From: a candidate division Zixibacteria bacterium SM23_81
GTDB lineage: Bacteria; SM23-81
Length of the DNA stretch: 64,000 bases
Assembly (NCBI GenBank): GCA_001304015.1
Contig: LJUY01000003.1
Location: forward strand, 1 to 64,000
Direction: 5' to 3'
Below are positions 1 to 64,000 of this stretch, in pieces. Below the pieces are notes generated by a model, which did not search any database, had not been told where the DNA came from, and worked only from the letters and a program-made list of their open reading frames with translations. The translations under genes and the position numbers were made by a program. The stretch's first letter is position 1, and each line of letters begins with the position of its first letter.

Positions 1-1
1 A

Positions 2-313
2 ATTGCCGAATTCATTTTTAGCCTGGGTCCAGAAACTCCCTGGCACATCAGCCAATTTCACCCCGCTTACCAGATGACTCATCTGCCCTTCACGCCCGTG
101 GAGAGCCTTCGCCGGGGACGAGAGATTGGCCTGGAAGTCGGGCTGAGATATGTTTACACCGGAAATGTACCGGGAGATAAGGGTGAGAGCACTTTCTGTC
201 ATCACTGCGGCCAGAGACTCATTCACCGATATGGCTACTCAATCCTGGAGAATCGCCTGCGAAAGGCCCATTGTGACCGCTGCGGCGCGGAGATCGATGG
301 CGTGGGCCTGTGA
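2..313 (+). CDS. AmmeMemoRadiSam system radical SAM enzyme, C-terminal part
   Basis: The reading frame is open from base 2 and stops at 313, so only the last 103 residues are present and the start lies outside the window. The visible part has the C-terminal layout of radical SAM proteins found with AMMECR1 and Memo (PflA-like): a PFTPVESL stretch, then RYVYTGNVPG, then two CxxC pairs (CHHCG and CDRCG) that probably bind zinc. The radical SAM cysteine motif itself lies upstream and cannot be checked. The family's substrate is not established. The next gene is 200 bp away behind its own promoter, so this is the end of another transcription unit. The family call is fairly sure. Confidence 0.8.
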   Translation: MAEFIFSLGPETPWHISQFHPAYQMTHLPFTPVESLRRGREIGLEVGLRYVYTGNVPGDKGESTFCHHCGQRLIHRYGYSILENRLRKAHCDRCGAEIDGVGL

Positions 314-403
314 GGAGGAGCGGTTGAGCCTTCTCCGCACATCCGTTTTTTCCTCGAAAAAGCACAGAAATCCCTCTTCATGTAGAAATAGTTAAGAAAT
401 CCC

Positions 404-433
404 TTGACAAGGCCTTGGGGAGCTTGCTATACT
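404..433 (+). promoter_or_regulatory. Sigma70-type promoter of the gcvH-lplA-trx operon
   Basis: TTGACA at 404-409 and TATACT at 428-433 are separated by 18 bp, in the gap between the radical SAM gene and gcvH. Predicted transcription starts near 440, leaving a leader of about 70 nt. Confidence 0.7.
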
Positions 434-513
434 TATCCCAGCTTTTTATCGGGAAGCACTCGGTGAACTCTTCCGGATGCCTTGAAATGGGGTCAAGAAG
501 AAAGGAGCATTAG

Positions 514-936
514 ATGGCCAAAGTGGGCAAATACGATCTCCCAGACGATCTTCACCACCACAAGGGGCATATGTGGGCCCGCCTGGAGGGTGACATTCTG
601 GTTGTGGGGCTTAACGATTTCGCTCAGCAGTTAGCTGGAGAAGTATCTTTCGTGGAATTGCCAATGGAGGGGGATGAAGTCAAGCAGGATGAGGTTGTTG
701 GGACCATCGAGACAGGCAAATGGGTACAAAAAGTTTGTGCTCCGGTGGCCGGTGCTATCACAGAGGTAAACACAGAGTTGGAAGATGAAGCCACCTTGAT
801 TAACACAGATCCTTACGGCGACGGTTGGATTTTCAAGATGACCATCTCTGATAAATCCGAGATTGGGCAGCTGATGCAGGGTGAAGCGGCTGTTGAGTGG
901 CTGAAAAAGGAGATCGCCGAGCACGAGCCTAAGTGA
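514..936 (+). CDS. gcvH: Glycine cleavage system H-like lipoyl carrier protein
   Basis: This 140-residue protein has the normal length and fold pattern of GcvH, the lipoyl shuttle between P, T and L proteins of glycine cleavage. HHHKGHMWARLEGD opens the domain. The segment ETGKWVQKVCAPVAG aligns with the E. coli region ESVKAASDIYAPVSG, which places the lipoylated lysine at Lys69. The start is supported by AAAGGAG about 7 nt upstream. No gcvP or gcvT is nearby. Instead it is followed by a lipoate ligase, thioredoxin and thioredoxin reductase, so it may serve glycine cleavage genes elsewhere or another lipoyl-dependent process. Family identity is sure; the exact partner is inferred. Confidence 0.9.
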   Translation: MAKVGKYDLPDDLHHHKGHMWARLEGDILVVGLNDFAQQLAGEVSFVELPMEGDEVKQDEVVGTIETGKWVQKVCAPVAGAITEVNTELEDEATLINTDPYGDGWIFKMTISDKSEIGQLMQGEAAVEWLKKEIAEHEPK

Positions 937-1054
937 GCCCCAAACCTTTTTGGAAGAGCTGAGGACATACGCTGGGAATCCAAACAGGATGCCCCCATGC
1001 TGTGTGAGGCTGAGTTTTTCTCCCTTTGGTCGTCCATAAATGGGAGAGGATTTC

Positions 1055-2107
1055 ATGTACCTGTTCGATTTGGGACATCTACCAGGCCAGCAGTCCATGC
1101 TGATCTTTCATGCCCTGGCTCGAATGGATGTAGAGGCGCTGGTGGTGGTTTCCCCCGGGATGCCCCTGGTGAGCGTGGGCTACTTTCAAGACGCCCAGGC
1201 AGAGGTGGATCTGGAGTACTGTCACGAGGCGAGCCTCCCGGTCATGCGCCGGGAGATTGGCGGAGGTGCCACATATCTGGATGGCCACCAAATATTTTAC
1301 CAGGTTATCTTAAAAAGAGACAATCCTCGTCTTCCTGGGAAAATATCAGAGATATATCAACGTTTTTCACAGCCGGCCGTCGAGACATACGGAGACTTCG
1401 GTATCGAGACTCATTTTCGGCCCGTGAACGATATCGTCACCGCTGATGGACGCAAGATCGCCGGCGAGGGTGGAGCGGACATCGGACCTTGTATGGTCTT
1501 CGTGGGCGGTATCCTCATGGACTTCGACTACAGAGCCATGAGCAAGGTTCTCAGAGTGCCAGATGAGAAGTTTCGGGATAAGGTCTTCAAGAGTATGGAG
1601 GAGAACTTGACAACCATGAGGCGAGAGCTGGGACAGGCGCCGCCCCGATATGATGTTAAATCTATCCTCATTGAGAAATTTCAAGATCTCCTTGGACCCT
1701 TGGAGCCAGCCCATATAAACCGGGAGATAGTGAAGAAAATGGGGCAGTTAGAGCGGCAATTCACCTCGCCAGAGTTTCTGTACAAAAAAACTCCCAAAGT
1801 GGTCCAAGGTGTAAAGATTCGCGAGGGTGTGGAGCTGCTGTATGGTCTGCACAAAGCGCCAGGAGGGTTAATCAGGACCGTTCAGGAGGTAGAGAACGAG
1901 CAGATTCAAGATCTGGGCATCTCAGGAGATTTCACGTTTTATCCCAAGCTGGAATTGGGGCATCTGGAGGTTGAATTAAAGGGCTCAGCCCGGCGCCCCA
2001 AGGATATACGTCCCAGAATAGAGGGATTCTACCAGCGTCGCCAGGTGCAGTCACCAGGCGTGGAGACCGAGGACCTGATGAAAGCCCTTGAGGTTTTCGA
2101 GGAATAG
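1055..2107 (+). CDS. lplA: Lipoate-protein ligase A family protein
   Basis: Attaches lipoate to carrier proteins such as the adjacent H protein. The N-terminal two thirds carry the LplA catalytic fold: RREIGGGATY (residues 65-74) and DGRKIAGEGG, whose Lys134 matches the conserved ligase lysine. Residues from about 230 to the end look like the C-terminal accessory domain of long LplA forms, so adenylation and transfer may both be done here (350 aa). I chose the ATG at 1055 because GGAGAGG lies 5 nt upstream; an in-frame ATG at 1040 overlaps that site. It lies 118 bp after gcvH and 43 bp before trxA on the same strand, probably one operon. Confidence 0.85.
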   Translation: MYLFDLGHLPGQQSMLIFHALARMDVEALVVVSPGMPLVSVGYFQDAQAEVDLEYCHEASLPVMRREIGGGATYLDGHQIFYQVILKRDNPRLPGKISEIYQRFSQPAVETYGDFGIETHFRPVNDIVTADGRKIAGEGGADIGPCMVFVGGILMDFDYRAMSKVLRVPDEKFRDKVFKSMEENLTTMRRELGQAPPRYDVKSILIEKFQDLLGPLEPAHINREIVKKMGQLERQFTSPEFLYKKTPKVVQGVKIREGVELLYGLHKAPGGLIRTVQEVENEQIQDLGISGDFTFYPKLELGHLEVELKGSARRPKDIRPRIEGFYQRRQVQSPGVETEDLMKALEVFEE

Positions 2108-2150
2108 AGAGACAATCGGAAAATAATCTTAACAGCTTGAAGGAGGAAAC

Positions 2151-2474
2151 ATGGCAGAGTTCCCGCAAATCACAGACACCACCTTTGAGAAGGAGGTGCT
2201 CCAATCTGAGCTGCCTGTCTTGGTGGATTTTTGGGCTCCCTGGTGTGGCCCCTGTAAGATGGTGACTCCCATCTTGGAGGAGCTGGCTGGAGAATACGGA
2301 GGTCGTTTGAAGGTGGCCAAATTGAATGTGGATGATAATCCCGGCACGGCTGCTAAATATGGCATCTTTAGCATCCCCAGCATCTTGCTTTTCAAGGAGG
2401 GTCAGGTGGCCACACAGATCGTAGGAGCCGTGCCGAAGAAGCATTTCGTCGAGAAGCTGGATCCCTTGCTGTGA
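2151..2474 (+). CDS. trxA: Thioredoxin
   Basis: A 107-residue single-domain thioredoxin, the usual length, acting as a cytoplasmic dithiol reductant. The active site WCGPC is at residues 31-35 and the cis-proline at Pro76 (FSIPS). No signal peptide is visible. A strong GGAGG precedes the ATG. The thioredoxin reductase gene starts 10 bp downstream, so the enzyme pair is co-transcribed. Its place after gcvH and lplA suggests a link between thiol reduction and the lipoyl carrier, which is inference. Confidence 0.95.
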   Translation: MAEFPQITDTTFEKEVLQSELPVLVDFWAPWCGPCKMVTPILEELAGEYGGRLKVAKLNVDDNPGTAAKYGIFSIPSILLFKEGQVATQIVGAVPKKHFVEKLDPLL

Positions 2475-2484
2475 GACCGGGCTT

Positions 2485-3408
2485 ATGGAGAAACACGACG
2501 TGATCATCGTGGGTGGTGGGCCGGCTGGATTGACAGCTGGCCTTTATGCTGCCAGGTCACGCATGGACATCTTACTTCTGGAGAAACTCACACCGGGGGG
2601 GCAGGTGCTGACCACTGCTATGGTCGAGAACTACCCGGGTTTTGAGGAAGCCATTTCCGGTTCCGACTTAGTGGCCAAGATGGAAAAGCAAGCACGTGGT
2701 TTCGGCCTGCAAGTGGAGATAAAAAGTGTAGAGAAGATCGCCCAGGAGGGGAGTCTGAAAAAGATGATCGCCGACGGAGAGGAGTATTTGTCCAAAGCGG
2801 TCATTGTAGCCACTGGAGTAGAACCCAAATTGTTGGGGATCCCTGGGGAAAAGGAGTTGAGGGGAAAGGGAGTATCCTATTGTGCGACATGTGATGGACC
2901 ATTCTTCCGAGACAAGGAGGTAGTGGTGATCGGCGGCGGCGATTCGGCCGTGGAGGAGGCGATTTACCTCACGCGATTTGCCAAACGCGTACGTCTCATC
3001 CATCGTCGTGACCAGCTGCGCGCTGCAAAAATAGTTCAAGAACGCGCTTTCAGCAACGAAAAAGTTGAGGTGGTTTGGGATACAGTGGCGACACGTATCA
3101 ATGGGGAGCAGTTCGTCCAGTCCGTGGATGTGAAAAATGTAAAGACCGGTCGAGAAGACAATGTGGAAACCTCCGGGATTTTTCTCTACGTGGGAGTGAA
3201 ACCCAACAGTGACCTTTTCGACTTCAAGATTGACGCCGACCAGAGGGGATTTCTGCGCACCGATGAGAATATGCGCACTTCCGTGGAAGGAATCTACGCC
3301 GTCGGGGATGTCAGATCGAAGCAGCTCAGGCAGATTGTGACGGCCACTGGCGAGGGGGCCACAGCCGCTTTTGCGGTGCAGAAATACCTGGAAGATCTCA
3401 CACCCTGA
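2485..3408 (+). CDS. trxB: Thioredoxin-disulfide reductase
   Basis: NADPH-dependent flavoprotein that re-reduces thioredoxin. It has the FAD-binding GGGPAG near residue 10, the redox pair CATC at 133-136 (SYCATCDG), the nucleotide-binding GGGDSA at 150-155 with a following HRRD, and the C-terminal FAD segment YAVGDVR. The 307-residue length is typical of the low-molecular-weight type. It follows trxA by 10 bp. A glycine-rich GG and HRR in the second nucleotide site fit NADPH preference. Confidence 0.95.
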   Translation: MEKHDVIIVGGGPAGLTAGLYAARSRMDILLLEKLTPGGQVLTTAMVENYPGFEEAISGSDLVAKMEKQARGFGLQVEIKSVEKIAQEGSLKKMIADGEEYLSKAVIVATGVEPKLLGIPGEKELRGKGVSYCATCDGPFFRDKEVVVIGGGDSAVEEAIYLTRFAKRVRLIHRRDQLRAAKIVQERAFSNEKVEVVWDTVATRINGEQFVQSVDVKNVKTGREDNVETSGIFLYVGVKPNSDLFDFKIDADQRGFLRTDENMRTSVEGIYAVGDVRSKQLRQIVTATGEGATAAFAVQKYLEDLTP

Positions 3409-3482
3409 AGGCATCGCATTCCTCAGGGGCAGGGGATATCCTAGACCCTGTGAGTCTTGTTTTGGCAATCTTTAGTTGCTTA

Positions 3483-3956
3483 ATGGCTGATAGAGAAAAG
3501 AGGTTTGTTGCTGATGTCATGCTGGGGCGCCTGGCCAAATGGCTGCGCCTCATCGGCTATGACACCCTTTATTATAAAAAAATCGAAGACAGCCAGCTGA
3601 TACGGGTGGCCATGCGCGAGGGCAGGATCTTATTGACTCGCGATGCGCAGTTGGTGAAAAGAGGAGGATTTCAAAGCTTATTCATCGAAAGCGGCGAGCT
3701 GGAGATCCAGCTTGCCCAGGTTATAAGAGAAGCCAGGCTAAAACCCAGATTAAAAGCAAGCGTTCTGTGTCCTCTGTGTAACGGGGAGCTTCAAACAGTC
3801 AAGAAGGAGCAGGTCAGAGGGTTGGTGCCCACTTACGTATACGCCGCGCAGCGTGATTTTTCCCGTTGCCCCCGATGCGGTAAGATCTTCTGGAAGGGCA
3901 GCCATTGGCAAAAAATCGAGAGACGACTGAGAGATATGGGTTACCCCGCTTCTTGA
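3483..3956 (+). CDS. Mut7-C family RNase-like protein with zinc ribbon
   Basis: A 157-residue protein of the Mut7-C (DUF82) group, PIN-like nuclease folds found in bacteria and archaea. It opens with FVADVMLGRLAKWLRLIGYD, carrying the family's conserved aspartate and WLR..G.D pattern, and continues with LLTRDAQLV. Two CxxC pairs (CPLC and CPRC) near the C terminus form a probable zinc ribbon. I prefer the ATG at 3483; a GTG at 3450 would add 11 residues that do not match the family start. Its RNA substrate is unknown. It may be the last but one gene of the trx operon. Confidence 0.75.
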   Translation: MADREKRFVADVMLGRLAKWLRLIGYDTLYYKKIEDSQLIRVAMREGRILLTRDAQLVKRGGFQSLFIESGELEIQLAQVIREARLKPRLKASVLCPLCNGELQTVKKEQVRGLVPTYVYAAQRDFSRCPRCGKIFWKGSHWQKIERRLRDMGYPAS

Positions 3957-3994
3957 GCCGAACCGTAACCCTCGCCTGAGGGGAGGTGAGAACG

Positions 3995-4195
3995 GTGAAA
4001 TGGTCAACGGCAATGGCCGTGGCGATGTACATCGGATTAGTCAGCCTGGTACTGGGGGTCCTGACCAGGTTACACGTTATCTGGCCCATCCCCCCATGGA
4101 AACTTGCGGCGCCGGCCTTTCTGGATTTCTCCATGGCCTGTTTTCTGTTCGCCATTCTGGCAGGCCTTACCCACATCGTCCGAACAAAAGGGTGA
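3995..4195 (+). CDS. Small two-helix membrane protein
   Basis: Encodes 66 residues with two hydrophobic stretches separated by a loop containing WPIPPWK, so a small inner-membrane protein is likely. The GTG start at 3995 has GGGGAGG about 8 nt upstream; another GTG at 3986 overlaps that site. It lies 38 bp after the Mut7-C gene and ends 35 bp before a terminator, so it closes the operon. I recognise no family. Codon pattern and the good ribosome site support it being real. Confidence 0.55.
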   Translation: MKWSTAMAVAMYIGLVSLVLGVLTRLHVIWPIPPWKLAAPAFLDFSMACFLFAILAGLTHIVRTKG

Positions 4196-4230
4196 TGAGA
4201 AGGCCCTTCTCCCTGAGTCCATAAGAGATG

Positions 4231-4265
4231 AAAACGGGCAACGCTGGTAGCGCTGCCCGTTTTTC
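4231..4265. terminator. Bidirectional rho-independent terminator
   Basis: AAAACGGGCA (4231-4240) pairs with TGCCCGTTTT (4254-4263) with an inner CGCT/AGCG helix, flanked by A and T runs. It lies between convergent genes and can serve both strands. Confidence 0.8.
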
Positions 4266-4287
4266 TATCATTCTGGAACGCTTAGTC

Positions 4288-5535
4288 TTAAAAAGCCGTC
4301 AAGGTGGCGTAGTCCACCGGAACAAGGGAGAATTGAAACATCTTGCGGGTATCTTGACGAACAGTTTTCCAATCAAAGGTATCACCTATGGTCCCGTATA
4401 GGGTGACGGCTTTTCCCTTCTTTTGAGCGATTTGCAGATTGAGCAAGGTGAATGAATCTGTGGTTATCAGCTTGATGAGCCCATCGCCCGCTTCCAGGTA
4501 AAAGCCATCGGCTTCCATTTTCAGAGCTCCTTTCAAAACCACGGGTTCTCCCTGAAGTTTCTCCCACCCCCTTTTGCGATCGTACTGAAAATTTTCAGTC
4601 TCCACCACTTGGTATTCGGCGAGCTCCTGGATCTCGGCGAATGAGGGGATGGAAAAGGATGCTCCCTCCATCGCTGCGTGTATAACCTGACCCTCCGCAT
4701 TTTCCAGCTTGTCGACAGCGTAAAAATCGGACCGTGTGGAATCAATCAGATCTCCATAAACTCGAACGCCCGTCTTTAGCTTGTTTCCAATATCGGCGTC
4801 GGTTAGGATGTACACGATTGAGCCATCCATCTTCTCAAATGCGGCAATGCGAGATCTTGCCTCTAGAAAAGTTCCTAGTTCCAGGGGCTCCGCTCTGACA
4901 AAGAGTTTGCCCAGGTGCCCCCGGAGAACTACCAGGGCGACCACCGCCAAGGCCAGGAAGATCACCACCCCCACCAGAGTGCCGCTGCCGCCTCTTGTCC
5001 TTTCGAATGCACTCTCTGGGATTTCAAGGGGTTGAGATTTTCTGAATTTCTCCAGAGCTTGAGCCTTTTCCGGTGTTATCTCTGTGCCTGGTATCCTCAC
5101 CTGATGTTCCTTGGGAATTTGAGGATGATAGGTGAATCCGCGCGCCTGGAAAGCGGCCTTCGTTTCCTCGAACAGATTGTGCCAGACACGAACAAAGATA
5201 GTTCTGCCCGTTTCGGTGGGGTGAACCTCGGCGAACCTTTCCTTCGCCTCTTTGTGGGAGTACTTGGCAAAAAGGTGATGATTATGTTTGACATCCAAAT
5301 ATTGACCCGCGGCGCGGGGAGAAGGCCTGTCGGGCCAATCTCCTCCAAATTTATCAGACAGCAATGAGCGAACCACAGCGATAACTTCAGATACTTTTTC
5401 GCCCGGCAAGGCTATCCAGAAATGGCCATCATGGGACCAATCCAGGGATACGTTTTGCTTGTCGTCATTCTCTCCCCCCCAAAAATCCACCCGATCTTGT
5501 TGGGTGTGCGCTTCTTTTGTCTCTTTTTCGTCCAT
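4288..5535 (-). CDS. Single-pass membrane protein of unknown function
   Basis: A 415-residue protein I do not recognise. An acidic, Gln-rich start is followed by a soluble region of about 185 residues, one transmembrane helix at roughly residues 186-204 (GVVIFLALAVVALVVL), and a C-terminal half of about 205 residues rich in beta-type sequence. There is no signal peptide, so the N-terminal half is probably cytoplasmic and the C-terminal half periplasmic. I chose the ATG at 5535 because GGTGGGGG lies upstream; a GTG at 5553 would add six residues. It stands alone on the minus strand, with a consensus promoter at 5607-5635 and a shared terminator downstream. Confidence 0.65.
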   Translation of the reverse strand: MDEKETKEAHTQQDRVDFWGGENDDKQNVSLDWSHDGHFWIALPGEKVSEVIAVVRSLLSDKFGGDWPDRPSPRAAGQYLDVKHNHHLFAKYSHKEAKERFAEVHPTETGRTIFVRVWHNLFEETKAAFQARGFTYHPQIPKEHQVRIPGTEITPEKAQALEKFRKSQPLEIPESAFERTRGGSGTLVGVVIFLALAVVALVVLRGHLGKLFVRAEPLELGTFLEARSRIAAFEKMDGSIVYILTDADIGNKLKTGVRVYGDLIDSTRSDFYAVDKLENAEGQVIHAAMEGASFSIPSFAEIQELAEYQVVETENFQYDRKRGWEKLQGEPVVLKGALKMEADGFYLEAGDGLIKLITTDSFTLLNLQIAQKKGKAVTLYGTIGDTFDWKTVRQDTRKMFQFSLVPVDYATLTAF

Positions 5536-5606
5536 TGTGTTTTTAACCCCCACCTGAGGTTTTTTCTGAAAGGCTTTGGAATTCCAGCATCGTCGGAGTG
5601 AACTTC

Positions 5607-5635
5607 ATTCTACATCAAAAGTAGGAAATTGTCAA
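5607..5635 (-). promoter_or_regulatory. Sigma70-type promoter, minus strand
   Basis: Read on the minus strand, TTGACA (5635 to 5630) and TAGAAT (5612 to 5607) are 17 bp apart. It drives the membrane protein gene and is divergent from the promoter at 5654-5682. Confidence 0.7.
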
Positions 5636-5653
5636 GAAATTTTTCTAAATCTC

Positions 5654-5682
5654 TTGACACACCTGGCAATTCGGTCTATAAT
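5654..5682 (+). promoter_or_regulatory. Consensus sigma70 promoter of the kinase-fusion gene
   Basis: A perfect TTGACA (5654-5659) and perfect TATAAT (5677-5682) with a 17-bp spacer. Predicted start is near 5689, leaving a leader of about 87 nt before the GTG at 5776. Confidence 0.85.
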
Positions 5683-5775
5683 GGAAAAGGTTTCACAGCA
5701 GCATGAAATCCTAGAACGAGAGAAAGACTTCTTAGCCTTGTCTGATGACTTACCCAGGATGCGAGGTCTTATAGG

Positions 5776-8700
5776 GTGACCAAACAGATTATCGATGGTC
5801 AATACGTGATATCGCGAAAGTTAGGCTCGGGAGCCACTGGCGTGGTGTATAAGGCTCACTTGATCGGAGATGAACATCCGGTGGCTTTAAAAATCTTGAG
5901 TGCTGGCTATGCTGATGATAAAGCTCAGAACCTGCGGGATGAGTTCCAGCTGCTCAGCCAACTCGACCACCCGCATATCGTCAAGATACAAAGTTTTGGA
6001 CTGACCGCCAAGAAGCAACCCTATTTCGTCATGGAATATGTAGATGGACCTCCGCTGGACAAATCCGTTCTGGAGCAAATTTCTTCACAAGATTTTTTCT
6101 CCATTCTAGTGGACATATGCCTTGCTTTGGATTATATCCACGATTACGGGCTTGTCCACCAGGATGTGAAGCCCACAAATATTCTCCTCCAATCACGCCC
6201 CGAGGGCCCGCCAATGGCCAAACTTGGTGACTTTGGTCTGGCCACTACCAGGGTTGCCACAGGTGGAGTTCAATTGTCGGGTACTTTAGAATATTTTGCA
6301 CCGGAGATGATTCGCGGAGGGGTCATCGACCGACGTGCAGATCTCTACTCCCTTGGCGTAACACTTTACGAAGTGCTGACTGGTCAGAATCCCTTTCGAG
6401 CCAAAGATCTTCATGAAGTTTTGCGCAATCATCTGGAAAAGATACCAACTCCTCCTCGGGAATACAACAAGAAAATTTCCAAGGTTCTCGAGAGTATAGT
6501 CCTTAAGCTTTTAGAAAAGGATCCCCTGGACCGATTTTCCACTGCCTCGGCCATCATCGGAACGCTGCGCCGAAAGGCCGGTTACAAGCTTTCCAACGAT
6601 CAGGAACGAGCTGGAGTTATCCTGCCGCCGGGCCAATTCGTGGGCCGCGAGTCCGAGATGTCGCGCTTGAAAATGTGGCATAGGGAAGCGCTGACCGGAA
6701 AAGCTCGTCTCGTTTTCGTGGAGGGGGAATACGGTGTAGGCAAATCTCGGCTATTGAAAGAGTTTGCCATAAGCTGTCAGTTGAAGGGAACAGCGGTTTT
6801 TGGGGAAAATTGGAAGGGCGGGGAGATTTCAAATCTGAGTAGCTTCGCTGAGGGGCTGTCCGCAGCATGGGGTCCTTCGGAATGGAAAAGGGCTTCAAAA
6901 TCAGATCAGGAGGAGATGCCCCTGTCTCCCCAGATATCTGGGGAGACAGGGGAAACAGAGTACCAAGTTTGGGAACAGATCTGTCGCCGGATCAGTCAGT
7001 TTTCGAAATCCCTTCTCTTCATCATCGAGGATCTTGAAACGAGCGATCCGGCTGTCTTGTCCTTTCTCAAGTACCTTTTGGATCGTCTTTCCTGGTATCC
7101 CGTTATGATCTGTGCAAGTTATCAGGCCTCTCTGGTCGATCCCGAGAGAAAATCGCTGCTGCAATCGCTTCACAGGAGAAAGAAAGAATCCTCCGTTCGC
7201 AGTTTAAAGCTCCGACCACTGTCAAAGGCGGCTATGGCGAAACTGGTTCTTGCTCGATTCAAATTGCTGGCTGGAGAGGAGAAGCTCATAGACTACCTTT
7301 CTCGACAATCAAGGGGCAATCCATGGTATTTGGAGGAATACATCGCCGCTATGCGGGCTCAAAAGGTCCTGGTACCCTCTCCTGAAGGTTGGGCTCTGGC
7401 CGATGACCGACTGTCGCAGATCAAGTTACCCCGGGCCGTTGAGGATATCAACGAGGCGGTCATCACAGGCATGAACAGTTCAGTCAAGAAGTTCTTATCC
7501 GTCGCCTCCGTCATCGGCGATCAATTTCGACTTGAGGAACTCAGATGGGTGTTGCCTTTTACAGAAAAAGAGTTTTATGTCTCACTAGGAAAAGCATTAA
7601 AAAGCGGTTACTTAGTCAGAGAACCAGCGGTCAGGGGTCAAGGGCACGTTTACACTTTCGCTAAAATGGGCCTGAGAGAGCGCCTCTGCCAGTCTGTTGC
7701 CCCCAAAACGCGAAAGGGAATTCATCGGAATGTAGCTGTTCACATGGAAAAGGAGTCCCCGCCTAACAGAGATCTCACGAAATTGGCCGACCATTTTCAC
7801 CGGGCAGGGCAGTATTCCAAGTCTGCTTTATACTCTCTGAAAGCTGCCGCAAAAGCTAAAACCACAGCTCAGTTAGAGGAAGCGCATCGGCTCCTTCGGC
7901 AATCGCTGCAAGCCAGGGAGGCTATCGGTGAGACCGGCAAATTGATGCCCATCCTGGAAGCTTTAGGAGATTCCTGTTCGCTGAAGGGAACCTACAAAGA
8001 AGGCCTCCAGTACTATGACCGGGCTCTCAGTCAGTTGGCTCGACCTGGCTCCAAATCTTTTCTGGAGCTCCAGCGGAAAAAAGCGATCCTGTTTCGAAAA
8101 CAAAGCCAGTTCGGCAAAGCTTTGAAAGTTCTTGATGAAGCTCTGGCTCAAGCAAGCGGCTTAGGTTTGAGCCTCTCTCGGGCGCGAATATTAGCCGAGA
8201 TCGGATGGATCAAGAGGATGAAATCCGATTACGACGGCGCTCTAGCGGCCTTAACGGAGTCGCTGAAGCTTCTCCGCTGGGGGCGGGATCGCGCGGAAAC
8301 GGCCCAAGTGACCAATAGGTTGGGTACTGTGTCCTGGACCTTAGGCCGATATCAAGAGGCACAGGCCTATTATGAAAGGGCTCTCAAGATATTCCAGGAG
8401 CTGGGGGAGCGGGACAGAATAGCGGCCCTTCTGGATAATTTGGGCTTGACTCACCTGAACCAAGGCCAAATTGAGCGGGCCATAGAGTATTTTCAGGAAA
8501 GCCATCATATCCGAAAGACGGCGGCCGATGTCCTGGGCGAGGCCAAGGTCTGCCATAATCTGGCTATGGCTTACGCCGAGAACGGTGAGTGGGATCAAGC
8601 CTTAGAATTTTATCTCCAGAGTTATAGGCTCAAGGTTCGCATAGGAGACCTCGAGGGGTTGGCACTGACCCTCAACAATATGGGCATTCTGCATATGCAC

Positions 8701-10923
8701 CGGGGTATGTGGGATGAAGCGAAACGCCATCAGCAACAGGCTTTGAGGTTAAGAGAGCGGCTGAATAACAAGTATGGCCTATGTGGTTCTTATGACAACC
8801 TGGGCGATTTGGCCAGAATACGGGGAAACTGGAAATTGGCCCTGGGATATTATCAAAAATCACAGAGACTTAGGGAAGAGATTAAAGATGAGGCCGGAGG
8901 CTGTATTTCCCGTTTTAATTTGGGCCTTTTGGACATGGAGCGGGGCCAGCATCGAAAAGCTGAGCATGGTCTTTTGGCTAGTCGCGACTGCCTGCAGAGG
9001 ATTGGAGATGAGGTGGGGGTCGTGCAGGTGGATTTGTCCTTGGCCGGGTTCTATCTTAGCCAAGGTCAATTGGATCGAGCCGAGGAGCTGGGAAATCGAT
9101 CTCTGACTAAAGCTTCGGAGGCGGGAAATTTGTTTCTGAAGGCCAGGGCTGCTAGAACTGTGGCCGCTGTTGAGGCCCTTTCGGGAAAGGAGGCCCGCTC
9201 CAGCGAGCTCTTTGGGCAGAGCATCGAGATCCTCAAAAAGCTTCAAGCACGCTATGAATTGGCCAAGACATTTTTTATTCTGGGAGTCACCAAGCAGGGA
9301 AGAGGCCAGGTTCGGGAAGCCATCCGGTACTACAAGGAATCCTTAATGATTTTCCAGAAATTGGGGGTGAAACATTTTATGTCCAGAATAGAGAAACAAC
9401 TGGAGAGTTTACAAAGCACTCTGGAACGCCATGAGAGTGCCGAGCTGTTCACCCTCTACACCATGAGCGAGATTCTCAACTCCATGCGCGATTTGGACCT
9501 TCTCTTAGAGAAAGTTCTAGATTTGGCCATTGAGATGTTACATGCCGAGAGAGGGGCGATCATTTTTTATGACCTGCCGGAAGATGATTTTCAAATCAAA
9601 ACCGCCCGTAGCATGGAAAAGCAGACCTTATCGGATGCCCTGGAGATTAGTCGCAGCATTGTAAAGAGTGTAACTCAGAAGGGAAAACCGGTGGTCGTCG
9701 ACAATGCATTGCAGGATGAGCAGTTCAGCAATTGGCAGAGCGTTACCATGTACAATATCATGTCTATTCTCTGCGTTCCCCTGAAGATAAAGGGCACGGT
9801 CATCGGCACCATTTATCTGGATAATCGGAGCGTTCCTGGCATCTTTTCCTCCAGAGACGTTTCCTTTTTGGAATCTTTCTCTAACCTGACAGCCATGGCT
9901 ATTGAAAATGCCAAATTGTACACCGAGCTTCATGGCGAGAACGTATACCTGAAAAGTGAGTTGGATACTAGATACAAGTACGAGAACATCGTCGGAAACA
10001 GCCAGGTGATGCAGGACATCTTCAACGTTATCGAACGAGTGTCGCCGAGCAGGGCCAGCGTTCTGATCCTGGGTGAAAGCGGCACCGGCAAGGAACTCGT
10101 GGCCAGGCTGATACATTATTCCAGCCCACGAAATGAAAAGTCCTTTTTAAAGGTAAACTGCGCCGCTCTGACAGAGAGTTTGTTGGAAACGGAACTTTTC
10201 GGCATCGAGGAAAAGATCGCCACCGGGGTCAAGAGCCGTAAGGGCAAATTCGAATTAGCACATGGTGGTACCATCTTCCTGGACGAAATCGGCGACATGA
10301 GCCTCTCGACCCAGGCCAAGGTCCTTCGGGTTCTTCAGGAGCAAGAGTTCGAAAGAGTCGGGGGAAGCGAGACCATAAAGGTGGATGTGAGAATCATCTC
10401 CGCGACCAATCAGGATCTTCAGAAGTCCATTGCCGAAAAGAAATTCAGAAAGGATCTCTTTTACAGGCTGGATACTGTGACCATCAGCATTCCTCCTCTC
10501 CGAGAACGCAGGGAGGACATACCGTTTCTGGTTGACTTTTTTGTGAAGAAGTACTGCCTCGAGAATGAAAAAGAGGAGATCGTCGTGCCGGCCGAGGCCT
10601 TGGAAGCCTTCATGAAATACGATTGGCCCGGAAACGTCAGAGAGCTGGAGAATGTCGTTCAGCGTGGCGTGGTTATGGCCGAAGGCAAATTGTTCCCCAT
10701 AGAATTTGTCCCAGCCGTCGTGGAAGGGGAAGGTCAGGAGTTAATCTTCAGTGTTCCGGCTAACCGGAGAACGCTGGATGACATTCTTGGATTTATCGAA
10801 CGGGCAGCTGTAGAAAAGGCACTACGAGAACACGGCTTCGTTCAGGTGAGAGCTGCCAAGGCTCTGGGGCTCAGCGAGAGCGTCCTGCGGTACAAAATGC
10901 GGAAGTACGGAATTAAAAAATGA
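5776..10923 (+). CDS. Giant Ser/Thr kinase-AAA-TPR-GAF-sigma54 activator fusion
   Basis: A 1715-residue cytoplasmic signalling protein. Residues 1-275 are a Ser/Thr kinase (GSGATG loop, HQDVKPTN catalytic loop near 128, DFG near 152). About 285-690 is an AAA_16/STAND-type ATPase with Walker A GEYGVGKS near 315. About 690-1215 are tandem TPR repeats. About 1220-1390 is a GAF domain. About 1400-1640 is a sigma54-type AAA+ module (GESGTGKE near 1434, FLDEIGD Walker B). The last 35 residues are a Fis-type HTH. The loop that normally reads GAFTGA is EEKIATGV here (near 1476-1484), so sigma54 contact is uncertain. The start is GTG with GAGG upstream. A 34-bp palindrome lies in the ATPase part. Confidence 0.9.
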   Translation: MTKQIIDGQYVISRKLGSGATGVVYKAHLIGDEHPVALKILSAGYADDKAQNLRDEFQLLSQLDHPHIVKIQSFGLTAKKQPYFVMEYVDGPPLDKSVLEQISSQDFFSILVDICLALDYIHDYGLVHQDVKPTNILLQSRPEGPPMAKLGDFGLATTRVATGGVQLSGTLEYFAPEMIRGGVIDRRADLYSLGVTLYEVLTGQNPFRAKDLHEVLRNHLEKIPTPPREYNKKISKVLESIVLKLLEKDPLDRFSTASAIIGTLRRKAGYKLSNDQERAGVILPPGQFVGRESEMSRLKMWHREALTGKARLVFVEGEYGVGKSRLLKEFAISCQLKGTAVFGENWKGGEISNLSSFAEGLSAAWGPSEWKRASKSDQEEMPLSPQISGETGETEYQVWEQICRRISQFSKSLLFIIEDLETSDPAVLSFLKYLLDRLSWYPVMICASYQASLVDPERKSLLQSLHRRKKESSVRSLKLRPLSKAAMAKLVLARFKLLAGEEKLIDYLSRQSRGNPWYLEEYIAAMRAQKVLVPSPEGWALADDRLSQIKLPRAVEDINEAVITGMNSSVKKFLSVASVIGDQFRLEELRWVLPFTEKEFYVSLGKALKSGYLVREPAVRGQGHVYTFAKMGLRERLCQSVAPKTRKGIHRNVAVHMEKESPPNRDLTKLADHFHRAGQYSKSALYSLKAAAKAKTTAQLEEAHRLLRQSLQAREAIGETGKLMPILEALGDSCSLKGTYKEGLQYYDRALSQLARPGSKSFLELQRKKAILFRKQSQFGKALKVLDEALAQASGLGLSLSRARILAEIGWIKRMKSDYDGALAALTESLKLLRWGRDRAETAQVTNRLGTVSWTLGRYQEAQAYYERALKIFQELGERDRIAALLDNLGLTHLNQGQIERAIEYFQESHHIRKTAADVLGEAKVCHNLAMAYAENGEWDQALEFYLQSYRLKVRIGDLEGLALTLNNMGILHMHRGMWDEAKRHQQQALRLRERLNNKYGLCGSYDNLGDLARIRGNWKLALGYYQKSQRLREEIKDEAGGCISRFNLGLLDMERGQHRKAEHGLLASRDCLQRIGDEVGVVQVDLSLAGFYLSQGQLDRAEELGNRSLTKASEAGNLFLKARAARTVAAVEALSGKEARSSELFGQSIEILKKLQARYELAKTFFILGVTKQGRGQVREAIRYYKESLMIFQKLGVKHFMSRIEKQLESLQSTLERHESAELFTLYTMSEILNSMRDLDLLLEKVLDLAIEMLHAERGAIIFYDLPEDDFQIKTARSMEKQTLSDALEISRSIVKSVTQKGKPVVVDNALQDEQFSNWQSVTMYNIMSILCVPLKIKGTVIGTIYLDNRSVPGIFSSRDVSFLESFSNLTAMAIENAKLYTELHGENVYLKSELDTRYKYENIVGNSQVMQDIFNVIERVSPSRASVLILGESGTGKELVARLIHYSSPRNEKSFLKVNCAALTESLLETELFGIEEKIATGVKSRKGKFELAHGGTIFLDEIGDMSLSTQAKVLRVLQEQEFERVGGSETIKVDVRIISATNQDLQKSIAEKKFRKDLFYRLDTVTISIPPLRERREDIPFLVDFFVKKYCLENEKEEIVVPAEALEAFMKYDWPGNVRELENVVQRGVVMAEGKLFPIEFVPAVVEGEGQELIFSVPANRRTLDDILGFIERAAVEKALREHGFVQVRAAKALGLSESVLRYKMRKYGIKK
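6919..6952. repeat. 34-bp perfect palindrome inside the kinase-fusion gene
   Basis: Each half begins CCCCTGTCTCCCCAGAT, and the two halves are exact reverse complements with no spacer. It encodes about residues 382-393 in frame, between Walker A and Walker B of the AAA_16-like domain. It is too long and perfect to be an ordinary by-product of codon use. Confidence 0.9.
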
Positions 10924-10984
10924 TCACAGCCTAAATGTGATGTGCTGATGGTATGATTTTAAAAACTTAAGTGTTTCCCAACAT

Positions 10985-11008
10985 CGCGGGGCATGTCGTT
11001 TCCCCGCG
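10985..11008 (+). other. GC-rich hairpin between the kinase gene and trkH
   Basis: CGCGGGG (10985-10991) pairs perfectly with CCCCGCG (11002-11008) around a 10-nt loop. No T run follows, so it may be a weak terminator or a structure in the trkH leader. Confidence 0.4.
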
Positions 11009-11026
11009 CTGTTATAGGTGTCGCCT

Positions 11027-12550
11027 ATGCGTCATAGCGCTCGAACGTTGTTTGTCGTGCTGAATTTTCTAGGTTCACTGTTCATAGCCTTGGGCGTCAT
11101 TTTGCTCCTTCCACTGGTTGTGGTGCTATTGGGCGGTGAAATTCACCGTGGTTTTCAAACCCTGTTCGCCTTTTTGTTGCCCAGTGGGCTGTCATTCTCC
11201 GTGGGCTTCTTATGCCGAGCACTCTTTCGTGGAAAGAATCCCAACAATCTTCAGGCAATCTTGATATGTAGCCTGGGCTGGATTGCATTTTCTGGCATCG
11301 GAGCTATTCCTTTTGTCATGGGCATCAACACCAGCTATTTAAACGCTTTTTTCGAGACAATGAGCGGATTCACGACGACGGGCATCACCATGTTTACGGG
11401 ATTGGACCAGATGCCCAGAAGCATATTGTTCTGGAGAAGCTTCACGCAATGGCTTGGAGGGTTGGGTATTTTAACCTTTTTCCTGGCTGTGGCCTATCGT
11501 GGTGGGGGTGCCTACCGGCTCTTTGGGGCCGAGAGTCATAAAATCGAGGCGGGTCGCCCTGTGCCAGGATTAGCGCACACGTTGAAGATACTATGGGGTA
11601 TCTACGCGGGATTCACTTCCCTCATCTTCTTGAGCTTAGTTTTAGTCGGAATGCCCGCTTTTGACGGTATTTGCCACTGCTTCACCGCTCTGTCTACCGG
11701 GGGTTTTTCTCCGCACGATGCCAGCATAGGATACTACCAACTTTCCGGCCATGCCCGTTTCATCTGGATCGAGTATATTCTCATTTTGGGCATGGTGATG
11801 GGAGGGACAAACTTTGTGATCCATTACCGTGTCTTGAAGAGAGATGGAAAAGCTTTATTTAACAACACGGAGATGAGATACTGGTGGGGCTTGATTCTCT
11901 TTTTTGTTATTGTGATCCTGGGAGAAAGGTTTATGAAGCTGGGGGTTTTTGGCGGATTGGCCCCGGGTTATCCAAATTTATGGAAGGAGATTGAACAGAA
12001 TTTTCGCACAGTTCTTTTCCAGGTGGTTTCCATTATTACCACTACTGGTTTTGGGACTCGGGATATTGCCGGTTCCTTCTTTGGTCATGTGGCCCGCCAG
12101 CTTTTTCTCTTGATGATGGTCATCGGTGGCTGTGTGGGCTCCACTGGAGGTGGGATCAAGGTATTGCGAGTGAGCATATTGGTGAAGTTGATCCGCCGAG
12201 AAGTTTTCCGTCTGCGGACGCCTTCTGGATCGATATCCACCGTCCTCGTCGATGGGAAGCCCATCGAGGTGAACGAGGTGTATCGAGTGGGGGGATTGTT
12301 TTTCGCCTGGGTTGGCCTGCTCCTTTTTGGGGGCTGTATTACGGCATTGTTCTCGCACCATGATGGTTACAGCTCATTCTCAGGAATGTTCAGTGCCTTG
12401 GGCAATATCGGTCCCTGTTACATCCCCGTCTCGGAGATGGGCCAGCTTCATGCCGTGGTGAAAATTGTCTATATTTTTGGCATGCTGGCTGGGCGTCTGG
12501 AGATTCTGCCCGTGCTGTTGCTTTTTAGCCGCAAAGCGTGGCAATCCTAA
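11027..12550 (+). CDS. trkH: Potassium uptake protein, TrkH/KtrB family
   Basis: Membrane translocation subunit of a Trk/Ktr potassium transporter. It encodes 507 residues with about ten hydrophobic segments and four glycine-containing selectivity stretches, among them SGFTTTGIT, LSTGGFSPH, TTTGFGTRD and a final SALGNIGP. I prefer the ATG at 11027; a GTG at 11018 would add three residues. The regulatory subunit gene follows 20 bp downstream, so the two form a transporter operon. Length and motifs fit TrkH rather than the shorter KtrB, although the partner is a short KtrA-like protein. Confidence 0.92.
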   Translation: MRHSARTLFVVLNFLGSLFIALGVILLLPLVVVLLGGEIHRGFQTLFAFLLPSGLSFSVGFLCRALFRGKNPNNLQAILICSLGWIAFSGIGAIPFVMGINTSYLNAFFETMSGFTTTGITMFTGLDQMPRSILFWRSFTQWLGGLGILTFFLAVAYRGGGAYRLFGAESHKIEAGRPVPGLAHTLKILWGIYAGFTSLIFLSLVLVGMPAFDGICHCFTALSTGGFSPHDASIGYYQLSGHARFIWIEYILILGMVMGGTNFVIHYRVLKRDGKALFNNTEMRYWWGLILFFVIVILGERFMKLGVFGGLAPGYPNLWKEIEQNFRTVLFQVVSIITTTGFGTRDIAGSFFGHVARQLFLLMMVIGGCVGSTGGGIKVLRVSILVKLIRREVFRLRTPSGSISTVLVDGKPIEVNEVYRVGGLFFAWVGLLLFGGCITALFSHHDGYSSFSGMFSALGNIGPCYIPVSEMGQLHAVVKIVYIFGMLAGRLEILPVLLLFSRKAWQS

Positions 12551-12570
12551 GTCACAATAGGGAGCTGCAG

Positions 12571-13248
12571 ATGTATATCATTATTGCTGGAGTGGGGGTC
12601 ATCGGACAGCAGATCACGAAGATATTGGTGGAGAACAAGCACGACGTGGTCGCTGTGGATAAAAATCGCGAAATATGCGAAAGCATCTATGCGGAGACCG
12701 GGGCATTGACAATTCTGGGAAATGCTACGGACATTTATGTTTTAGAGCAGGCGGGGGCAAAGAAGGCCGACGCGGTCATATGCCTGATGCACCATGCCGC
12801 CGACAACATCGCGTGCGCTCTGTTGGCCAAAAGCCTGGGCGTTCCCCGAGTCATCTCCCGTCTTAGAAACCCAGCATACGAGGGGGCCTATCGATTGGCG
12901 GGGGTCACGGGCATCGTCAGAATGGCCGACCTTTTGGTCAATGAGCTGATGATGGAAATTGAGCAGCCTAAGATAAGAAAGGTGGTCACCCTGGGTAGCG
13001 GAAAGGCGGAGATTTACGCCGTTAAGATACCCCCAAAAGCAAAAAGCGTCGGCATGTCCATCAAGGAGATCGCCGAGAAGAAGAATTTTCCTGAGCAGTG
13101 CGTCTTCGTGGGCAATTACGATGAAGACAAGGGCAATTTTCAGATTCCCAGAGGAGGAAATGTCCTGCACGAGGGGGATATGGTGTTTTTAGTTTCCACA
13201 AGCCAATACATCAAACAGGCGGCCGATTTTCTAACCAGGATGAAGTAG
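12571..13248 (+). CDS. trkA: Potassium transporter regulatory subunit, TrkA/KtrA family
   Basis: Peripheral cytoplasmic protein that gates TrkH. It encodes 225 residues: an RCK_N Rossmann domain (residues 1-130, GVGVIG near the N terminus and an acidic residue in VVAVDK that favours NAD(H)) and an RCK_C domain (about 140-225). It has one RCK unit, as in KtrA, not the duplicated form of E. coli TrkA, so it should act as an oligomeric ring. The ATG at 12571 follows AGGGAG; a longer frame from 12538 overlaps trkH and lacks support. Confidence 0.9.
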   Translation: MYIIIAGVGVIGQQITKILVENKHDVVAVDKNREICESIYAETGALTILGNATDIYVLEQAGAKKADAVICLMHHAADNIACALLAKSLGVPRVISRLRNPAYEGAYRLAGVTGIVRMADLLVNELMMEIEQPKIRKVVTLGSGKAEIYAVKIPPKAKSVGMSIKEIAEKKNFPEQCVFVGNYDEDKGNFQIPRGGNVLHEGDMVFLVSTSQYIKQAADFLTRMK

Positions 13249-13328
13249 CCTTGTGTCATCCTGAATTCCCTGGGATTTTGAGGAAGATATATGCAGATGG
13301 TACCATCTTCGCCCAACGAGATGAAATC

Positions 13329-13808
13329 ATGAGAGAAAATGCGTTTGGATCGATAAAGAAAATGCTGGAGACAGCATCGGTTCCATTTAAAATGGTAAAA
13401 CATGAGCCAACCTTTACCTCACAACAATCTGCTAAAGCCAGAGGTGAAGATATTTCCATCGGCGGCAAGGCGATTGTTATGAAGATCGGTGAATCTTTTA
13501 AGTTGTTCGTCTTGAGTGCTGCTTTAAGGGTGAACTCGGCCTCCATCAAAAAGCATTTCATGGAGAAGCGAATTCGATTCGCCACCAAAGAAGAACTGCA
13601 TGAGCTCACGGGACTAGTCCCTGGTTGTGTGCCACCCTTTGGAGAACCGATTTTTCACCTTGAGCTTTACGTGGACAAATCCGTTCTCCAGAACGAAAAA
13701 ATTGCCTTTAATGCGGGTTCATTGACGGATTCCATCATCATGCAAACAGAAGATTATTTAAAGATTGCGAGACCAACAGGAGTGTTTGATTTCTCTATTC
13801 CCGTGTAA
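13329..13808 (+). CDS. YbaK/ProX-type aminoacyl-tRNA deacylase
   Basis: A 159-residue stand-alone editing domain of the YbaK/ProRS-associated family, which hydrolyses mischarged tRNAs. The pattern FKMVKHEPTFTSQQSAKARG is typical, followed by GGKAIVMK with the conserved lysine, FVLSA, and a C-terminal GCVPPFG turn. I chose the ATG at 13329, which gives the normal family length; the upstream in-frame start at 13251 adds 26 residues without family match. It is 80 bp after trkA. Which tRNA it edits cannot be told from sequence alone. Confidence 0.8.
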   Translation: MRENAFGSIKKMLETASVPFKMVKHEPTFTSQQSAKARGEDISIGGKAIVMKIGESFKLFVLSAALRVNSASIKKHFMEKRIRFATKEELHELTGLVPGCVPPFGEPIFHLELYVDKSVLQNEKIAFNAGSLTDSIIMQTEDYLKIARPTGVFDFSIPV

Positions 13809-13872
13809 AATTTGTGAGGCACGTCTTCACGCTTAGATTGAGGGTTGAGTACACGCGCCTGTGGGATTCAAA

Positions 13873-14349
13873 ATGAACTTGCTACTTAGTCGCTATCTGG
13901 CGGGATTTCTTTTGGTCATTCTATTAAGTTGTTCAGGTTCGAGTAACTTGCCCAGCGAGGGTGAATTCAAGGAATGGCTGAAAATTGTCTATGAACGTGA
14001 GACCGCCTTGCAGGCAGATGAAATAAACATTTGCGCTTGGGAGAGACCTCCACAGGAGGTTCTCAAAAAGGCCCCTGAAGTCGATGGCTTGAAAGTTCAG
14101 GCCATGATATTGACGTATCCCGCGTTGGTTACGCCAGGGGAGAATGAGCTCGACCAGACCACAATCCACTATGTGTATTGTAACTATTATCGTATTTCCG
14201 ACGAATGGTATCTGCACGCATCCAGTTGGGGAGGTGGTTTTTGGAAACAGGAGCCAGCAGAATGGAGCCACCTGGTTCAGGATTGCAGGGACAAAGCGGA
14301 GAGATTCAGAAGTTCAGGTGGAAAGGAGTTCTCGAGCAAAAAGCAATAG
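13873..14349 (+). CDS. Predicted lipoprotein of unknown function
   Basis: A 158-residue protein with a type II signal peptide: a short charged start, a hydrophobic core and a lipobox LLSC with the modified cysteine at Cys20 (LLSCSGSS). The mature part is acidic and rich in Trp and Tyr (YVYCNYYRISDEWYLH). No family was recognised. I chose the ATG at 13873 because it puts the signal peptide at the start; the GTG at 13861 would add four residues. A strong terminator about 90 bp downstream makes it a short unit of its own. Lnt encoded at 25.5 kb would complete its acylation. Confidence 0.7.
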   Translation: MNLLLSRYLAGFLLVILLSCSGSSNLPSEGEFKEWLKIVYERETALQADEINICAWERPPQEVLKKAPEVDGLKVQAMILTYPALVTPGENELDQTTIHYVYCNYYRISDEWYLHASSWGGGFWKQEPAEWSHLVQDCRDKAERFRSSGGKEFSSKKQ

Positions 14350-14436
14350 AAGTTATGCAGCGGACAAAATAGTCAGGCCGAAAACATAATGTTATTATTG
14401 TGTGGGCATAGCACATGCCATGCCTCCATATCCAGG

Positions 14437-14467
14437 GTCCTCTCGATCTTTCGGGAGGGCTTTTTTT
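14437..14467 (+). terminator. Rho-independent terminator after the lipoprotein gene
   Basis: GTCCTCTCGA (14437-14446) pairs with TCGGGAGGGC (14451-14460), including two G-U pairs, around the loop TCTT. It is followed by seven T. Confidence 0.85.
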
Positions 14468-14533
14468 GTATGTCGCAATTTAGCACGATAACCGAGGTTG
14501 AAGATCGGGGTCAATTGGCATATTTGACACACT

Positions 14534-14548
14534 CGGAACAGATTTTGC
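14534..14548 (+). promoter_or_regulatory. Candidate sigma54 promoter before the beta-helix-like gene
   Basis: CGGAACA-GATT-TTGC keeps the GG (14535-14536) and GC (14547-14548) at the 12-bp spacing of -24/-12 promoters, and CTCGG is the only poor part. It lies 119 bp before the TTG start at 14667. The rest of 14350-14666 holds only the terminator above. Confidence 0.35.
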
Positions 14549-14666
14549 TGAATAACATAGTAGGAGCAATTTAATCGCAATTTCCAAAGGGTACAATAAC
14601 ATTCCACCATGTCAGATGATCACTTCATTATCATTCAAGATTAACGTTTTCAGAGGATAGAGGAAA

Positions 14667-15143
14667 TTGAATAAACTGTGGCATTTTGCTTCGTTTCTCC
14701 AGATTTGCTTGGCTCTGTTGTTCATCTCCCTATCCCAGGGAAGCTACCTGCTGGTCAAAGATGTGCTCAGCAAGGGCGGAGGACAAGCCGAGTCGGGAAG
14801 CTATCTGTTGGACTTCGACACAGGCCAGGTGGCCGACGAGCAGAGCGTGGAACGGAGTGACGCCAGTGATGGCTGGTACTTCTACGATAAACTTGATTAT
14901 AACATCTTCCAGGAACATTGCACCGGCATAGTGCCAGAGAGTGGAGTAGGATTTGTCGGTGATGAAAATCCTGGAGACGGCTCTCCCGACAATCCCTTTC
15001 AGGATATCGAGGAGGCCATCGCAGCCGTGCCTGACAGTGCGACGCTGATCTTCAAGACCGGTTTGGTAAAACCCTTCTCAGCAGACACGCTCGTCATCGA
15101 TAGGCCTATGGTTCTCAAAGGGAAAACTGTCATTGGCGAGTGA
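14667..15143 (+). CDS. Secreted protein, apparently truncated beta-helix type
   Basis: Encodes 158 residues with a signal peptide (hydrophobic core ASFLQICLALLFISLSQG). A Gly-rich stretch with the repeated pattern SYLL then GGG-AESGSYLL follows, as seen at the start of many FCB extracellular proteins. Residues from about 95 (GDENPGDGSPDNPFQDIEEA) look like the first turn of a right-handed beta-helix (DUF1565-like). The frame stops after IDRPMVLKGKTV, where such proteins normally continue for hundreds of residues, so it may be a truncated gene or a very short version. The start is TTG with GAGG upstream. A strong hairpin follows. Confidence 0.6.
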   Translation: MNKLWHFASFLQICLALLFISLSQGSYLLVKDVLSKGGGQAESGSYLLDFDTGQVADEQSVERSDASDGWYFYDKLDYNIFQEHCTGIVPESGVGFVGDENPGDGSPDNPFQDIEEAIAAVPDSATLIFKTGLVKPFSADTLVIDRPMVLKGKTVIGE

Positions 15144-15172
15144 GGGGAGTTCTGCAATCTAAGCTGGAAAAT

Positions 15173-15212
15173 ATAAGGGCCCTTCTGTGATATTTCGGGA
15201 GGGTCCTCTTAT
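15173..15212 (+). terminator. Strong hairpin, probable terminator
   Basis: AAGGGCCCTTCTG (15175-15187) pairs with CGGGAGGGTCC (15196-15206), with several G-U pairs, and is extended by ATAA/TTAT. It lacks a long T run. The 3' arm TTTCGGGAGGG repeats that of the terminator at 14437-14467. Confidence 0.5.
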
Positions 15213-15597
15213 GTTCATCCGATCACTGATGAAAATTGTCATTATGTTTCCAAGGATGAAGCACTCTGTCTAGCTCGACATCTAATTCCGAAAAAGGCTT
15301 GAATGCAATTTTTTGCGACGCGACAACTCGTTGCTAAGAAACATATTATTATTGTCCGGTTGGCATTTTGCACAGTTATTTCGTGAAATCCAGCGCTTGC
15401 TGAACTCATTGATTAATGTGAAGTTAAAAGAAATTTTTAGAACATTTTGCCTCTTCGGGGAAGATGTCTCGCAACTTTTAGGGGTAAGGAGGGCTAATTT
15501 CACGGGTGGTTTGCCTTACGGTTTAAAAAGTAGATCCTTAGTAATTCTCTTTTTTAAAAATAGGTTAGAGTGATGGCATGGGAATTTCTTTTAACTT
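15213..15597. other. AT-rich intergenic stretch without a supported gene
   Basis: No open frame here has a ribosome site or protein-like composition. GTAAGG (15485-15490) can pair with CCTTAC (15514-15519). Otherwise I see nothing beyond being upstream of the sigma54-like site at 15598. Confidence 0.5.
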
Positions 15598-15612
15598 TGG
15601 CATACTATTTGC
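15598..15612 (+). promoter_or_regulatory. Sigma54 (-24/-12) promoter before the small exported protein
   Basis: TGGCATA-CTAT-TTGC matches the TGGCAYR-N4-TTGC consensus with exact spacing (GG 15599-15600, GC 15611-15612). Predicted start is near 15624, about 48 nt before the ATG at 15672. Confidence 0.65.
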
Positions 15613-15671
15613 CATCTCTTGCGGTAGCCCTAAATGCGAGTTCAAATGCATACGGAAGGAGGTAGTCGGCG

Positions 15672-15914
15672 ATGTCTGGAGCGAATAGCTGGAAAGGAAC
15701 CAGAAAGATTCTGGTGAACAGTTTGATGTTAGCGCTCGTTTTCATGGCGGCGATTCATTCTGCGATTATGGCAACAGGACCTATGGGTGATCCTGAGCCG
15801 GCACCGCCTGTTGGTACTCCATGGGGCGAAGAAGATCCTCCAACTTCTCCTGAGGACGAAGGACCGGAGCAGAGTGCTTCTTCCGTGATGTGTCATCCGG
15901 GATTGGTCTTTTAG
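15672..15914 (+). CDS. Short exported Pro/Glu-rich protein
   Basis: Encodes 80 residues. A charged N terminus (SWKGTRK) precedes a hydrophobic stretch (residues about 13-33) that reads as a signal peptide or membrane anchor. The remainder is low-complexity, rich in Pro, Glu, Asp and Gly (PEPAPPVGTPWGEEDPP), ending SVMCHPGLVF with a single cysteine. GGAGG about 8 nt upstream of the ATG and a sigma54-type promoter at 15598 support it being expressed. I recognise no family. It could be a secreted peptide precursor or a small cell-surface protein; the sequence does not decide. Confidence 0.6.
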   Translation: MSGANSWKGTRKILVNSLMLALVFMAAIHSAIMATGPMGDPEPAPPVGTPWGEEDPPTSPEDEGPEQSASSVMCHPGLVF

Positions 15915-15928
15915 AATTTGCCTATGCA

Positions 15929-15943
15929 AGGCGGAGCCGTTGC
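15929..15943 (+). promoter_or_regulatory. Possible weak sigma54 promoter
   Basis: AGGCGGA-GCCG-TTGC keeps the GG, C and TTGC core at correct spacing, 63 bp before the ATG at 16006. The -24 element is poor, so this is only a candidate. Confidence 0.25.
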
Positions 15944-16005
15944 CATTTTCTGGGAAACTCCGCACCGTTAAGCGAACACATTGACGCGTTCAACTGGAGC
16001 TCCTG

Positions 16006-16728
16006 ATGTACGGTATCTCCTTGAATGTAGCGTGTTCGAGATCCACGATGGTTGGGATGTATAGGCTGGCTGAAAGGGCCAGCCAGGCATTTGCTAATGT
16101 GTTGATCGTGGGCGAAAGCGGTGTGGGTAAAGAGCATCTCGCCCGACAAATTCACCGATTCAGAGATCCCGAGGAGAAAGGATTCAGGGTATATCGCTTT
16201 TACTCCTCACAGACGGACTTAAACGAAATACGTAAGCTTCTTTTCCGGGATCTTTACAGGTTGAACGATCAGGGACCAGTAACTCTGTTCCTGAAATCGG
16301 TAGAAAGAATCGGTGATAAAGCTCAGCTTCAGCTATTAGAGCTGTTAGAGGAAGAAAAGATTGCCGCACTGTTGGAGAGGACCCCGAGTATCCGTAAACC
16401 AAGATTGATATGCTCATCTGAGGGAAATGGTGAAAAGGAAAATGGGGGGCAGGGTATTCATCCGAGCCTTGCTTATAATTTAGATGTCATTCGCATAGAA
16501 ATTCCCCCTCTGCGAGAGAGGACATCAGAAATCCTTCCCCTAGCTGATCTATTTCTCCAGGAGTTTAAGGTCAAGTATCGAAAAAAGCTCTCGGGGTTCT
16601 CTCCGGCTGTGCGCAACAGACTGGTCGATTATCCTTGGCCTGGTAATGTGAGGGAGCTGCGCAACGCCGTTGAGGGAGCGGTAATGTTAGCCAAGGACGA
16701 TGTCATTCAAGAGGTATCTTTAAAATAA
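16006..16728 (+). CDS. Degenerate sigma54-activator-like AAA+ protein
   Basis: A 240-residue protein clearly derived from the AAA+ domain of NtrC-type activators, but with catalytic parts lost. Walker A is intact (GESGVGKE, residues 36-43). The GAFTGA loop is missing. The Walker B segment reads VTLFLKSVERIG (92-103) where active proteins have FLDEIG. The arginine-finger segment DLYYRLN is replaced by SLAYNLD. Sensor-I Asn is replaced (LICSSEG). The sensor-II region is kept (YPWPGNVREL, about 209-218). There is no receiver domain and no HTH. It probably binds but does not hydrolyse ATP and may modulate a real activator such as the regulator at 20.3 kb. Pseudogenisation is the alternative, but the frame is intact. 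Confidence 0.75.
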   Translation: MYGISLNVACSRSTMVGMYRLAERASQAFANVLIVGESGVGKEHLARQIHRFRDPEEKGFRVYRFYSSQTDLNEIRKLLFRDLYRLNDQGPVTLFLKSVERIGDKAQLQLLELLEEEKIAALLERTPSIRKPRLICSSEGNGEKENGGQGIHPSLAYNLDVIRIEIPPLRERTSEILPLADLFLQEFKVKYRKKLSGFSPAVRNRLVDYPWPGNVRELRNAVEGAVMLAKDDVIQEVSLK

Positions 16729-16840
16729 TTTTAAGAATAGATTTCTTCGCATGGCGGAGGGAGAGAAAAAAGCAGTGCAGATGGCCGTCTTTCATTTTCT
16801 TGAGAATCAAGGAGTTATCCTAGACACTTCAAGATAAGTC

Positions 16841-16869
16841 TTGACAAAAAATGGTTAACGTCCTATATT
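16841..16869 (+). promoter_or_regulatory. Sigma70-type promoter with long downstream leader
   Basis: TTGACA (16841-16846) and TATATT (16864-16869) are 17 bp apart. Predicted start is near 16876, about 370 nt before the HD-GYP gene. Confidence 0.75.
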
Positions 16870-16875
16870 CAGCCC

Positions 16876-17249
16876 CCAAGAGGAGGGATGCCGATATAGA
16901 GGACTCATAAGCCGGCGGCAGGTGTAATTAAGTGAGGACGTTATCGCCAGCTTTTGGGTTTCAAAATAGAAAGCCAATAAGGCTAAAAAAAAGACCGGCA
17001 TCTGCAAGTCTTACCGAAGCGAAGCGGTATCGACCCGAGCGGAGCGTTTGCCTGGTACCTAAAAAATACCAGAGCTTTTGCTGAGAGGGGGGGTTGGTAC
17101 TGATGCTGCTAAATATTATTATTTTCGTTGGCCAGCTTATTGAGCAAGTGGCCGCCAAAGGTGGTTGGTAAGAAGTGAAGAGATGTCGGTCTTTTTAAAT
17201 CTCTTTCCAGAGACCATAGGCGTGAGTTAGAAGGAGGATTAATTATAGA
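16876..17249 (+). other. Long structured leader or non-coding RNA upstream of the HD-GYP gene
   Basis: The leader contains several possible helices: GATGCCG (16888-16894) with CGGCATC (16996-17002), TACCG (17012-17016) with CGGTA (17025-17029), and CTGGTA (17052-17057) with TACCAG (17067-17072). I compared it by eye with GEMM c-di-GMP riboswitch, tmRNA and RNase P signatures and saw no match. It also contains a 22-codon frame at 17103. Its function is unknown. Confidence 0.45.
17103..17171 (+). CDS. Possible 22-residue peptide in the leader
   Basis: The ATG at 17103 opens a frame for a hydrophobic peptide beginning MLLNIIIFVGQ and ending AAKGGW. A purine-rich GAGAGGGGGGG lies about 10 nt upstream. 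It could be a leader peptide or a small signalling peptide sensed by the following membrane proteins, or a chance frame. There is no homology evidence. Confidence 0.3.
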   Translation: MLLNIIIFVGQLIEQVAAKGGW

Positions 17250-18623
17250 ATGAAGATCTCGCGACGGGCTTCTTCATTGCCACTTTTATCGTGGATATTT
17301 ATTGTGCTGGTGGTGAGTGGTGCCATCATTATGCTTGGCTATCTGATTCGCGACTTGATTCGCGATGGGTGGACAATAAACTGGTGGGATCTCATCATAT
17401 GGGCATTCTTGGTCATTATCGCCGAGAAATTTGTGATTAGCTTACCTCGCGGCGGAGCTTTTGTTACAGTAGGTGCAGCTGTAGATTTTGCGATCATCGT
17501 TTTGTTTGGTCCTGCCATTGCGGCACTATTCGGTTTGTTGGGAGCTCTAGTGAATTCTTGGCTCGCGCGGAAAGTACCCTTTTATAAGTTATTGTTTAAT
17601 ATGGGACAGTATGTTCTAACATTGGGTACTGCAGCTATAGTCTTTAGAGCCTTGGGGGGTGACATTTCGGATTCAGGGATCGGTTCTTCTATATTGCCTT
17701 TTTTGGTATGTGTACCTGTATATTTTTTCGTGAATAATGCTTTGATTTGCTTAATTATTGCATTTACAGAAAAAATTTCGCCAATAAGAGTGTGGCTTGT
17801 AAACTTTCGTTGGACAGTTGGACATGATCTGATTTTGGCTCCACTCGGACTAGTTGTTGCTTTATTATACAAAGTATCAATTTGGTCGATTTTTGTTTTT
17901 TTGGCGCCCTTAGCCTTAGCAAGATATGTATATAAATTGTATATGGACCTACGAGGTGCCTATTTTGACTCGATAGCTGCCTTAGCCTCAGCACTGGATG
18001 CCAGTGATCCATATACCAAAGGCCATTCCGATAGGGTCACTAAGTACGCTGTGCAGACTGCCAGGGCCATGAAATCGAGTGAGAGAGAAATAGAGACTAT
18101 TGAATTTGCGGGTCGGCTGCATGACATTGGCAAAATCGGAATAGACAGAAGCATCTTGCGAAAGAGAAGCAAGCTCAATGATCGTGAGTGGTCTGAGATG
18201 CAGAAACACCCCGTGATGGGCTCGGAAATTGCTGGGAAATTGAAATTCATGAAAGAAGCCGAGGACTACGTTAATTACCATCACGAACGATATGATGGTA
18301 AAGGATACCCAAAGGGCCTCAAAGGAGAGGAAATCCCAGTTGGAGCGCGTATTCTTGGAGTCGTGGATGCTTTTGATGCTATGACATCGGACCGTCCATA
18401 TCGACCGGCCCTCGCAATAGAGGAAGCTGTTAGGGAATTGGAAAGAGGTGCCGGGCAGCAGTTTGATCCAATTGTTGTCGATGTTTTTGTTAAACTAATA
18501 CGTAACGGGGAATTGAAAGTCGAAGGTCACAAAGTTAAAGAACCGGAGCCCAAACCGCAACAGAATTCCAAACAAGAATTGGACCTAAAGCCAGTGAAAC
18601 GAACTCCGCAATTTTCCAAATAG
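17250..18623 (+). CDS. HD-GYP domain protein with multi-pass membrane sensor
   Basis: A 457-residue inner-membrane protein predicted to hydrolyse cyclic di-GMP. Residues 1-220 form about seven transmembrane segments with FGPAIAALFGLLGAL (86-100) and ARKVPFYKLLFN (106-117). Residues 230-420 are an HD-GYP domain: HDIGK with His291-Asp292, HHERYDGKGYP with GYP at 352-354, and DAFDAMTSDRPYRPA. All hallmark residues are present, so it should be active. The C-terminal 40 residues are Lys/Glu/Pro-rich. AAGGAGG lies 12 nt upstream of the ATG, rather far. The membrane domain is homologous to that of the histidine kinase at 18.8 kb. Its ligand is unknown. Confidence 0.88.
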   Translation: MKISRRASSLPLLSWIFIVLVVSGAIIMLGYLIRDLIRDGWTINWWDLIIWAFLVIIAEKFVISLPRGGAFVTVGAAVDFAIIVLFGPAIAALFGLLGALVNSWLARKVPFYKLLFNMGQYVLTLGTAAIVFRALGGDISDSGIGSSILPFLVCVPVYFFVNNALICLIIAFTEKISPIRVWLVNFRWTVGHDLILAPLGLVVALLYKVSIWSIFVFLAPLALARYVYKLYMDLRGAYFDSIAALASALDASDPYTKGHSDRVTKYAVQTARAMKSSEREIETIEFAGRLHDIGKIGIDRSILRKRSKLNDREWSEMQKHPVMGSEIAGKLKFMKEAEDYVNYHHERYDGKGYPKGLKGEEIPVGARILGVVDAFDAMTSDRPYRPALAIEEAVRELERGAGQQFDPIVVDVFVKLIRNGELKVEGHKVKEPEPKPQQNSKQELDLKPVKRTPQFSK

Positions 18624-18807
18624 ACATTTTAGAATCCGGCCTCGCTCTCAGCCTTGCATGATTGTAACTATAACAGAAGCATTGACCCAACCAACATATA
18701 CCGTTGCTGCTCGCTAGCGATTTTGTAGTTCCTCGTGAAGAAATCTGCAATTATTCCTTTTTGATAAGCTATAACACGCTAAACGTAATCTGAGTCAGAA
18801 TTATAAT

Positions 18808-20259
18808 ATGCAAAGGCGTTTCTCAGATCTTCCCAGGACTTGTCGACTCTATATTATTGGTATATGTATTTTGGCAGCAGTGTTTTTTATATATGCAATA
18901 TTAAGATTTCAGTTTGCTAGCTATATACATATTACCTCTAGGGAGCTTTTATTTTGGGCATTTGCAGTAATTCTCTCAGAGTCTTTGGTAGTGTATCTGC
19001 CGTTAACTGGTTGTTTATCAATTGGTACCGCGATAGACATCCCAATTATCCTGATGTTTGGGCCAACCCTCGCGGCAGTTTATGGAATTCTAGGAGCGTT
19101 GTCCTCATCTCTGGTTATTAGAAAGGTCCCCTTTTATCGGCTCTTTTTTAATGTAGCCCTGTTTATCCTTACTATGGGAATTTCATCTTGGGTATATCAA
19201 GGCCTTGCCCAAGGAATAAACTTTGTGGAAGCCCCTCAACTAATCGCTGTCTTTCTTCTAACTATCCTTGTCTATTTTGGATTAAATAGTGGTCTTTTAA
19301 GTGTTGTGATCGCATTAAGTGAGGACCTATCACCTAGAACCGTCTGGATGAAAAATCACTCGTGGACTATAGGTTATTTATTTGTCTTGGCAGCCATCGG
19401 CTACCTAATGGTTATGGTCAATTATGCGCTCGGAAAGTGGGCAATCGTTGTGCTGCTCTTACCTGTTTTGCTAACGCGAAAGGTATATGGCCAATACATG
19501 GATTTAAAAAAAATGCAGGACCAGCTTATTCAATCAGAAAGGCTTGCCGCAGTGGGTCAGATGGCTGCTGGCATCTCCCATGAGATCGATAATCCCATCA
19601 GCGTGATCATGGGTTACAGCGATTATCTTCTTAAAAAAACGCCATCCAGTGATTCGAGAATAGAGGATATTAAAGTTATTAGAAAGGAAGCTGAGCGGTG
19701 CAAAGCGACTACTCGAGAATTTCTTGATTTCTCAAAACCAAAGGTGCAGGTCGAAACTATCAGTATCAATCTCGCAATTAGAAATGCCATTTCCCTCCTG
19801 CGGCATGAGCGAGCATCCCGGAGCATCAAAATTATCTTCGAAGAAGATCATACACTGCCAGACATTAAGGGAGATCTCAAAAAGCTGGAGCAGGTTTTTG
19901 TTAACATAATGCTTAATGCCTTTCAGGCCATGCCAACGGGAGGGAGCCTGAGAATTTCCACGAGTGTGGCAGAGAATCCTCACCGGCACGAGAAAGCATT
20001 TTTTTCAAGAATATGGAGTAACGAGAGTAAAGATGATGTTGTTAAGGTAGAGTTTGAGGATACGGGTTGTGGTATTACGAAAGAAAATCTGAAGCGGGTG
20101 TTCACACCATTTTTTACCACAAGATCTCAGGAGGGTGGTCGGGGATTGGGTCTTTTTGTTAGTCATCAGATTATTCAAGAGCATGGTGGCAGTTTTGAGA
20201 TTAAAAGTGACTCAGGAAGAGGGACGTCAGTTGCCGTTACATTGCCGTTTAAACAGTAA
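18808..20259 (+). CDS. Sensor histidine kinase sharing the HD-GYP protein's membrane domain
   Basis: A 483-residue membrane histidine kinase. Residues 1-225 repeat the architecture of the neighbouring HD-GYP protein: WAFAVILSESLVVYLP, FGPTLAAVYGILGAL (84-98) and IRKVPFYRLFFN (104-115). HisKA follows with phospho-accepting His258 in ISHEIDNP, then HATPase_c with an N box (NIMLNAFQAM), DTGCGI and GRGLGLF. No PAS or GAF domain intervenes, so the membrane domain should be the sensor. Stop codon and the response regulator start are 17 bp apart, a classic two-component pair. The start at 18808 lacks a clear ribosome site. Codon use is visibly AT-richer than that of flanking housekeeping genes. Confidence 0.9.
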   Translation: MQRRFSDLPRTCRLYIIGICILAAVFFIYAILRFQFASYIHITSRELLFWAFAVILSESLVVYLPLTGCLSIGTAIDIPIILMFGPTLAAVYGILGALSSSLVIRKVPFYRLFFNVALFILTMGISSWVYQGLAQGINFVEAPQLIAVFLLTILVYFGLNSGLLSVVIALSEDLSPRTVWMKNHSWTIGYLFVLAAIGYLMVMVNYALGKWAIVVLLLPVLLTRKVYGQYMDLKKMQDQLIQSERLAAVGQMAAGISHEIDNPISVIMGYSDYLLKKTPSSDSRIEDIKVIRKEAERCKATTREFLDFSKPKVQVETISINLAIRNAISLLRHERASRSIKIIFEEDHTLPDIKGDLKKLEQVFVNIMLNAFQAMPTGGSLRISTSVAENPHRHEKAFFSRIWSNESKDDVVKVEFEDTGCGITKENLKRVFTPFFTTRSQEGGRGLGLFVSHQIIQEHGGSFEIKSDSGRGTSVAVTLPFKQ

Positions 20260-20276
20260 TTAGAAATAAGGAGTTA

Positions 20277-21698
20277 TTGAGTATTGTGGACACTTTAGAA
20301 GGTAGAAATCTGCTGGTCGTTGATGATGAAGAAAACATGCGTCAACTCATTAACAAAGTTATGAGTGAACAAGGATATCGAGTAGATCTTCTTGAGAATG
20401 GTGAAAAGACAATTCAGCTGGTAGCTAAAGAGCCGAAAAGTTATGATATTGTCATGTTGGATATACGATTACCAGGTAAGGATGGAATTGAAGTTTTAAG
20501 GGAAATCCGGGAAATCAATCCAGAGATCGCGGTGATTATGATGACCGCCTATGAATCTTTAGAGACAGCAATTCAAGCGATTAGGGAAGGGGCATACGAT
20601 TATTTAATAAAGCCAGTGGGAGTGGACGAGCTTATTATTTCTGTGGAAAGGGCTCTGGAGAGAAAGCTGCTTCGCTTAGAGAATAAATATCTGAGGAAAG
20701 AAATCGGGAATCGGTACTTCTTTACCAACATTATTGGCAAAAGCGATAAGATGCAAGAAGTTTATCGAACTATAGAAAGTGTCTTAAATAGTCCAGCACC
20801 GGTATTACTAGAAGGAGAAAGTGGTACCGGTAAAGAGTTAATTGCAAGGGCAATTCATTATAACGGCTGGAGAAAGGCGAAAAAGTTCGTCGCTGTAGAC
20901 TGCGGAGCTCTTCCAGAAAACCTCATCGAGAGTGAGCTCTTCGGTCATAAAAAAGGAGCCTTTACCGGAGCGACGCGAGATAAAATAGGATTATTTGAGG
21001 AAGCGAATCATGGTGCCATTTTCCTAGATGAAATCTGCAATATCAATTCCAGCACACAGGCTAAGCTCTTACGAGTTTTGCAGGAAGGTGAGATAAAAAG
21101 AGTAGGTGAGGTTCGATACCGAAAAGTTGACGTGAGGATTATATCAGCGACAAATAAAAATCTGAAGGAAGAGGTTAAGAAAGGGAGATTTCGTGACGAC
21201 CTCTACTATAGGTTGAACGTCATACATATTAAGCTTCCTCTTCTGCTTGAACGCAAGGAAGATATTCCACTTCTCGCCGACTATTTCCTAAGAACTTATA
21301 GCCAAAAAGTAGGGAAGCAGGTAGGAAGGATCGAAGATGACGTTATGGATCTTCTGATCAACTACTCATGGCCTGGCAATGTGCGTCAACTAGAAAACGA
21401 GATAAAAAAGATGGTCACTTTTGTGCGCTCAGGGACAAATGTAACTCTGGATTATGTGTCCGAGGAGATCCTAAATGTAAACCAAATGTTGAAGATTGGT
21501 CAAATGGAGGGAGGAAATTCTTTAAAACTTAAAGTAGCAAATTTAGAAAAACAGCTTATCCTTCAAGAGCTAAAGTCAAATAGATGGAATAAAAGTAAGA
21601 CGGCAACGGCCCTGGGCTTAAGTCGGAAGGGATTGGATAAAAAGATTCTCAGATATGGTCTGGATCGGCGAATAAAGCAAGGAAAGAGAAAAAGCTAA
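20277..21698 (+). CDS. NtrC-family sigma54-dependent response regulator
   Basis: A 473-residue response regulator with three domains. The receiver (about 8-125) has DD at 16-17, phospho-accepting Asp62 in MLDIRLPG and the conserved lysine in LIKPVG. The AAA+ domain (about 150-385) has GESGTGKE, an intact GAFTGA loop, FLDEI and arginine finger YYRLN, so it should activate sigma54 polymerase. The Fis-type HTH is at the C terminus (NKSKTATALGLSRKGLDKKI). The start is TTG with AAGGAG 4 nt upstream; a GTG at 20286 is an alternative. It is the partner of the preceding kinase. Sigma54-type sites at 21917 and 15598 are plausible targets. Confidence 0.92.
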   Translation: MSIVDTLEGRNLLVVDDEENMRQLINKVMSEQGYRVDLLENGEKTIQLVAKEPKSYDIVMLDIRLPGKDGIEVLREIREINPEIAVIMMTAYESLETAIQAIREGAYDYLIKPVGVDELIISVERALERKLLRLENKYLRKEIGNRYFFTNIIGKSDKMQEVYRTIESVLNSPAPVLLEGESGTGKELIARAIHYNGWRKAKKFVAVDCGALPENLIESELFGHKKGAFTGATRDKIGLFEEANHGAIFLDEICNINSSTQAKLLRVLQEGEIKRVGEVRYRKVDVRIISATNKNLKEEVKKGRFRDDLYYRLNVIHIKLPLLLERKEDIPLLADYFLRTYSQKVGKQVGRIEDDVMDLLINYSWPGNVRQLENEIKKMVTFVRSGTNVTLDYVSEEILNVNQMLKIGQMEGGNSLKLKVANLEKQLILQELKSNRWNKSKTATALGLSRKGLDKKILRYGLDRRIKQGKRKS

Positions 21699-21800
21699 AA
21701 ATGGGTACTTCGTACTCATACTATTTGGATTCTGTACTGTTTCTTGAATTATGCAGCGACGCCAGAATTCCAATAGTCGATCACAAATTTGAATATGAAG

Positions 21801-21822
21801 TTCTCAATTTTGCTTTTGAGAA
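21801..21822. promoter_or_regulatory. Inverted repeat, possible activator binding site
   Basis: TTCTCAA (21801-21807) and TTGAGAA (21816-21822) form a 7-bp dyad with an 8-bp spacer, followed by another TGAGAA at 21825-21830. It lies about 95-115 bp before the sigma54 site at 21917, where an NtrC-type enhancer would be expected. Confidence 0.4.
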
Positions 21823-21871
21823 TATGAGAATAAAAACATAGAATCTAAGAAGAACAAGCACAAAACAGCCC

Positions 21872-21912
21872 AGAAGAGGGCCATTTACGCTTTCCGTAGA
21901 TGGCCCTCTTCT
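21872..21912 (+). terminator. Long perfect hairpin downstream of the regulator gene
   Basis: AGAAGAGGGCCATTTACG (21872-21889) pairs with CGTAGATGGCCCTCTTCT (21895-21912), 18 bp with one G-U pair, around the loop CTTTC. It is followed by TATTTT. It probably ends the two-component transcript and isolates the sigma54 promoter that begins five bases later. Confidence 0.65.
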
Positions 21913-21916
21913 ATTT

Positions 21917-21931
21917 TGGCACAGACATTGC
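21917..21931 (+). promoter_or_regulatory. Sigma54 (-24/-12) promoter before ssb
   Basis: TGGCAC-AGACA-TTGC matches the consensus at every conserved position (GG 21918-21919, GC 21930-21931). Predicted start is near 21943, leaving a leader of about 66 nt. A dyad at 21801 could be the enhancer. Confidence 0.65.
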
Positions 21932-22008
21932 GCATAGTCTTGATAGCACTCACGAGAATTGACCGTGTTCGCTAAACCGCTCACATTACACCAAAGAGAG
22001 GAGTTCTC

Positions 22009-22404
22009 ATGGCTGAGCTTAAATTGCCCCGGCTGAATCGTGTCTATTTGGTGGGAAGATTGACTAAAGATCCCGAGGTTAAGCAAACCCAAACTGGCAA
22101 GTCGGTTCTTAATGCACGGATGGCTGTCAATCATCCCTATCGAGATGGAGAGGGAAATTGGCAGGAAGAGGTAACTTATATCGACGTGGTCGCCTGGCAA
22201 AGGCTAGCTGAGCTTTGTGGTGAATATCTTAGCAAAGGGAGTCCAGTGCTTGTAGAAGGTCGATTGCGGACTCGATCCTGGGAGACCAATAAAGGGGAGA
22301 GTCGGAGCGTCATCGAGATCAGAGCGGATCGCGTCCAATTTCTTGATAAAATCGGGACGAGTAAACAGGATATAGAGCTTGAAACTATTGAACAGGAGGG
22401 ATAA
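22009..22404 (+). CDS. ssb: Single-stranded DNA-binding protein without acidic C-terminal tip
   Basis: A 131-residue OB-fold SSB. The core is normal (LNRVYLVGRLTKDPEVKQT, then YIDVVAWQRLAELCGEYL and GSPVLVEGRLRTRSWE). The protein ends DIELETIEQEG soon after the OB fold. The usual Gly/Pro/Gln-rich linker and the DDDIPF-like tip that recruits replication and repair proteins are missing. B. subtilis SsbB, a competence-specific paralogue, is short in the same way. Together with the sigma54 promoter upstream, this suggests a specialised SSB rather than the main one, which should be elsewhere. GAGAGGAG lies just upstream of the ATG. No rpsF/rpsR neighbours are present. Confidence 0.9.
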   Translation: MAELKLPRLNRVYLVGRLTKDPEVKQTQTGKSVLNARMAVNHPYRDGEGNWQEEVTYIDVVAWQRLAELCGEYLSKGSPVLVEGRLRTRSWETNKGESRSVIEIRADRVQFLDKIGTSKQDIELETIEQEG

Positions 22405-22426
22405 AGCGGATAAAATGACATACTCA

Positions 22427-22509
22427 AGGGGGAGTTCCGGACACGCCATCGGTTTGGTGGAGCATCCCTTCGAATAGACGCTCCGCTCGGGCTCCACCAA
22501 ACTCCCCCT
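22427..22509 (+). other. Long interrupted hairpin downstream of ssb
   Basis: GCTCCACCAAACTCCCCCT (22491-22509) is fully complementary to two separate left segments, AGGGGGAGT (22427-22435) and TTTGGTGGAGC (22453-22463). The bases between the left segments start CCG and end CGG and can form their own helix. The folded RNA would be a three-way structure of about 83 nt. It could be an ssb 3' element or a small RNA; no T run follows. Confidence 0.5.
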
Positions 22510-22586
22510 CTGAATTGTCAAAGAAAAAGCAGGAATGATAGTTTTTTCCTAAAAGGCATCTAGAGTGTTCAGGCCATCAAAGCTTC

Positions 22587-22616
22587 AACCACCTGGATAA
22601 ACCGGGTGGTTTTTTA
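22587..22616 (+). terminator. Rho-independent terminator
   Basis: AACCACC (22587-22593) pairs with GGTGGTT (22605-22611), with an inner GG/CC, followed by T. It ends the ssb unit. Its arms match those of the terminator at 24201. Confidence 0.8.
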
Positions 22617-22637
22617 TTGGCCATCCATTTTTTACGG

Positions 22638-22666
22638 TTGCTATTTTTCTATTTTCAAAGTATACT
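22638..22666 (+). promoter_or_regulatory. Promoter of the HMG-CoA-reductase-like gene
   Basis: TTGCTA (22638-22643), 17 bp, TATACT (22661-22666). Nearly the same sequence, with the same spacing, precedes apgM at 24245-24273. Confidence 0.65.
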
Positions 22667-22751
22667 TTGGCACCGTTATAGCGAAGTTCTTTGTTGCTGG
22701 TCATGCCTTTAAAACTCTCACTTGAGGAAGAGATTTTTATAGGAGCTCTCC

Positions 22752-24119
22752 ATGAAGGAAATATCCGGTCTCATCTCAGAACTTCAACAGGCCATGATCA
22801 AAGGGGATCTGCCCCCCTGGCGGGCAGAGGCTGTCCTTTTGGAAAAGGGCATTGAGAGCCCCAACCATTTTTACCCCGCTGCTCTGGCTCGAAAAGCTTA
22901 TATAGAAGAGCTTAGCGGACAAAAGTTTCATCACCTCCAGATCCTGGAGAAACCCTACATCCAGCCCTGGCAGTGCCCTAAAGACGACATTATCTATAAC
23001 CTGGAAGCCCAGGAAACAGATCTCAACTGTACGGTCTGCGGTAAAGCTCTGAAAGCTTATGAAGGCCCTCGGGCCAGCTATGCGCCTGTTGTGGCTTGCT
23101 ACGTGGCTGGGCTGGAGGACTACATCTCCTACAGCGGGCAGGTTACCGTGAAGGGAGATATAAACAAGGATTTTGTCAACCTCACCTCCATGGGTCCAGG
23201 ACTGTCGGCTATCGGCCTAGCCAGGGGCTGCTTTCTGGTCAATCGCTGGGGTGGAGCAGAGGTTCAGTTAGAGCCCCTGGCCACAACAGCGCGCTGCGTG
23301 GGTTTTGTCTTCGCCGATGCCCAGGAGCTCCAAAGAGCCCAAGAGATTATCCGGGACAATCTGGACCGGATCAAGGCCGTGGTGAACGAGGGTGTGGCCA
23401 AGGTGGGAGCCCAGGTAAGCCAGGTCATATTTGATACCGATAGCTTTGGCCCAGATCATTTCCTGTACGTCTGCTTTTACGCCAATTTGCCCGAGTACAG
23501 GGGTCATGGGGAGATGAGCTGGTCTGTGGGCGCGGCCCGGGAGATGACGGATTCCATCCTCGCAGAGGCGGGAGTGAATTTCAACCTCAGCGGCATCGCC
23601 CAGGGGTATGACGGGGATTACAAGCCCAGTCCTTCTAACAGGCGTGGTCGACGAGTCAGCGCCCAGGTGCGCATTCCAGTCAAGACCATGGAGGATTTTT
23701 TGAAAAAGCCGGTGGATCGGTTTTTGGCCTTCATCGAGATGGATCGTCGGGGCGTGCAGAAGTTGGGCTGGTTTGGCTACACCGGTATGGGAGCGGAGAT
23801 CATATCCGGATTGTATAAAGCCACTCGCGTGAATCCGCGCATGCCCATCAACGCCTGCCTTCAGCGCATCTACTCTTTTTTGCAGGGAAGCGACCTGGTG
23901 TACGGCGTGGAGCTGCCCATCGTCGAAGCTGGAGTGTGGTCTTCCATCGAAGGAGGGATTCCCCCCACGGGACGGGAAGTGATGCGTATCATGGGCATCA
24001 CTAATACCCGGGAGTTCTGCGCCAATCTGGCCGCGCAGGTGATGGCTGGGGAGTTTAATCTGGCTTGTGAGGTTGTGAGGGGGAAGCTTTATACAAAGGG
24101 AGTGAGCCGACTGTATTGA
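22752..24119 (+). CDS. HMG-CoA reductase homologue with substituted catalytic residues
   Basis: A 455-residue protein that I align by eye with HMG-CoA reductase along most of its length. SGIAQGYDGDYKPSPSN followed by RGRRVSAQVRIP matches the human segment SGNYCTDKKPAAIN with RGKSVVCEAVIP. NLTSMGPGLSAIGLARGC matches the ATTEG region, and NLAAQVMAGEFNLA matches the LARIVCGTVMAGELSL region. The catalytic Lys is kept (Lys291). The catalytic Glu aligns with Gly148, Asp with Asn361, and the C-terminal His with Gly450. An N-terminal extension of about 115 residues carries Cys75, Cys93 and Cys96. It is therefore probably not a normal HMG-CoA reductase; its function is unknown. It has its own promoter and terminator and precedes apgM. 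Confidence 0.7.
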   Translation: MKEISGLISELQQAMIKGDLPPWRAEAVLLEKGIESPNHFYPAALARKAYIEELSGQKFHHLQILEKPYIQPWQCPKDDIIYNLEAQETDLNCTVCGKALKAYEGPRASYAPVVACYVAGLEDYISYSGQVTVKGDINKDFVNLTSMGPGLSAIGLARGCFLVNRWGGAEVQLEPLATTARCVGFVFADAQELQRAQEIIRDNLDRIKAVVNEGVAKVGAQVSQVIFDTDSFGPDHFLYVCFYANLPEYRGHGEMSWSVGAAREMTDSILAEAGVNFNLSGIAQGYDGDYKPSPSNRRGRRVSAQVRIPVKTMEDFLKKPVDRFLAFIEMDRRGVQKLGWFGYTGMGAEIISGLYKATRVNPRMPINACLQRIYSFLQGSDLVYGVELPIVEAGVWSSIEGGIPPTGREVMRIMGITNTREFCANLAAQVMAGEFNLACEVVRGKLYTKGVSRLY

Positions 24120-24200
24120 AGTACAGGACTGCCGAAATGATCAATTCCCTGAGAGTCTGAGAATACTCCGTGTTTCGCGTTAAGACTTTTGCTGGGCCCC

Positions 24201-24226
24201 AACCACCTCATCGAGGTGGTTTTTCT
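24201..24226 (+). terminator. Rho-independent terminator
   Basis: AACCACCT (24201-24208) pairs perfectly with AGGTGGTT (24214-24221), followed by TTTTCTT. It is closely similar to the terminator at 22587. Confidence 0.85.
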
Positions 24227-24244
24227 TATCTCTCCATTTTCTGG

Positions 24245-24273
24245 TTGCTATTTTTTCGAATTTTGGGTATACT
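24245..24273 (+). promoter_or_regulatory. Promoter of the apgM-lnt unit
   Basis: TTGCTA (24245-24250), 17 bp, TATACT (24268-24273). It lies just after a terminator, as at 22587-22666, so the terminator-promoter module is duplicated. Confidence 0.65.
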
Positions 24274-24311
24274 TACCTGAAAATAGACAAAGATTTAGGT
24301 GGTAGGAGGCC

Positions 24312-25517
24312 ATGGATCATCTCAAAATTTTAAAAAGTTTAGCCATTCCCGCCGAGAGCAAGATCGTCCTCTTGGTGCTGGATGGCGTGGGTGGGCTTCC
24401 CGACAAAACCAGCGGGAGAACGGAGCTGGAGACGGCCAGTACTCCTAATTTGGATGAACTGGCCAAAAAATCATCCTGCGGGCTCATGGATCCCATCAGC
24501 ATGGGTCTCACCCCAGGTAGCGGGCCTTCGCATCTGGCCCTTTTTGGCTACGATCCACTCAAGTACCAGGTCGGGCGTGGAGTGCTGGAGGCCTTTGGGA
24601 TCGGATTTGAGTTGGGCCCCTCGGACGTAGCCGCCCGGATAAACTTCGCCACTATCGACGATGAAGGTCTGATTACCGACCGAAGAGCGGGCAGGATCTC
24701 TACAGAGGAAAACGAAAGGTTGTGCACTCTGCTAAAAGACATCCGCATGCCCGCTTTGGAGATCTTCCTGAGGCCCGTCAAGGAACATAGAGCTGTTGTG
24801 GTCTTCCGCGGTCAGAACCTATCAGGGGCTTTGACCGATACCGACCCACAACAGCTTGGAGTTCCTCCCAAGGAGGTTCAGCCTTTGACCCCAGAGGGCC
24901 ATGGGACGGCCAAGATCGTGGAGGAATTTATCGCCGAGGCTAAAAAACGTCTGGCAGTGGAACATCCCGCCAACATGATTTTAATGAGGGGCTTCGATCG
25001 ATACGAGCCACCACCCTCACTGCAGGAGCTGTATCTTCTCAAATCGGCGGCCATTGCTATGTATCCCATGTACAAGGGGGTGGCTAAGCTGGTGGGCATG
25101 GAGGTCATTGGGGAGGCGACGAGCATCGCAGAAGAATTCGCTGTTTTGACTGAACGCTTCTCTGACTACGACTTTTTTTTCCTGCACGTCAAGCAAACGG
25201 ACAGCGCGGGAGAGGACGGGGATTTTCGCAGAAAGGTGGCCGTCATAGAGGAGGTGGACGGACTGCTGCCTCAATTAACAGCTCTTAAGCCGGACGTCAT
25301 CGTGGTTACCTGTGATCACTCCACTCCGGCGGTTCTTCGCTCACACAGCTGGCATGCAGCGCCCGTGTTGCTGTATTCCAAATATTGCCGGCCAGATGGC
25401 ATAGAGACATTTACAGAACGAGAATGTGCCAAGGGTTGTCTAGGCCGATTTCCGACCAGGAATCTGATGGCTCTGGCTCTTGCTAATGCGCTCAGGCTGA
25501 CGAAATATGGTGCCTAG
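24312..25517 (+). CDS. apgM: Cofactor-independent phosphoglycerate mutase, archaeal type
   Basis: Interconverts 3- and 2-phosphoglycerate in glycolysis and gluconeogenesis without a bisphosphoglycerate cofactor. The 401-residue length and motifs fit the ApgM branch of the alkaline-phosphatase superfamily: VLLVLDGVGGLP with a metal-binding Asp, TPNLDELAKKSSCG, GLTPGSGPSHLALFGYDP with the active-site serine region, FLHVKQTDSAGEDGDF and VTCDHSTPAVLRSHSWH. It is distinct from the roughly 510-residue bacterial GpmI. GGTGGTAGGAGG precedes the ATG. The last 11 bases overlap the lnt gene, so translation is probably coupled. Confidence 0.92.
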   Translation: MDHLKILKSLAIPAESKIVLLVLDGVGGLPDKTSGRTELETASTPNLDELAKKSSCGLMDPISMGLTPGSGPSHLALFGYDPLKYQVGRGVLEAFGIGFELGPSDVAARINFATIDDEGLITDRRAGRISTEENERLCTLLKDIRMPALEIFLRPVKEHRAVVVFRGQNLSGALTDTDPQQLGVPPKEVQPLTPEGHGTAKIVEEFIAEAKKRLAVEHPANMILMRGFDRYEPPPSLQELYLLKSAAIAMYPMYKGVAKLVGMEVIGEATSIAEEFAVLTERFSDYDFFFLHVKQTDSAGEDGDFRRKVAVIEEVDGLLPQLTALKPDVIVVTCDHSTPAVLRSHSWHAAPVLLYSKYCRPDGIETFTERECAKGCLGRFPTRNLMALALANALRLTKYGA

Positions 25518-27003
25518 GAGGATACATGCATTGCGCCGGCACACTTTGCTTCTCTGTGTGATATCCGGTCTCCTGCTTGCCCTGTCATTTCCCCGCTATC
25601 ATCTGGGATTTCTGGGCTTTTTTTGCCTCGTGCCGTTCTTGTTTACCTTCGCTCAACGACAGTCTGAGCCTTCCTTTGGCCGTGGCCTCGTTATGGGGCT
25701 AACCCTCTATGGTGGTACCTTTTTTTGGATTGCCTGGGTGACCTTTCCAGGTGCACTGGGGGCCATCGGTTTATTGTCTCTTTATCTTGGCCTCTTCGCT
25801 GTGATATTTCAATTCGTCCTAAAGCGATGGGGCCGTGTTGCTCTTTGGGCCTTCCCTTTTTTCTGGACGGCCATGGAGTATTTGCGTTCCTTGGGTCAGC
25901 TTGGCTTTCCTTGGACCTCCATTTGTTATTCACAGACGGAATATCTGCCCATGATTCAGTTCGCCAGCCTTACCGGAGCCTATGGAGTTTCTTTTTGGCT
26001 GGTGGTGATAAATACCATCGTTTTTGGGGCCATGTGTAGATGGCGCCAGAGGAAATGCCTGCTTCTTCTTTTGATTCCTTTGATAGTGGTTCCCTACCTT
26101 TACGGGAAACGAGTGATCCCTCAGAGTCCTTTGCCTGGGGACCTCAAGGTGGCCCTCATCCAGCCGAACATGGAACCCGATGTCAAATGGGACAGCCGAT
26201 TTATCGATCAGAATTTTGAGGCTCTCATAGATCTCACTCGCCAGGCCAGTGAGGTGCACCCGGATCTTGTCATCTGGCCGGAGACAGCCACACCATGCTA
26301 TCTGATGAAACAGAAGGAGTATTATCAGAAAGTTCGAGACCTAGTGGACGAGTTGGGGATTCCTCTGCTGACTGGCTCTCCGGACTACGCCTATCAGGGC
26401 GATGAGGAGTACCAATATTTCAATTCGGCCTTTTATATCGTCCCCGGTACACCTGATATACAGCAGTATTCGAAAATGCAATTAGTACCCTTTAGTGAGA
26501 AAATCCCCTACGATGAGAAGATTTCCCTATTGCGGAGGATTGACTTCGGCGAGGCCGATTTCACTCCGGGTCGTCATTATACTCTCTTTCAGCATCCTCA
26601 CGGCAACTTTGCTGTTCTTATTTGCTTTGAGTCCATCTTTCCCCAACTGGCCAGAGAGTTCTATTTAAGAGGGGCGGACTTTTTGGTGGTCATCACCAAT
26701 GATGGATGGTTTGGCAAAACTCCTGCACCTTATCAGCATGCTCAGATTGCTATCTTTCGAGCCATTGAGAATCGCATTAGCATCGCACGTTGTGCTAATA
26801 CCGGAGTTTCCATGCTCATCGACCCCTTTGGGCGGACCAGCAACAGAACGCCCATCTTCGTTAAAGAGAGCGTTGTTGTCGATTTGCCTCTTTGGGAAGG
26901 GGGAACATTCTACACTCGACGAGGAGAATGGTTGAGCTGGGTATGTATGGTCGTGGCCGGGTTGTTTGTGGTAGGCGCCCCCTTTCGGGGGAGAAGAGCA
27001 TAG
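25507..27003 (+). CDS. lnt: Apolipoprotein N-acyltransferase
   Basis: Inner-membrane enzyme that adds the third acyl chain to lipoproteins, a marker of diderm bacteria. It encodes 498 residues: about 190 residues of transmembrane helices, a nitrilase-like periplasmic domain, and a final helix. The catalytic triad is visible: Glu in VIWPETATP, Lys in QYSKMQLVPFSE and Cys in AVLICFESIFP, followed by TNDGWFGKTPAPYQH. The ATG at 25507 overlaps apgM by 11 bp. A natural substrate is the lipoprotein encoded at 13.9 kb. Confidence 0.95.
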   Translation: MVPRRIHALRRHTLLLCVISGLLLALSFPRYHLGFLGFFCLVPFLFTFAQRQSEPSFGRGLVMGLTLYGGTFFWIAWVTFPGALGAIGLLSLYLGLFAVIFQFVLKRWGRVALWAFPFFWTAMEYLRSLGQLGFPWTSICYSQTEYLPMIQFASLTGAYGVSFWLVVINTIVFGAMCRWRQRKCLLLLLIPLIVVPYLYGKRVIPQSPLPGDLKVALIQPNMEPDVKWDSRFIDQNFEALIDLTRQASEVHPDLVIWPETATPCYLMKQKEYYQKVRDLVDELGIPLLTGSPDYAYQGDEEYQYFNSAFYIVPGTPDIQQYSKMQLVPFSEKIPYDEKISLLRRIDFGEADFTPGRHYTLFQHPHGNFAVLICFESIFPQLAREFYLRGADFLVVITNDGWFGKTPAPYQHAQIAIFRAIENRISIARCANTGVSMLIDPFGRTSNRTPIFVKESVVVDLPLWEGGTFYTRRGEWLSWVCMVVAGLFVVGAPFRGRRA

Positions 27004-27029
27004 GTGGAGACACTCAAGGAGTTCAGTTG

Positions 27030-29366
27030 ATGTCGGTGATGAGGACAAGCTTAGAAAACAGATCTCGGACAGTGCGTTTTCACTTGCGCTGGACTTTAGC
27101 TGTTATAACGATTCTCTTTGGATCGATAGTCCCCATAGCTTGGTCCAGGGTGGGGGATTGGACCACCTACACCAACACGAATTTCATCCAAGATCTCCAT
27201 TTTCTGGGCGATGATCTTTGGTGTGCCACCTCAGGAGGTCTCCTCCAGCTTTGTTTGGCCGATGAGTCCATTCGACAATATACCAATGTTCATGGCCTGG
27301 GCTACATAGACGTCTCGTCGCTAAGCGTTGATCGCCAAGGAATACTGTGGTTGGGTACCAATGGAGGGGGGCTGTCGACCTATGATCCTTTCAGCGGTCG
27401 CTGGAGGACTTATACCGAGTTTGATGGCGTTGCCGGTAAGGTGGTCAGCGCCGTCTTGGCTAGTGGAGATAGAATTTGGGTGGGCACAGAAGAGGGCATA
27501 AGCCTCTTCGTCTGGAACGAGACCGAAGGCGACTATTTCTGGAAGGAGAATTATCTCGCCGAAAAGGGCGTGCCGGTCAAAAATGTTCGGGCCTTTGTGG
27601 ATTGGGAAGACCAGATATGGGTTGGCATGGATGGGGGAGTGGCCAGAGCACGCTATCGTCATCCCGACTTCGTGCCCAACCTGCAGGACTCCGCCAGCTG
27701 GACGAACTATAATGAATCGCATGGGCTAGCCCATAATCGGGTCAATTGTTTTTCCTTAGTAGGTTCTACCATCGTGGCGGGAACCGATGGGGGCGTCAGC
27801 GCCTTCCCGGAGAGCACTTGGGTCTCCTGGAGTCTGGGACTGCCGCCCAGCACGGCTGTATACGATCTGCTGGTCAGCGGTTCTAAAATGTGGGCGGGCA
27901 CCGGCGCTGGCCTATACATGTACGATAGTATATGGGTGCCTCCTCCGGAGTGGATTCCCCTCCTGGAGGGCGAGGCCATCACCGCCCTGGCCGAGGATAG
28001 CTCAGGAGTTATGTGGGTGGGGACCGAGGGGGGTGGGGTGATAGCAGCACACGGACAAGATTGGGTCCCATATATCGCCCAGGGGCCGGCACATAACAAT
28101 ATCTCCCGTGTGACCCTGGATGATGAGGAATGCGTGTGGATTACTACCAGGCCTCCGAGTTACCCGAGGTATAGGGCCGAACCCTGTCGTCTGGCCAATG
28201 ACCATTGGACCACTTTCGACGAGTCTGGTGGCTTTGAAAAAGGAGAATTCATGCCGGCTTTGTTCGTCGACCGTTTGGGACGTAAGTGGTTTGGTTCTTG
28301 GGGCTTTGGCGTTGGCGTTCTGGACGATGGGGGAACTCTGACCAAAGAGGACGATATCTGGCTCCACCTGGACGAGGAGAACAGCGGCCTTAAGGGGATA
28401 CCTCAGAATACCCGATATGTGGTTGTGACCGATATCGCCCAGGATCAACGAGGCAACTACTGGTTTTTGAATTATTTGGGGATCGAGTCCGGTTTGGTGG
28501 TCTGCGATTCCACCCTCTCGAATTGGACCGCTTATTCTGTCAGGGATGGCTTGGTTTTCACCGAGGTTCAGTCGTTGGCCATCGATGGGCAGGGCATTAA
28601 GTGGGTGGGTGCTCGGCAAGAGGGAATGTCCCGTTTTGACGACGCAGGCACGCCCTTCGATAAACTGGACGATGATCCCTTCTCAGCGTGGCTGACATAC
28701 AGCGAGAGTGAACCATATCCCCATACCATCGTCACCGACAACGTCACCTCCATCTGTGTAGACAAAACTGGGATAGTGTGGATCGGGACGGCTGCCGGGA
28801 TTATGCGACTAAGCGGCCTATCATTCTACAGTGTCAGTGGCTTGCTCAATGAGTCTGTGAATGTGATTGCTGTTGATGCTCGCAACAATAAATGGGTGGG
28901 CACCGAGGGGGGAGTGAGTCTTCTGAATGCCGCTGGGGATGAATGGACTCACTTTACCTCTACCAACAGCCAACTGGTGTCGGATAATGTGCTGGATATC
29001 GCCATCAACGAACGAACCGGTGAAGTATGGCTTGCCACGGATTTGGGTTTGAGCCGATATGAGTCGGGGATCGCCGCTCCCGTTTCCTCAATGGAGGACG
29101 TCGCGGTTTTCCCCAATCCCTTTTTCCCAGAGGTAGGGAATGGTTTGGTGACGTTTGGGGGGCTGGCAGATGGCTCAACGGTTTTTATATTCAACCTCAC
29201 AGGGGATTTGATCAGGGAGATACCAATGCCCCAAAACAATCTGAATCAGGCGGTTTGGGATGGTAAAAATGCTCGGGGAAACGAGGTGGCCAGTGGTATC
29301 TATATCTTCTTGGCACGAAACGAGCAGGGCCTGTCGAAGGTAGGCAAAGTCGCAGTGGTTCGTTGA
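27030..29366 (+). CDS. Secreted beta-propeller protein with FlgD-like C-terminal domain
   Basis: Encodes 778 residues from the ATG at 27030, which has AAGGAG 9 nt upstream; the longer frame from 26892 lies inside lnt. A signal peptide (core TLAVITILFGSIVPIAWS) is followed by many Reg_prop-type blades recognised by repeats such as LWLGTNGGGLSTYDP, IWVGTEEGISLF and VWIGTAAGIMRLS. The last 85 residues (PNPFFPE, VFIFNLTGDLIREI, WDGKNARGNEVASGIYIF) are a FlgD-like immunoglobulin domain, the kind used as a C-terminal sorting domain in FCB bacteria. There is no kinase or regulator domain, so it is an extracellular or surface protein. Its ligand is unknown. Confidence 0.85.
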   Translation: MSVMRTSLENRSRTVRFHLRWTLAVITILFGSIVPIAWSRVGDWTTYTNTNFIQDLHFLGDDLWCATSGGLLQLCLADESIRQYTNVHGLGYIDVSSLSVDRQGILWLGTNGGGLSTYDPFSGRWRTYTEFDGVAGKVVSAVLASGDRIWVGTEEGISLFVWNETEGDYFWKENYLAEKGVPVKNVRAFVDWEDQIWVGMDGGVARARYRHPDFVPNLQDSASWTNYNESHGLAHNRVNCFSLVGSTIVAGTDGGVSAFPESTWVSWSLGLPPSTAVYDLLVSGSKMWAGTGAGLYMYDSIWVPPPEWIPLLEGEAITALAEDSSGVMWVGTEGGGVIAAHGQDWVPYIAQGPAHNNISRVTLDDEECVWITTRPPSYPRYRAEPCRLANDHWTTFDESGGFEKGEFMPALFVDRLGRKWFGSWGFGVGVLDDGGTLTKEDDIWLHLDEENSGLKGIPQNTRYVVVTDIAQDQRGNYWFLNYLGIESGLVVCDSTLSNWTAYSVRDGLVFTEVQSLAIDGQGIKWVGARQEGMSRFDDAGTPFDKLDDDPFSAWLTYSESEPYPHTIVTDNVTSICVDKTGIVWIGTAAGIMRLSGLSFYSVSGLLNESVNVIAVDARNNKWVGTEGGVSLLNAAGDEWTHFTSTNSQLVSDNVLDIAINERTGEVWLATDLGLSRYESGIAAPVSSMEDVAVFPNPFFPEVGNGLVTFGGLADGSTVFIFNLTGDLIREIPMPQNNLNQAVWDGKNARGNEVASGIYIFLARNEQGLSKVGKVAVVR

Positions 29367-29382
29367 GCATGAGAGGGCTTTG

Positions 29383-30357
29383 ATGTGTATGGAAGTTGAG
29401 GTCTACGGGCCTGATTTTCGCCCACAGTGGGAGAAGTTCGTGCGAGCCGCCGAGAACGGGACCATCTTCCATCGACAGCAATTTCTAGAGTATCATCCCC
29501 CCGATCGTTTCACATCGCGACACCTGATTTTTCGGCGGAAAAACCGGATATTCGCCATTCTGCCCGGGGCTGTTCGGGAGGTAAAAGGCACCAAAACTTA
29601 TATCTCCCACCCTGGAGCCTCATACGGAGGCTTTGTAGTCCGCCCTCGGTTGGGAGTCCGGGAGTCCTATCTCGTGGTAGAGTCCTTCGTCAATTACCTG
29701 CACGAAAAGCATTTTGGACGCGCAGAGCTGACGCCCCCTCCTCTTTTCTACAGCGCCAATCCCAACAATTATATCGAATTCGCCCTGCTGAAACATGGAT
29801 TTGGGTATATTAAACGAGAGCTCACCAGCGTGGTTCCGTTACCCGGCCCTGGTATCGAGGTGCTTTCCTCCTTTAAGAGTGAGGCCAGGACAGCCACGCG
29901 AAGGGCTCAGAAGTTGGGCGTCAGCATCAAGGAATCGAACGACTACGAGGATTTCTACCAAATCCTACGCAGGAACCTGAGGATGAGGCACAACGTGAGT
30001 CCAACTCACACGTTGGAGGAACTCATGCGCCTAAAGGCACACCTGCCCCATGAGATACAGCTCTTCTCTGCTTATCTCTCAGGAGAGCAAATTGCTGGGG
30101 TGGTGCTGTTTCTCTGCAATCCTCGTGTGATCTTGGCCTTTTATATCAGCCATCGAGAGGAGTTTCAAAAGTATCGGAGCGTGAACCTGCTGTTCCACGA
30201 AATCATGAATTGGGGACGACAGCGCGGATTCCAATATCTGGATTTCGGAACCTTTACTCTGAATATGGACCCGAACTGGGGGTTGGGCAAGTTTAAAGAG
30301 ACATTCGGGGCCAAAGGTCTTTTCCGGGACACCTTTTATCGAGATCTGTCAGGCTGA
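29383..30357 (+). CDS. FemAB/GNAT-fold acyltransferase-like protein
   Basis: Encodes 324 residues of the FemAB-like (peptidoglycan-bridge or exopolysaccharide acyltransferase) GNAT superfamily. Typical stretches are GTIFHRQQFLEYHP near the N terminus, SHPGASYGGFVV, ARTATRRAQKLGV, GEQIAGVVLFLCN and FQYLDFGTFTLNMDPNWGLGKFKETFGA. It is probably cytoplasmic. I chose the ATG at 29383 with GAGAGGG 5 nt upstream; the ATG at 29389 is possible. It opens a run of polysaccharide genes, so it may modify a surface glycan or lipid-linked sugar. The exact donor and acceptor are unknown. Confidence 0.75.
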   Translation: MCMEVEVYGPDFRPQWEKFVRAAENGTIFHRQQFLEYHPPDRFTSRHLIFRRKNRIFAILPGAVREVKGTKTYISHPGASYGGFVVRPRLGVRESYLVVESFVNYLHEKHFGRAELTPPPLFYSANPNNYIEFALLKHGFGYIKRELTSVVPLPGPGIEVLSSFKSEARTATRRAQKLGVSIKESNDYEDFYQILRRNLRMRHNVSPTHTLEELMRLKAHLPHEIQLFSAYLSGEQIAGVVLFLCNPRVILAFYISHREEFQKYRSVNLLFHEIMNWGRQRGFQYLDFGTFTLNMDPNWGLGKFKETFGAKGLFRDTFYRDLSG

Positions 30358-30365
30358 GAGGCGCC

Positions 30366-31835
30366 ATGGGAACCTTTGAGGATCTCAGAAGGCTCACGAA
30401 GCACTCGCTTATATACGGCGTGGGCCACATCCTAAGCCGTGGGATTAGCTTCCTACTTTTGCCCTTATATACAAATGTCTTATCCCCGGCCGAGTATGGA
30501 ATCGTGGCCCTTGTTTTTACCTTCATAGCATTCATGAATATCCTTTTTCTCTACGGTTTAGATAGCGCTTTTCTGCGCTTTTATGCTTTGGAAAAGGGCC
30601 CTAATGAGAAGAAAAAAATTCTTGCCACGACCATGTCCATGACCGCTTTGACATCTGTGAGCCTTTTCTTATTGTTATTTCTATCCTGCGAGCCTCTGTC
30701 ACGCCTGATTCTTGGTCGGCCGGGAACGGATTCTCTCCTGAAAATGGCCAGCGGAATTATTTTCTTCGACACGCTCTCTACCTTTCCGTATCTGCTCTTG
30801 AGGTTGGAGGAAAAGTCTACCAAGTTCATTTCGTACCGTCTCGTAAATGTCCTTCTCACTTTGGGTTTAAATATTTTCTTGGTAGCCTACTTGAAGAAGG
30901 GCGTGTACGGTGTATTTCTCAGCAATCTCATCGCTTCAGCCTTCATCTTAGCGATCCTTTTGCCCATCATCTGGCAGAGGGTTGCACCGGCTTGGTCTGG
31001 GTTCCTTGTGAAAGAGCTTCTCAAATTCGGGCTGCCCTTCATTCCAGCAGGCCTGGCCTCTATGAGCATGGAGCTCATCGACCGGTACATGCTTAGGCAC
31101 ATGAAGGATTTGGAGGTGGTTGGTGTTTACAACGCCGGTTATAAACTGGGTTTGTTCATGTTGTTGGTGGTGATGGCTTTCAAGTTTGCTTGGCAGCCTT
31201 TTTTTTTGGGTTTGGGTGGGGAGGAAACCCGGGCCAAGAAAAACTTCGCCGCCGTTCTGACATACTTTCTATTGGTCACTAGCTTTCTCCTTCTGATGGT
31301 TTCCTTTTTCGTTGACGATCTGGTTCGGCTGGGCTTTTTTGGGGTGACTATCTTCGGCCCTGAATTTTGGTCGGGTACTCAGGTGGTCCCGGTTATCTTA
31401 ATGGCTCACGTTATGATGGGACTTTACCTGATCTTTCTGCCCGGCATTTATTTGAGAAAGAAGACCAAATTCATCCCGCTGTTCACCGGAGTGGGAGCAG
31501 TGGTCAACATACTGGGTAACTTCCTCTTGATCCCTCGATGGGGAATGCAGGGGGCAGCCTGGGCCACATTCCTGGGTTATTTCGCCATGGCCTTTGCCCT
31601 CTACGTGACTGTTCAAAGATTCTATCCCGTTCGCTATCAGTTCGGACGCGCCGCCAAGGTAATTTTCATCTCCACTCTAGTATTCGTGACTTGGAGATGG
31701 TTGGCTCGCTCTATTTCTGTGAGAATCTTGTTGCTTGTCGTAGGTTACCCCTTGGGTCTTGTCCTCACGGGATTTTTCAGCCGAGCTGAATGGCAAGGTC
31801 TGCGGAACACCCTTGGTTTGCGAAGAGACGGTTAA
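30366..31835 (+). CDS. Polysaccharide flippase (Wzx/MOP superfamily)
   Basis: Encodes 489 residues with about twelve to fourteen transmembrane helices. The start LTKHSLIYGVGHILSRGISFLLLPLYTN without its last residues is the classic opening of MOP-superfamily polysaccharide exporters. It should move lipid-linked oligosaccharide units across the inner membrane. It begins 8 bp after the FemAB-like gene with GAGAGG ahead of the ATG, and is followed within 4 bp by a glycosyltransferase gene, so the cluster is one operon. Confidence 0.88.
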   Translation: MGTFEDLRRLTKHSLIYGVGHILSRGISFLLLPLYTNVLSPAEYGIVALVFTFIAFMNILFLYGLDSAFLRFYALEKGPNEKKKILATTMSMTALTSVSLFLLLFLSCEPLSRLILGRPGTDSLLKMASGIIFFDTLSTFPYLLLRLEEKSTKFISYRLVNVLLTLGLNIFLVAYLKKGVYGVFLSNLIASAFILAILLPIIWQRVAPAWSGFLVKELLKFGLPFIPAGLASMSMELIDRYMLRHMKDLEVVGVYNAGYKLGLFMLLVVMAFKFAWQPFFLGLGGEETRAKKNFAAVLTYFLLVTSFLLLMVSFFVDDLVRLGFFGVTIFGPEFWSGTQVVPVILMAHVMMGLYLIFLPGIYLRKKTKFIPLFTGVGAVVNILGNFLLIPRWGMQGAAWATFLGYFAMAFALYVTVQRFYPVRYQFGRAAKVIFISTLVFVTWRWLARSISVRILLLVVGYPLGLVLTGFFSRAEWQGLRNTLGLRRDG

Positions 31836-31839
31836 GGCC

Positions 31840-32994
31840 ATGGTGAGCGAAAAGGTCTGCCTGGTCACCTGGGGACACGATCCTTTAGACGACCGAATCT
31901 TTTTCAAAGAGGCTCTGTCTCTGGGAAAGGTCTATCCCCGGGTGACCATTCTAGCCACTGGGCCCAGGAAGATTCAGCACGTCGGAGAGATCAAAGTAGT
32001 TTCAGTGGGACGGAGTCGCCTTTTTCCTTGGACCATGTGGAGATTATGCATGGCGGCCAGGGGGGAACGAGCCCATTTTTACCATCTGCACGAACCACAG
32101 CTTCTTCCTCTGGCGCTCTTTTTTAGGCTTCTTTATCGCGTCAAGATCATCTACGACGTCCATGAACATCTTCCAGAGATGATCAGGGATTTTTCCACCC
32201 GACCACGGAAGGTAGCGGCACTCCTGGCGGCGATTTTTTCCCAGGTTGATATCTCGCTGGCCCGATGTGCCGATGCCGTGTTGGTAACCACCGGTCTTTT
32301 GGAATCCCGGTACGCCCGGATAGACAGCCGTGTGGTGGCCATTTATAACTATCCCCGGACAGACCTGTTTGACGGAACACACAAGCCTCCTGAGGCCTTA
32401 AGGCGAAGATACGCATCGAGCCGAATTGTCCTGTATCACGGACAGATAGGGAGAATGCGCAATATTCCCCTGCTGATCGAAGCCGTCAAGGTGGTGGCCC
32501 AGCGGATTAAGGATCTCAAACTGCTCCTCATGGGCCCAGTGTATGGAAATTCGTACCGGGCTCAACTTCTCAAGCTGATGCGGGACAAGCATGTTCATGA
32601 GCTTGTGGAGCTTCTGGATCCCGTTCCCCATCAGCAGGTTCCGGATTACATCGCCCTCAGCCAGGTCGGTTTGGTCGTTCTTCCCCCCCTGTCGGTATTC
32701 ACAAAGAACATCCCCATAAAACTCCTCGAATACATGGCCTGTGCAGTTCCAGTGGTGGGCGGGAGGTTACCACCCATCGAGAGGTTCGTTCGGGCGGCCA
32801 ATTGTGGCATTCTAGTGGATCCCACAGATTCAAAGGAGATCGCAGAGGCCATTGTGCGCCTTCTGGAACATCCCCAGGAAGCGAAAGCCATGGGCCTGAG
32901 AGGCCAGAGAGCCGTCCAGGTTGAATATAACTGGTCTCGAATGGAGAGCCGCTTATTGGCGGTATATCGGGAGTTGAAAGAAGATTCATGTTGA
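31840..32994 (+). CDS. Glycosyltransferase family 4 protein
   Basis: Encodes 384 residues of GT-B fold. The N-terminal domain contains YDVHEHLPEMIRDF, typical of GT4 enzymes acting on surface sugars. The C-terminal donor domain has ILYHGQIGRMRNIPLLIEAV, LLLMGPVYGN, and the GT4 signature region PIKLLEYMACAVPVVGG with a following D-E-like NCGILVDPTDSKEIAEAI. I chose the ATG at 31840, 4 bp after the flippase gene; a longer frame from 31759 overlaps that gene. It overlaps the next gene by 7 bp. Sugar specificity cannot be read from sequence. Confidence 0.88.
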   Translation: MVSEKVCLVTWGHDPLDDRIFFKEALSLGKVYPRVTILATGPRKIQHVGEIKVVSVGRSRLFPWTMWRLCMAARGERAHFYHLHEPQLLPLALFFRLLYRVKIIYDVHEHLPEMIRDFSTRPRKVAALLAAIFSQVDISLARCADAVLVTTGLLESRYARIDSRVVAIYNYPRTDLFDGTHKPPEALRRRYASSRIVLYHGQIGRMRNIPLLIEAVKVVAQRIKDLKLLLMGPVYGNSYRAQLLKLMRDKHVHELVELLDPVPHQQVPDYIALSQVGLVVLPPLSVFTKNIPIKLLEYMACAVPVVGGRLPPIERFVRAANCGILVDPTDSKEIAEAIVRLLEHPQEAKAMGLRGQRAVQVEYNWSRMESRLLAVYRELKEDSC

Positions 32995-34118
32995 AAATCC
33001 TATATCTGGCGCCAGAACACTTCACAGGAGCTTTGGGCCTCTTCGTCGAGGCTCATCGTCAAATGGGGCACGAGAGCCGGTTGGTTACCTTATTCCGCTC
33101 CAGAGGTCGATATCGTGAAGATGTGTGCCTAAACCTTCCTCTAGTGGGACATCGTCCAGGGCTCATGCCCCTGCGCCAATTGGCCTATCGAACGCACGGA
33201 AAACAGGGGATCTACACCCCACGGAAAGGTTATCCGCCCACCTGGAAGCCGGCCAACCTCGCTGAGAAACTTTTTTTTAAAGCCCGGGATGCCCTCTGGG
33301 CGCCGAGAATATACCGGGCTATTGCGGCTCATCAGCTCTTGAATTTTGACATCTATCACCTAGAGGGGGGTCTGGGTTTCTTCCGCGATGGACGAGTCGT
33401 CAAACGCCTCAAGGCTATGGGCAAAAAGATCGTCTGCAGCTATCACGGCACCGATCTGAGACAGCGGGGTGTGATTCAGGAGATCGACTCCATCAGCGAC
33501 CTCAATCTCACCTGCGAGCTTGATCTGAGGTCTAGACATCCTCGGATGCAGTTTCTTTTCCTGCCCATCGACACCACCCGCTTCACCCCTCGGGAACACC
33601 GCGGCAAAGCCCGTCACATCGGCCATGCCCCTACAAGCCGTTATTTCAAGGGCTCCCTTAAAATCATAGAGGTCTGCAGAGAGCTAGAGAAGGAGTTTGG
33701 GGTGCGGCTGGTGCTCATCGAGAATAAGTCTCACGCTGAGGCTTTACGTTTAAAGCACAGTTGCGATATTTTTATCGACCAGATTGCTGACTTAGGCGGT
33801 TGGGGATACGGTATGAATTCTCTCGAATCCCTGTCCATGGGTATTCCCACCTGCACCCACATGGTCCCTCAGTACGAGGAATTTCTTCCCGATCATCCTT
33901 TCATCAACGTGGACAAGCAAGGCTTGAAAGAGCAGCTCAGCCGTCTCATTCAGGATCCAAAACTGAGGAGGAAAAAGGGATGGGAGGGGCGAGAGTGGGT
34001 GGTGCGACACCATGACATTCGAGTTGTCACCAAGCAGCTTTACGAATACTATCGTCAGCTAGGCTGGCTGAAAGACAAGGCTGGGAACAAGTCAACTTCC
34101 GAAGAGAGACAGGCTTAA
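32988..34118 (+). CDS. Glycosyltransferase, GT-B fold
   Basis: Encodes 376 residues. The start LKILYLAPEHFTGALGLFVEAHRQMGH without the last residues, CSYHGTDLRQRG in the middle, and the C-terminal YGMNSLESLSMGIPTCTHM with VVRHHDIRVVTKQLYEYY fit a GT-B glycosyltransferase of family 4 or near it. The ATG overlaps the previous gene by 7 bp (translational coupling). It probably adds a sugar to the same surface glycan as its neighbours. Acceptor and donor are unknown. Confidence 0.75.
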   Translation: MLKILYLAPEHFTGALGLFVEAHRQMGHESRLVTLFRSRGRYREDVCLNLPLVGHRPGLMPLRQLAYRTHGKQGIYTPRKGYPPTWKPANLAEKLFFKARDALWAPRIYRAIAAHQLLNFDIYHLEGGLGFFRDGRVVKRLKAMGKKIVCSYHGTDLRQRGVIQEIDSISDLNLTCELDLRSRHPRMQFLFLPIDTTRFTPREHRGKARHIGHAPTSRYFKGSLKIIEVCRELEKEFGVRLVLIENKSHAEALRLKHSCDIFIDQIADLGGWGYGMNSLESLSMGIPTCTHMVPQYEEFLPDHPFINVDKQGLKEQLSRLIQDPKLRRKKGWEGREWVVRHHDIRVVTKQLYEYYRQLGWLKDKAGNKSTSEERQA

Positions 34119-34121
34119 GCC

Positions 34122-35060
34122 GTGGATGCAAGCATTGTTATCCCCACATACAACAAGGTAGCCCACTTAAAGGCCACTCTGGAATCCTTGGAGAACCTCG
34201 AGTATCCCAGAGAGTACTTCGAGGTGGTGGTGGTGGATGACGGATCCCATGATGGAACCAGTTCCTTTCTCTCTGGGGCACTCTTTCACTATAAACTTCG
34301 CCTTTTCCATCACCATAAGAATAGGGGCCGGGCCGCGGCTCGAAACACAGGTGTCCGCCAAGCTGGAGGGAGGGTGGTGGTCTTTCTGGACAACGACATG
34401 AAAGCGGCCCCCGGATTGCTGACAGCCCATCTGAGCAGACATGATGACGAGCACAGGTTGGTTGTCCTGGGGAATGTCCGTCGAGCTCCAGAGGTTAGGC
34501 CAACGGCGTTGGTAAGATATCTTGACTCCAGAGGGGTTCATAAGCTGAAGCTTGGTGAGCCCATTCCCTTTCGTTATTTCGTCACCAACAACGTATCTCT
34601 GGAGCGAGAATTTCTGTTGGCTGCAGGGCTCTTTGATGAACGATTTCGTGAGTTCGGCGGAGAGGATCTGGAATTGGGTTATCGACTGGACAAAGCCGGA
34701 GCCAGGTTCGTCTATTCACCTGAGGCACGAACGTATCGAACTGACTATAGAGATATTTCCGAACTCTGCAAAGCCATGGTGACCTATGGGGAATCCTCTT
34801 TACCCATCATCCTCGAGACCCATCCTCAGCTCAAAGAGCTTGTCAAGGCCCACATGCTGGAGCCGGCCAGACCTTTCTCAGAGCCCTTCTTTCTGACCTG
34901 CAAGAAGGTCTCCTTCCACCTGGCATTATGGAGGCCCTGGGGATCGATGGCCGCCTTACTGGCCCGATTTTTCAACCGCCTTTTCGTGCCCGCCATCCTA
35001 TTCGACTATCTCATTCTCTTCCATTACCTGAAAGGAGTCAGGAGATCGAGGAGAGAATGA
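34122..35060 (+). CDS. Glycosyltransferase family 2 protein
   Basis: Encodes 312 residues with a GT-A fold. It has ASIVIPTYNKVAHLKATLES, VVVDDGSHDGT, GRAAARNTGVRQAGG and the metal-binding FLDNDMKAAPG, then FDERFREFGGEDLELGYRL with the ED acceptor motif. C-terminal residues from about 285 are hydrophobic and may lie at the membrane. The start is GTG, 3 bp after the preceding gene. Confidence 0.88.
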   Translation: MDASIVIPTYNKVAHLKATLESLENLEYPREYFEVVVVDDGSHDGTSSFLSGALFHYKLRLFHHHKNRGRAAARNTGVRQAGGRVVVFLDNDMKAAPGLLTAHLSRHDDEHRLVVLGNVRRAPEVRPTALVRYLDSRGVHKLKLGEPIPFRYFVTNNVSLEREFLLAAGLFDERFREFGGEDLELGYRLDKAGARFVYSPEARTYRTDYRDISELCKAMVTYGESSLPIILETHPQLKELVKAHMLEPARPFSEPFFLTCKKVSFHLALWRPWGSMAALLARFFNRLFVPAILFDYLILFHYLKGVRRSRRE

Positions 35061-35128
35061 TGAGCAGGCAAAAGCGAACTGGGAGGTTGCATCGGGAATT
35101 GGCTTCCCCCTCAGGTTGGTGATGATAT

Positions 35129-36007
35129 ATGTATCTTTCGGTGCTCATCGTAACCTGGAATAGCCAGGACCATATTGCCTCCTGCCTGTCCTCTGTTCAG
35201 AAGCAGGGCGAGGGCCTGTCTAGTGAAGTCATCGTGGTGGACAATGCCTCGGAGGATGAGACCAGGGACATCATCTCCCGGGATTTTCCCACCGTGCAAG
35301 TGATCCATAACGTGGAGAACATTGGTTTTACCAGAGGCTGCAATCGTGGTTTAGCAGAATGTCGAGGTCAATTCATCCTGTTACTTAATCCTGATACAGA
35401 AGTCATGCCGGGATCTCTAAATAGGATGGTCCAATACATGGAGGCTCATAGCCATGTGGGTGGCCTCGGACCTCAACTTCTTTACCCAGATGGCCGGATT
35501 CAATTATCTTGTCGGCAATTTCCCACCTATAGCTTGATGCTGTGGGAGTTTAGTGGTTTGAGTGTTCTTTTCCCCAAAAGCCGGATCTTCGGAGATTGGC
35601 GAATGGGGCATTTCGACCACTGTCAACTTCGCGCTGTGGACCAACCCATGGGTGCCTGTCTTCTTATACGCAAATCTGCCCTTGAAGAGATTGGAGTCCT
35701 GGATGAACAATTTAAGATGTTTTTCAGCGATGTCGACCTCTGTCGGCGCTTGAAATACGCCGGTTGGGAGATTATTTTTTTACCTACAGCCCAAGTGGTG
35801 CACGACATGGGCTCTAGCGTCCAGCGAGCCAGAGGGCGTATGTTAGTGGCCTCCCATAGAGATTGCTACCGATATTTTAAAAAATACCGGGTGGGAGCCC
35901 TGGATTATTTGTACTCTTGGATGTTGGGTCTTGGGCTGCTCCTGTCACTGCCCGTCAGGGCTCTAGCAGCCTGGCTGCGATCGGTTCTTTTCACAGCATC
36001 TTGGTGA
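35129..36007 (+). CDS. Glycosyltransferase family 2, rhamnosyltransferase-like
   Basis: Encodes 292 residues. LSVLIVTWNSQDHIASCLSS, VIVVDNASEDET, NIGFTRGCNRGL, LLLNPDTEV and QFKMFFSDVDLCRRLKYAGW are the standard motifs of the rhamnosyltransferase-like GT2 subgroup. The last 25 residues are hydrophobic. It is the last gene of the surface-glycan cluster; an intergenic gap with the dcw promoter follows. Rhamnose as donor is a family-based guess. Confidence 0.88.
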   Translation: MYLSVLIVTWNSQDHIASCLSSVQKQGEGLSSEVIVVDNASEDETRDIISRDFPTVQVIHNVENIGFTRGCNRGLAECRGQFILLLNPDTEVMPGSLNRMVQYMEAHSHVGGLGPQLLYPDGRIQLSCRQFPTYSLMLWEFSGLSVLFPKSRIFGDWRMGHFDHCQLRAVDQPMGACLLIRKSALEEIGVLDEQFKMFFSDVDLCRRLKYAGWEIIFLPTAQVVHDMGSSVQRARGRMLVASHRDCYRYFKKYRVGALDYLYSWMLGLGLLLSLPVRALAAWLRSVLFTASW

Positions 36008-36086
36008 CTTTGCCCCATTACTATCCTCTATTTTGTGCTTCCCGTTAAACCCCCCTAAAAAATTTTTCCAAAATCAGAAATTTTCC

Positions 36087-36115
36087 TTGACAAATAAGCA
36101 CAACTATTGTAAAAT
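36087..36115 (+). promoter_or_regulatory. Promoter of the dcw cluster
   Basis: TTGACA (36087-36092) and TAAAAT (36110-36115) with a 17-bp spacer. Predicted start falls at about 36122, inside the MraZ-box-like repeats. Confidence 0.75.
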
Positions 36116-36120
36116 GGCAG

Positions 36121-36160
36121 TGTGGGAAATTTGGGGGAAATGGGGGGTAATTGTGGGTAA
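36121..36160 (+). promoter_or_regulatory. MraZ-box-like tandem repeats
   Basis: Four G-runs, each followed by AAAT or TAAT, end at 36126, 36137, 36147 and 36157, a period of 10-11 bp. MraZ is known to bind tandem TGGGN repeats upstream of its own gene, so this is probably the autoregulatory operator. Confidence 0.7.
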
Positions 36161-36183
36161 TTTTTCTTGCACAGGTTCTGGCT

Positions 36184-36723
36184 ATGAGTCCTGACAGGAA
36201 TAAAAAAAGGCAGAGCCGACCTAGAAAACAGAGCCGACAAAATCATAGCTACGATTTTGTCGGCCAATATTATTATGCCATCGATGAGAAGGGTAGGGTC
36301 AACATACCGGCCAAATTTCGCAAAGCGGTGCAGGCGAATAGGGAAGACTGGTTTAAGATCACCCTAGGTCTGGATAGGTGCATTTGGGTTATGCCGCCTG
36401 AACAATGGCGTATCGTTCAGGAGAAGTTGAATGAGCTGCCCTTCGAATTAGCAGATCCTCGTTATTATCACAGAATGATTCATTCCTATGCTTCTAATTC
36501 CAAGATCGATGCCCAGGGAAGGATCGTCCTGCCCAGGAATTTGCTGGAAAAGCTGAAAATTGAGAAAGACGTCGTGATCGTCGGGATGCACAACCACATC
36601 GAAATTTGGAAGCATGAGACTCACCAGGAATATCTAAATAAAGGCCCAAGCGCCTATGAAACTGGACCTTACGAAGAAGCGGCCGAGAAGATCTATCGCT
36701 ACATATTAAAGAAAAGCTCCTAG
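36184..36723 (+). CDS. mraZ: Division/cell wall cluster transcriptional repressor MraZ
   Basis: DNA-binding regulator of the dcw operon with two AbrB-like SpoVT domains: GQYYYAIDEKGRVNIPAKFRK and SKIDAQGRIVLPRNLLE. It encodes 179 residues from the ATG at 36184. The first 25 residues (RNKKRQSRPRKQSRQ and so on) are a basic extension absent from short MraZ proteins and also found in some other FCB members. A TTG at 36151 would put the start inside the operator repeats and is unlikely. It should bind the repeats at 36121-36160. Confidence 0.92.
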   Translation: MSPDRNKKRQSRPRKQSRQNHSYDFVGQYYYAIDEKGRVNIPAKFRKAVQANREDWFKITLGLDRCIWVMPPEQWRIVQEKLNELPFELADPRYYHRMIHSYASNSKIDAQGRIVLPRNLLEKLKIEKDVVIVGMHNHIEIWKHETHQEYLNKGPSAYETGPYEEAAEKIYRYILKKSS

Positions 36724-36787
36724 CCCACCCTACCATGATGGTCCGCCTCTTTTCTGGACCATCGGAACATATCATCCCCAATCGGCA

Positions 36788-37780
36788 ATGGTGATGACCA
36801 CCAGCCTTTGCACATCTCCCTCCATGGAGAGTCACTCCATCCTTGCGCATATGCCCGTCATGGTCAAGGAAACTATGGGCTATCTGCTCACCGATCTCTC
36901 TGGCATCTATGTGGATTGCACACTGGGTGCTGGTGGTCACGCCGCGGCGATTCTGCAATCCCTGAACCCTGAAGGCGAGCTAATTGGAATCGACCGCGAC
37001 CAGCTAGCCATTGCCAATTTCCAGCGGCAGTTGAAGCGCTGGCCTTCCAGAGTTATCCTCCTACACTCTCGATATGCCCTTCTGGGCGAATTGCTCCAGA
37101 GCCAGGATATCGGCCAGGTGGACGGGGTGCTATTCGATCTCGGATTGGCATCATTTCAGATTGATGAACCAGAGCGTGGTTTCAGCTACCTCCGTGATGG
37201 CCCTCTGGACATGAGATTGGATTCAAACCAGAAAATCACGGCGGAGTTCGTCATCAATGATTATGACGAAAGGACTCTGGCTGCGTTGATCAGGGATTAC
37301 GGAGAGGAACGCCACTGGCGTCGAGTAGCCCGAGCGATTGTTCGAGCGCGCAAAGATGGTCCCATCGAGTCCACACTACAGCTGGCTGACATCATCGCAG
37401 GGATTATCCCCAAACCACAGGTCATCAAGAGCCTCTCGCGGTGCTTTCAGGCCCTTCGCGTTCATATCAACCAGGAGCTAGACGAGCTTCGAGCGGGCCT
37501 GGATGCAGCAGTAAATTACTTGAAACCCGGGGGGCGTGTGGTGGTCATCTGCTACCAGTCTCTGGAGGATAAAGTTGTGAAGGAGCTTTTCGCCAGGTAT
37601 TCTGGGATCTGTCAGTGTCCCAAGGACCTACCACAATGCACTTGCGGGGTGCAGAAGGTCCTCCGGGTGCTCAACAGACGGGCCATTCAACCTACGGCCA
37701 AGGAAATAGAGGCCAATCCAAGAGCCAGAAGCGCTCGCCTCAGAGTTGCGCAAAAAATCAGCTCGGGTGGAACGAGATGA
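36788..37780 (+). CDS. rsmH: 16S rRNA m4C1402 methyltransferase
   Basis: SAM-dependent methyltransferase (MraW) acting on C1402 of 16S rRNA. It encodes 330 residues. HMPVMVKETMGYL opens the family core, DCTLGAGGHAAAIL is the SAM site, VLFDLGLASFQID and GFSYLRDGPLDMRLD follow, and the C-terminal VVICYQSLEDKVVK is typical. The true start is unclear: ATGs at 36788, 36794 and 36824 are all in frame, and none has a good ribosome site. The stop overlaps the ftsL start (ATGA). Confidence 0.93.
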   Translation: MVMTTSLCTSPSMESHSILAHMPVMVKETMGYLLTDLSGIYVDCTLGAGGHAAAILQSLNPEGELIGIDRDQLAIANFQRQLKRWPSRVILLHSRYALLGELLQSQDIGQVDGVLFDLGLASFQIDEPERGFSYLRDGPLDMRLDSNQKITAEFVINDYDERTLAALIRDYGEERHWRRVARAIVRARKDGPIESTLQLADIIAGIIPKPQVIKSLSRCFQALRVHINQELDELRAGLDAAVNYLKPGGRVVVICYQSLEDKVVKELFARYSGICQCPKDLPQCTCGVQKVLRVLNRRAIQPTAKEIEANPRARSARLRVAQKISSGGTR

Positions 37781-38100
37781 GGGGGTCGAAAAAGAGCAGG
37801 TTCTTCCGCCAGCCAGGCCATCGCAGGAAAAGATCCACCCGCCTTTCCCGGATCGTTCTGTTGACCTTTCTGGTCAGCATAGTCGCCACAGTTGCATATA
37901 TCTGGGAGAGGGTGCAGGTGGTCCGTCAGCAGGTGGTTCTCTCTGAACTGCAGAGGCAAATTTCTCAGCTGAAGAACGACAACGAGTATCTGCGAGTGAA
38001 AGTGCTGGCACTCTCGCGGGCCAGTCACCTGGATAGCCTTGCCCGGGAATTTGGGTTTATAAACCCCTCTCCGGGACAAATTATTAGGCTTTCTCAATGA
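37777..38100 (+). CDS. ftsL: Cell division protein FtsL
   Basis: A 107-residue bitopic membrane protein of the divisome. A basic cytoplasmic tail (FRQPGHRRKRSTRL) is followed by one transmembrane helix (about 25-43) and a periplasmic coiled coil (VQVVRQQVVLSELQRQISQL), ending REFGFINPSPGQIIRL. Identity rests on size, topology and place between rsmH and ftsI. ATGA overlap with rsmH fixes the start at 37777; the open frame extends upstream to 37615 but lies within rsmH. Confidence 0.85.
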   Translation: MRGSKKSRFFRQPGHRRKRSTRLSRIVLLTFLVSIVATVAYIWERVQVVRQQVVLSELQRQISQLKNDNEYLRVKVLALSRASHLDSLAREFGFINPSPGQIIRLSQ

Positions 38101-38172
38101 GTCTTCTCATATCCAAATCCATGCGGGTTGGGAACCATGCCATACGTTTTTCAAGTATGAAGGTGATCTTCG

Positions 38173-40323
38173 ATGCGCAGTAAACAGAGCAGACGCATCA
38201 TCTTGGTTCTGATCCTGGGCGCTGGAATCTGGGTTTCTCTGATAGGCAGGCTATTCTTTATTCAGATTCTTCACCGAGGCGAATATCGCCAGAGAAGCCA
38301 AGACCAACATCTATGCGAGTCGACTTTGAAGGCTCAGCGGGGCGTTATTTACGATCGCGATGGGGCAAAGTTGGTCTGTAACCTACCAGTGAAATCGTAT
38401 TATGTGGATCCCACGGAAGTGAAGAATCTTCAGCGGATCGGTGCTAACTTCGCCCGGCTTTTGAAACGTTCCTCTCGTCATATTATCCAAAGCCTCGACA
38501 TGGAATCCACCTTTGTGTGGCTAATCAGAATGACGGAGCCGAAAGTCAGCCAGCTTATCGACAGCTGGAATATTGCCGGAGTTTTTTCTCTTGTCGAGAT
38601 GAAACGGTTTTATCCCTGTCGCCAATTGGGATGCCAAGTCATCGGTTTCACAGACGTTGACAATAAAGGCCTGGAAGGCCTGGAGCTCCAATTTGACGAT
38701 GTGCTGCGAGGTAGAGATGGCTGGGCCGTTATGCAGCGAGACGCCCACGGTCGCCGGATTCCTCTGACAGAATACCCTCGTGAGGAACCTCGCGATGGCT
38801 ACAGCTTAGTTGTCACCATACACGCTGTGTATCAGACCATCGCCGAGCAGGAGTTAGCCAGAGGCATCCAGAAAACCAGTGCCAAGGCGGGCTGTGTGAT
38901 TCTTATGGATCCCGCCACGGGAGAGATTCTGGCCATGGCCAATGAGCCCCAATACGATCCGAATTCCCCCAGCACGGCACATCAGGAATGTAGGCGAAAT
39001 CGAGCCATCACGGATATATTCGAGCCCGGCTCTACCTTTAAGATCGTTGCCGCTGCTGCCGCGCTGGAAGAGGGAGTCCAAAACCCAGATGACCTCATCT
39101 ATTGCGAAGAAGGCAGTATGGAACTATGCCGCACTACAATTAACGATGTGGATGAGTTCGGCTGGCTGACTTTTGAGCAGGTTATCGAGAAATCAAGCAA
39201 CATAGGGATCATCAAGGTGGCCAATCAGGTGGGTGAGGAGCCCTTCTTTGATTATGCTCGCAGGTTTGGATTCGGAAACTTAACGGGCATCAGCCTCCCG
39301 GGCGAGGTCAAAGGACTCCTGGCATCCCCCAAGACTTGGTCCCGACTTTCCTTGGCCTCCATGGCTATGGGACATGAGGTCGCCGTTACATCCCTTCAGT
39401 TGGTCTGCGCCTACGCAGCTGTGGCCAATAGTGGAACGTTGATGAAACCGCTCATAGTGCGATATGTCCTCGACACACGAGGAAATGTGGTCCAGGAGTT
39501 CTCGCCGAGCCGCATACGTCGCGTCATCTCTCCAAAGACTGCTGCGACCTTAAAGTCCTTTCTCGTGAAGGTGGTGGAGCGTGGCACAGGTAAATTAGCG
39601 GCTATAGATGGCTTGTGCGTGGCGGGAAAGACTGGGACAGCTTATAAATTGAGGGAAGACGGCTCTGGTTTTTCTAGAGATAGATTCATGGCCTCATTCT
39701 GCGGCTTTTTTCCGGCAGAGTCCCCGCGGTTGGTGGGTTTGGTCGTGTTGGATGAGCCCAGAATGCCTCACTCGGGAGGCCAGGCTGCCACCCCGATCTT
39801 TCGCAGGATCGCGGAGCGCATCCTGGCTCTGCCCAAGGGACCCTGTGCGGACCTCTGTCTCATGGTTTCTCAACCTGATGCAGCTGAGCAGATGGTCGTC
39901 GTTCCCGACCTTTCGGGTTTGGATAAACCGACTGCCCTGGTGCTTCTCCAAAAGCGGGACCTAGCGGCTCAGCCTGAAGGAGAGGGGCTGCGCGTCTGCC
40001 ACCAGCAGCCCCAAGCCGGTGTGCTAGTGGCTCGGGGGGAGACCATTCTGATGGTTTTGGGCAATTTAGCGAAGCGAACAACCAAGGACTCGAAGGTCCC
40101 TCATGTGATTGGTTTGACATTGCGAGAAGCTATACGGCAACTGAGACAGAATGGTCTGGCGGCAACATTTGCCGGTAGCGGTCTGGTGATTCGGCAGACG
40201 CCAAAGGCGGGCAGTAGAGTCGGCCAAGAGACCGTGTGCAAGTTGGAATGTGAAGCGCCCAGCGGCGGTCCGGATTTGATGGCAGATGCCTCATCACGTC
40301 ACCGAGGCATGTCAGAACCATGA
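38173..40323 (+). CDS. ftsI: Septal penicillin-binding protein FtsI/PBP3 with PASTA domains
   Basis: Transpeptidase that cross-links septal peptidoglycan. It encodes 716 residues: an N-terminal transmembrane helix, a PBP dimer domain, and a transpeptidase with the SxxK motif at Ser287 (EPGSTFKIV), SxN (KSSNIGII) and KTG (AGKTGTAY). Two PASTA domains sit at the C terminus (VVVPDLSGLDKPTALVLL and KVPHVIGLTLREAIRQL). PASTA tails are usual in Firmicutes SpoVD/PBP2x and in several FCB-group FtsI proteins, not in E. coli. The stop overlaps murE (ATGA). Confidence 0.93.
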   Translation: MRSKQSRRIILVLILGAGIWVSLIGRLFFIQILHRGEYRQRSQDQHLCESTLKAQRGVIYDRDGAKLVCNLPVKSYYVDPTEVKNLQRIGANFARLLKRSSRHIIQSLDMESTFVWLIRMTEPKVSQLIDSWNIAGVFSLVEMKRFYPCRQLGCQVIGFTDVDNKGLEGLELQFDDVLRGRDGWAVMQRDAHGRRIPLTEYPREEPRDGYSLVVTIHAVYQTIAEQELARGIQKTSAKAGCVILMDPATGEILAMANEPQYDPNSPSTAHQECRRNRAITDIFEPGSTFKIVAAAAALEEGVQNPDDLIYCEEGSMELCRTTINDVDEFGWLTFEQVIEKSSNIGIIKVANQVGEEPFFDYARRFGFGNLTGISLPGEVKGLLASPKTWSRLSLASMAMGHEVAVTSLQLVCAYAAVANSGTLMKPLIVRYVLDTRGNVVQEFSPSRIRRVISPKTAATLKSFLVKVVERGTGKLAAIDGLCVAGKTGTAYKLREDGSGFSRDRFMASFCGFFPAESPRLVGLVVLDEPRMPHSGGQAATPIFRRIAERILALPKGPCADLCLMVSQPDAAEQMVVVPDLSGLDKPTALVLLQKRDLAAQPEGEGLRVCHQQPQAGVLVARGETILMVLGNLAKRTTKDSKVPHVIGLTLREAIRQLRQNGLAATFAGSGLVIRQTPKAGSRVGQETVCKLECEAPSGGPDLMADASSRHRGMSEP

Positions 40324-41777
40324 AGTTGGGTCAGCTCATAGACGCTTTGGCTGAGAGAGAGGTCAGCGGCCCAACGGATGTGGATATTCGCTCTATCGCG
40401 TATGACTCACGTAAGGTAACTCCCGGAGCCCTATTTGTGGCCATTCGGGGAGAGCATACCGATGGTCATCGATATATCTCTTCTGCATTGGCCAAGGGAG
40501 CTGTGGCTGTGGTCGTTGATCGTGGGCATAGTGAGCCAGCTCAGACCACAATTCGTGTGGACAATTCCAGAAAGGCTCTGGCCCTGTTATCAGCTCAATG
40601 GTATGGACGACCGGCAGAGAAACTCAGGTTAGTTGGCATCACCGGCACTGACGGCAAGACAACGACTTCTTTCCTGCTGCGCTCTGTGTTGCAATCGGCT
40701 GGGTATCGCACTGGCCTGATAGGCACTGTAATCACTTCCTCTGGAGAAGAGGCAGTGCCTTCTCTCTACACCACTCCAGAATCCTTAGAGCTTCAAGAAA
40801 TATTGGCTCATATGTCGTTGGAGGGAAACGAGTACGTCGTTATGGAGGTTTCTTCTCATGCACTGGCCTTGGATCGCGTATTCGGGATCCCCTTTGAGAT
40901 GGGCATCTTCACAAATTTGTCAAGGGATCATCTGGACTTTCATGGAGACTTCCAGCATTACCGAGATGTGAAGGCGTTGTTGTTTGAGAGGCTCCGCGGA
41001 CAGGACTCCTGTGCCGTCATCAACCTGGACGATCCCAATGCCCAGTTTATAAGGGACAAAACGAAAGTTCCTGTGGTCACCTTTTCTGTAGAGATGGAGG
41101 CCGACGTCTTTCTGCTCAACGCAAACCTCACCATGGAGATGACAGAGATAGAGGCGAGCACGCCCCAGGGCCCGATCCATTTCCAGCTTCATCTGTTGGG
41201 ACGATATAACGTCTCCAACGCTCTGGCGAGCGTGGCTGCGGGGATCGCTCTTGAATTACCCGTGGCTGACATTCGAGATGGATTAAAGCAAGTCAGGGGA
41301 GTGGACGGTCGGTTTGAGGTTGTGGAGACCGGGCGGGGATTCTCCGTGATCGTCGACTATGCCCACACCCCGCAAGCTCTGAGTCGATTACTTGGCGCTG
41401 TCAGAGATATGTCCTCAGGAAGTCTTTTGGTCATCTTTGGCTGTGGGGGAGACCGAGATCGTGGTAAACGTCCCCAGATGGGCCTAATGGCTTCCCGGCT
41501 GGCCGATAAGGTTATCCTGACAACCGACAATCCCCGATCTGAGGACCCTCTAGAAATTCTGCGAGAGGTGGAGGGGGGGGTGGTCCCAGGGGCACGATAC
41601 GAAGTCGTTGTGGATCGGCGCCAGGCTATTCGCCGCGGACTCACTCTGGCGCAACCAGGGGATGTCCTGGTCGTGGCAGGAAGGGGACACGAACGGTTTC
41701 AAATCGTCGGGGATCAGCAAATTCCCTTTTTAGACCGCGCGATTATCCTCGAGGAGCTCGAAAAGCTGAATCCCTGA
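40320..41777 (+). CDS. murE: UDP-MurNAc-tripeptide synthetase (meso-DAP adding)
   Basis: Cytoplasmic ligase adding the third residue to UDP-MurNAc-L-Ala-D-Glu. It encodes 485 residues with the ATP site GITGTDGKTTTSF and YTTPESLELQ in the middle. DNPRSEDP at 403-410 contains the DNPR motif that marks meso-diaminopimelate specificity; lysine-adding enzymes differ here. The ATG overlaps the ftsI stop by four bases. Start and length are standard. Confidence 0.95.
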   Translation: MKLGQLIDALAEREVSGPTDVDIRSIAYDSRKVTPGALFVAIRGEHTDGHRYISSALAKGAVAVVVDRGHSEPAQTTIRVDNSRKALALLSAQWYGRPAEKLRLVGITGTDGKTTTSFLLRSVLQSAGYRTGLIGTVITSSGEEAVPSLYTTPESLELQEILAHMSLEGNEYVVMEVSSHALALDRVFGIPFEMGIFTNLSRDHLDFHGDFQHYRDVKALLFERLRGQDSCAVINLDDPNAQFIRDKTKVPVVTFSVEMEADVFLLNANLTMEMTEIEASTPQGPIHFQLHLLGRYNVSNALASVAAGIALELPVADIRDGLKQVRGVDGRFEVVETGRGFSVIVDYAHTPQALSRLLGAVRDMSSGSLLVIFGCGGDRDRGKRPQMGLMASRLADKVILTTDNPRSEDPLEILREVEGGVVPGARYEVVVDRRQAIRRGLTLAQPGDVLVVAGRGHERFQIVGDQQIPFLDRAIILEELEKLNP

Positions 41778-41948
41778 GCCTTGGTCGACATTTTTCCTAG
41801 AGTCCTCACCAATAAACCGCTTAGCATTCCGGGATATCGAATTGCGATGGTATCACCGTGCGGGAAGCACCTTAATTTTCAGCGGCAAGATGTCATCAGC
41901 CTTGGCACTGATCTTGGCGCTGCGATGTTGAATGGGGAAGCCCTGCCT

Positions 41949-43361
41949 ATGGAGAGCATATACGTCCGGGAGATCATCGAGGCCACGGAGGGTCAGCTTT
42001 TCACAGCGGGACTTGAGCTCGACATAGACCGCTTCAAGGCAAAAGGCGTCTCTACCGATTCCCGAACCATCCTTCCCGGAGAGATCTTCATCGCCCTTAT
42101 GGGGGAGCGGTTCGATGGCCATAAATTTGTGGCTCAGGCCTTGAAAAAGGGAGCCTCCGTAGCGCTTGTCTCTTCGGAGTGGGCCAACCGTCATGCTAAC
42201 GAGGAGGCATTACCGAGACCCTTAATCGCGGTACCAGACACCCTCAAGGCTCTTCAGGAGCTGGCAGGGTGCTACCGGCGCAAGTTTTCCGTGACGCTCA
42301 TCGGGATCACCGGCACAAATGGCAAGACCACCACAAAAGACATGGTGGCTGAGGTTCTCTCCGCTGGATTTCGAACTATGAAAACGGAGGGAAACTTCAA
42401 TAATCACATTGGAGTTCCCCTGACCCTGTTCCGGCTCTCCTCAAAGGACCACATGGCTGTGGTGGAGATGGGTATGAGCGGACCCGGTGAGATCCGCCGC
42501 TCCGCTGAGATCGCTCTGCCCCAGCATGGGCTGATCACGAACATCGGACCAGCGCATCTGCAGCAACTGAAAAGTTTGGAGGCCATCACCAAGGCTAAAT
42601 TCGAGCTTCTGGAGATGTTGCCCCAGGAAGGCCGCGCTTTCCTCAACGCTGACGACGAACGGTTGATGGCCCAAAAAGTGATTCCGCCATCACAGGTGGT
42701 TACCTTTGGGATGAAGCAGGGGGCCGATTATCGCGTCACGGAGACGGGGGTCGACCAGGAGCTCCAGCAGCATTTTCAGGTTGAAGGGCTGGGGGAGTTT
42801 CAGATACCAACCTTGGGTCAACATAACGTGAGCAATGCTCTGGCGGCCATTGCTGTGGGAATGGAGCTGGACATGCCCGTTTCTTCCGTGCGGGAGGCCC
42901 TGTGCAGGTTTTCTCCCAGTCCCATGCGCATGGAGCGAATAAAGCTTGGAGAGATCATAATTCTCAATGATGCTTATAACGCTAATCCGGCTTCCATGCG
43001 GGCCGCCATCCAGGTCTTGGTTGGACTGAAGTCGGGAGGCCGAAAGATCGCTGTCCTTGGGGATATGTTAGAGCTAGGCCATCAGGCCCCCCACGCTCAT
43101 CTGGAGTTGGGTCAGTTCGTGGCCGCATCGTCAATAGATAGACTTATTGCCGTTGGGAAATTGGCGGAAAGCATTGCCCAAGGAGCTCTTCAGGAAGGCT
43201 TTGATTCCCAAATGATAGATCTGTGTCTCGATGCTGGCCAGGCGGCCAGGCGCCTGAAAGGCATACTTCAGCCGGGAGATGTGGTGTTGTTGAAGGCCTC
43301 TCGGGCGATGAGTCTGGAGGAAATTCTGCCCCCTCTCTGTTCACCGTCTTCAAAAGGCTGA
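41949..43361 (+). CDS. murF: UDP-MurNAc-tripeptide--D-Ala-D-Ala ligase
   Basis: Adds D-Ala-D-Ala to the UDP-MurNAc tripeptide. It encodes 470 residues from the ATG at 41949, where the family normally starts (YVREIIEATEGQL). GVSTDSRTILPGEIFIAL, ATP site GITGTNGKTTTKDM, and DAYNANPASMRAAI are diagnostic. The frame is open upstream to 41781, which would add 56 residues with no family match; GGGGAAG upstream supports the inner start. The 171-bp gap after murE is then the largest in the murE-ftsZ stretch. Confidence 0.92.
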   Translation: MESIYVREIIEATEGQLFTAGLELDIDRFKAKGVSTDSRTILPGEIFIALMGERFDGHKFVAQALKKGASVALVSSEWANRHANEEALPRPLIAVPDTLKALQELAGCYRRKFSVTLIGITGTNGKTTTKDMVAEVLSAGFRTMKTEGNFNNHIGVPLTLFRLSSKDHMAVVEMGMSGPGEIRRSAEIALPQHGLITNIGPAHLQQLKSLEAITKAKFELLEMLPQEGRAFLNADDERLMAQKVIPPSQVVTFGMKQGADYRVTETGVDQELQQHFQVEGLGEFQIPTLGQHNVSNALAAIAVGMELDMPVSSVREALCRFSPSPMRMERIKLGEIIILNDAYNANPASMRAAIQVLVGLKSGGRKIAVLGDMLELGHQAPHAHLELGQFVAASSIDRLIAVGKLAESIAQGALQEGFDSQMIDLCLDAGQAARRLKGILQPGDVVLLKASRAMSLEEILPPLCSPSSKG

Positions 43362-43367
43362 CTTGTT

Positions 43368-44456
43368 ATGCTGTATCATTTGCTCTTTCCACTGCGCCAT
43401 CTCATCTCGGCGCTCAACCTCTTTCGGTACATCACATTTCGAGCCGCCTACGCTACCTTGACGGCCCTTTTGGTCAGCTTCATCATTGGACCCATTCTCA
43501 TCAAGCGGCTCAGAAAACGTCACATTCAGGAGAAAATCAGAGCGGACGGTCCCAAGAGCCATTTGGTGAAGGAGGGAACCCCCACCATGGGGGGACTGAT
43601 TGTCCTTCTGGCCGTCGTTCTCCCCACTCTGTTGTGGGCCGACCTGACCAACCGGTACATCCAGTTGATTCTTCTGTCCACCGTCTGGATGGGAGCCATC
43701 GGCTTCATAGACGATTATCTCAAGGCAGTCAAGCACCTGCCCAAGGGTTTGGTGGCCAGGAGGAAGCTCATCGGCCAGGTGGCTTTCGGCCTCATTCTTG
43801 GAGTTATCCTGTACTTCTGGCCTCTGTCCAAGGAATTTCATACCCAGACCAGCATTCCTTTTCTCAAGAATTGGGTTATTGATTTTGGAATATTTTATAT
43901 CCCCTTTGTGGTTTTGGTCACCACGGGGACCAGCAATGCCCTTAACCTCACTGATGGCTTAGACGGTCTGGCCATAGGCATCGTCGCCACTTGTGCCTTT
44001 GCTTTCGCTGGAATGAGCTACGTTTCGGGACGGGCAGACTTCAGCGGCTATTTGAACATCATGTACCTGAAGGGCAGTGGTGAGCTGACGGTGTTTCTCG
44101 GTGCCGTCGTTGGCGCTTCTTTGGGCTTTCTGTGGTTTAACGCTCATCCCGCCAAGATCTTTATGGGAGACACCGGTTCTCTGGCTCTTGGCGGCGCGCT
44201 CAGCGCCGCTGCAATCCTCCTCAAAAAAGAGATCCAGTTGCTTATTGTGGGTGGCGTTTTCGCTGCCGAAGCCCTCTCGGTGATCATACAAATAGCCTCT
44301 TATAAGCTCCGGGGTGGCAAGAGAGTTTTTCTCATGGCACCTCTTCACCATCACTTCGAACTGAAGGGATGGTCCGAGTCCTTGGTGGTGGTGAGGTTTT
44401 GGATCGCGGCCGCCATGTTGGCCCTATTGAGTCTAAGTACCTTTAAGATCCGTTAG
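43368..44456 (+). CDS. mraY: Phospho-N-acetylmuramoyl-pentapeptide transferase
   Basis: Inner-membrane enzyme that forms lipid I from UDP-MurNAc-pentapeptide and undecaprenyl phosphate. It encodes 362 residues with about ten transmembrane helices and the conserved motifs KEGTPTMGGL, the FIDDYLK aspartates, NALNLTDGLDGLAIG, FNAHPAKIFMGDTGSLALGG and MAPLHHHFELKGW. The ATG is 6 bp after murF. Confidence 0.95.
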   Translation: MLYHLLFPLRHLISALNLFRYITFRAAYATLTALLVSFIIGPILIKRLRKRHIQEKIRADGPKSHLVKEGTPTMGGLIVLLAVVLPTLLWADLTNRYIQLILLSTVWMGAIGFIDDYLKAVKHLPKGLVARRKLIGQVAFGLILGVILYFWPLSKEFHTQTSIPFLKNWVIDFGIFYIPFVVLVTTGTSNALNLTDGLDGLAIGIVATCAFAFAGMSYVSGRADFSGYLNIMYLKGSGELTVFLGAVVGASLGFLWFNAHPAKIFMGDTGSLALGGALSAAAILLKKEIQLLIVGGVFAAEALSVIIQIASYKLRGGKRVFLMAPLHHHFELKGWSESLVVVRFWIAAAMLALLSLSTFKIR

Positions 44457-44465
44457 GGGTTCGGA

Positions 44466-45848
44466 ATGCGCCAGGTGGTCGGGAAGAAGGTCGTTGTGCT
44501 CGGCCTGGCACGGAGCGGTGTAGCTGTGAGCCGCCTGTTGCACCAGGAGGGGGCTCGAGTTCTGGGCAGCGACCTGAAAACTATGGAGGAGTTGGGCCAG
44601 GAGGTTCGAGACCTTCAAAAGTTGGGAGTGGAAGTTGAGGTGGGGGGTCATTCGGACCGGGCTTTGGCCAGGACGGATTTCATGGTGGTCAGCCCGGGCA
44701 TTCGCAACGATGCGCCCATCTTAGCCCAAGCACGAAAAGCTGGAATCCCCGTGTACAGCGAGCTGGAGGTGGCCTCCTGGTGGGCCAAAGCCCCCCTTGT
44801 GGCCGTCACAGGATCCAACGGGAAGACCACCACTGCCGTGCTCATAGGTGGCATTTTCCAACGGGCCGGCTGGCAATGCCTGGTGGCCGGCAACATCGGT
44901 TTTCCTCTGTCTGCTTCGGTGAGGGATCTTCCCAAAGAAGGTGTGATCGTCGTAGAGACGAGCAGCTTTCAGTTAGAGAGGATCGAGACCTTTCGACCTC
45001 GAGTGGGCATCATCCTGAACATTACTCCCGATCATCTCGACCGGCATGGGAACATGGAGACCTATTTTCGTTCCAAAGCACGCCTGTTGATGAACCAGGA
45101 AGCCTCTGACACGGCGGTACTGAATCGAGACGATCCCCGAACAGCTGCCCTCGATGCAGAGTCGAAAGGGCTCGTGATTTTCTTCAGCATCCACCAGGAG
45201 GTGAAGGGTGGCGTCTTCGTCAGGGAGAATCGGATCGTCTCCCAGCTGGGGGAGGTTGAGAGGGTGGTTTTGGATGTGCAGGGAGTTGGAATTTCCGGTC
45301 CCCATAACCTGTCCAACAGCCTGGCGGCGGTGGCTGCAGCTCAGACAATGGGTGTTGACCTCTCCGTTTGCGCCGATGAGCTTTCTGCGTTTAAAGGCAT
45401 CGAGCACAGATTAGAGTTGGTGCATGTTGTAGACGGCGTTAAGTACGTCAACGACTCCAAGGCAACCAACGTGGCTGCCGTCAAGCAGGCTCTGCTCACT
45501 TTTGCCGAGCCCGTTGTGCTCATCGCAGGGGGTCGGGACAAAAACGGAGATTTTCAACAGCTGCGGCCGCTCATACGTGAACGTGTTCGAGTCCTCTTGC
45601 TTTTAGGCGAGGCCCGCGAGAAATTGCGTGCGGCTTGGGGGGATTTAGCCGAGACCTTTTTGGTGAAAGATCTGGAAGAGGCCGTTCAACTGGCCCAGCG
45701 AAAAGCCGCCTCAGGCGACTGCGTCCTGCTCTCACCCGCTTGTGCGAGTTTTGATATGTTTCGTGATTTTGAGCATCGAGGACGGGTATTCAAAGAGATC
45801 GTCATACGCTTGGCCCAACCCAGAATTCGAGGAGCATCCCGCTCTTGA
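44466..45848 (+). CDS. murD: UDP-MurNAc-L-alanine--D-glutamate ligase
   Basis: Adds D-glutamate to UDP-MurNAc-L-Ala. It encodes 460 residues with the nucleotide-sugar fold at the N terminus (VVLGLARSGVAVSRLL), the ATP site VTGSNGKTTTAVLIG, ITPDHLDRHGN, FKGIEHRLELV, NDSKATN and the C-terminal LLSPACASFDMFRDFEHRG. The ATG is 9 bp after mraY. The 3' end is free of the next gene once the correct ftsW start is used. Confidence 0.95.
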   Translation: MRQVVGKKVVVLGLARSGVAVSRLLHQEGARVLGSDLKTMEELGQEVRDLQKLGVEVEVGGHSDRALARTDFMVVSPGIRNDAPILAQARKAGIPVYSELEVASWWAKAPLVAVTGSNGKTTTAVLIGGIFQRAGWQCLVAGNIGFPLSASVRDLPKEGVIVVETSSFQLERIETFRPRVGIILNITPDHLDRHGNMETYFRSKARLLMNQEASDTAVLNRDDPRTAALDAESKGLVIFFSIHQEVKGGVFVRENRIVSQLGEVERVVLDVQGVGISGPHNLSNSLAAVAAAQTMGVDLSVCADELSAFKGIEHRLELVHVVDGVKYVNDSKATNVAAVKQALLTFAEPVVLIAGGRDKNGDFQQLRPLIRERVRVLLLLGEAREKLRAAWGDLAETFLVKDLEEAVQLAQRKAASGDCVLLSPACASFDMFRDFEHRGRVFKEIVIRLAQPRIRGASRS

Positions 45849-45861
45849 GCGGAAGGTCATG

Positions 45862-47013
45862 ATGGACGAAAAAGATCGGCCAGATCGTGTTCTGTTGGTG
45901 GCCACCCTTCTCTTGGTAGGCGTGGGCATCGTCATGGTATACAGCTCCAGCGTGGCTGTGGCCGAGCTGCGATATCAGACCAGTAGTTTTTTCCTAAAAA
46001 GACACGTCTTGCGAGCTCTTCTGGGCCTTTTGGCCATGTGGGTCGTGATGAAGACCGATTACCACCGCTGGCAGAAATTGGCCGGGCTGGGGATGTTGGC
46101 TTCCGTTTTTCTTCTCCTCCTGGTGCTTTTGCCCAGGGTGGGCCTGAAAGGGTCCGGAACCAGCGAAAATCTATCGCGCCGTCTTCATCTGGTCTTCGTG
46201 GGCTTTCAACCCTCAGAGATGGTCAAGCTGGTGGTGGTTTTTTATATCGCCAAACAAATGGATAGAAAAAACACCCAGATAGGGGAGTTCAAAAAGGGTT
46301 TGCTGCCTACCATATGCGTTGTAGGCCTTAGCCTGATCCTCATCGCTTTCGAGCCAGACCTGGGGACGGCCTTAGTCGTGACTATGCTCGTTTTCACCAT
46401 GTTTATGGTGGTGGGGGTGAGATGGATCCATATGATGGGAATGGGGGCTTTTTCTGCCGCCGCCACAGCCATGATGATTCGCTGTGTGCCCTATTGCCGT
46501 AGGAGGGTGCTGTCTTTTTTGCATCCCGATTGGGATCCGAATGGGGCCGGATATCAGATCAAGCAATCTCTGATTAGTCTTGGCAGCGGTGGAATTTTCG
46601 GCATTGGTCTGGGAAATAGTCGTCAGAAGCTGCTGTTTTTGCCCGAGCCTCACACTGATTTTGTCTTCTCTATCCTGGGTGAAGAATTGGGTTTCCTCGG
46701 AGCCATGGCCATTTTGACGCTGTTCTTGTTGGTTGCCTGGCGTGGTCTGAGAGCCGCCCGGTGCGCCCCTGACCGATTCGGTTTTCTCCTGGGCGTCGGG
46801 ATTACGACGATGATCTTTGTGAACATGGCCGTCAATGTGGCTGTGGTCACCCGGATGTGTCCCACCACAGGTCTAACCCTACCTTTCATCAGCTACGGCG
46901 GCTCATCCCTGTTGTTTAATCTCATCGGGGTGGGAATTCTCTTGAACCTATCGCGACAACAGCGCTCCAGGGGGAGTGTGGGTAGAAAAGGGAGCAGGCC
47001 ATGCGTGTATTGA
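45862..47013 (+). CDS. ftsW: Septal peptidoglycan glycosyltransferase FtsW
   Basis: SEDS-family membrane protein that polymerises lipid II at the septum with FtsI. It encodes 383 residues with about ten transmembrane helices. VMVYSSSVAVAE near the N terminus, AFEPDLGTALV, GAGYQIKQSLISLGSGGIFG, LPEPHTDFVFSILGEELGFLGA and the final GLTLPFISYGGSSLL are characteristic. The ATG at 45862 (with another at 45859) has GGAAGG upstream; the open frame from 45742 lies inside murD. It overlaps murG by 13 bp. Confidence 0.94.
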   Translation: MDEKDRPDRVLLVATLLLVGVGIVMVYSSSVAVAELRYQTSSFFLKRHVLRALLGLLAMWVVMKTDYHRWQKLAGLGMLASVFLLLLVLLPRVGLKGSGTSENLSRRLHLVFVGFQPSEMVKLVVVFYIAKQMDRKNTQIGEFKKGLLPTICVVGLSLILIAFEPDLGTALVVTMLVFTMFMVVGVRWIHMMGMGAFSAAATAMMIRCVPYCRRRVLSFLHPDWDPNGAGYQIKQSLISLGSGGIFGIGLGNSRQKLLFLPEPHTDFVFSILGEELGFLGAMAILTLFLLVAWRGLRAARCAPDRFGFLLGVGITTMIFVNMAVNVAVVTRMCPTTGLTLPFISYGGSSLLFNLIGVGILLNLSRQQRSRGSVGRKGSRPCVY

Positions 47014-48095
47014 TCGCGGGAGGAGGGACGGGAGGGCATCTCTTTCCTGCCCTGGCCATAGCCGATGAGCTCCGGCAGCAGATGCCGGAGACTGAGATAC
47101 TCTTTTTGGGGGGCGATCGTGGATTGGAAAGGCAGATTGTGCCCAAGGAGGCTTTTGCCTTTGCATCGGTGCCCGTTCGCGGGTGGACCAGGAGAATTTG
47201 CTGGCAGACAGTCACCTTCCCTTGGTTTCTTCTCCTTGGCTTGTGGCGTTCCTTCGCAATACTCCGTCGATTTCGACCAAAAGTTGTAGTGGGTACTGGC
47301 GGTTATGTGAGCGGGCCGGCGGTTTATTTGGCCTCTTTGATGGGCATTCCCACCCTGATTCAGGAGCAGAACAGTTTTCCGGGAGCTACCACCAGGATCC
47401 TAGCCTCCAGAGTTGATCAGGTTCACCTCAGTTTTCCCCAATCGCGAAAGTATTTTCGGAGGAAGGATCACCTCAAGGTGAGCGGAAACCCGGTGCGTAA
47501 AACGATGGGCCAAGCTGATCGAGAACTGGCCGCTGAGGTGTTCACCTTAGATCCCGAGTTGAGAACGGTTCTCGTAATGGGCGGAAGTCAGGGAGCACAC
47601 AGCATTAATATGGCTGTGGCTCAGGGATTTGACAGATTGGTGGGTGAAGATGTGCAGCTTATTTGGCAAACGGGAAAAAGGGATTTTGAACAAATGAACC
47701 GGCAGTTTGGTGGGCGAGGCCTTAAGGCCGTGATATTAGACTTCATTCAGGATATGAGCTCGGCCTATGGGGCGGTCGATCTGGTCGTCTGCAGAGCTGG
47801 GGCCACCACGGTAGCAGAGATCGCTGGCTGTGGCCTGCCAGCCATCTTTGTGCCTTACCCCTTTGCCGCCGCTGATCACCAGCGGATGAACGCTCAGGCT
47901 TTGGTGAAAGCCGGAGCCGCCAAGATGGTGTTGAATGGCGAGCTGAAAGATGGCAAGCTCATCTCTGTTTTGCTAGGCCTGTTGCGCGACGGTCCTAGGC
48001 TAAAAGAGATGGCCCGAAAGAGTAAGCTCATGAGCCGGCCAGAGGCAGCAACCACCGTGGTTCGTGCCATTCGGGAATTGGCCAGGAGCAATTAA
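47001..48095 (+). CDS. murG: Lipid II synthase MurG
   Basis: Peripheral inner-membrane glycosyltransferase that adds GlcNAc to lipid I. It encodes 364 residues with GGGTGGHLFPALAIADEL at the N terminus, GTGGYVSGPAVYLA, EQNSFPGATTRILA, the GGSQGAHSIN loop and CRAGATTVAEIAGCGLPAI in the donor domain. GGGAGCAGG precedes the ATG, which overlaps ftsW by 13 bp. The next gene starts immediately after its stop. Confidence 0.95.
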   Translation: MRVLIAGGGTGGHLFPALAIADELRQQMPETEILFLGGDRGLERQIVPKEAFAFASVPVRGWTRRICWQTVTFPWFLLLGLWRSFAILRRFRPKVVVGTGGYVSGPAVYLASLMGIPTLIQEQNSFPGATTRILASRVDQVHLSFPQSRKYFRRKDHLKVSGNPVRKTMGQADRELAAEVFTLDPELRTVLVMGGSQGAHSINMAVAQGFDRLVGEDVQLIWQTGKRDFEQMNRQFGGRGLKAVILDFIQDMSSAYGAVDLVVCRAGATTVAEIAGCGLPAIFVPYPFAAADHQRMNAQALVKAGAAKMVLNGELKDGKLISVLLGLLRDGPRLKEMARKSKLMSRPEAATTVVRAIRELARSN

Positions 48096-49472
48096 ATGTT
48101 TGGCAAGGTCAGAAAATTACATTTTGTGGGCATTGGAGGCATTGGTATGAGCGGCATCGCCGAGGTGCTTTTGAACCTGGGATTTACCATCACGGGCTCG
48201 GATCTGCAGCTCACTGAGGTGACCCAGCACTTGGAGAAGCTGGGGGCTCGCGTGAGAAAAGGCCACAAAGCCTCCTATGTGGGAGATGCCGATGTGGTGG
48301 TGATCTCCTCAGCGGTGAAGGTGGACAATCCTGAGGTGCTGGAGGCCAAAAGACGCAAGATCCCCGTCATCCGGCGCGCTGAGATGTTGGGGGAGCTGAT
48401 GCGGATGAAGTACGGCGTCGGTATCGCTGGAACACATGGCAAAACGACCACCACTTCCATGACGGGACTCGTTTTGACCGAAGGTGGTTTGGACCCCACA
48501 ATCATCGTGGGAGGTAAAGTGAGAAGCCTTCGGACCAGTGCTAAGCTGGGCAACGGGCAGTATCTGGTGGCCGAAGCCGACGAATTCGATCGCTCTTTCC
48601 TCCGATTGGTGCCTACCATTGCAGTGGTGACCACATTAGAGGCTGAGCATATGGACTGTTACACCAACCTGGATGATATCAAAGGGGCCTTCGTTGAATT
48701 TGTAAACAAAGTGCCATTCTACGGTGCGGTGGTCCTTTGTCTCGATGAGGCGAGTCTCCAGAGTATCATTCCCCATATACATCGGCGGCTGATTACTTAT
48801 GGGCTTTCTCCACAAGCTGATATCCGGGGAACGAATCTGACCTTTCGAGGTTTGACCAGCGCCTTTGATATGGAGGTTCGCGGTCAAAAACTTGGCCGAG
48901 TAACCTTGAAGGTCCCTGGAGTTTACAATGTTAAGAACAGCCTGGCAGCCGCGGCTGTGGGACTGGAGCTGGGCTTTAAGTTTTCCGTCGTCAAAAAGGC
49001 CCTGGGCAGTTTCACCGGGGTTTACCGACGTTTTGAGGTCAAAGGGGAAGTGGATGACATCATGGTGGTGGACGATTATGCTCACCACCCCACGGAGATT
49101 CAAGCCACACTTGGGGCCGCGAAAAGGGGCCTGAGCCGCCGGACCATCGCTGTTTTTCAACCGCATCTTTACAGCAGAACCAGAGATTTCTACAGGGATT
49201 TTGGCAAGTCTTTTTTCCAGTCCGATATGTTAGTGGTCACCGGCATTTACCCAGCTAGGGAAGAGCCTATTGAAGGAATTACCGGGGAGCTCGTGGCCAA
49301 GGCGGCCCGGGAGTATGGGCATCATCAGGTGGTCTACATCGACGACAAAAAAGAGGTGGCCCCGTATCTGGCCCGCCAGATTCAGAAGGGTGATCTGGTT
49401 ATCACCTTGGGAGCTGGCGATGTCTATAGGATTGGAGAACAGCTCATCCGATGGCTCAAAAAGAGGAAATAA
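48096..49472 (+). CDS. murC: UDP-MurNAc--L-alanine ligase
   Basis: First amino-acid ligase of the pathway. It encodes 458 residues with the GIGGIGMSGIAEVL nucleotide fold, ATP site AGTHGKTTTTSM, EADEFDRSFL, DDYAHHPTEI and FQPHLYSRTRDFYRDF. The ATG follows the murG stop directly. Its 3' end overlaps murB by 22 bp. Confidence 0.95.
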   Translation: MFGKVRKLHFVGIGGIGMSGIAEVLLNLGFTITGSDLQLTEVTQHLEKLGARVRKGHKASYVGDADVVVISSAVKVDNPEVLEAKRRKIPVIRRAEMLGELMRMKYGVGIAGTHGKTTTTSMTGLVLTEGGLDPTIIVGGKVRSLRTSAKLGNGQYLVAEADEFDRSFLRLVPTIAVVTTLEAEHMDCYTNLDDIKGAFVEFVNKVPFYGAVVLCLDEASLQSIIPHIHRRLITYGLSPQADIRGTNLTFRGLTSAFDMEVRGQKLGRVTLKVPGVYNVKNSLAAAAVGLELGFKFSVVKKALGSFTGVYRRFEVKGEVDDIMVVDDYAHHPTEIQATLGAAKRGLSRRTIAVFQPHLYSRTRDFYRDFGKSFFQSDMLVVTGIYPAREEPIEGITGELVAKAAREYGHHQVVYIDDKKEVAPYLARQIQKGDLVITLGAGDVYRIGEQLIRWLKKRK

Positions 49473-50380
49473 CTGAGCGAAACGTGAGATTTCGCAATCA
49501 GCTTGCAGCTCTGGGAAAAGGGGAAATCCTGGAGAAAGAGCCCTTATGCAAACATACATCCTTTGACATCGGAGGCCCTGCGGATTTCTTCATTCGGCCC
49601 AGAACAGAACAAGAGATGGTGGCCGTTGTCCGCCTGACCAGGGCGTGCGGCTTGCCTCTCATGGTCATCGGACGGGGCACCAATCTCCTGGTCGCAGATG
49701 GCGGGGTCCGGGGAGTGGTTTTAGACCTGAGCCTTGCCTGTCGCCAGCTTGAAGTGTGTTCCGGAGGAGTGTTAGTGGGTGCTGCGGTGTCTATCAAGGA
49801 GCTCCTGGACTTCTGCCTATGCCGAGAGTTAGGAGGGCTGGAGTTCATGGCTGGCATCCCCGGATCGTTGGGTGGGGCCATTCGTGTCAACGCCGGTGCG
49901 TGGGGGAAATCTATAGGCGAGCTGGTGGATGTGGTCAGAGGGTACGACTTTCCTGGGCAGGCCATATCTTTGGAATCATCCCGGCTACATTTTTGTTATC
50001 GGCAGTCAAATCTGGCGGAAGATGTGATTATCACAGAGGCAGAGCTTATGCTTTCCCCCGCCCTTAGTGAGGTCATTAAGAAGCAAATGGAGGAGTTTCA
50101 GCGCCGGCGCCTATCACAGCCTTGGGACCAGAAGAGCGCTGGCAGCGTTTTCAAAAACCCCCCCGGAGCTACGGCTGGAAAACTCATTGAGGAATCGGGA
50201 TGCAAGGGTTTGAGAATTGGAGGGGCCGAGGTTTCACTCAAACACGCCAACTTCATCATCAATCGCGGGGGAGCCACCGCCTCTGAAGTAAAGGAACTTA
50301 TAGAGAAAGTGCAGGGGAAGGTCAAGAGACGCTTTGGGGTGAAATTGGAAACCGAAATTCTTCTGGTGGGAGAGGAATGA
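49451..50380 (+). CDS. murB: UDP-N-acetylenolpyruvoylglucosamine reductase
   Basis: FAD/NADPH enzyme that completes UDP-MurNAc. It encodes 309 residues of the short type: HTSFDIGGPADFF at the N terminus, VIGRGTNLLVADGGVRGVVL in the FAD site, FMAGIPGSLGGAIRVNAGA, the catalytic serine stretch QKSAGSVFKNP, and the catalytic glutamate near the end (KLETEILLVG). The ATG overlaps murC by 22 bp. Its 3' end overlaps ftsQ by 4 bp. Confidence 0.94.
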   Translation: MAQKEEITERNVRFRNQLAALGKGEILEKEPLCKHTSFDIGGPADFFIRPRTEQEMVAVVRLTRACGLPLMVIGRGTNLLVADGGVRGVVLDLSLACRQLEVCSGGVLVGAAVSIKELLDFCLCRELGGLEFMAGIPGSLGGAIRVNAGAWGKSIGELVDVVRGYDFPGQAISLESSRLHFCYRQSNLAEDVIITEAELMLSPALSEVIKKQMEEFQRRRLSQPWDQKSAGSVFKNPPGATAGKLIEESGCKGLRIGGAEVSLKHANFIINRGGATASEVKELIEKVQGKVKRRFGVKLETEILLVGEE

Positions 50381-51186
50381 AGAACATGGGCCGAATCAAA
50401 AGGGGGCTTTCGGCTCGATCACAAAGGGGCATTCGTCGGCCACATGCCAGATCGCAGCTTTTGAGCAAAAAGGTTCTTTTGGCTTTGCTCCTATGTCTGA
50501 TGACTTCTTCAGCCGCCGGTGGCCTGGCAGCCTGGACCAGGACGGCCCCGCTTTTCAAACTCTCGACCATAGACGTGGGAGGCAATCGGTTGGTCCCCTC
50601 CAAGTCGGCACTGGAGATAGCCATGGTGGAGAAGGATATCAATATCTTCGCCGTTGATCTGGAGGCTATTAAAAAGGCGCTGGAGCGGGATCCCAGGATT
50701 TTGGAGGTCACCATTCGCCGTGAGCTTCCATCTAAGATCGTCATCACCATCCGGGAACGAGAGCCCGTCCTGTTGCTGAGCGCTGGCCAGCTCTATGGCC
50801 TGGACCAAGGTGGCATGGTGATGCCCGTGAACCAGGTCCAGGGCTTGGATGACATCCCGGTGTTGACGGGCGCCTTCTCCGATGTGCAGCCCGGCGTGGC
50901 CTCCAAGCACATAGGTATCCAGAAAGGCCTGGAGATCAGGCAGGCCATTTTAGAGACGGCTCCTTTCCTGCTGGATCAGATTTCCGAGATCAACGTCTCC
51001 TTGCCAGAAGCTCCTCTGCTCTATCTCGTTGGGGGCGGAGCGCAGGTGCACCTAGGTTCTGGCAATCTCCGCGTCAAACTACGGCGCCTGTGGACTGTTT
51101 TGGAGGATCAGGCAGCTCAGGGAATATCCATCCAGCGTTTCGATTTGCGATTCAAAAATCAAGTTATTTGTCAGCCAGTCAGCTAA
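50377..51186 (+). CDS. ftsQ: Cell division protein FtsQ
   Basis: Bitopic divisome scaffold. It encodes 269 residues: a basic cytoplasmic tail, one transmembrane helix at about 30-50, a POTRA domain starting near FKLSTIDVGGNRLVP, and a beta domain with IREREPVLLL and LYGLDQGGMVMPV. It lies between murB and ftsA, as is standard; ddl is absent from its usual place next to it. The ATG overlaps the murB stop by four bases. Confidence 0.88.
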   Translation: MKNMGRIKRGLSARSQRGIRRPHARSQLLSKKVLLALLLCLMTSSAAGGLAAWTRTAPLFKLSTIDVGGNRLVPSKSALEIAMVEKDINIFAVDLEAIKKALERDPRILEVTIRRELPSKIVITIREREPVLLLSAGQLYGLDQGGMVMPVNQVQGLDDIPVLTGAFSDVQPGVASKHIGIQKGLEIRQAILETAPFLLDQISEINVSLPEAPLLYLVGGGAQVHLGSGNLRVKLRRLWTVLEDQAAQGISIQRFDLRFKNQVICQPVS

Positions 51187-51216
51187 AGGCTGAACCCTGA
51201 AAGGGGGGTGTGAGGT

Positions 51217-52455
51217 ATGGGGAACGAAAAGATCGTCGTCGGATTGGACATCGGGACCACGAAGATAGGCGCTGTCATCGCCGAGATTTCAGATGGAGAG
51301 GAGGAACCCAAGGTCGTGGGTGTGGGCACCAGCGTCTCCGAGGGGCTCAGGCGAGGGGTCGTGGTGAACCTGGAGAAGACGGTGCAATCCATCTCCAAGG
51401 CAATGGCTGAGGCGGAGCTGATGGCCGGGATTGAGGCAAATTCAGTGTTGGCCGGCATCGCCGGTGACCACATCAGAAGCATCAACAGTCGGGGGGTGAT
51501 TGCGGTATCTGGAGCCGACAGGGAGATCAGCAAAAGCGACGTGAATCGCGTGGTGGACGCCGCCAAGGCGGTGGCCATCCCCATGGATCGAGAGATCATC
51601 CATGTTTTGGCTCAGGAGTTTATCGTAGACGACCAGCCAGGCATAAAAGATCCTGTGGGCATGGCTGGTGTCAGGTTAGAGGCTGAGGTCCACATCGTCA
51701 CTGGCGCCGTGACGTCGGCCCAAAATATTTACAAAAGCATCCAGAAAGCCGGCCTGGGGGTGAAAGATCTCGTGCTGGAGCCTCTGGCTTCCAGCTATGC
51801 CGTTTTGTCTCCTGAGGAGAAGGAGTTGGGCGTCATGCTTCTGGATATCGGGGGTGGTACGACGGATATCGCTGTCTTCTTCGAGGGGAGTATTCGCCAT
51901 ACAGCCGTCATCGGGCTGGGTGGAAACAACGTTACCGGAGACATTGCCATTGGGCTGAGGACCTCCCACGCGCAGGCCGAGAAGATCAAGATGGAGAAGG
52001 GATGCGCTCTTGCCTCGCTGGTGTCCGAGGATGAGATGATCACCGTTCCCGGAATCGGGGGTCGTCAAGAAAGGCAGGTTCCCAGGTCGTTATTGACCTC
52101 CATCATCCAGCCACGGATGGAGGAGCTGTTTAGCTTAGCCCTCAGAGAGCTGCGGCGGAGCGATTATGCCGATCTCTTGGCGGCAGGTGTGGTCGTCACG
52201 GGGGGAGCTTCGCTGATGCCAGGTGCGGTTGAGCTGGCAGAGCAGGTTTTCGATATGCCAGTAAAACTGGGTGTCCCGGGCGGCTTCGGTGGTTTAAAGG
52301 ACTTGGCTCAGAATCCCATGCACGCCACCGGTGTGGGACTGGTTCTCTTTGCCATGCAGGATCCGGAGAAGAGTGGTCTGAAAAGATTGACCGAAGCGAA
52401 TATGTTCGAGAAGATTCTCGAGCGAATGAGAAGGTGGTATAACGAATTTTTCTAG
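51217..52455 (+). CDS. ftsA: Cell division protein FtsA
   Basis: Actin-like protein that tethers FtsZ to the membrane. It encodes 412 residues with VVGLDIGTTKIGAVIAEI at the N terminus, LDIGGGTTDIAVF, GLGGNNVTGDIAIGL, GVVVTGGASLMPG in the actin core, and a C-terminal amphipathic helix (KILERMRRWYNEFF) that should insert in the membrane. GAAAGGGGGG precedes the ATG. It is 30 bp after ftsQ and 41 bp before ftsZ. Confidence 0.95.
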   Translation: MGNEKIVVGLDIGTTKIGAVIAEISDGEEEPKVVGVGTSVSEGLRRGVVVNLEKTVQSISKAMAEAELMAGIEANSVLAGIAGDHIRSINSRGVIAVSGADREISKSDVNRVVDAAKAVAIPMDREIIHVLAQEFIVDDQPGIKDPVGMAGVRLEAEVHIVTGAVTSAQNIYKSIQKAGLGVKDLVLEPLASSYAVLSPEEKELGVMLLDIGGGTTDIAVFFEGSIRHTAVIGLGGNNVTGDIAIGLRTSHAQAEKIKMEKGCALASLVSEDEMITVPGIGGRQERQVPRSLLTSIIQPRMEELFSLALRELRRSDYADLLAAGVVVTGGASLMPGAVELAEQVFDMPVKLGVPGGFGGLKDLAQNPMHATGVGLVLFAMQDPEKSGLKRLTEANMFEKILERMRRWYNEFF

Positions 52456-52496
52456 AGAGGTTCCATAGAGGGTTCTCAATTCACAAGGAGGGAGAA

Positions 52497-53636
52497 ATGA
52501 CCTTCGAATTGGACAAGGAGTTCGCACGGGGTGCGAACATGAAGGTCGTCGGCGTGGGGGGAGCCGGGGGAAACGCCATCGACAGGATGATCTCTGCAAG
52601 CCTGTCGGGCGTGAACTTCGTCGCCACCAACACCGATGCACAGGCTTTGGAAAGGAGCCTGGCGCAGCAAAAAGTGCAGATTGGCAGCAAGATCACCCAG
52701 GGTTTGGGAGCAGGTGCCAATCCAGAGATTGGCAAAAGAGCTATGGAAGAGGATCGCGATCTGATGCTCTCCGCCCTGACGGGCTCGGACATGGTTTTCA
52801 TCACCGCTGGGATGGGTGGTGGGACGGGAACTGGTGCAGCACCCATCATCGCCGATATCGCCAGAGAACAGGGAGCCCTCACCGTGGCTGTGGTCACCAA
52901 GCCCTTCGAGTTTGAGGGATGTAAACGTATGAATCAAGCTGAGGAGGGACTTCGCGAGTTGAAGGAGCGAGTGGATACTCTCATCGCGATCCCCAACCAA
53001 CGACTGCTAAGCATCGTGGAGAAGACGACGCCTCTATTAGACGCTTTCCGATTGGCTGACGAGGTCCTGCTCCATGCCACCAGGGGCATCTCAGATCTGG
53101 TCACCATCCCCGGCCTGATAAACCTGGACTTCGCCGATGTGAGGACGATCATGTCGGAGATGGGGGATGCTTTGATGGGGACCGGAGCTGCCAGCGGTGA
53201 GGCCAGGGCCAGAGAGGCAGCCCAGGCAGCTATCTCCAGTCCGTTGTTGGAGGAGGTCTCGATTGCCGGGGCTCAGGGCTTGCTGGTGAATATCACTGGC
53301 GGCAAAGATCTCGCCCTCATGGAGGTAAACGAGGCGGTTTCGGTTATCTACGAAGCCGCTGGACCGGATGCTAATGTTATCTTCGGAGCCGTCATAGACG
53401 AGCGGAGTGAGGGAGAGGTGCGCGTGACGGTGATCGCCACAGGTTTAAACCCGAGCAGCACTGTCACGCCAAGGCGGTCCTATGATAAGGTAGTGGATTT
53501 TCTGAATCCAAAGCTCTCTGATCTAGATCGACCCGCTTTCTTAAGACGGGAGAGCTCGACCAGCCAACAACTGGATGCAGAGCCTCCCCCCGCGGATTCC
53601 GATGACTTGTCAATTCCTACCTTTCTGAGGAAATAG
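52497..53636 (+). CDS. ftsZ: Cell division protein FtsZ
   Basis: Tubulin-like GTPase forming the Z ring. It encodes 379 residues with VVGVGGAGGNAIDRM, NTDAQAL, the tubulin signature MGGGTGTGAAP, PFEFEG and the T7 loop NLDFADVRTIM. The linker after about residue 320 is short, and the end SIPTFLRK is the conserved C-terminal peptide that binds FtsA. GGAGGGAG lies upstream of the ATG. It is the last gene of the canonical dcw order; the next gene starts 5 bp after it. Confidence 0.97.
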   Translation: MTFELDKEFARGANMKVVGVGGAGGNAIDRMISASLSGVNFVATNTDAQALERSLAQQKVQIGSKITQGLGAGANPEIGKRAMEEDRDLMLSALTGSDMVFITAGMGGGTGTGAAPIIADIAREQGALTVAVVTKPFEFEGCKRMNQAEEGLRELKERVDTLIAIPNQRLLSIVEKTTPLLDAFRLADEVLLHATRGISDLVTIPGLINLDFADVRTIMSEMGDALMGTGAASGEARAREAAQAAISSPLLEEVSIAGAQGLLVNITGGKDLALMEVNEAVSVIYEAAGPDANVIFGAVIDERSEGEVRVTVIATGLNPSSTVTPRRSYDKVVDFLNPKLSDLDRPAFLRRESSTSQQLDAEPPPADSDDLSIPTFLRK

Positions 53637-53641
53637 GCGGA

Positions 53642-55297
53642 TTGAGATCCCCAAGAGCTCGCCGGGGAGGATTTGGGAAAAGCTGGCAGGCTGAGCGGAA
53701 CTGGTACTTGGTTCATGAGAAGGGAGGACTACGACCCAAAGAACCTGCTAGGTTGGAGGTGGCCCTGGGCTTTCCCAACCGTTACCCAGTGGGAATGTCA
53801 AATCTGGGATTTCAGGCCGTCTACGGCCTTCTCAACAGTTTAGAGGGTGTGCGGTGTGAGCGTTTCTTTCTCTGGGAAACGGGGGTCTCGAGAACACTGG
53901 AATCAGGTCGTTCCCTAGCTCAATTCTCCATGGTGGCCTTTACAGTACCCTTTGAGTTAGACTACCTCAATTTTCTGGAGATTCTCCACCGAGCTCGAAT
54001 TCCAGCGCTGGCCTCTCAGAGAAAAAAGGGCCATCCTCTCATCTGCGTGGGAGGGCCGTGTGCTTTTCTGAATCCCGAACCTCTGGCTCCTTTCGTCGAC
54101 TTTTTTGTGGTTGGCGAAGGCGAGAGCATTCTCCCTTCCCTGCTAGAGATCTTCCAATTCGCTGGCTCTAAGAAGGAGATCCTGGAGGCCAGCGTCAGAG
54201 TCCCTGGCATCTATGCTCCTTGCTTCTATCAGGTGAGTTACCTTCCCGATGGCCGCATAGAGGCCATTCGGCACAAACCTCCCGCTCCCGACAGAGTCAA
54301 GAGACAGTGGATTTCGGACCTGAATTCCTGTTTGACTGTCTCGCCCATCATCACGCCTCTGAGCCATTTTCAAGACATGTGCCTTGTGGAGGCACAGCGT
54401 GGCTGTGGCCATGGCTGTCGTTTCTGCGCCATGGGGTTTATTTATCGCCCCGTTCGCCATCGCTCCCTGGATTCCCTGAGTCTTCAAATTCAGGAGGCCA
54501 AAAAACGCAGTCAGCGTGTTGGGCTGGTGGGCTCTGCGGTGAGCGACTTGCCCCATCTTGAGGACCTGTGCCTTGTGGTAGCTTCTCACTGCGACGGCTT
54601 GGGAATTTCTTCCCTGCGTGCCGATCGGCTGACCCCATCTCTTCTCAAAAGACTATCCAGGTTGGGGATGCGAACCATCACCATCGCGCCAGAGGTGGGC
54701 TCGGAGCGGATGCGCAGGGTGATCAATAAGACGGTGACTCAACAGGATGTGCTTCAAACAGCTGCCTTTGCAGGAGAAGCTGGTATTCGACAATTAAAGC
54801 TTTACTTTATGATGGGCCTTCCAGAGGAGAGGGAGGAGGACGTAGTGGCCATCCGCACCTTAGTGGAGAATATCCGCCAGGTACCGGGCCTGCGAAAAAT
54901 CGCTATTAGTGTGAGTGCCTTCGTGCCCAAAGCGTCGACGCCGTTTCAGTGGGCCCAGATGATGACAGAGGCGGAGTTACGTCGAAAAATGCTTCTCTTG
55001 GCCCAAGGGCTGCGTCCCCTTAAGGGAGTGACCTTTGCCGGGGAAAGCGCACGGCGGTCCCTATGGCAAGGGGTGTTGGCTATGGGAGATCGTCGGGTGG
55101 GCCAAGTGCTTTGGCACCGTCAAATGGAGGGATTGACCTGGAATCGAGCATGGCGGAAAGTTGGAGTTGAGCGTGATTTTTATGTGCACCGGGAACGGAG
55201 CCACCGGGAAGTTCTCCCCTGGGAGATCATCGACCATGGTATATCCAAAGCGAAGCTATGGGCCGAATATATGAGGGCAAAGTCGGTGGCTGGTTGA
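53642..55297 (+). CDS. B12-binding-type radical SAM protein
   Basis: Encodes 551 residues of the TIGR03960-like radical SAM family. The first 200 residues resemble a cobalamin-binding-type Rossmann domain (PNRYPVGMSNLGFQAVYGLL, CVGGPCAFLNPEPLAPFVDFF). The 4Fe-4S motif CGHGCRFC has cysteines at 255, 259 and 262, and is followed by the SAM barrel with RADRLTPSLLKRL, IAPEVGSERMRRVINK and LKLYFMMGLPEE. The reaction is unknown. In other genomes a DUF2344 gene often follows; here rpmB on the other strand does. The start is TTG, 5 bp after ftsZ, so it is probably co-transcribed with the dcw genes. Confidence 0.85.
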   Translation: MRSPRARRGGFGKSWQAERNWYLVHEKGGLRPKEPARLEVALGFPNRYPVGMSNLGFQAVYGLLNSLEGVRCERFFLWETGVSRTLESGRSLAQFSMVAFTVPFELDYLNFLEILHRARIPALASQRKKGHPLICVGGPCAFLNPEPLAPFVDFFVVGEGESILPSLLEIFQFAGSKKEILEASVRVPGIYAPCFYQVSYLPDGRIEAIRHKPPAPDRVKRQWISDLNSCLTVSPIITPLSHFQDMCLVEAQRGCGHGCRFCAMGFIYRPVRHRSLDSLSLQIQEAKKRSQRVGLVGSAVSDLPHLEDLCLVVASHCDGLGISSLRADRLTPSLLKRLSRLGMRTITIAPEVGSERMRRVINKTVTQQDVLQTAAFAGEAGIRQLKLYFMMGLPEEREEDVVAIRTLVENIRQVPGLRKIAISVSAFVPKASTPFQWAQMMTEAELRRKMLLLAQGLRPLKGVTFAGESARRSLWQGVLAMGDRRVGQVLWHRQMEGLTWNRAWRKVGVERDFYVHRERSHREVLPWEIIDHGISKAKLWAEYMRAKSVAG

Positions 55298-55330
55298 TGA
55301 CCTCCTGTAAGGGTGCATTTACCTAAAAAT

Positions 55331-55355
55331 AAAGGGATGCCTTGGCATCCCTTTT
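55331..55355. terminator. Bidirectional terminator between the radical SAM gene and rpmB
   Basis: AAAGGGATGCC (55331-55341) pairs perfectly with GGCATCCCTTT (55344-55354), with a T run on the plus side and an A run on the minus side. It separates convergent genes. Confidence 0.85.
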
Positions 55356-55383
55356 TCACATCGCCCCAACATGTGGTAGTGAC

Positions 55384-55581
55384 CTAGGCTTTTATCATCC
55401 TCTGGACTCGACCCGATCGCAGACAGGTGGTGCAGACATCGATCTTCTTGGACTTTCCGTCGACGACCACGCGAACGCGCTGTAAGTTTGGCATCCACCG
55501 TCTTTTAGTTACGTTGTGAGCGTGGCTAATATTGCTCCCTGAGATGGGAACTTTTCCACATATTTCGCATCGGCGGGCCAT
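55384..55581 (-). CDS. rpmB: 50S ribosomal protein L28
   Basis: A 65-residue ribosomal protein of the zinc-binding (C+) form: CEICGK near the N terminus and CTTCLRSG near the C terminus, with GNNVSHAHNVTKRRW-like SGSNISHAHNVTKRRWMPN in between. On the minus strand AGGAGG lies 6 nt before the ATG. It stands alone between the dcw cluster and recG, divergent from recG. No clear minus-strand promoter was found. Confidence 0.95.
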   Translation of the reverse strand: MARRCEICGKVPISGSNISHAHNVTKRRWMPNLQRVRVVVDGKSKKIDVCTTCLRSGRVQRMIKA

Positions 55582-55723
55582 TGTTGCCTCCTGTTTTCCG
55601 CAAATTTATTCTATTTTTTAAAGAAGCATAGCCTGAGTTATGACTATGATCTAGGGATTTCCAACATACCGAATTTCAAGGGGGAAGGCAAGCGAAATTT
55701 TGCAGAAGGAGCCAGAAAAAAAC

Positions 55724-55752
55724 TTGACCCTGTGAGCAAAAAGTTGTAAACT
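55724..55752 (+). promoter_or_regulatory. Promoter of recG
   Basis: TTGACC (55724-55729) and TAAACT (55747-55752) with a 17-bp spacer. Predicted start is near 55759, which leaves very little leader before the recG start. Confidence 0.6.
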
Positions 55753-55786
55753 ATGTCAAGTTGTGAAGCCAGGAGCCTGTGGGGAG

Positions 55787-57919
55787 ATGATGGCCGGACA
55801 AGCTCCACGTTCCCGGAGAAATTTTACCAGGCATAGTCTGCACCTTGGAACCCCAGTTCAGTATCTTAAGGGCGTTGGACCCAGGCGGGCCGCCCTTTTG
55901 AAGGCTGTGGGCGTTGAGACAGTGGAGGACCTGCTGAACTATATTCCCCGGCGGTATTTGGATCGCAGCTCCGTGACTTCAATAGCAAAGCTTAGGTCCA
56001 ATGTCCAGGCCACTGTCGTGGGAAAAGTGGAGACCTTCGGCTTTCAAAAGGGCAGAACCACTCGTTTCGTGGTCATCCTCTCAGATGGAACGGGTTTCCT
56101 CAACTGCACGTGGTTTCATGGCTTGGAATACTTGCCCAAAGTCTTTCACGTGGGCGACACGGTGGTAGTCAGCGGTCCGGTAACCTTCTACCGTGGCAAG
56201 CAGATGGCACACCCGGAGTTTGAGATTCTATCTGGGACCGACCATGAGCTCATCCATACGGGAAGGGTGGTTCCCCTCTATGCCTCGACGGCTGACCTGA
56301 AACGAGCCCGGCTGGATAGCCGGGGAATGAGACGTATCGTCAAGCCAGCTCTGGATAGACTCGGTGCTACCATCCCTGAGACTTTGCCCTCCACCATACT
56401 GGAGAGCAACGGTCTGGTGGCCCGCTGGCAGGCTTACCAGAACGTGCACTTCCCCGAAAACATGGAGACAGCTCGAGAGGCTCGACGCAGGTTGGCTTTC
56501 GAGGAGCTTTTCTTCCTCGAGCTCTCTCTCGCTTTACGCAGAAGTCGTCGTCGCCAGAAGTCGGACGGCATCGTCTTCGAGAAAGCCAACGGTCTGATAC
56601 AACGCTTATTGAAGGAGCTTTCCTTCCAGCTCACCTCTGCTCAGAAGAAGGTTCTCCACGAGATCAGGGCCGATATGAAGAGCAGAAGACAGATGAATCG
56701 GCTCTTACAGGGAGACGTGGGCTCGGGGAAAACCGTGGTGGCCTTGATCACCATGCTCATCGCCGTGGAAAACGGTTATCAGGCAGCTCTGATGGCACCC
56801 ACGGAGATTCTGGCAGAGCAACATCACCTCACCCTTCGCGGTTTGTTGGACAAGCTGGGCGTTCAGGTAACCCTCCTGGTGGGCGGAATGAAGAAATCAC
56901 TGCGGGAACAGGCCTTGCTCTCCATAGAGAGTGGCCGGGCTCAGGTGGTCATTGGAACCCACGCCTTGATTCAGGAGACGGTGAGTTTCGAGCGTCTGGG
57001 TCTGGTGGTCATCGATGAACAGCACCGTTTCGGAGTGATACAACGAGCTACTTTACGCCGCAAGGGTATCTGTCCAGATGTGCTGGTAATGACCGCCACT
57101 CCTATTCCTCGGAGCCTGGCCATGACCATCTACGGGGATCTGGACGTTTCCATTCTGGGTCAGTTACCTCCTGGACGAATACCAGTTAAAACCAGATGGT
57201 TAGATGATCGTAAAAGAGAGGACGTCTATCGGTTTCTGGACGCGCAGATGAGTCAGGGAAGGCAGGTATATGTGGTCTGCCCCCTGGTTGAACAGTCGGA
57301 GAAGCTCGATTTAAAGGCGGCCAAGGAGATGGCCACGCGCCTGGCCAAGGAGGTGTTCCCTCAATGGCGCGTGGCTCTCATTCATGGACGAATGCCCAGC
57401 GCTGAAAAAGAGAGGGTGATGCAGGGCTTTTGCGATCATCACATCGACCTGCTGGTGAGTACCACCGTGGTGGAGGTGGGGGTGGATGTACCCAACGCCT
57501 CGGTTATGCTTATCGAACACGCCGAACGTTACGGACTTTCGCAGCTTCATCAGCTGCGGGGGCGAGTGGGTCGGGGCAAGCATCAAGCCTATTGTACGCT
57601 CCTCGCGAATTATCCGCTCTCAGAGGACGCCAAGTTGAGATTACGCTCTTTGTGCGAAACCAACGATGGTTTCCGAATCGCCGAAGCGGACCTGCGCTTG
57701 CGAGGTCCGGGAGAGATTTTCGGCACTCGTCAGCACGGCCTTCCGGAGCTGAAGGTGGCGGACCTCATCGAGGATGTCTCTCTCCTGAGAGTGGCTCGGC
57801 AGGATGCCTTTGCTACAGTGGAGAAAGATCCCGAGCTGAGCGATCCAGACCATGGCCCCTTGAGGTCAACCTTGCAGATGCGATATCGGAGAAAAATGGA
57901 GCTGGCCGATGTGGGTTGA
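55787..57919 (+). CDS. recG: ATP-dependent DNA helicase RecG
   Basis: Branch-migrating helicase that remodels stalled forks and Holliday junctions. It encodes about 710 residues: a wedge/OB domain (TPVQYLKGVGPRRAALL, then the RFVVILSDGTGFL strand), and helicase motifs I (QGDVGSGKTVVALI), II (VIDEQHRFGV), III (MTATPIPRSLAM) and VI (QLRGRVGRGKHQAYC). The C-terminal RLRGPGEIFGTRQHGLPEL is standard. The start is uncertain. The ATG at 55787 follows AGGAG; the GTG at 55763 is almost at the predicted transcription start. Confidence 0.93.
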   Translation: MMAGQAPRSRRNFTRHSLHLGTPVQYLKGVGPRRAALLKAVGVETVEDLLNYIPRRYLDRSSVTSIAKLRSNVQATVVGKVETFGFQKGRTTRFVVILSDGTGFLNCTWFHGLEYLPKVFHVGDTVVVSGPVTFYRGKQMAHPEFEILSGTDHELIHTGRVVPLYASTADLKRARLDSRGMRRIVKPALDRLGATIPETLPSTILESNGLVARWQAYQNVHFPENMETAREARRRLAFEELFFLELSLALRRSRRRQKSDGIVFEKANGLIQRLLKELSFQLTSAQKKVLHEIRADMKSRRQMNRLLQGDVGSGKTVVALITMLIAVENGYQAALMAPTEILAEQHHLTLRGLLDKLGVQVTLLVGGMKKSLREQALLSIESGRAQVVIGTHALIQETVSFERLGLVVIDEQHRFGVIQRATLRRKGICPDVLVMTATPIPRSLAMTIYGDLDVSILGQLPPGRIPVKTRWLDDRKREDVYRFLDAQMSQGRQVYVVCPLVEQSEKLDLKAAKEMATRLAKEVFPQWRVALIHGRMPSAEKERVMQGFCDHHIDLLVSTTVVEVGVDVPNASVMLIEHAERYGLSQLHQLRGRVGRGKHQAYCTLLANYPLSEDAKLRLRSLCETNDGFRIAEADLRLRGPGEIFGTRQHGLPELKVADLIEDVSLLRVARQDAFATVEKDPELSDPDHGPLRSTLQMRYRRKMELADVG

Positions 57920-57971
57920 CCGGGCTTCGTCTAATTCCGATACACAGGATATAATTCCATGAGGGCTCTTT

Positions 57972-58532
57972 ATGAGACTAAAAAAATACTTTGTACGTGA
58001 GCAGTTGGAGTTTGATGGCCAGCAGCTTAAGGCCCGCTGGGCACAACAGCGCTTCGGCCTAAAAGGTGAGAGCATAGTGGCTTTCGTGGGGCTCTATAAT
58101 CCTGCCCGTGATGTGACCTTCCCGTCGACCTACGAGATTTTTCGAAACGCGAAGATGTTGCATCTAGTGGTAGAACACCTTCACACTGATCTGGAGAAAC
58201 TTCGCCTGCAACAGCTTCTCCTCCTCTCCGTGTTGCAGGAAAAGCTGAACCATCGCCTCAAGGGAGATCTGGTCCAACGATGGGGTCAAAACCTCTGCCA
58301 TGAGTCGGCTCGGCTTACTGCTTCTAAAAGCTTGTTGACCAACTCCTCAGCCCTGATCTACACGGGGGTAAACATTCACAGGGGTGATCCAAAATCCAAG
58401 CTCTGGGGCATAGAGGAGGGGGGTATCGATCCTGAGGAATTGGCCCAGGTGGTCATGGATCAATACATCTTTGAGCTGGAAGGAATACGCCGTCCAAAGA
58501 ATCAACTCTCACCAGGGGACTTAGGCGTATAA
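57972..58532 (+). CDS. DUF366 family protein
   Basis: Encodes 186 residues. The pattern LEFDGQQLKARWAQQRFG, then ESIVAFVGLYNPARDV, MLHLVVEHLHTDLEKLRLQQ, ALIYTGVNIH and LWGIEEGGIDPEELAQVV matches DUF366, a family known mostly from archaea and a few bacteria; its function is unknown. GAGGG lies 6 nt before the ATG. It is 52 bp after recG and 36 bp before the flavoprotein gene, so all three are probably co-transcribed. Confidence 0.7.
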   Translation: MRLKKYFVREQLEFDGQQLKARWAQQRFGLKGESIVAFVGLYNPARDVTFPSTYEIFRNAKMLHLVVEHLHTDLEKLRLQQLLLLSVLQEKLNHRLKGDLVQRWGQNLCHESARLTASKSLLTNSSALIYTGVNIHRGDPKSKLWGIEEGGIDPEELAQVVMDQYIFELEGIRRPKNQLSPGDLGV

Positions 58533-58568
58533 TGATTTTCGACTGTTGTGTCAGGTGAGAGGCGCACC

Positions 58569-59633
58569 GTGGAGTATGACGTCATCATCTCTGGTGCAGG
58601 CCCTGCGGGCAGTACCGTGGGCTATGAATTAGCGCGCCGGGGTCATTCTGTGTTGATTTTGGAGAAGGAAACCCTTCCTCGCGATAAGCTGTGTGCAGGT
58701 GGAATTCCCAGGAGAATTCTGAAGCTCATTGACCTCCAAGATGGCCAGATGGTGGAGGACCGGATTCACAAGGTGGAATTCACCTTTCGACAAAAAGAAC
58801 GATTTGTATTAGAATCCTCCAGACCCCTTCTTTACACTGTCAGGCGGCGTAATTTCGATCACATGTTGGTGCAGCGAGCTTTGGCAGCGGGTTGCCAGGT
58901 TCGGGATGGCGAACCTGTCAATGGACTGAAGCAGGAGAAAACCGAGGTCTCTGTTCATACACCCCGGGGGCAGTTTCAAGCCAGGATTCTGGTGGGTGCC
59001 GACGGGGTTAGCGGAGCCGTAGCCAGACTAGGGCATTTCCGGATAAGGCGTTATTTCATATCCACGTTGCAGAGCGAGGTGGACATGACCCCCGAGACGA
59101 TAAACCGATATCGGGGTCGCGTCTGGATCGGCTTTGGCTTGGTGCGTAATGGATACGCATGGATCTTCCCCAAGAAGGATCATCTCACCGTGGGCATGGG
59201 GGCTACCCTGGGGAGGGGTCGGGCAAAAGTCTTCAGGAATGCCTTTCAGCTCCTTCTGCAGACGCTTTTTCCCCGGTATCGGGGCACACCCGTGGCTTCT
59301 TTTCCCATCTCCTTGGGTGGAGTCAAACAGAACTTAGTGCAGGGACGTGTATTGCTGGTTGGAGAAGCGGCAAGCTTGGTTAACCCGTTAACCGCCGAGG
59401 GAATCTACTATGCCATGAGGTCCGCTCAGTTCGCTGCTGAAGCAGCAGATGGTTTTCTGAATAATCGAACACCTCACTTAGGGTCTTATCAACGCTTGGT
59501 CGACGAGAATATGGGCTCTTTCTTTCGCAAAAGCAGGATATTTTCAGGCCTTTTTTATGGCCTGCCCAGCGTGTCCTTTCGGATGTTTATCAAGGACAAT
59601 AAGAGGTTGATTCGCTATTTCGGCAAGGATTGA
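58569..59633 (+). CDS. Geranylgeranyl reductase family flavoprotein
   Basis: Encodes 354 residues of the FAD-dependent geranylgeranyl/digeranylgeranyl reductase family, which saturates isoprenoid chains. The FAD motif GAGPAGSTVGYELARRG is followed by DKLCAGGIPRRIL with the cysteine typical of the family, DGVSGAVARLG, GYAWIFPKKDHLTVGMG and LVGEAASLVNPLTAEGIYYAM. The GTG at 58569 has GAGAGG 5 nt upstream; the GTG at 58548 is less likely. Whether the substrate is a quinone tail, a carotenoid precursor or an archaeal-type lipid cannot be told. Confidence 0.82.
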   Translation: MEYDVIISGAGPAGSTVGYELARRGHSVLILEKETLPRDKLCAGGIPRRILKLIDLQDGQMVEDRIHKVEFTFRQKERFVLESSRPLLYTVRRRNFDHMLVQRALAAGCQVRDGEPVNGLKQEKTEVSVHTPRGQFQARILVGADGVSGAVARLGHFRIRRYFISTLQSEVDMTPETINRYRGRVWIGFGLVRNGYAWIFPKKDHLTVGMGATLGRGRAKVFRNAFQLLLQTLFPRYRGTPVASFPISLGGVKQNLVQGRVLLVGEAASLVNPLTAEGIYYAMRSAQFAAEAADGFLNNRTPHLGSYQRLVDENMGSFFRKSRIFSGLFYGLPSVSFRMFIKDNKRLIRYFGKD

Positions 59634-59717
59634 AGTCACATCTTCTGGAAATATCATCCAGGGGCTTATGCATCGATTCCGGGCATAAAATTTGCTCTTT
59701 GCTATAGGAGAAAGATA

Positions 59718-60152
59718 ATGGCAGAAAAATACTCACAAGAAGAGCTTAACGAGGCTTTCTTCGTCCAGCTGGTCTTTACTTTTCAGGCTGCCGCCATGCA
59801 GCAGTTGGGGAAGGTCATCAACCCCTTGACGGGCAAGGTGGAGAAGAACATGGAGCAGGCCAAGCACTCCATCGACATGGTGGCTATGTTAGAGGAAAAG
59901 ACGCGGGGTAACCTCAATGACAGGGAACAAAAGCTTATTGAGCGCGTTTTGTTCGAGCTGCGAATGAATTATGTCGATGAGATGAAGGTTATGGAAGAAA
60001 GTAGTGGGGAAAAGAAGGAAGAGCCGAAGGAGAAAAGCGCGGCGGCCGAACAAAAAGCCAAGCCTAAAGAAAAGGGGGTGGCCCAGGAAAAGGAAACGCC
60101 CTCAGAAGAAAAGAAAACCAAACCCCGAAAGAAGAAAAAAAGCAACCCTTAG
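59718..60152 (+). CDS. DUF1844 domain protein with Lys/Glu-rich tail
   Basis: Encodes 144 residues. Residues 1-95 form the DUF1844 helical domain (FFVQLVFTFQAAAMQQLGK, AKHSIDMVAMLEEKTRGNL, RVLFELRMNYV). The remaining 50 residues are a low-complexity run of Lys, Glu, Pro and Ala, a disordered tail of variable length in this family. Function is unknown. AGGAG lies 7 nt before the ATG. A GGGCATA-N4-TTGC sequence upstream resembles a sigma54 site but would place the start inside the ribosome site (see rejected items). Confidence 0.8.
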   Translation: MAEKYSQEELNEAFFVQLVFTFQAAAMQQLGKVINPLTGKVEKNMEQAKHSIDMVAMLEEKTRGNLNDREQKLIERVLFELRMNYVDEMKVMEESSGEKKEEPKEKSAAAEQKAKPKEKGVAQEKETPSEEKKTKPRKKKKSNP

Positions 60153-60217
60153 ATTTCTCAGGTCTGGCCTGAATATTCTCGACTCGGTGAATTCCACTGA
60201 AGAGCGGTTAAAAACCC

Positions 60218-60246
60218 TTGACAAAGTTCCTTAGAATGTCTATTTT
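60218..60246 (+). promoter_or_regulatory. Promoter of the porU-like gene
   Basis: TTGACA (60218-60223) and TATTTT (60241-60246) with a 17-bp spacer, about 310 bp before the gene. Confidence 0.6.
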
Positions 60247-60251
60247 TATTT

Positions 60252-60556
60252 GAAAAAGAAAGCGATGTGTGGTTCATAGATCTTTCATGAAGGAGGTTAA
60301 TTCGCTGAGAACAGTTCGTTAAAGGGTTTTTTAGCTTGATGCCCGGGGGACTTAAGGGCGAAAAGAAACGGTGTCATAGTTTTTTCCCGAGTCCTGGGCA
60401 AGAGATAGAAATAGCTCAGAAAGCTTTGTCGGTTTGAAAAGGGCCGAAGACCCTTTGGCGAACTTTACTCTTCTTTTTGGTCATCAACGTGCCGGGTTGG
60501 CAAAGGGGGTTTGGGCATCCCTGTCGCTCGGCTTTTTTGTTATGGCGGCGAGGCTT
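60252..60556 (+). other. Long untranslated leader of the porU-like gene
   Basis: About 300 nt without a supported gene between the promoter and the ATG. AAAGGG (60438-60443) pairs with CCCTTT (60451-60456). I see no known riboswitch signature. A 32-codon frame inside it lacks a ribosome site. Confidence 0.4.
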
Positions 60557-63500
60557 ATGAATTCGAGGATTTTTCTTTTCTCTCTGAGTACCATTGTCCT
60601 ACTGACGGCGATGCCCCTGAGAGGAGAAGAGGCAGGATCGGTTCGCATCCTGAAATCGGATGGGGACGGGCTGGTCTTCGAGTTCCGTTCAGGCGAAGCC
60701 TCAGTGACCGATTTGCCGCATGGGGATGAGAGGGGGAGTTTCCAGGTGCTGCGCCTGCCGGGCTGCGGTTTGACCCATCGGGAAGGCGCCCCCATGTTGC
60801 CCGTCCGAGCCGTGAATATAGGGCTCCCTTCTCAAGAGGTCTCTTTCTTCATTCTGGAGGATGAGTACGTCGAGGAGCAAAACGTATACCTCGCTCCCGG
60901 ACCCCATATTTACTCGGAGGGAATTGGGGGATCTTCTTTTTACGAAACGATTTATCAACCCGACATACAGATATACCATAAAAATGTCTTTTTTCCCACT
61001 GAAGTGTGCACCGCTGAGCAAGTGGCTTTTTTAAGACATCAAAGGGTCTTACCGTTGGTTCTCTCGCCGGTGCAGTTCAATCCCGTGACGAAGTCAGTTC
61101 GCATTCATCAACGCATAGTTATCCAGGTTCAGTTCAGTTCATCCTCACCGAACTTTGAAGAGAGGAGGGGCAAAGATCTCTTCGAGGGAGTTTACCGAAC
61201 CACCCTGTTGAACTATGATCAAGCTCAAAAATGGCGTATGCGTCGGCAGGTCTCAGCCCAAAGAACCTTGTGGGACGACAACCCCTTTTCCACCTCCGGG
61301 GAATGGTACAAGATTTCCCTCAGGACAGAAGGAATCTGTCGATTGACGCCCACAGAGCTCAGCGAGGCCGGTCTCGATGTTACTGCTGTGGATCCCGCCA
61401 CCATCAAAGTTTATAACGTGGGACGCAAGATCCTGCCTCGCTCGGTGGGCAATCCGCCTATTATGGTGGAAATTCCCATTTTCGTCTCTGGTCAGGATGA
61501 CGGCCACCTTGATCCGGAAGACGAGATCCTATTCTACGCTCCCGCCCTTACCGGATGGGAGGATATGGCTCAAGGAGGCTACGGTGAATATGCCAATCCC
61601 TACACAAATATCAACGTGTTCTGGCTAACCTATGGCGGAAAGCTGGGTACGAGAATGGAGTCTCGGCTTGGGGCTCCCCTGTCGGGGACATATGTCCAGG
61701 CGGAACGGTTCAAAGCCATCGTCCATGTGGAGAGAGATTTCCTGAATCCTGATTATTCGGGTCTCACCTGGTATTGGGACAGCATGACGGATCATGCGCC
61801 TGAGACCGCTGAGCACCGCGTTACCCTGCGGGAGGTGATGGATGAATCCTGCCGGCTGAAGGTACGGGTTAAGGGCATCTTCTATCAGCCCTCGGGCCAG
61901 GTTCCCTCGCCTATACCCCATCACGTCTATTTTTATTTGAACGATAATCCCCTCCCGGCCATAGAACGCCTGTGGCATGGCGACGTGTTTATCATCGAAG
62001 AGGGAGAAACCGAGGGCTTGCGAGAGGGGGTGAACACTCTGAAAGTCGTCCTCCCCCGAGTCGAATCAGAGTGGGATCACATCTTGTTTGACTGGTTCGA
62101 AATTAAGTATTGGCGCGGATATCAGGCCGCGGAGGGAATGCTGCAGTTCTCCAGCCCCGACACCTCAGGGGTAGTTCAGTTTGATCTCCAAGCTTTTTCC
62201 GAAGACCAGGTGCTGTTGCTGGATGTGAGCGATCCCTACAGGCCTGTGCGGATCACCGGAGGGTCCGTTCTTCCCCAGGATGCTCACTATTCCCTTCGTT
62301 TTCAAGACACTCTATCAACGGCGGACCAAAGGCAATATTTCGCGGCCAATCCCCAAGCCTATATAACGCCTTTTTCTGTCCAGAGACATACCCCAGATAA
62401 CCTGCGGGATGTAGCTGCCGATCTGATCATCGTGACGCCCCGGTTTTTCCAGCAGAGCCTGCAACCATTGGCCGCATTGCACCGGGAGGAAGGGTTGAGG
62501 GTGGTGGTGGTTACCCTGGAGGACATATACGACGGTTTCGGCTGGGGATTAGAAGATCCCACAGCCATAAGGGATTTTTTATGGTTAGCCTATCACCAGG
62601 GGCAGCCGCCTTCTCCCGCTTATGTCTTGTTATTTGGGGACGGCAACTTCGATTATAAAAACAACTCAGGGGCTGGTGGGAATAATTGGATGCCCCCCTT
62701 TGAGACGGGCGATCTATGCACCGACGACTGGTTCGTGCGACTGGATGGAGACTACCTGGCCGATGTGATGATCGGGCGCCTGCCAGTGCGTTCCCACGAT
62801 GAAGCCGATGTGATGGTGAACAAAATCGTGGATTACGTGAAGCAACCCCTCTTTGGACCCTGGCGGAATCGGATCATGGTCGTCTCCGACGACGAGACCG
62901 CCAAGGATGGAAAGGGCAACGAGCTCTTTCATACTTGGGACAGCGAGGATTTGTCCCGAAACTTCATTCCTCCTTCTTATGGCCAGCATAAGGTCTATCT
63001 GATGGAATATCCCATGAGCTGGTCCAACAAGAAACCGGAGGCACAGCAAGCGGTTATCGATGGCTTCAACCAGGGTATGCTGGTCATCAACTGGATCGGA
63101 CACGGAAACTTCGATGTCTGGGCTCACGAAGACGCCTTCCGGAGTTCTAATGATATTCCCAAGCTGACCAATGGAAAGCGCCTACCCCTGGTGTATGCTG
63201 CCTCCTGTGATGTGGGCCGATTTGACCACACCATCAACGAATCAATGGCAGAGGAGCTCCTCAGAGCGAGGGAGAGAGGTGCCATAGCCAGCATCGCAGC
63301 CACCAGGGCTTGTTATGCATCCCCCAATGCGGAGCTTAATAAACAGGTCCTTCGTCGAGCGTTGGGAGATGAGGATCTTACCTTAGGAGAGGCTCTATTT
63401 GGGGCCAAGTTGAGCCGCCCCAATTCTTATAGCAACGATCAGAAATATACCCTTTTTGGAGACCCATGCATGAGGCTGGGAAAGCCAGAATTGGAGAGCC

Positions 63501-64000
63501 AAATCGTAAGTATGTCTCGGGATACGCTGAGAGCTTTGGATCGAGTCACAATTCATGGGCAGGTGTTGAGCCAGGGGCTTTCGGATACGACTTTTCAGGG
63601 GATCTTTTCCTTACAGGTGTTCGACTCCGCTCGGCCCACCACTTACGTGACCAAGGTCGGATCCATAGTGAACTACTTGCTGCCCGGCGCCACCATGTTT
63701 CGAGGTGTCTCCACGGTTAGTGATGGCCGTTTCCGGGCCACATTTATCGTGCCGAAGGACATCAGCTACGGGGGGCGAATGGCTCGAATCAGCGCTTACC
63801 TTAACGATCAGAGCAGAGACGGCCTTGCCTTTCGAGATTCCCTGCCCGTTCAGGGCACGGCCACGGTGGTGGCCGACACGCTTGGTCCAACCATCGAGCT
63901 GAGCATCTCCGGTCAGAGATTCGCCCACGGAGATTTTGTCTCTCGGCAGCCAAACATCGTCGCCCGTCTGGAGGATGAGAACGGTATCAACATCACGGGA
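60557..64000 (+). CDS. porU: PorU-like C25 peptidase (gingipain fold), 3' end missing
   Basis: At least 1148 residues, running off the window. A signal peptide (core IFLFSLSTIVLLTAMPLRG) is followed by an N-terminal prodomain-like region to about 590, then a C25 domain. Its catalytic dyad is present: His849 in INWIGHGNFD and Cys884 in YAASCDVGRFD. LLFGDGNFDYKN and ADVMIGRLPVRS also fit the family. C25 proteins of this size in FCB bacteria include PorU, the sortase of type IX secretion, and this one resembles it in overall order. It could instead be a secreted protease. Start at ATG 60557 (GGCGAGG upstream); ATG 60542 is an alternative. Confidence 0.8.
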   Translation, partial: MNSRIFLFSLSTIVLLTAMPLRGEEAGSVRILKSDGDGLVFEFRSGEASVTDLPHGDERGSFQVLRLPGCGLTHREGAPMLPVRAVNIGLPSQEVSFFILEDEYVEEQNVYLAPGPHIYSEGIGGSSFYETIYQPDIQIYHKNVFFPTEVCTAEQVAFLRHQRVLPLVLSPVQFNPVTKSVRIHQRIVIQVQFSSSSPNFEERRGKDLFEGVYRTTLLNYDQAQKWRMRRQVSAQRTLWDDNPFSTSGEWYKISLRTEGICRLTPTELSEAGLDVTAVDPATIKVYNVGRKILPRSVGNPPIMVEIPIFVSGQDDGHLDPEDEILFYAPALTGWEDMAQGGYGEYANPYTNINVFWLTYGGKLGTRMESRLGAPLSGTYVQAERFKAIVHVERDFLNPDYSGLTWYWDSMTDHAPETAEHRVTLREVMDESCRLKVRVKGIFYQPSGQVPSPIPHHVYFYLNDNPLPAIERLWHGDVFIIEEGETEGLREGVNTLKVVLPRVESEWDHILFDWFEIKYWRGYQAAEGMLQFSSPDTSGVVQFDLQAFSEDQVLLLDVSDPYRPVRITGGSVLPQDAHYSLRFQDTLSTADQRQYFAANPQAYITPFSVQRHTPDNLRDVAADLIIVTPRFFQQSLQPLAALHREEGLRVVVVTLEDIYDGFGWGLEDPTAIRDFLWLAYHQGQPPSPAYVLLFGDGNFDYKNNSGAGGNNWMPPFETGDLCTDDWFVRLDGDYLADVMIGRLPVRSHDEADVMVNKIVDYVKQPLFGPWRNRIMVVSDDETAKDGKGNELFHTWDSEDLSRNFIPPSYGQHKVYLMEYPMSWSNKKPEAQQAVIDGFNQGMLVINWIGHGNFDVWAHEDAFRSSNDIPKLTNGKRLPLVYAASCDVGRFDHTINESMAEELLRARERGAIASIAATRACYASPNAELNKQVLRRALGDEDLTLGEALFGAKLSRPNSYSNDQKYTLFGDPCMRLGKPELESQIVSMSRDTLRALDRVTIHGQVLSQGLSDTTFQGIFSLQVFDSARPTTYVTKVGSIVNYLLPGATMFRGVSTVSDGRFRATFIVPKDISYGGRMARISAYLNDQSRDGLAFRDSLPVQGTATVVADTLGPTIELSISGQRFAHGDFVSRQPNIVARLEDENGINITG

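Follow-up and report, generated by a model that had tools for sequence, protein, structure and literature searches.

Organization of the locus

The window analyzed here is a stretch of 64,000 nucleotides from the Zixibacteria bacterium SM23_81 (contig LJUY01000003.1), in which three signaling genes follow one another on the forward strand. The first (17250 to 18623) encodes a 457-aa cyclic di-GMP (c-di-GMP) phosphodiesterase with an N-terminal MASE9 membrane domain (aa 1 to 235, 17250 to 17954) and an HD-GYP output domain (HD_5, E = 7e-42), in which a motif check found both the metal and the substrate motifs (HDIGK at residue 291 and HHERYDGKGYP at residue 344). After a gap of 184 bp comes a 483-aa sensor kinase gene (18808 to 20259), whose product carries a second MASE9 domain at its N terminus (aa 1 to 235, 18808 to 19512), followed by Pfam HisKA and HATPase_c domains with the motifs HEIDNP, NIMLNA, DTGCG, FTPFFTT, and GRGLGL all intact. 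An NtrC-type response regulator (20277 to 21698; TTG start as called) begins 18 bp after the kinase stop codon and is composed of a receiver, a sigma-54 AAA+ domain, and a Fis-type HTH by Pfam and motifs; its receiver Asp region, GESGTGKE, and GAFTGA are preserved, and it is probably the partner of the MASE9 kinase. The open reading frames agree with the coordinates that a first-pass annotation had given for the HD-GYP and kinase genes and with its placement of the regulator directly 3' of the kinase.

A sigma-70-like promoter (TTGACA-17-TATATT, 11 of 12 positions in a consensus scan) is predicted upstream of the HD-GYP gene at 16841 to 16869 on the same strand. Between it and the gene lies a leader of ~370 nt (16876 to 17249), present once in the genome, that folds better than 100 of 100 shuffles (z = -3.4). 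It could be a new structured leader RNA; known RNA elements were ruled out, as Rfam gave no match at gathering or relaxed thresholds. Farther upstream, at 16006 to 16728, is a 240-aa remnant of a sigma-54 activator that retains the AAA+ core and Walker A and has no GAFTGA, receiver, or HTH; judged from its sequence, it is unlikely to work as a normal activator.

Downstream of the regulator gene, a dyad search found a perfect hairpin, GAAGAGGGCCAT...ATGGCCCTCTTC, followed by TATTTT (21873 to 21911, forward strand), which probably marks the end of the kinase-NtrC unit. It is followed at 21917 to 21931 by a sigma-54 -24/-12 core, TGGCACAGACATTGC, the sole exact match within the window, where shuffles predict 0.15. 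The core lies on the forward strand 78 bp upstream of an ssb gene (22009 to 22404; TIGR00621, 136 bits against a cut-off of 54), the second in the genome alongside the one at G000:C80 (G000 denotes the window genome); a terminator-like hairpin follows the window copy (22587 to 22611). This one motif and its position point to ssb as the probable target of the NtrC-type regulator. Across the genome there are nine sigma-54 consensus sites versus 5 for a reversed-pattern control, so that enrichment is not clear. Two of the nine sites, both perfect, lie at most about 200 bp 3' of other NtrC-type genes and on the same strand, at G000:C32 (L083) and G000:C92 (L084). A gene comes directly after each, so that the order of NtrC, site, and gene repeats that of the window and control of the next gene looks like a local habit.

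The window also encodes a 1,715-aa protein (5776 to 10923) with an N-terminal Ser/Thr kinase domain, a C-terminal part resembling NifA and other sigma-54 activators and, by eye, TPR-like repeats between the two. IEEKIATGV seems to take the place of GAFTGA, so the protein may act without sigma-54. Another surveyed genome (G002) has many open frames of ~930 to 1,030 aa whose C-terminal part is related to this protein.

The two membrane domains are sister MASE9 copies

BLASTP aligned residues 3 to 235 of the HD-GYP protein with residues 1 to 234 of the kinase at 38% identity and 62% positives (E = 5e-46, calculated for one pairwise comparison over ~235 aa), and no significant alignment was found between the two proteins outside their N-terminal regions. 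Homology of the membrane domains, together with the intact HD-GYP, kinase, and NtrC motifs, upholds the earlier proposal of one sensor domain attached to two different outputs. The accompanying suggestion that the domain belongs to no named MASE family and could be an undescribed module had to be abandoned: the HD-GYP copy is a MASE9 domain (PF20972), scoring 30.3 bits over residues 26 to 227 against a gathering score of 24.3 bits. A MASE9-HD-GYP protein from a related metagenome-assembled genome (MAG), 41% identical in the MASE9 domain, scores 34.4 bits. The kinase copy gave no match to the Pfam model at E ≤ 1 and would be nameless from Pfam alone; we count it as MASE9 because of its 38% identity to the HD-GYP copy and its position in the tree.

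A phylogeny of 60 MASE9-like domains groups the two window copies as sisters (support of 99/94), a pairing recovered in 200 of 200 bootstrap trees; the branch leading to the kinase copy is the longer one (1.33 versus 0.60). No close copy of the kinase's MASE9 domain was found among the relatives, and a kinase-type copy was not found in a genome of the same family or in two of the same phylum, all drafts in which loss or gaps are possible. This absence fits a duplication within the SM23_81 lineage.

MASE9 outputs across genomes

Searching 386 sampled genomes with a nine-sequence profile, the survey of outputs and neighbors that the first-pass annotation had called for, yielded 61 MASE9-like proteins in 51 genomes; 36 of these proteins match Pfam MASE9 at E ≤ 0.001. 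MASE9 homologs exist in thermophiles as well (Thermotoga or Thermus). By Pfam, the N-terminal MASE9 domain is combined in these relatives with several signaling outputs, most commonly HD-GYP (43) and less often histidine kinase (8), GGDEF (6), MCP (2), SpoIIE (2), or sigma-54 activator (1). Such variety suggests that pairing one sensor with many outputs is a habit of MASE9, as it is of other MASE domains. Galperin and Chou are said to have surveyed HD-GYP proteins.

Adjacent MASE9 genes with different outputs occurred only in SM23_81 among the surveyed genomes. A single-protein genome scan for the pair elsewhere came back empty, and a second scan yielded just two loci, both encoding MASE9-HD-GYP and both in related MAGs; with no second adjacent pair in these scans, a conserved pairing of MASE9-HD-GYP and MASE9-kinase genes was rejected. 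Two genomes, G197 and G328, carry MASE9 on an HD-GYP protein and on a kinase, encoded on separate contigs, and their kinase copies branch elsewhere in the tree than the window kinase copy. A third, G138, has two adjacent HD-GYP genes, the second with a weaker MASE9-like match.

A GAF-GGDEF protein of the window genome carries a third, more distant domain of the MASE9 type (G000:C76:30461-31066; L015 3451-5265), which places MASE9-class sensors on c-di-GMP breakdown, on c-di-GMP synthesis, and on a kinase in one genome. This protein is kept in a second genome of the same family, again near what by eye appear to be hslUV genes. G197 and G328 (L099 and L100) also encode apparently stand-alone MASE9-like domains of ~230 to 240 aa that have no output domain and recall stand-alone S components.

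Predicted fold and profile relationships

AlphaFold2 models of both copies, built from a four-sequence alignment, reached moderate confidence (pLDDT of 73.6 for the HD-GYP copy and 66.8 for the kinase copy). The first 24 Foldseek matches in the PDB to the HD-GYP copy were all S components of ECF transporters. On realignment with VIA-align, S components made up the first 23 matches (Z of 8.0 to 14.5), followed by an unrelated chain at 5.8; the best were NikM (Z = 14.5 over 193 residues at 3.5 Å) and RibU (Z = 13.8). For the kinase copy, the first 21 matches were again S components (Z of 9.8 to 13.0), and the next chain scored 7.4. NikM, RibU, FolT, ThiT, and BioY were thus matched ahead of the rest of the PDB, with weak best Foldseek E values of 0.003 and 0.13. 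A sequence-based search of solved structures gave no match.

Since helical bundles can reach high Z scores through a shared arrangement, the likeness was tested separately with sequence profiles of MASE9 (60 sequences), S components (26), and the 5TMR-LYT receptor domain (14), compared by hhalign against column shuffles that keep hydropathy. MASE9 scored 29.5 against S components, where the maxima of two shuffle sets were 17.2 and 18.0 (0 of 100 and 0 of 60 reached the real score), and 33.2 against 5TMR-LYT, its best profile match (shuffle maximum of 15.8, 0 of 60). The hhalign probabilities are modest, at 22 to 57%, and the positive control, 5TMR-LYT against S components, scored 58.8. A MASE1 profile gave no signal with MASE9, S components, or 5TMR-LYT; its score of 19.1 lies within the shuffle range (maximum of 19.8; 1 of 60 shuffles equaled or exceeded the score), and a relationship between MASE9 and MASE1 was rejected. 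The GP motif of MASE9 (FGPAIAALFG) aligns on that of the relatives, a register that agrees with the predicted S-component fold.

Models and profiles support a MASE9 architecture of eight predicted helices, in which one helix leads into an S-component fold and an exit helix comes after it. One could instead suppose that MASE9 is a ligand-free bundle for membrane anchoring or dimerization that resembles S components through a common helical arrangement, given that no ligand is known for MASE9 and that confidence in the models is moderate. We regard this as quite improbable: S components head both structure searches, well separated from the next matches, the profile scores exceed every hydropathy-preserving shuffle, and polar residues inside the helices are strongly conserved.

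An S-like core predicted to be inverted

In the 60 sequences, the mean number of Lys plus Arg residues is high at the N terminus (1.07), in L1 (1.47), L3 (3.22), and L5 (2.12), and at the C-terminal end (2.38), and low in L0 (0.73), L2 (0.03), L4 (0.83), and L6 (0.35). In the HD-GYP copy, L3 reads ARKVPFYK. Because the catalytic domain is necessarily inside, these charges indicate eight helices with both N and C termini inside. The first-pass annotation was right that the two proteins share a homologous membrane region; its count of about seven helices gives way to eight, favored by the model and by the loop charges of the relatives.

The same charges run opposite to those of the related families. 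In aligned loops, MASE9 and 5TMR-LYT average 2.93 and 0.00 in L3, 0.73 and 3.29 in L4, and 2.10 and 0.21 in L5, respectively; in S components, the positive residues cluster in the loop that follows helix 4 and at the C terminus. The S-like core of MASE9 is therefore predicted, from sequence, to sit in the membrane the opposite way up from that of S components and 5TMR-LYT, which would place the face formed by L1, L3, and L5 in the cytoplasm and allow ligand access from the cytoplasm or the membrane. An S fold oriented as usual, with residues 213 to 228 not crossing the membrane and an extracellular nutrient bound as pyruvate is by BtsS, would accord with the outside binding of S components and 5TMR-LYT (PMC11109136) and with a kinase model that shows no break before the last helix. 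We consider it unlikely, given that the positive charges of the MASE9 sequences sit in the opposite loops and that, by eye, 213 to 228 is strongly hydrophobic in the aligned sequences. Taken as a whole, MASE9 may be an upside-down relative of the S components that bind vitamins and metals, one more branch of receptors with their fold, which reads a cytoplasmic or membrane ligand and relays it to the breakdown and the synthesis of c-di-GMP and to two-component control. We hold this picture tentatively, at slightly less than even odds.

Conserved residues and a model for shared signaling

The polar residues most strongly conserved across the family are N117 (54 of 60 sequences) and N162 (49 of 60), along with Y158, Arg/Lys108, and Lys/Arg113. 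Of these, N117 and both basic residues map to the end of helix 4 nearest L3. The face on which they lie, predicted to be cytoplasmic in MASE9, is the counterpart of the S-component substrate side. Both window copies retain the five residues or replace them conservatively. This is compatible with a shared signal, and the two copies likely bind the same ligand; none of the genes adjoining the pair identifies it.

Paralogous domains might also have diverged toward different ligands and be neighbors simply through duplication, with no co-regulation by one signal. The copies are only 38% identical, the kinase copy is the faster evolving and deviates at Y207, Q120, and G137, positions that the family tends to keep, and 184 bp separate the genes. 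Set against these points is the retention, or conservative replacement, of N117, N162, Y158, K108, and K/R113 in both copies, and we judge divergence to be on the doubtful side, although a serious possibility.

We favor an explanation, at a probability of roughly 0.65, in which a duplicated MASE9 domain with an inverted S-like core passes one ligand signal both to the HD-GYP enzyme and to a kinase-NtrC-ssb route. A MASE9 membrane sensor would have been duplicated in this lineage, with one copy feeding the HD-GYP phosphodiesterase and the other an NtrB-like kinase. A small ligand would occupy a pocket on the face formed by L1, L3, and L5, at which helix 4 starts with a conserved basic-x4-basic-x2-Phe-Asn motif; ligand binding would move the exit helix, which may extend as a coil into the dimer of the HD-GYP or kinase protein. 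c-di-GMP hydrolysis would be altered through the first copy; through the second, the kinase would phosphorylate NtrC, which with sigma-54 at 21917 would direct expression of the second single-strand DNA-binding protein.

Many bacterial families carry MASE9 on enzymes that act on c-di-GMP, and what the domain senses is not stated in the literature found. Its placement among S components would give this orphan sensor a predicted pocket, candidate ligand types (vitamins, metals, and small acids), and testable residues. The inverted topology, if true, would make MASE9 a notable example of a receptor fold turned over in the membrane. Within a single organism, the twin genes offer a natural test of whether one signal jointly drives a second messenger and sigma-54 transcription.

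Comparison with known systems

MASE9 is already known as a Pfam family, and the S-component fold is known in 5TMR-LYT receptors: Partipilo and Slotboom described it in 5TMR-LYT receptor kinases and noted it for MreD, in a paper whose main text makes no mention of MASE or HD-GYP (PMC11109136). New here are the match of both MASE9 models to S components and the profile link of MASE9 to S components and 5TMR-LYT. Our search found no discussion of the MASE9 domain and nothing linking HD-GYP with ECF transporters; most subscription papers and the Pfam clan notes lay outside it, and we claim no priority.

MASE1 (PF05231) is a multi-helix sensor module common to kinases and c-di-GMP enzymes, and it differs from MASE9 in standing apart, at the profile level, from the S-component group. 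As in MASE9 at large, the window HD-GYP protein has a multi-helix membrane domain, above the gathering score, before its output; the locus differs in that its kinase copy falls below Pfam detection and in having adjacent copies with different outputs. With ECF S components (PF12822; NikM/CbiM, RibU, FolT, ThiT, and BioY), the window copies share the predicted six-helix fold and the register of H1 to H4, with the GP motif likewise placed between H2 and H3. They differ in having extra helices at both ends and an inverted charge pattern, and both are fused to catalytic output domains rather than being stand-alone membrane proteins serving an ECF module. The EcfT-docking AxxxA motif is missing from helix 1 of both copies and occurs in 13 of 60 MASE9 sequences versus 13 of 26 S components. 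The 5TMR-LYT domain (PF07694; LytS, BtsS, and YpdA), whose profile matched nothing in either window protein at E ≤ 1, likewise combines an S-type core and an extra N-terminal helix with varied cytoplasmic outputs (PMC11109136). It has seven helices, with the N terminus and L1, L3, and L5 outside, whereas MASE9, judged from its opposite loop charges, is predicted to have eight helices, with the N terminus and those loops inside.
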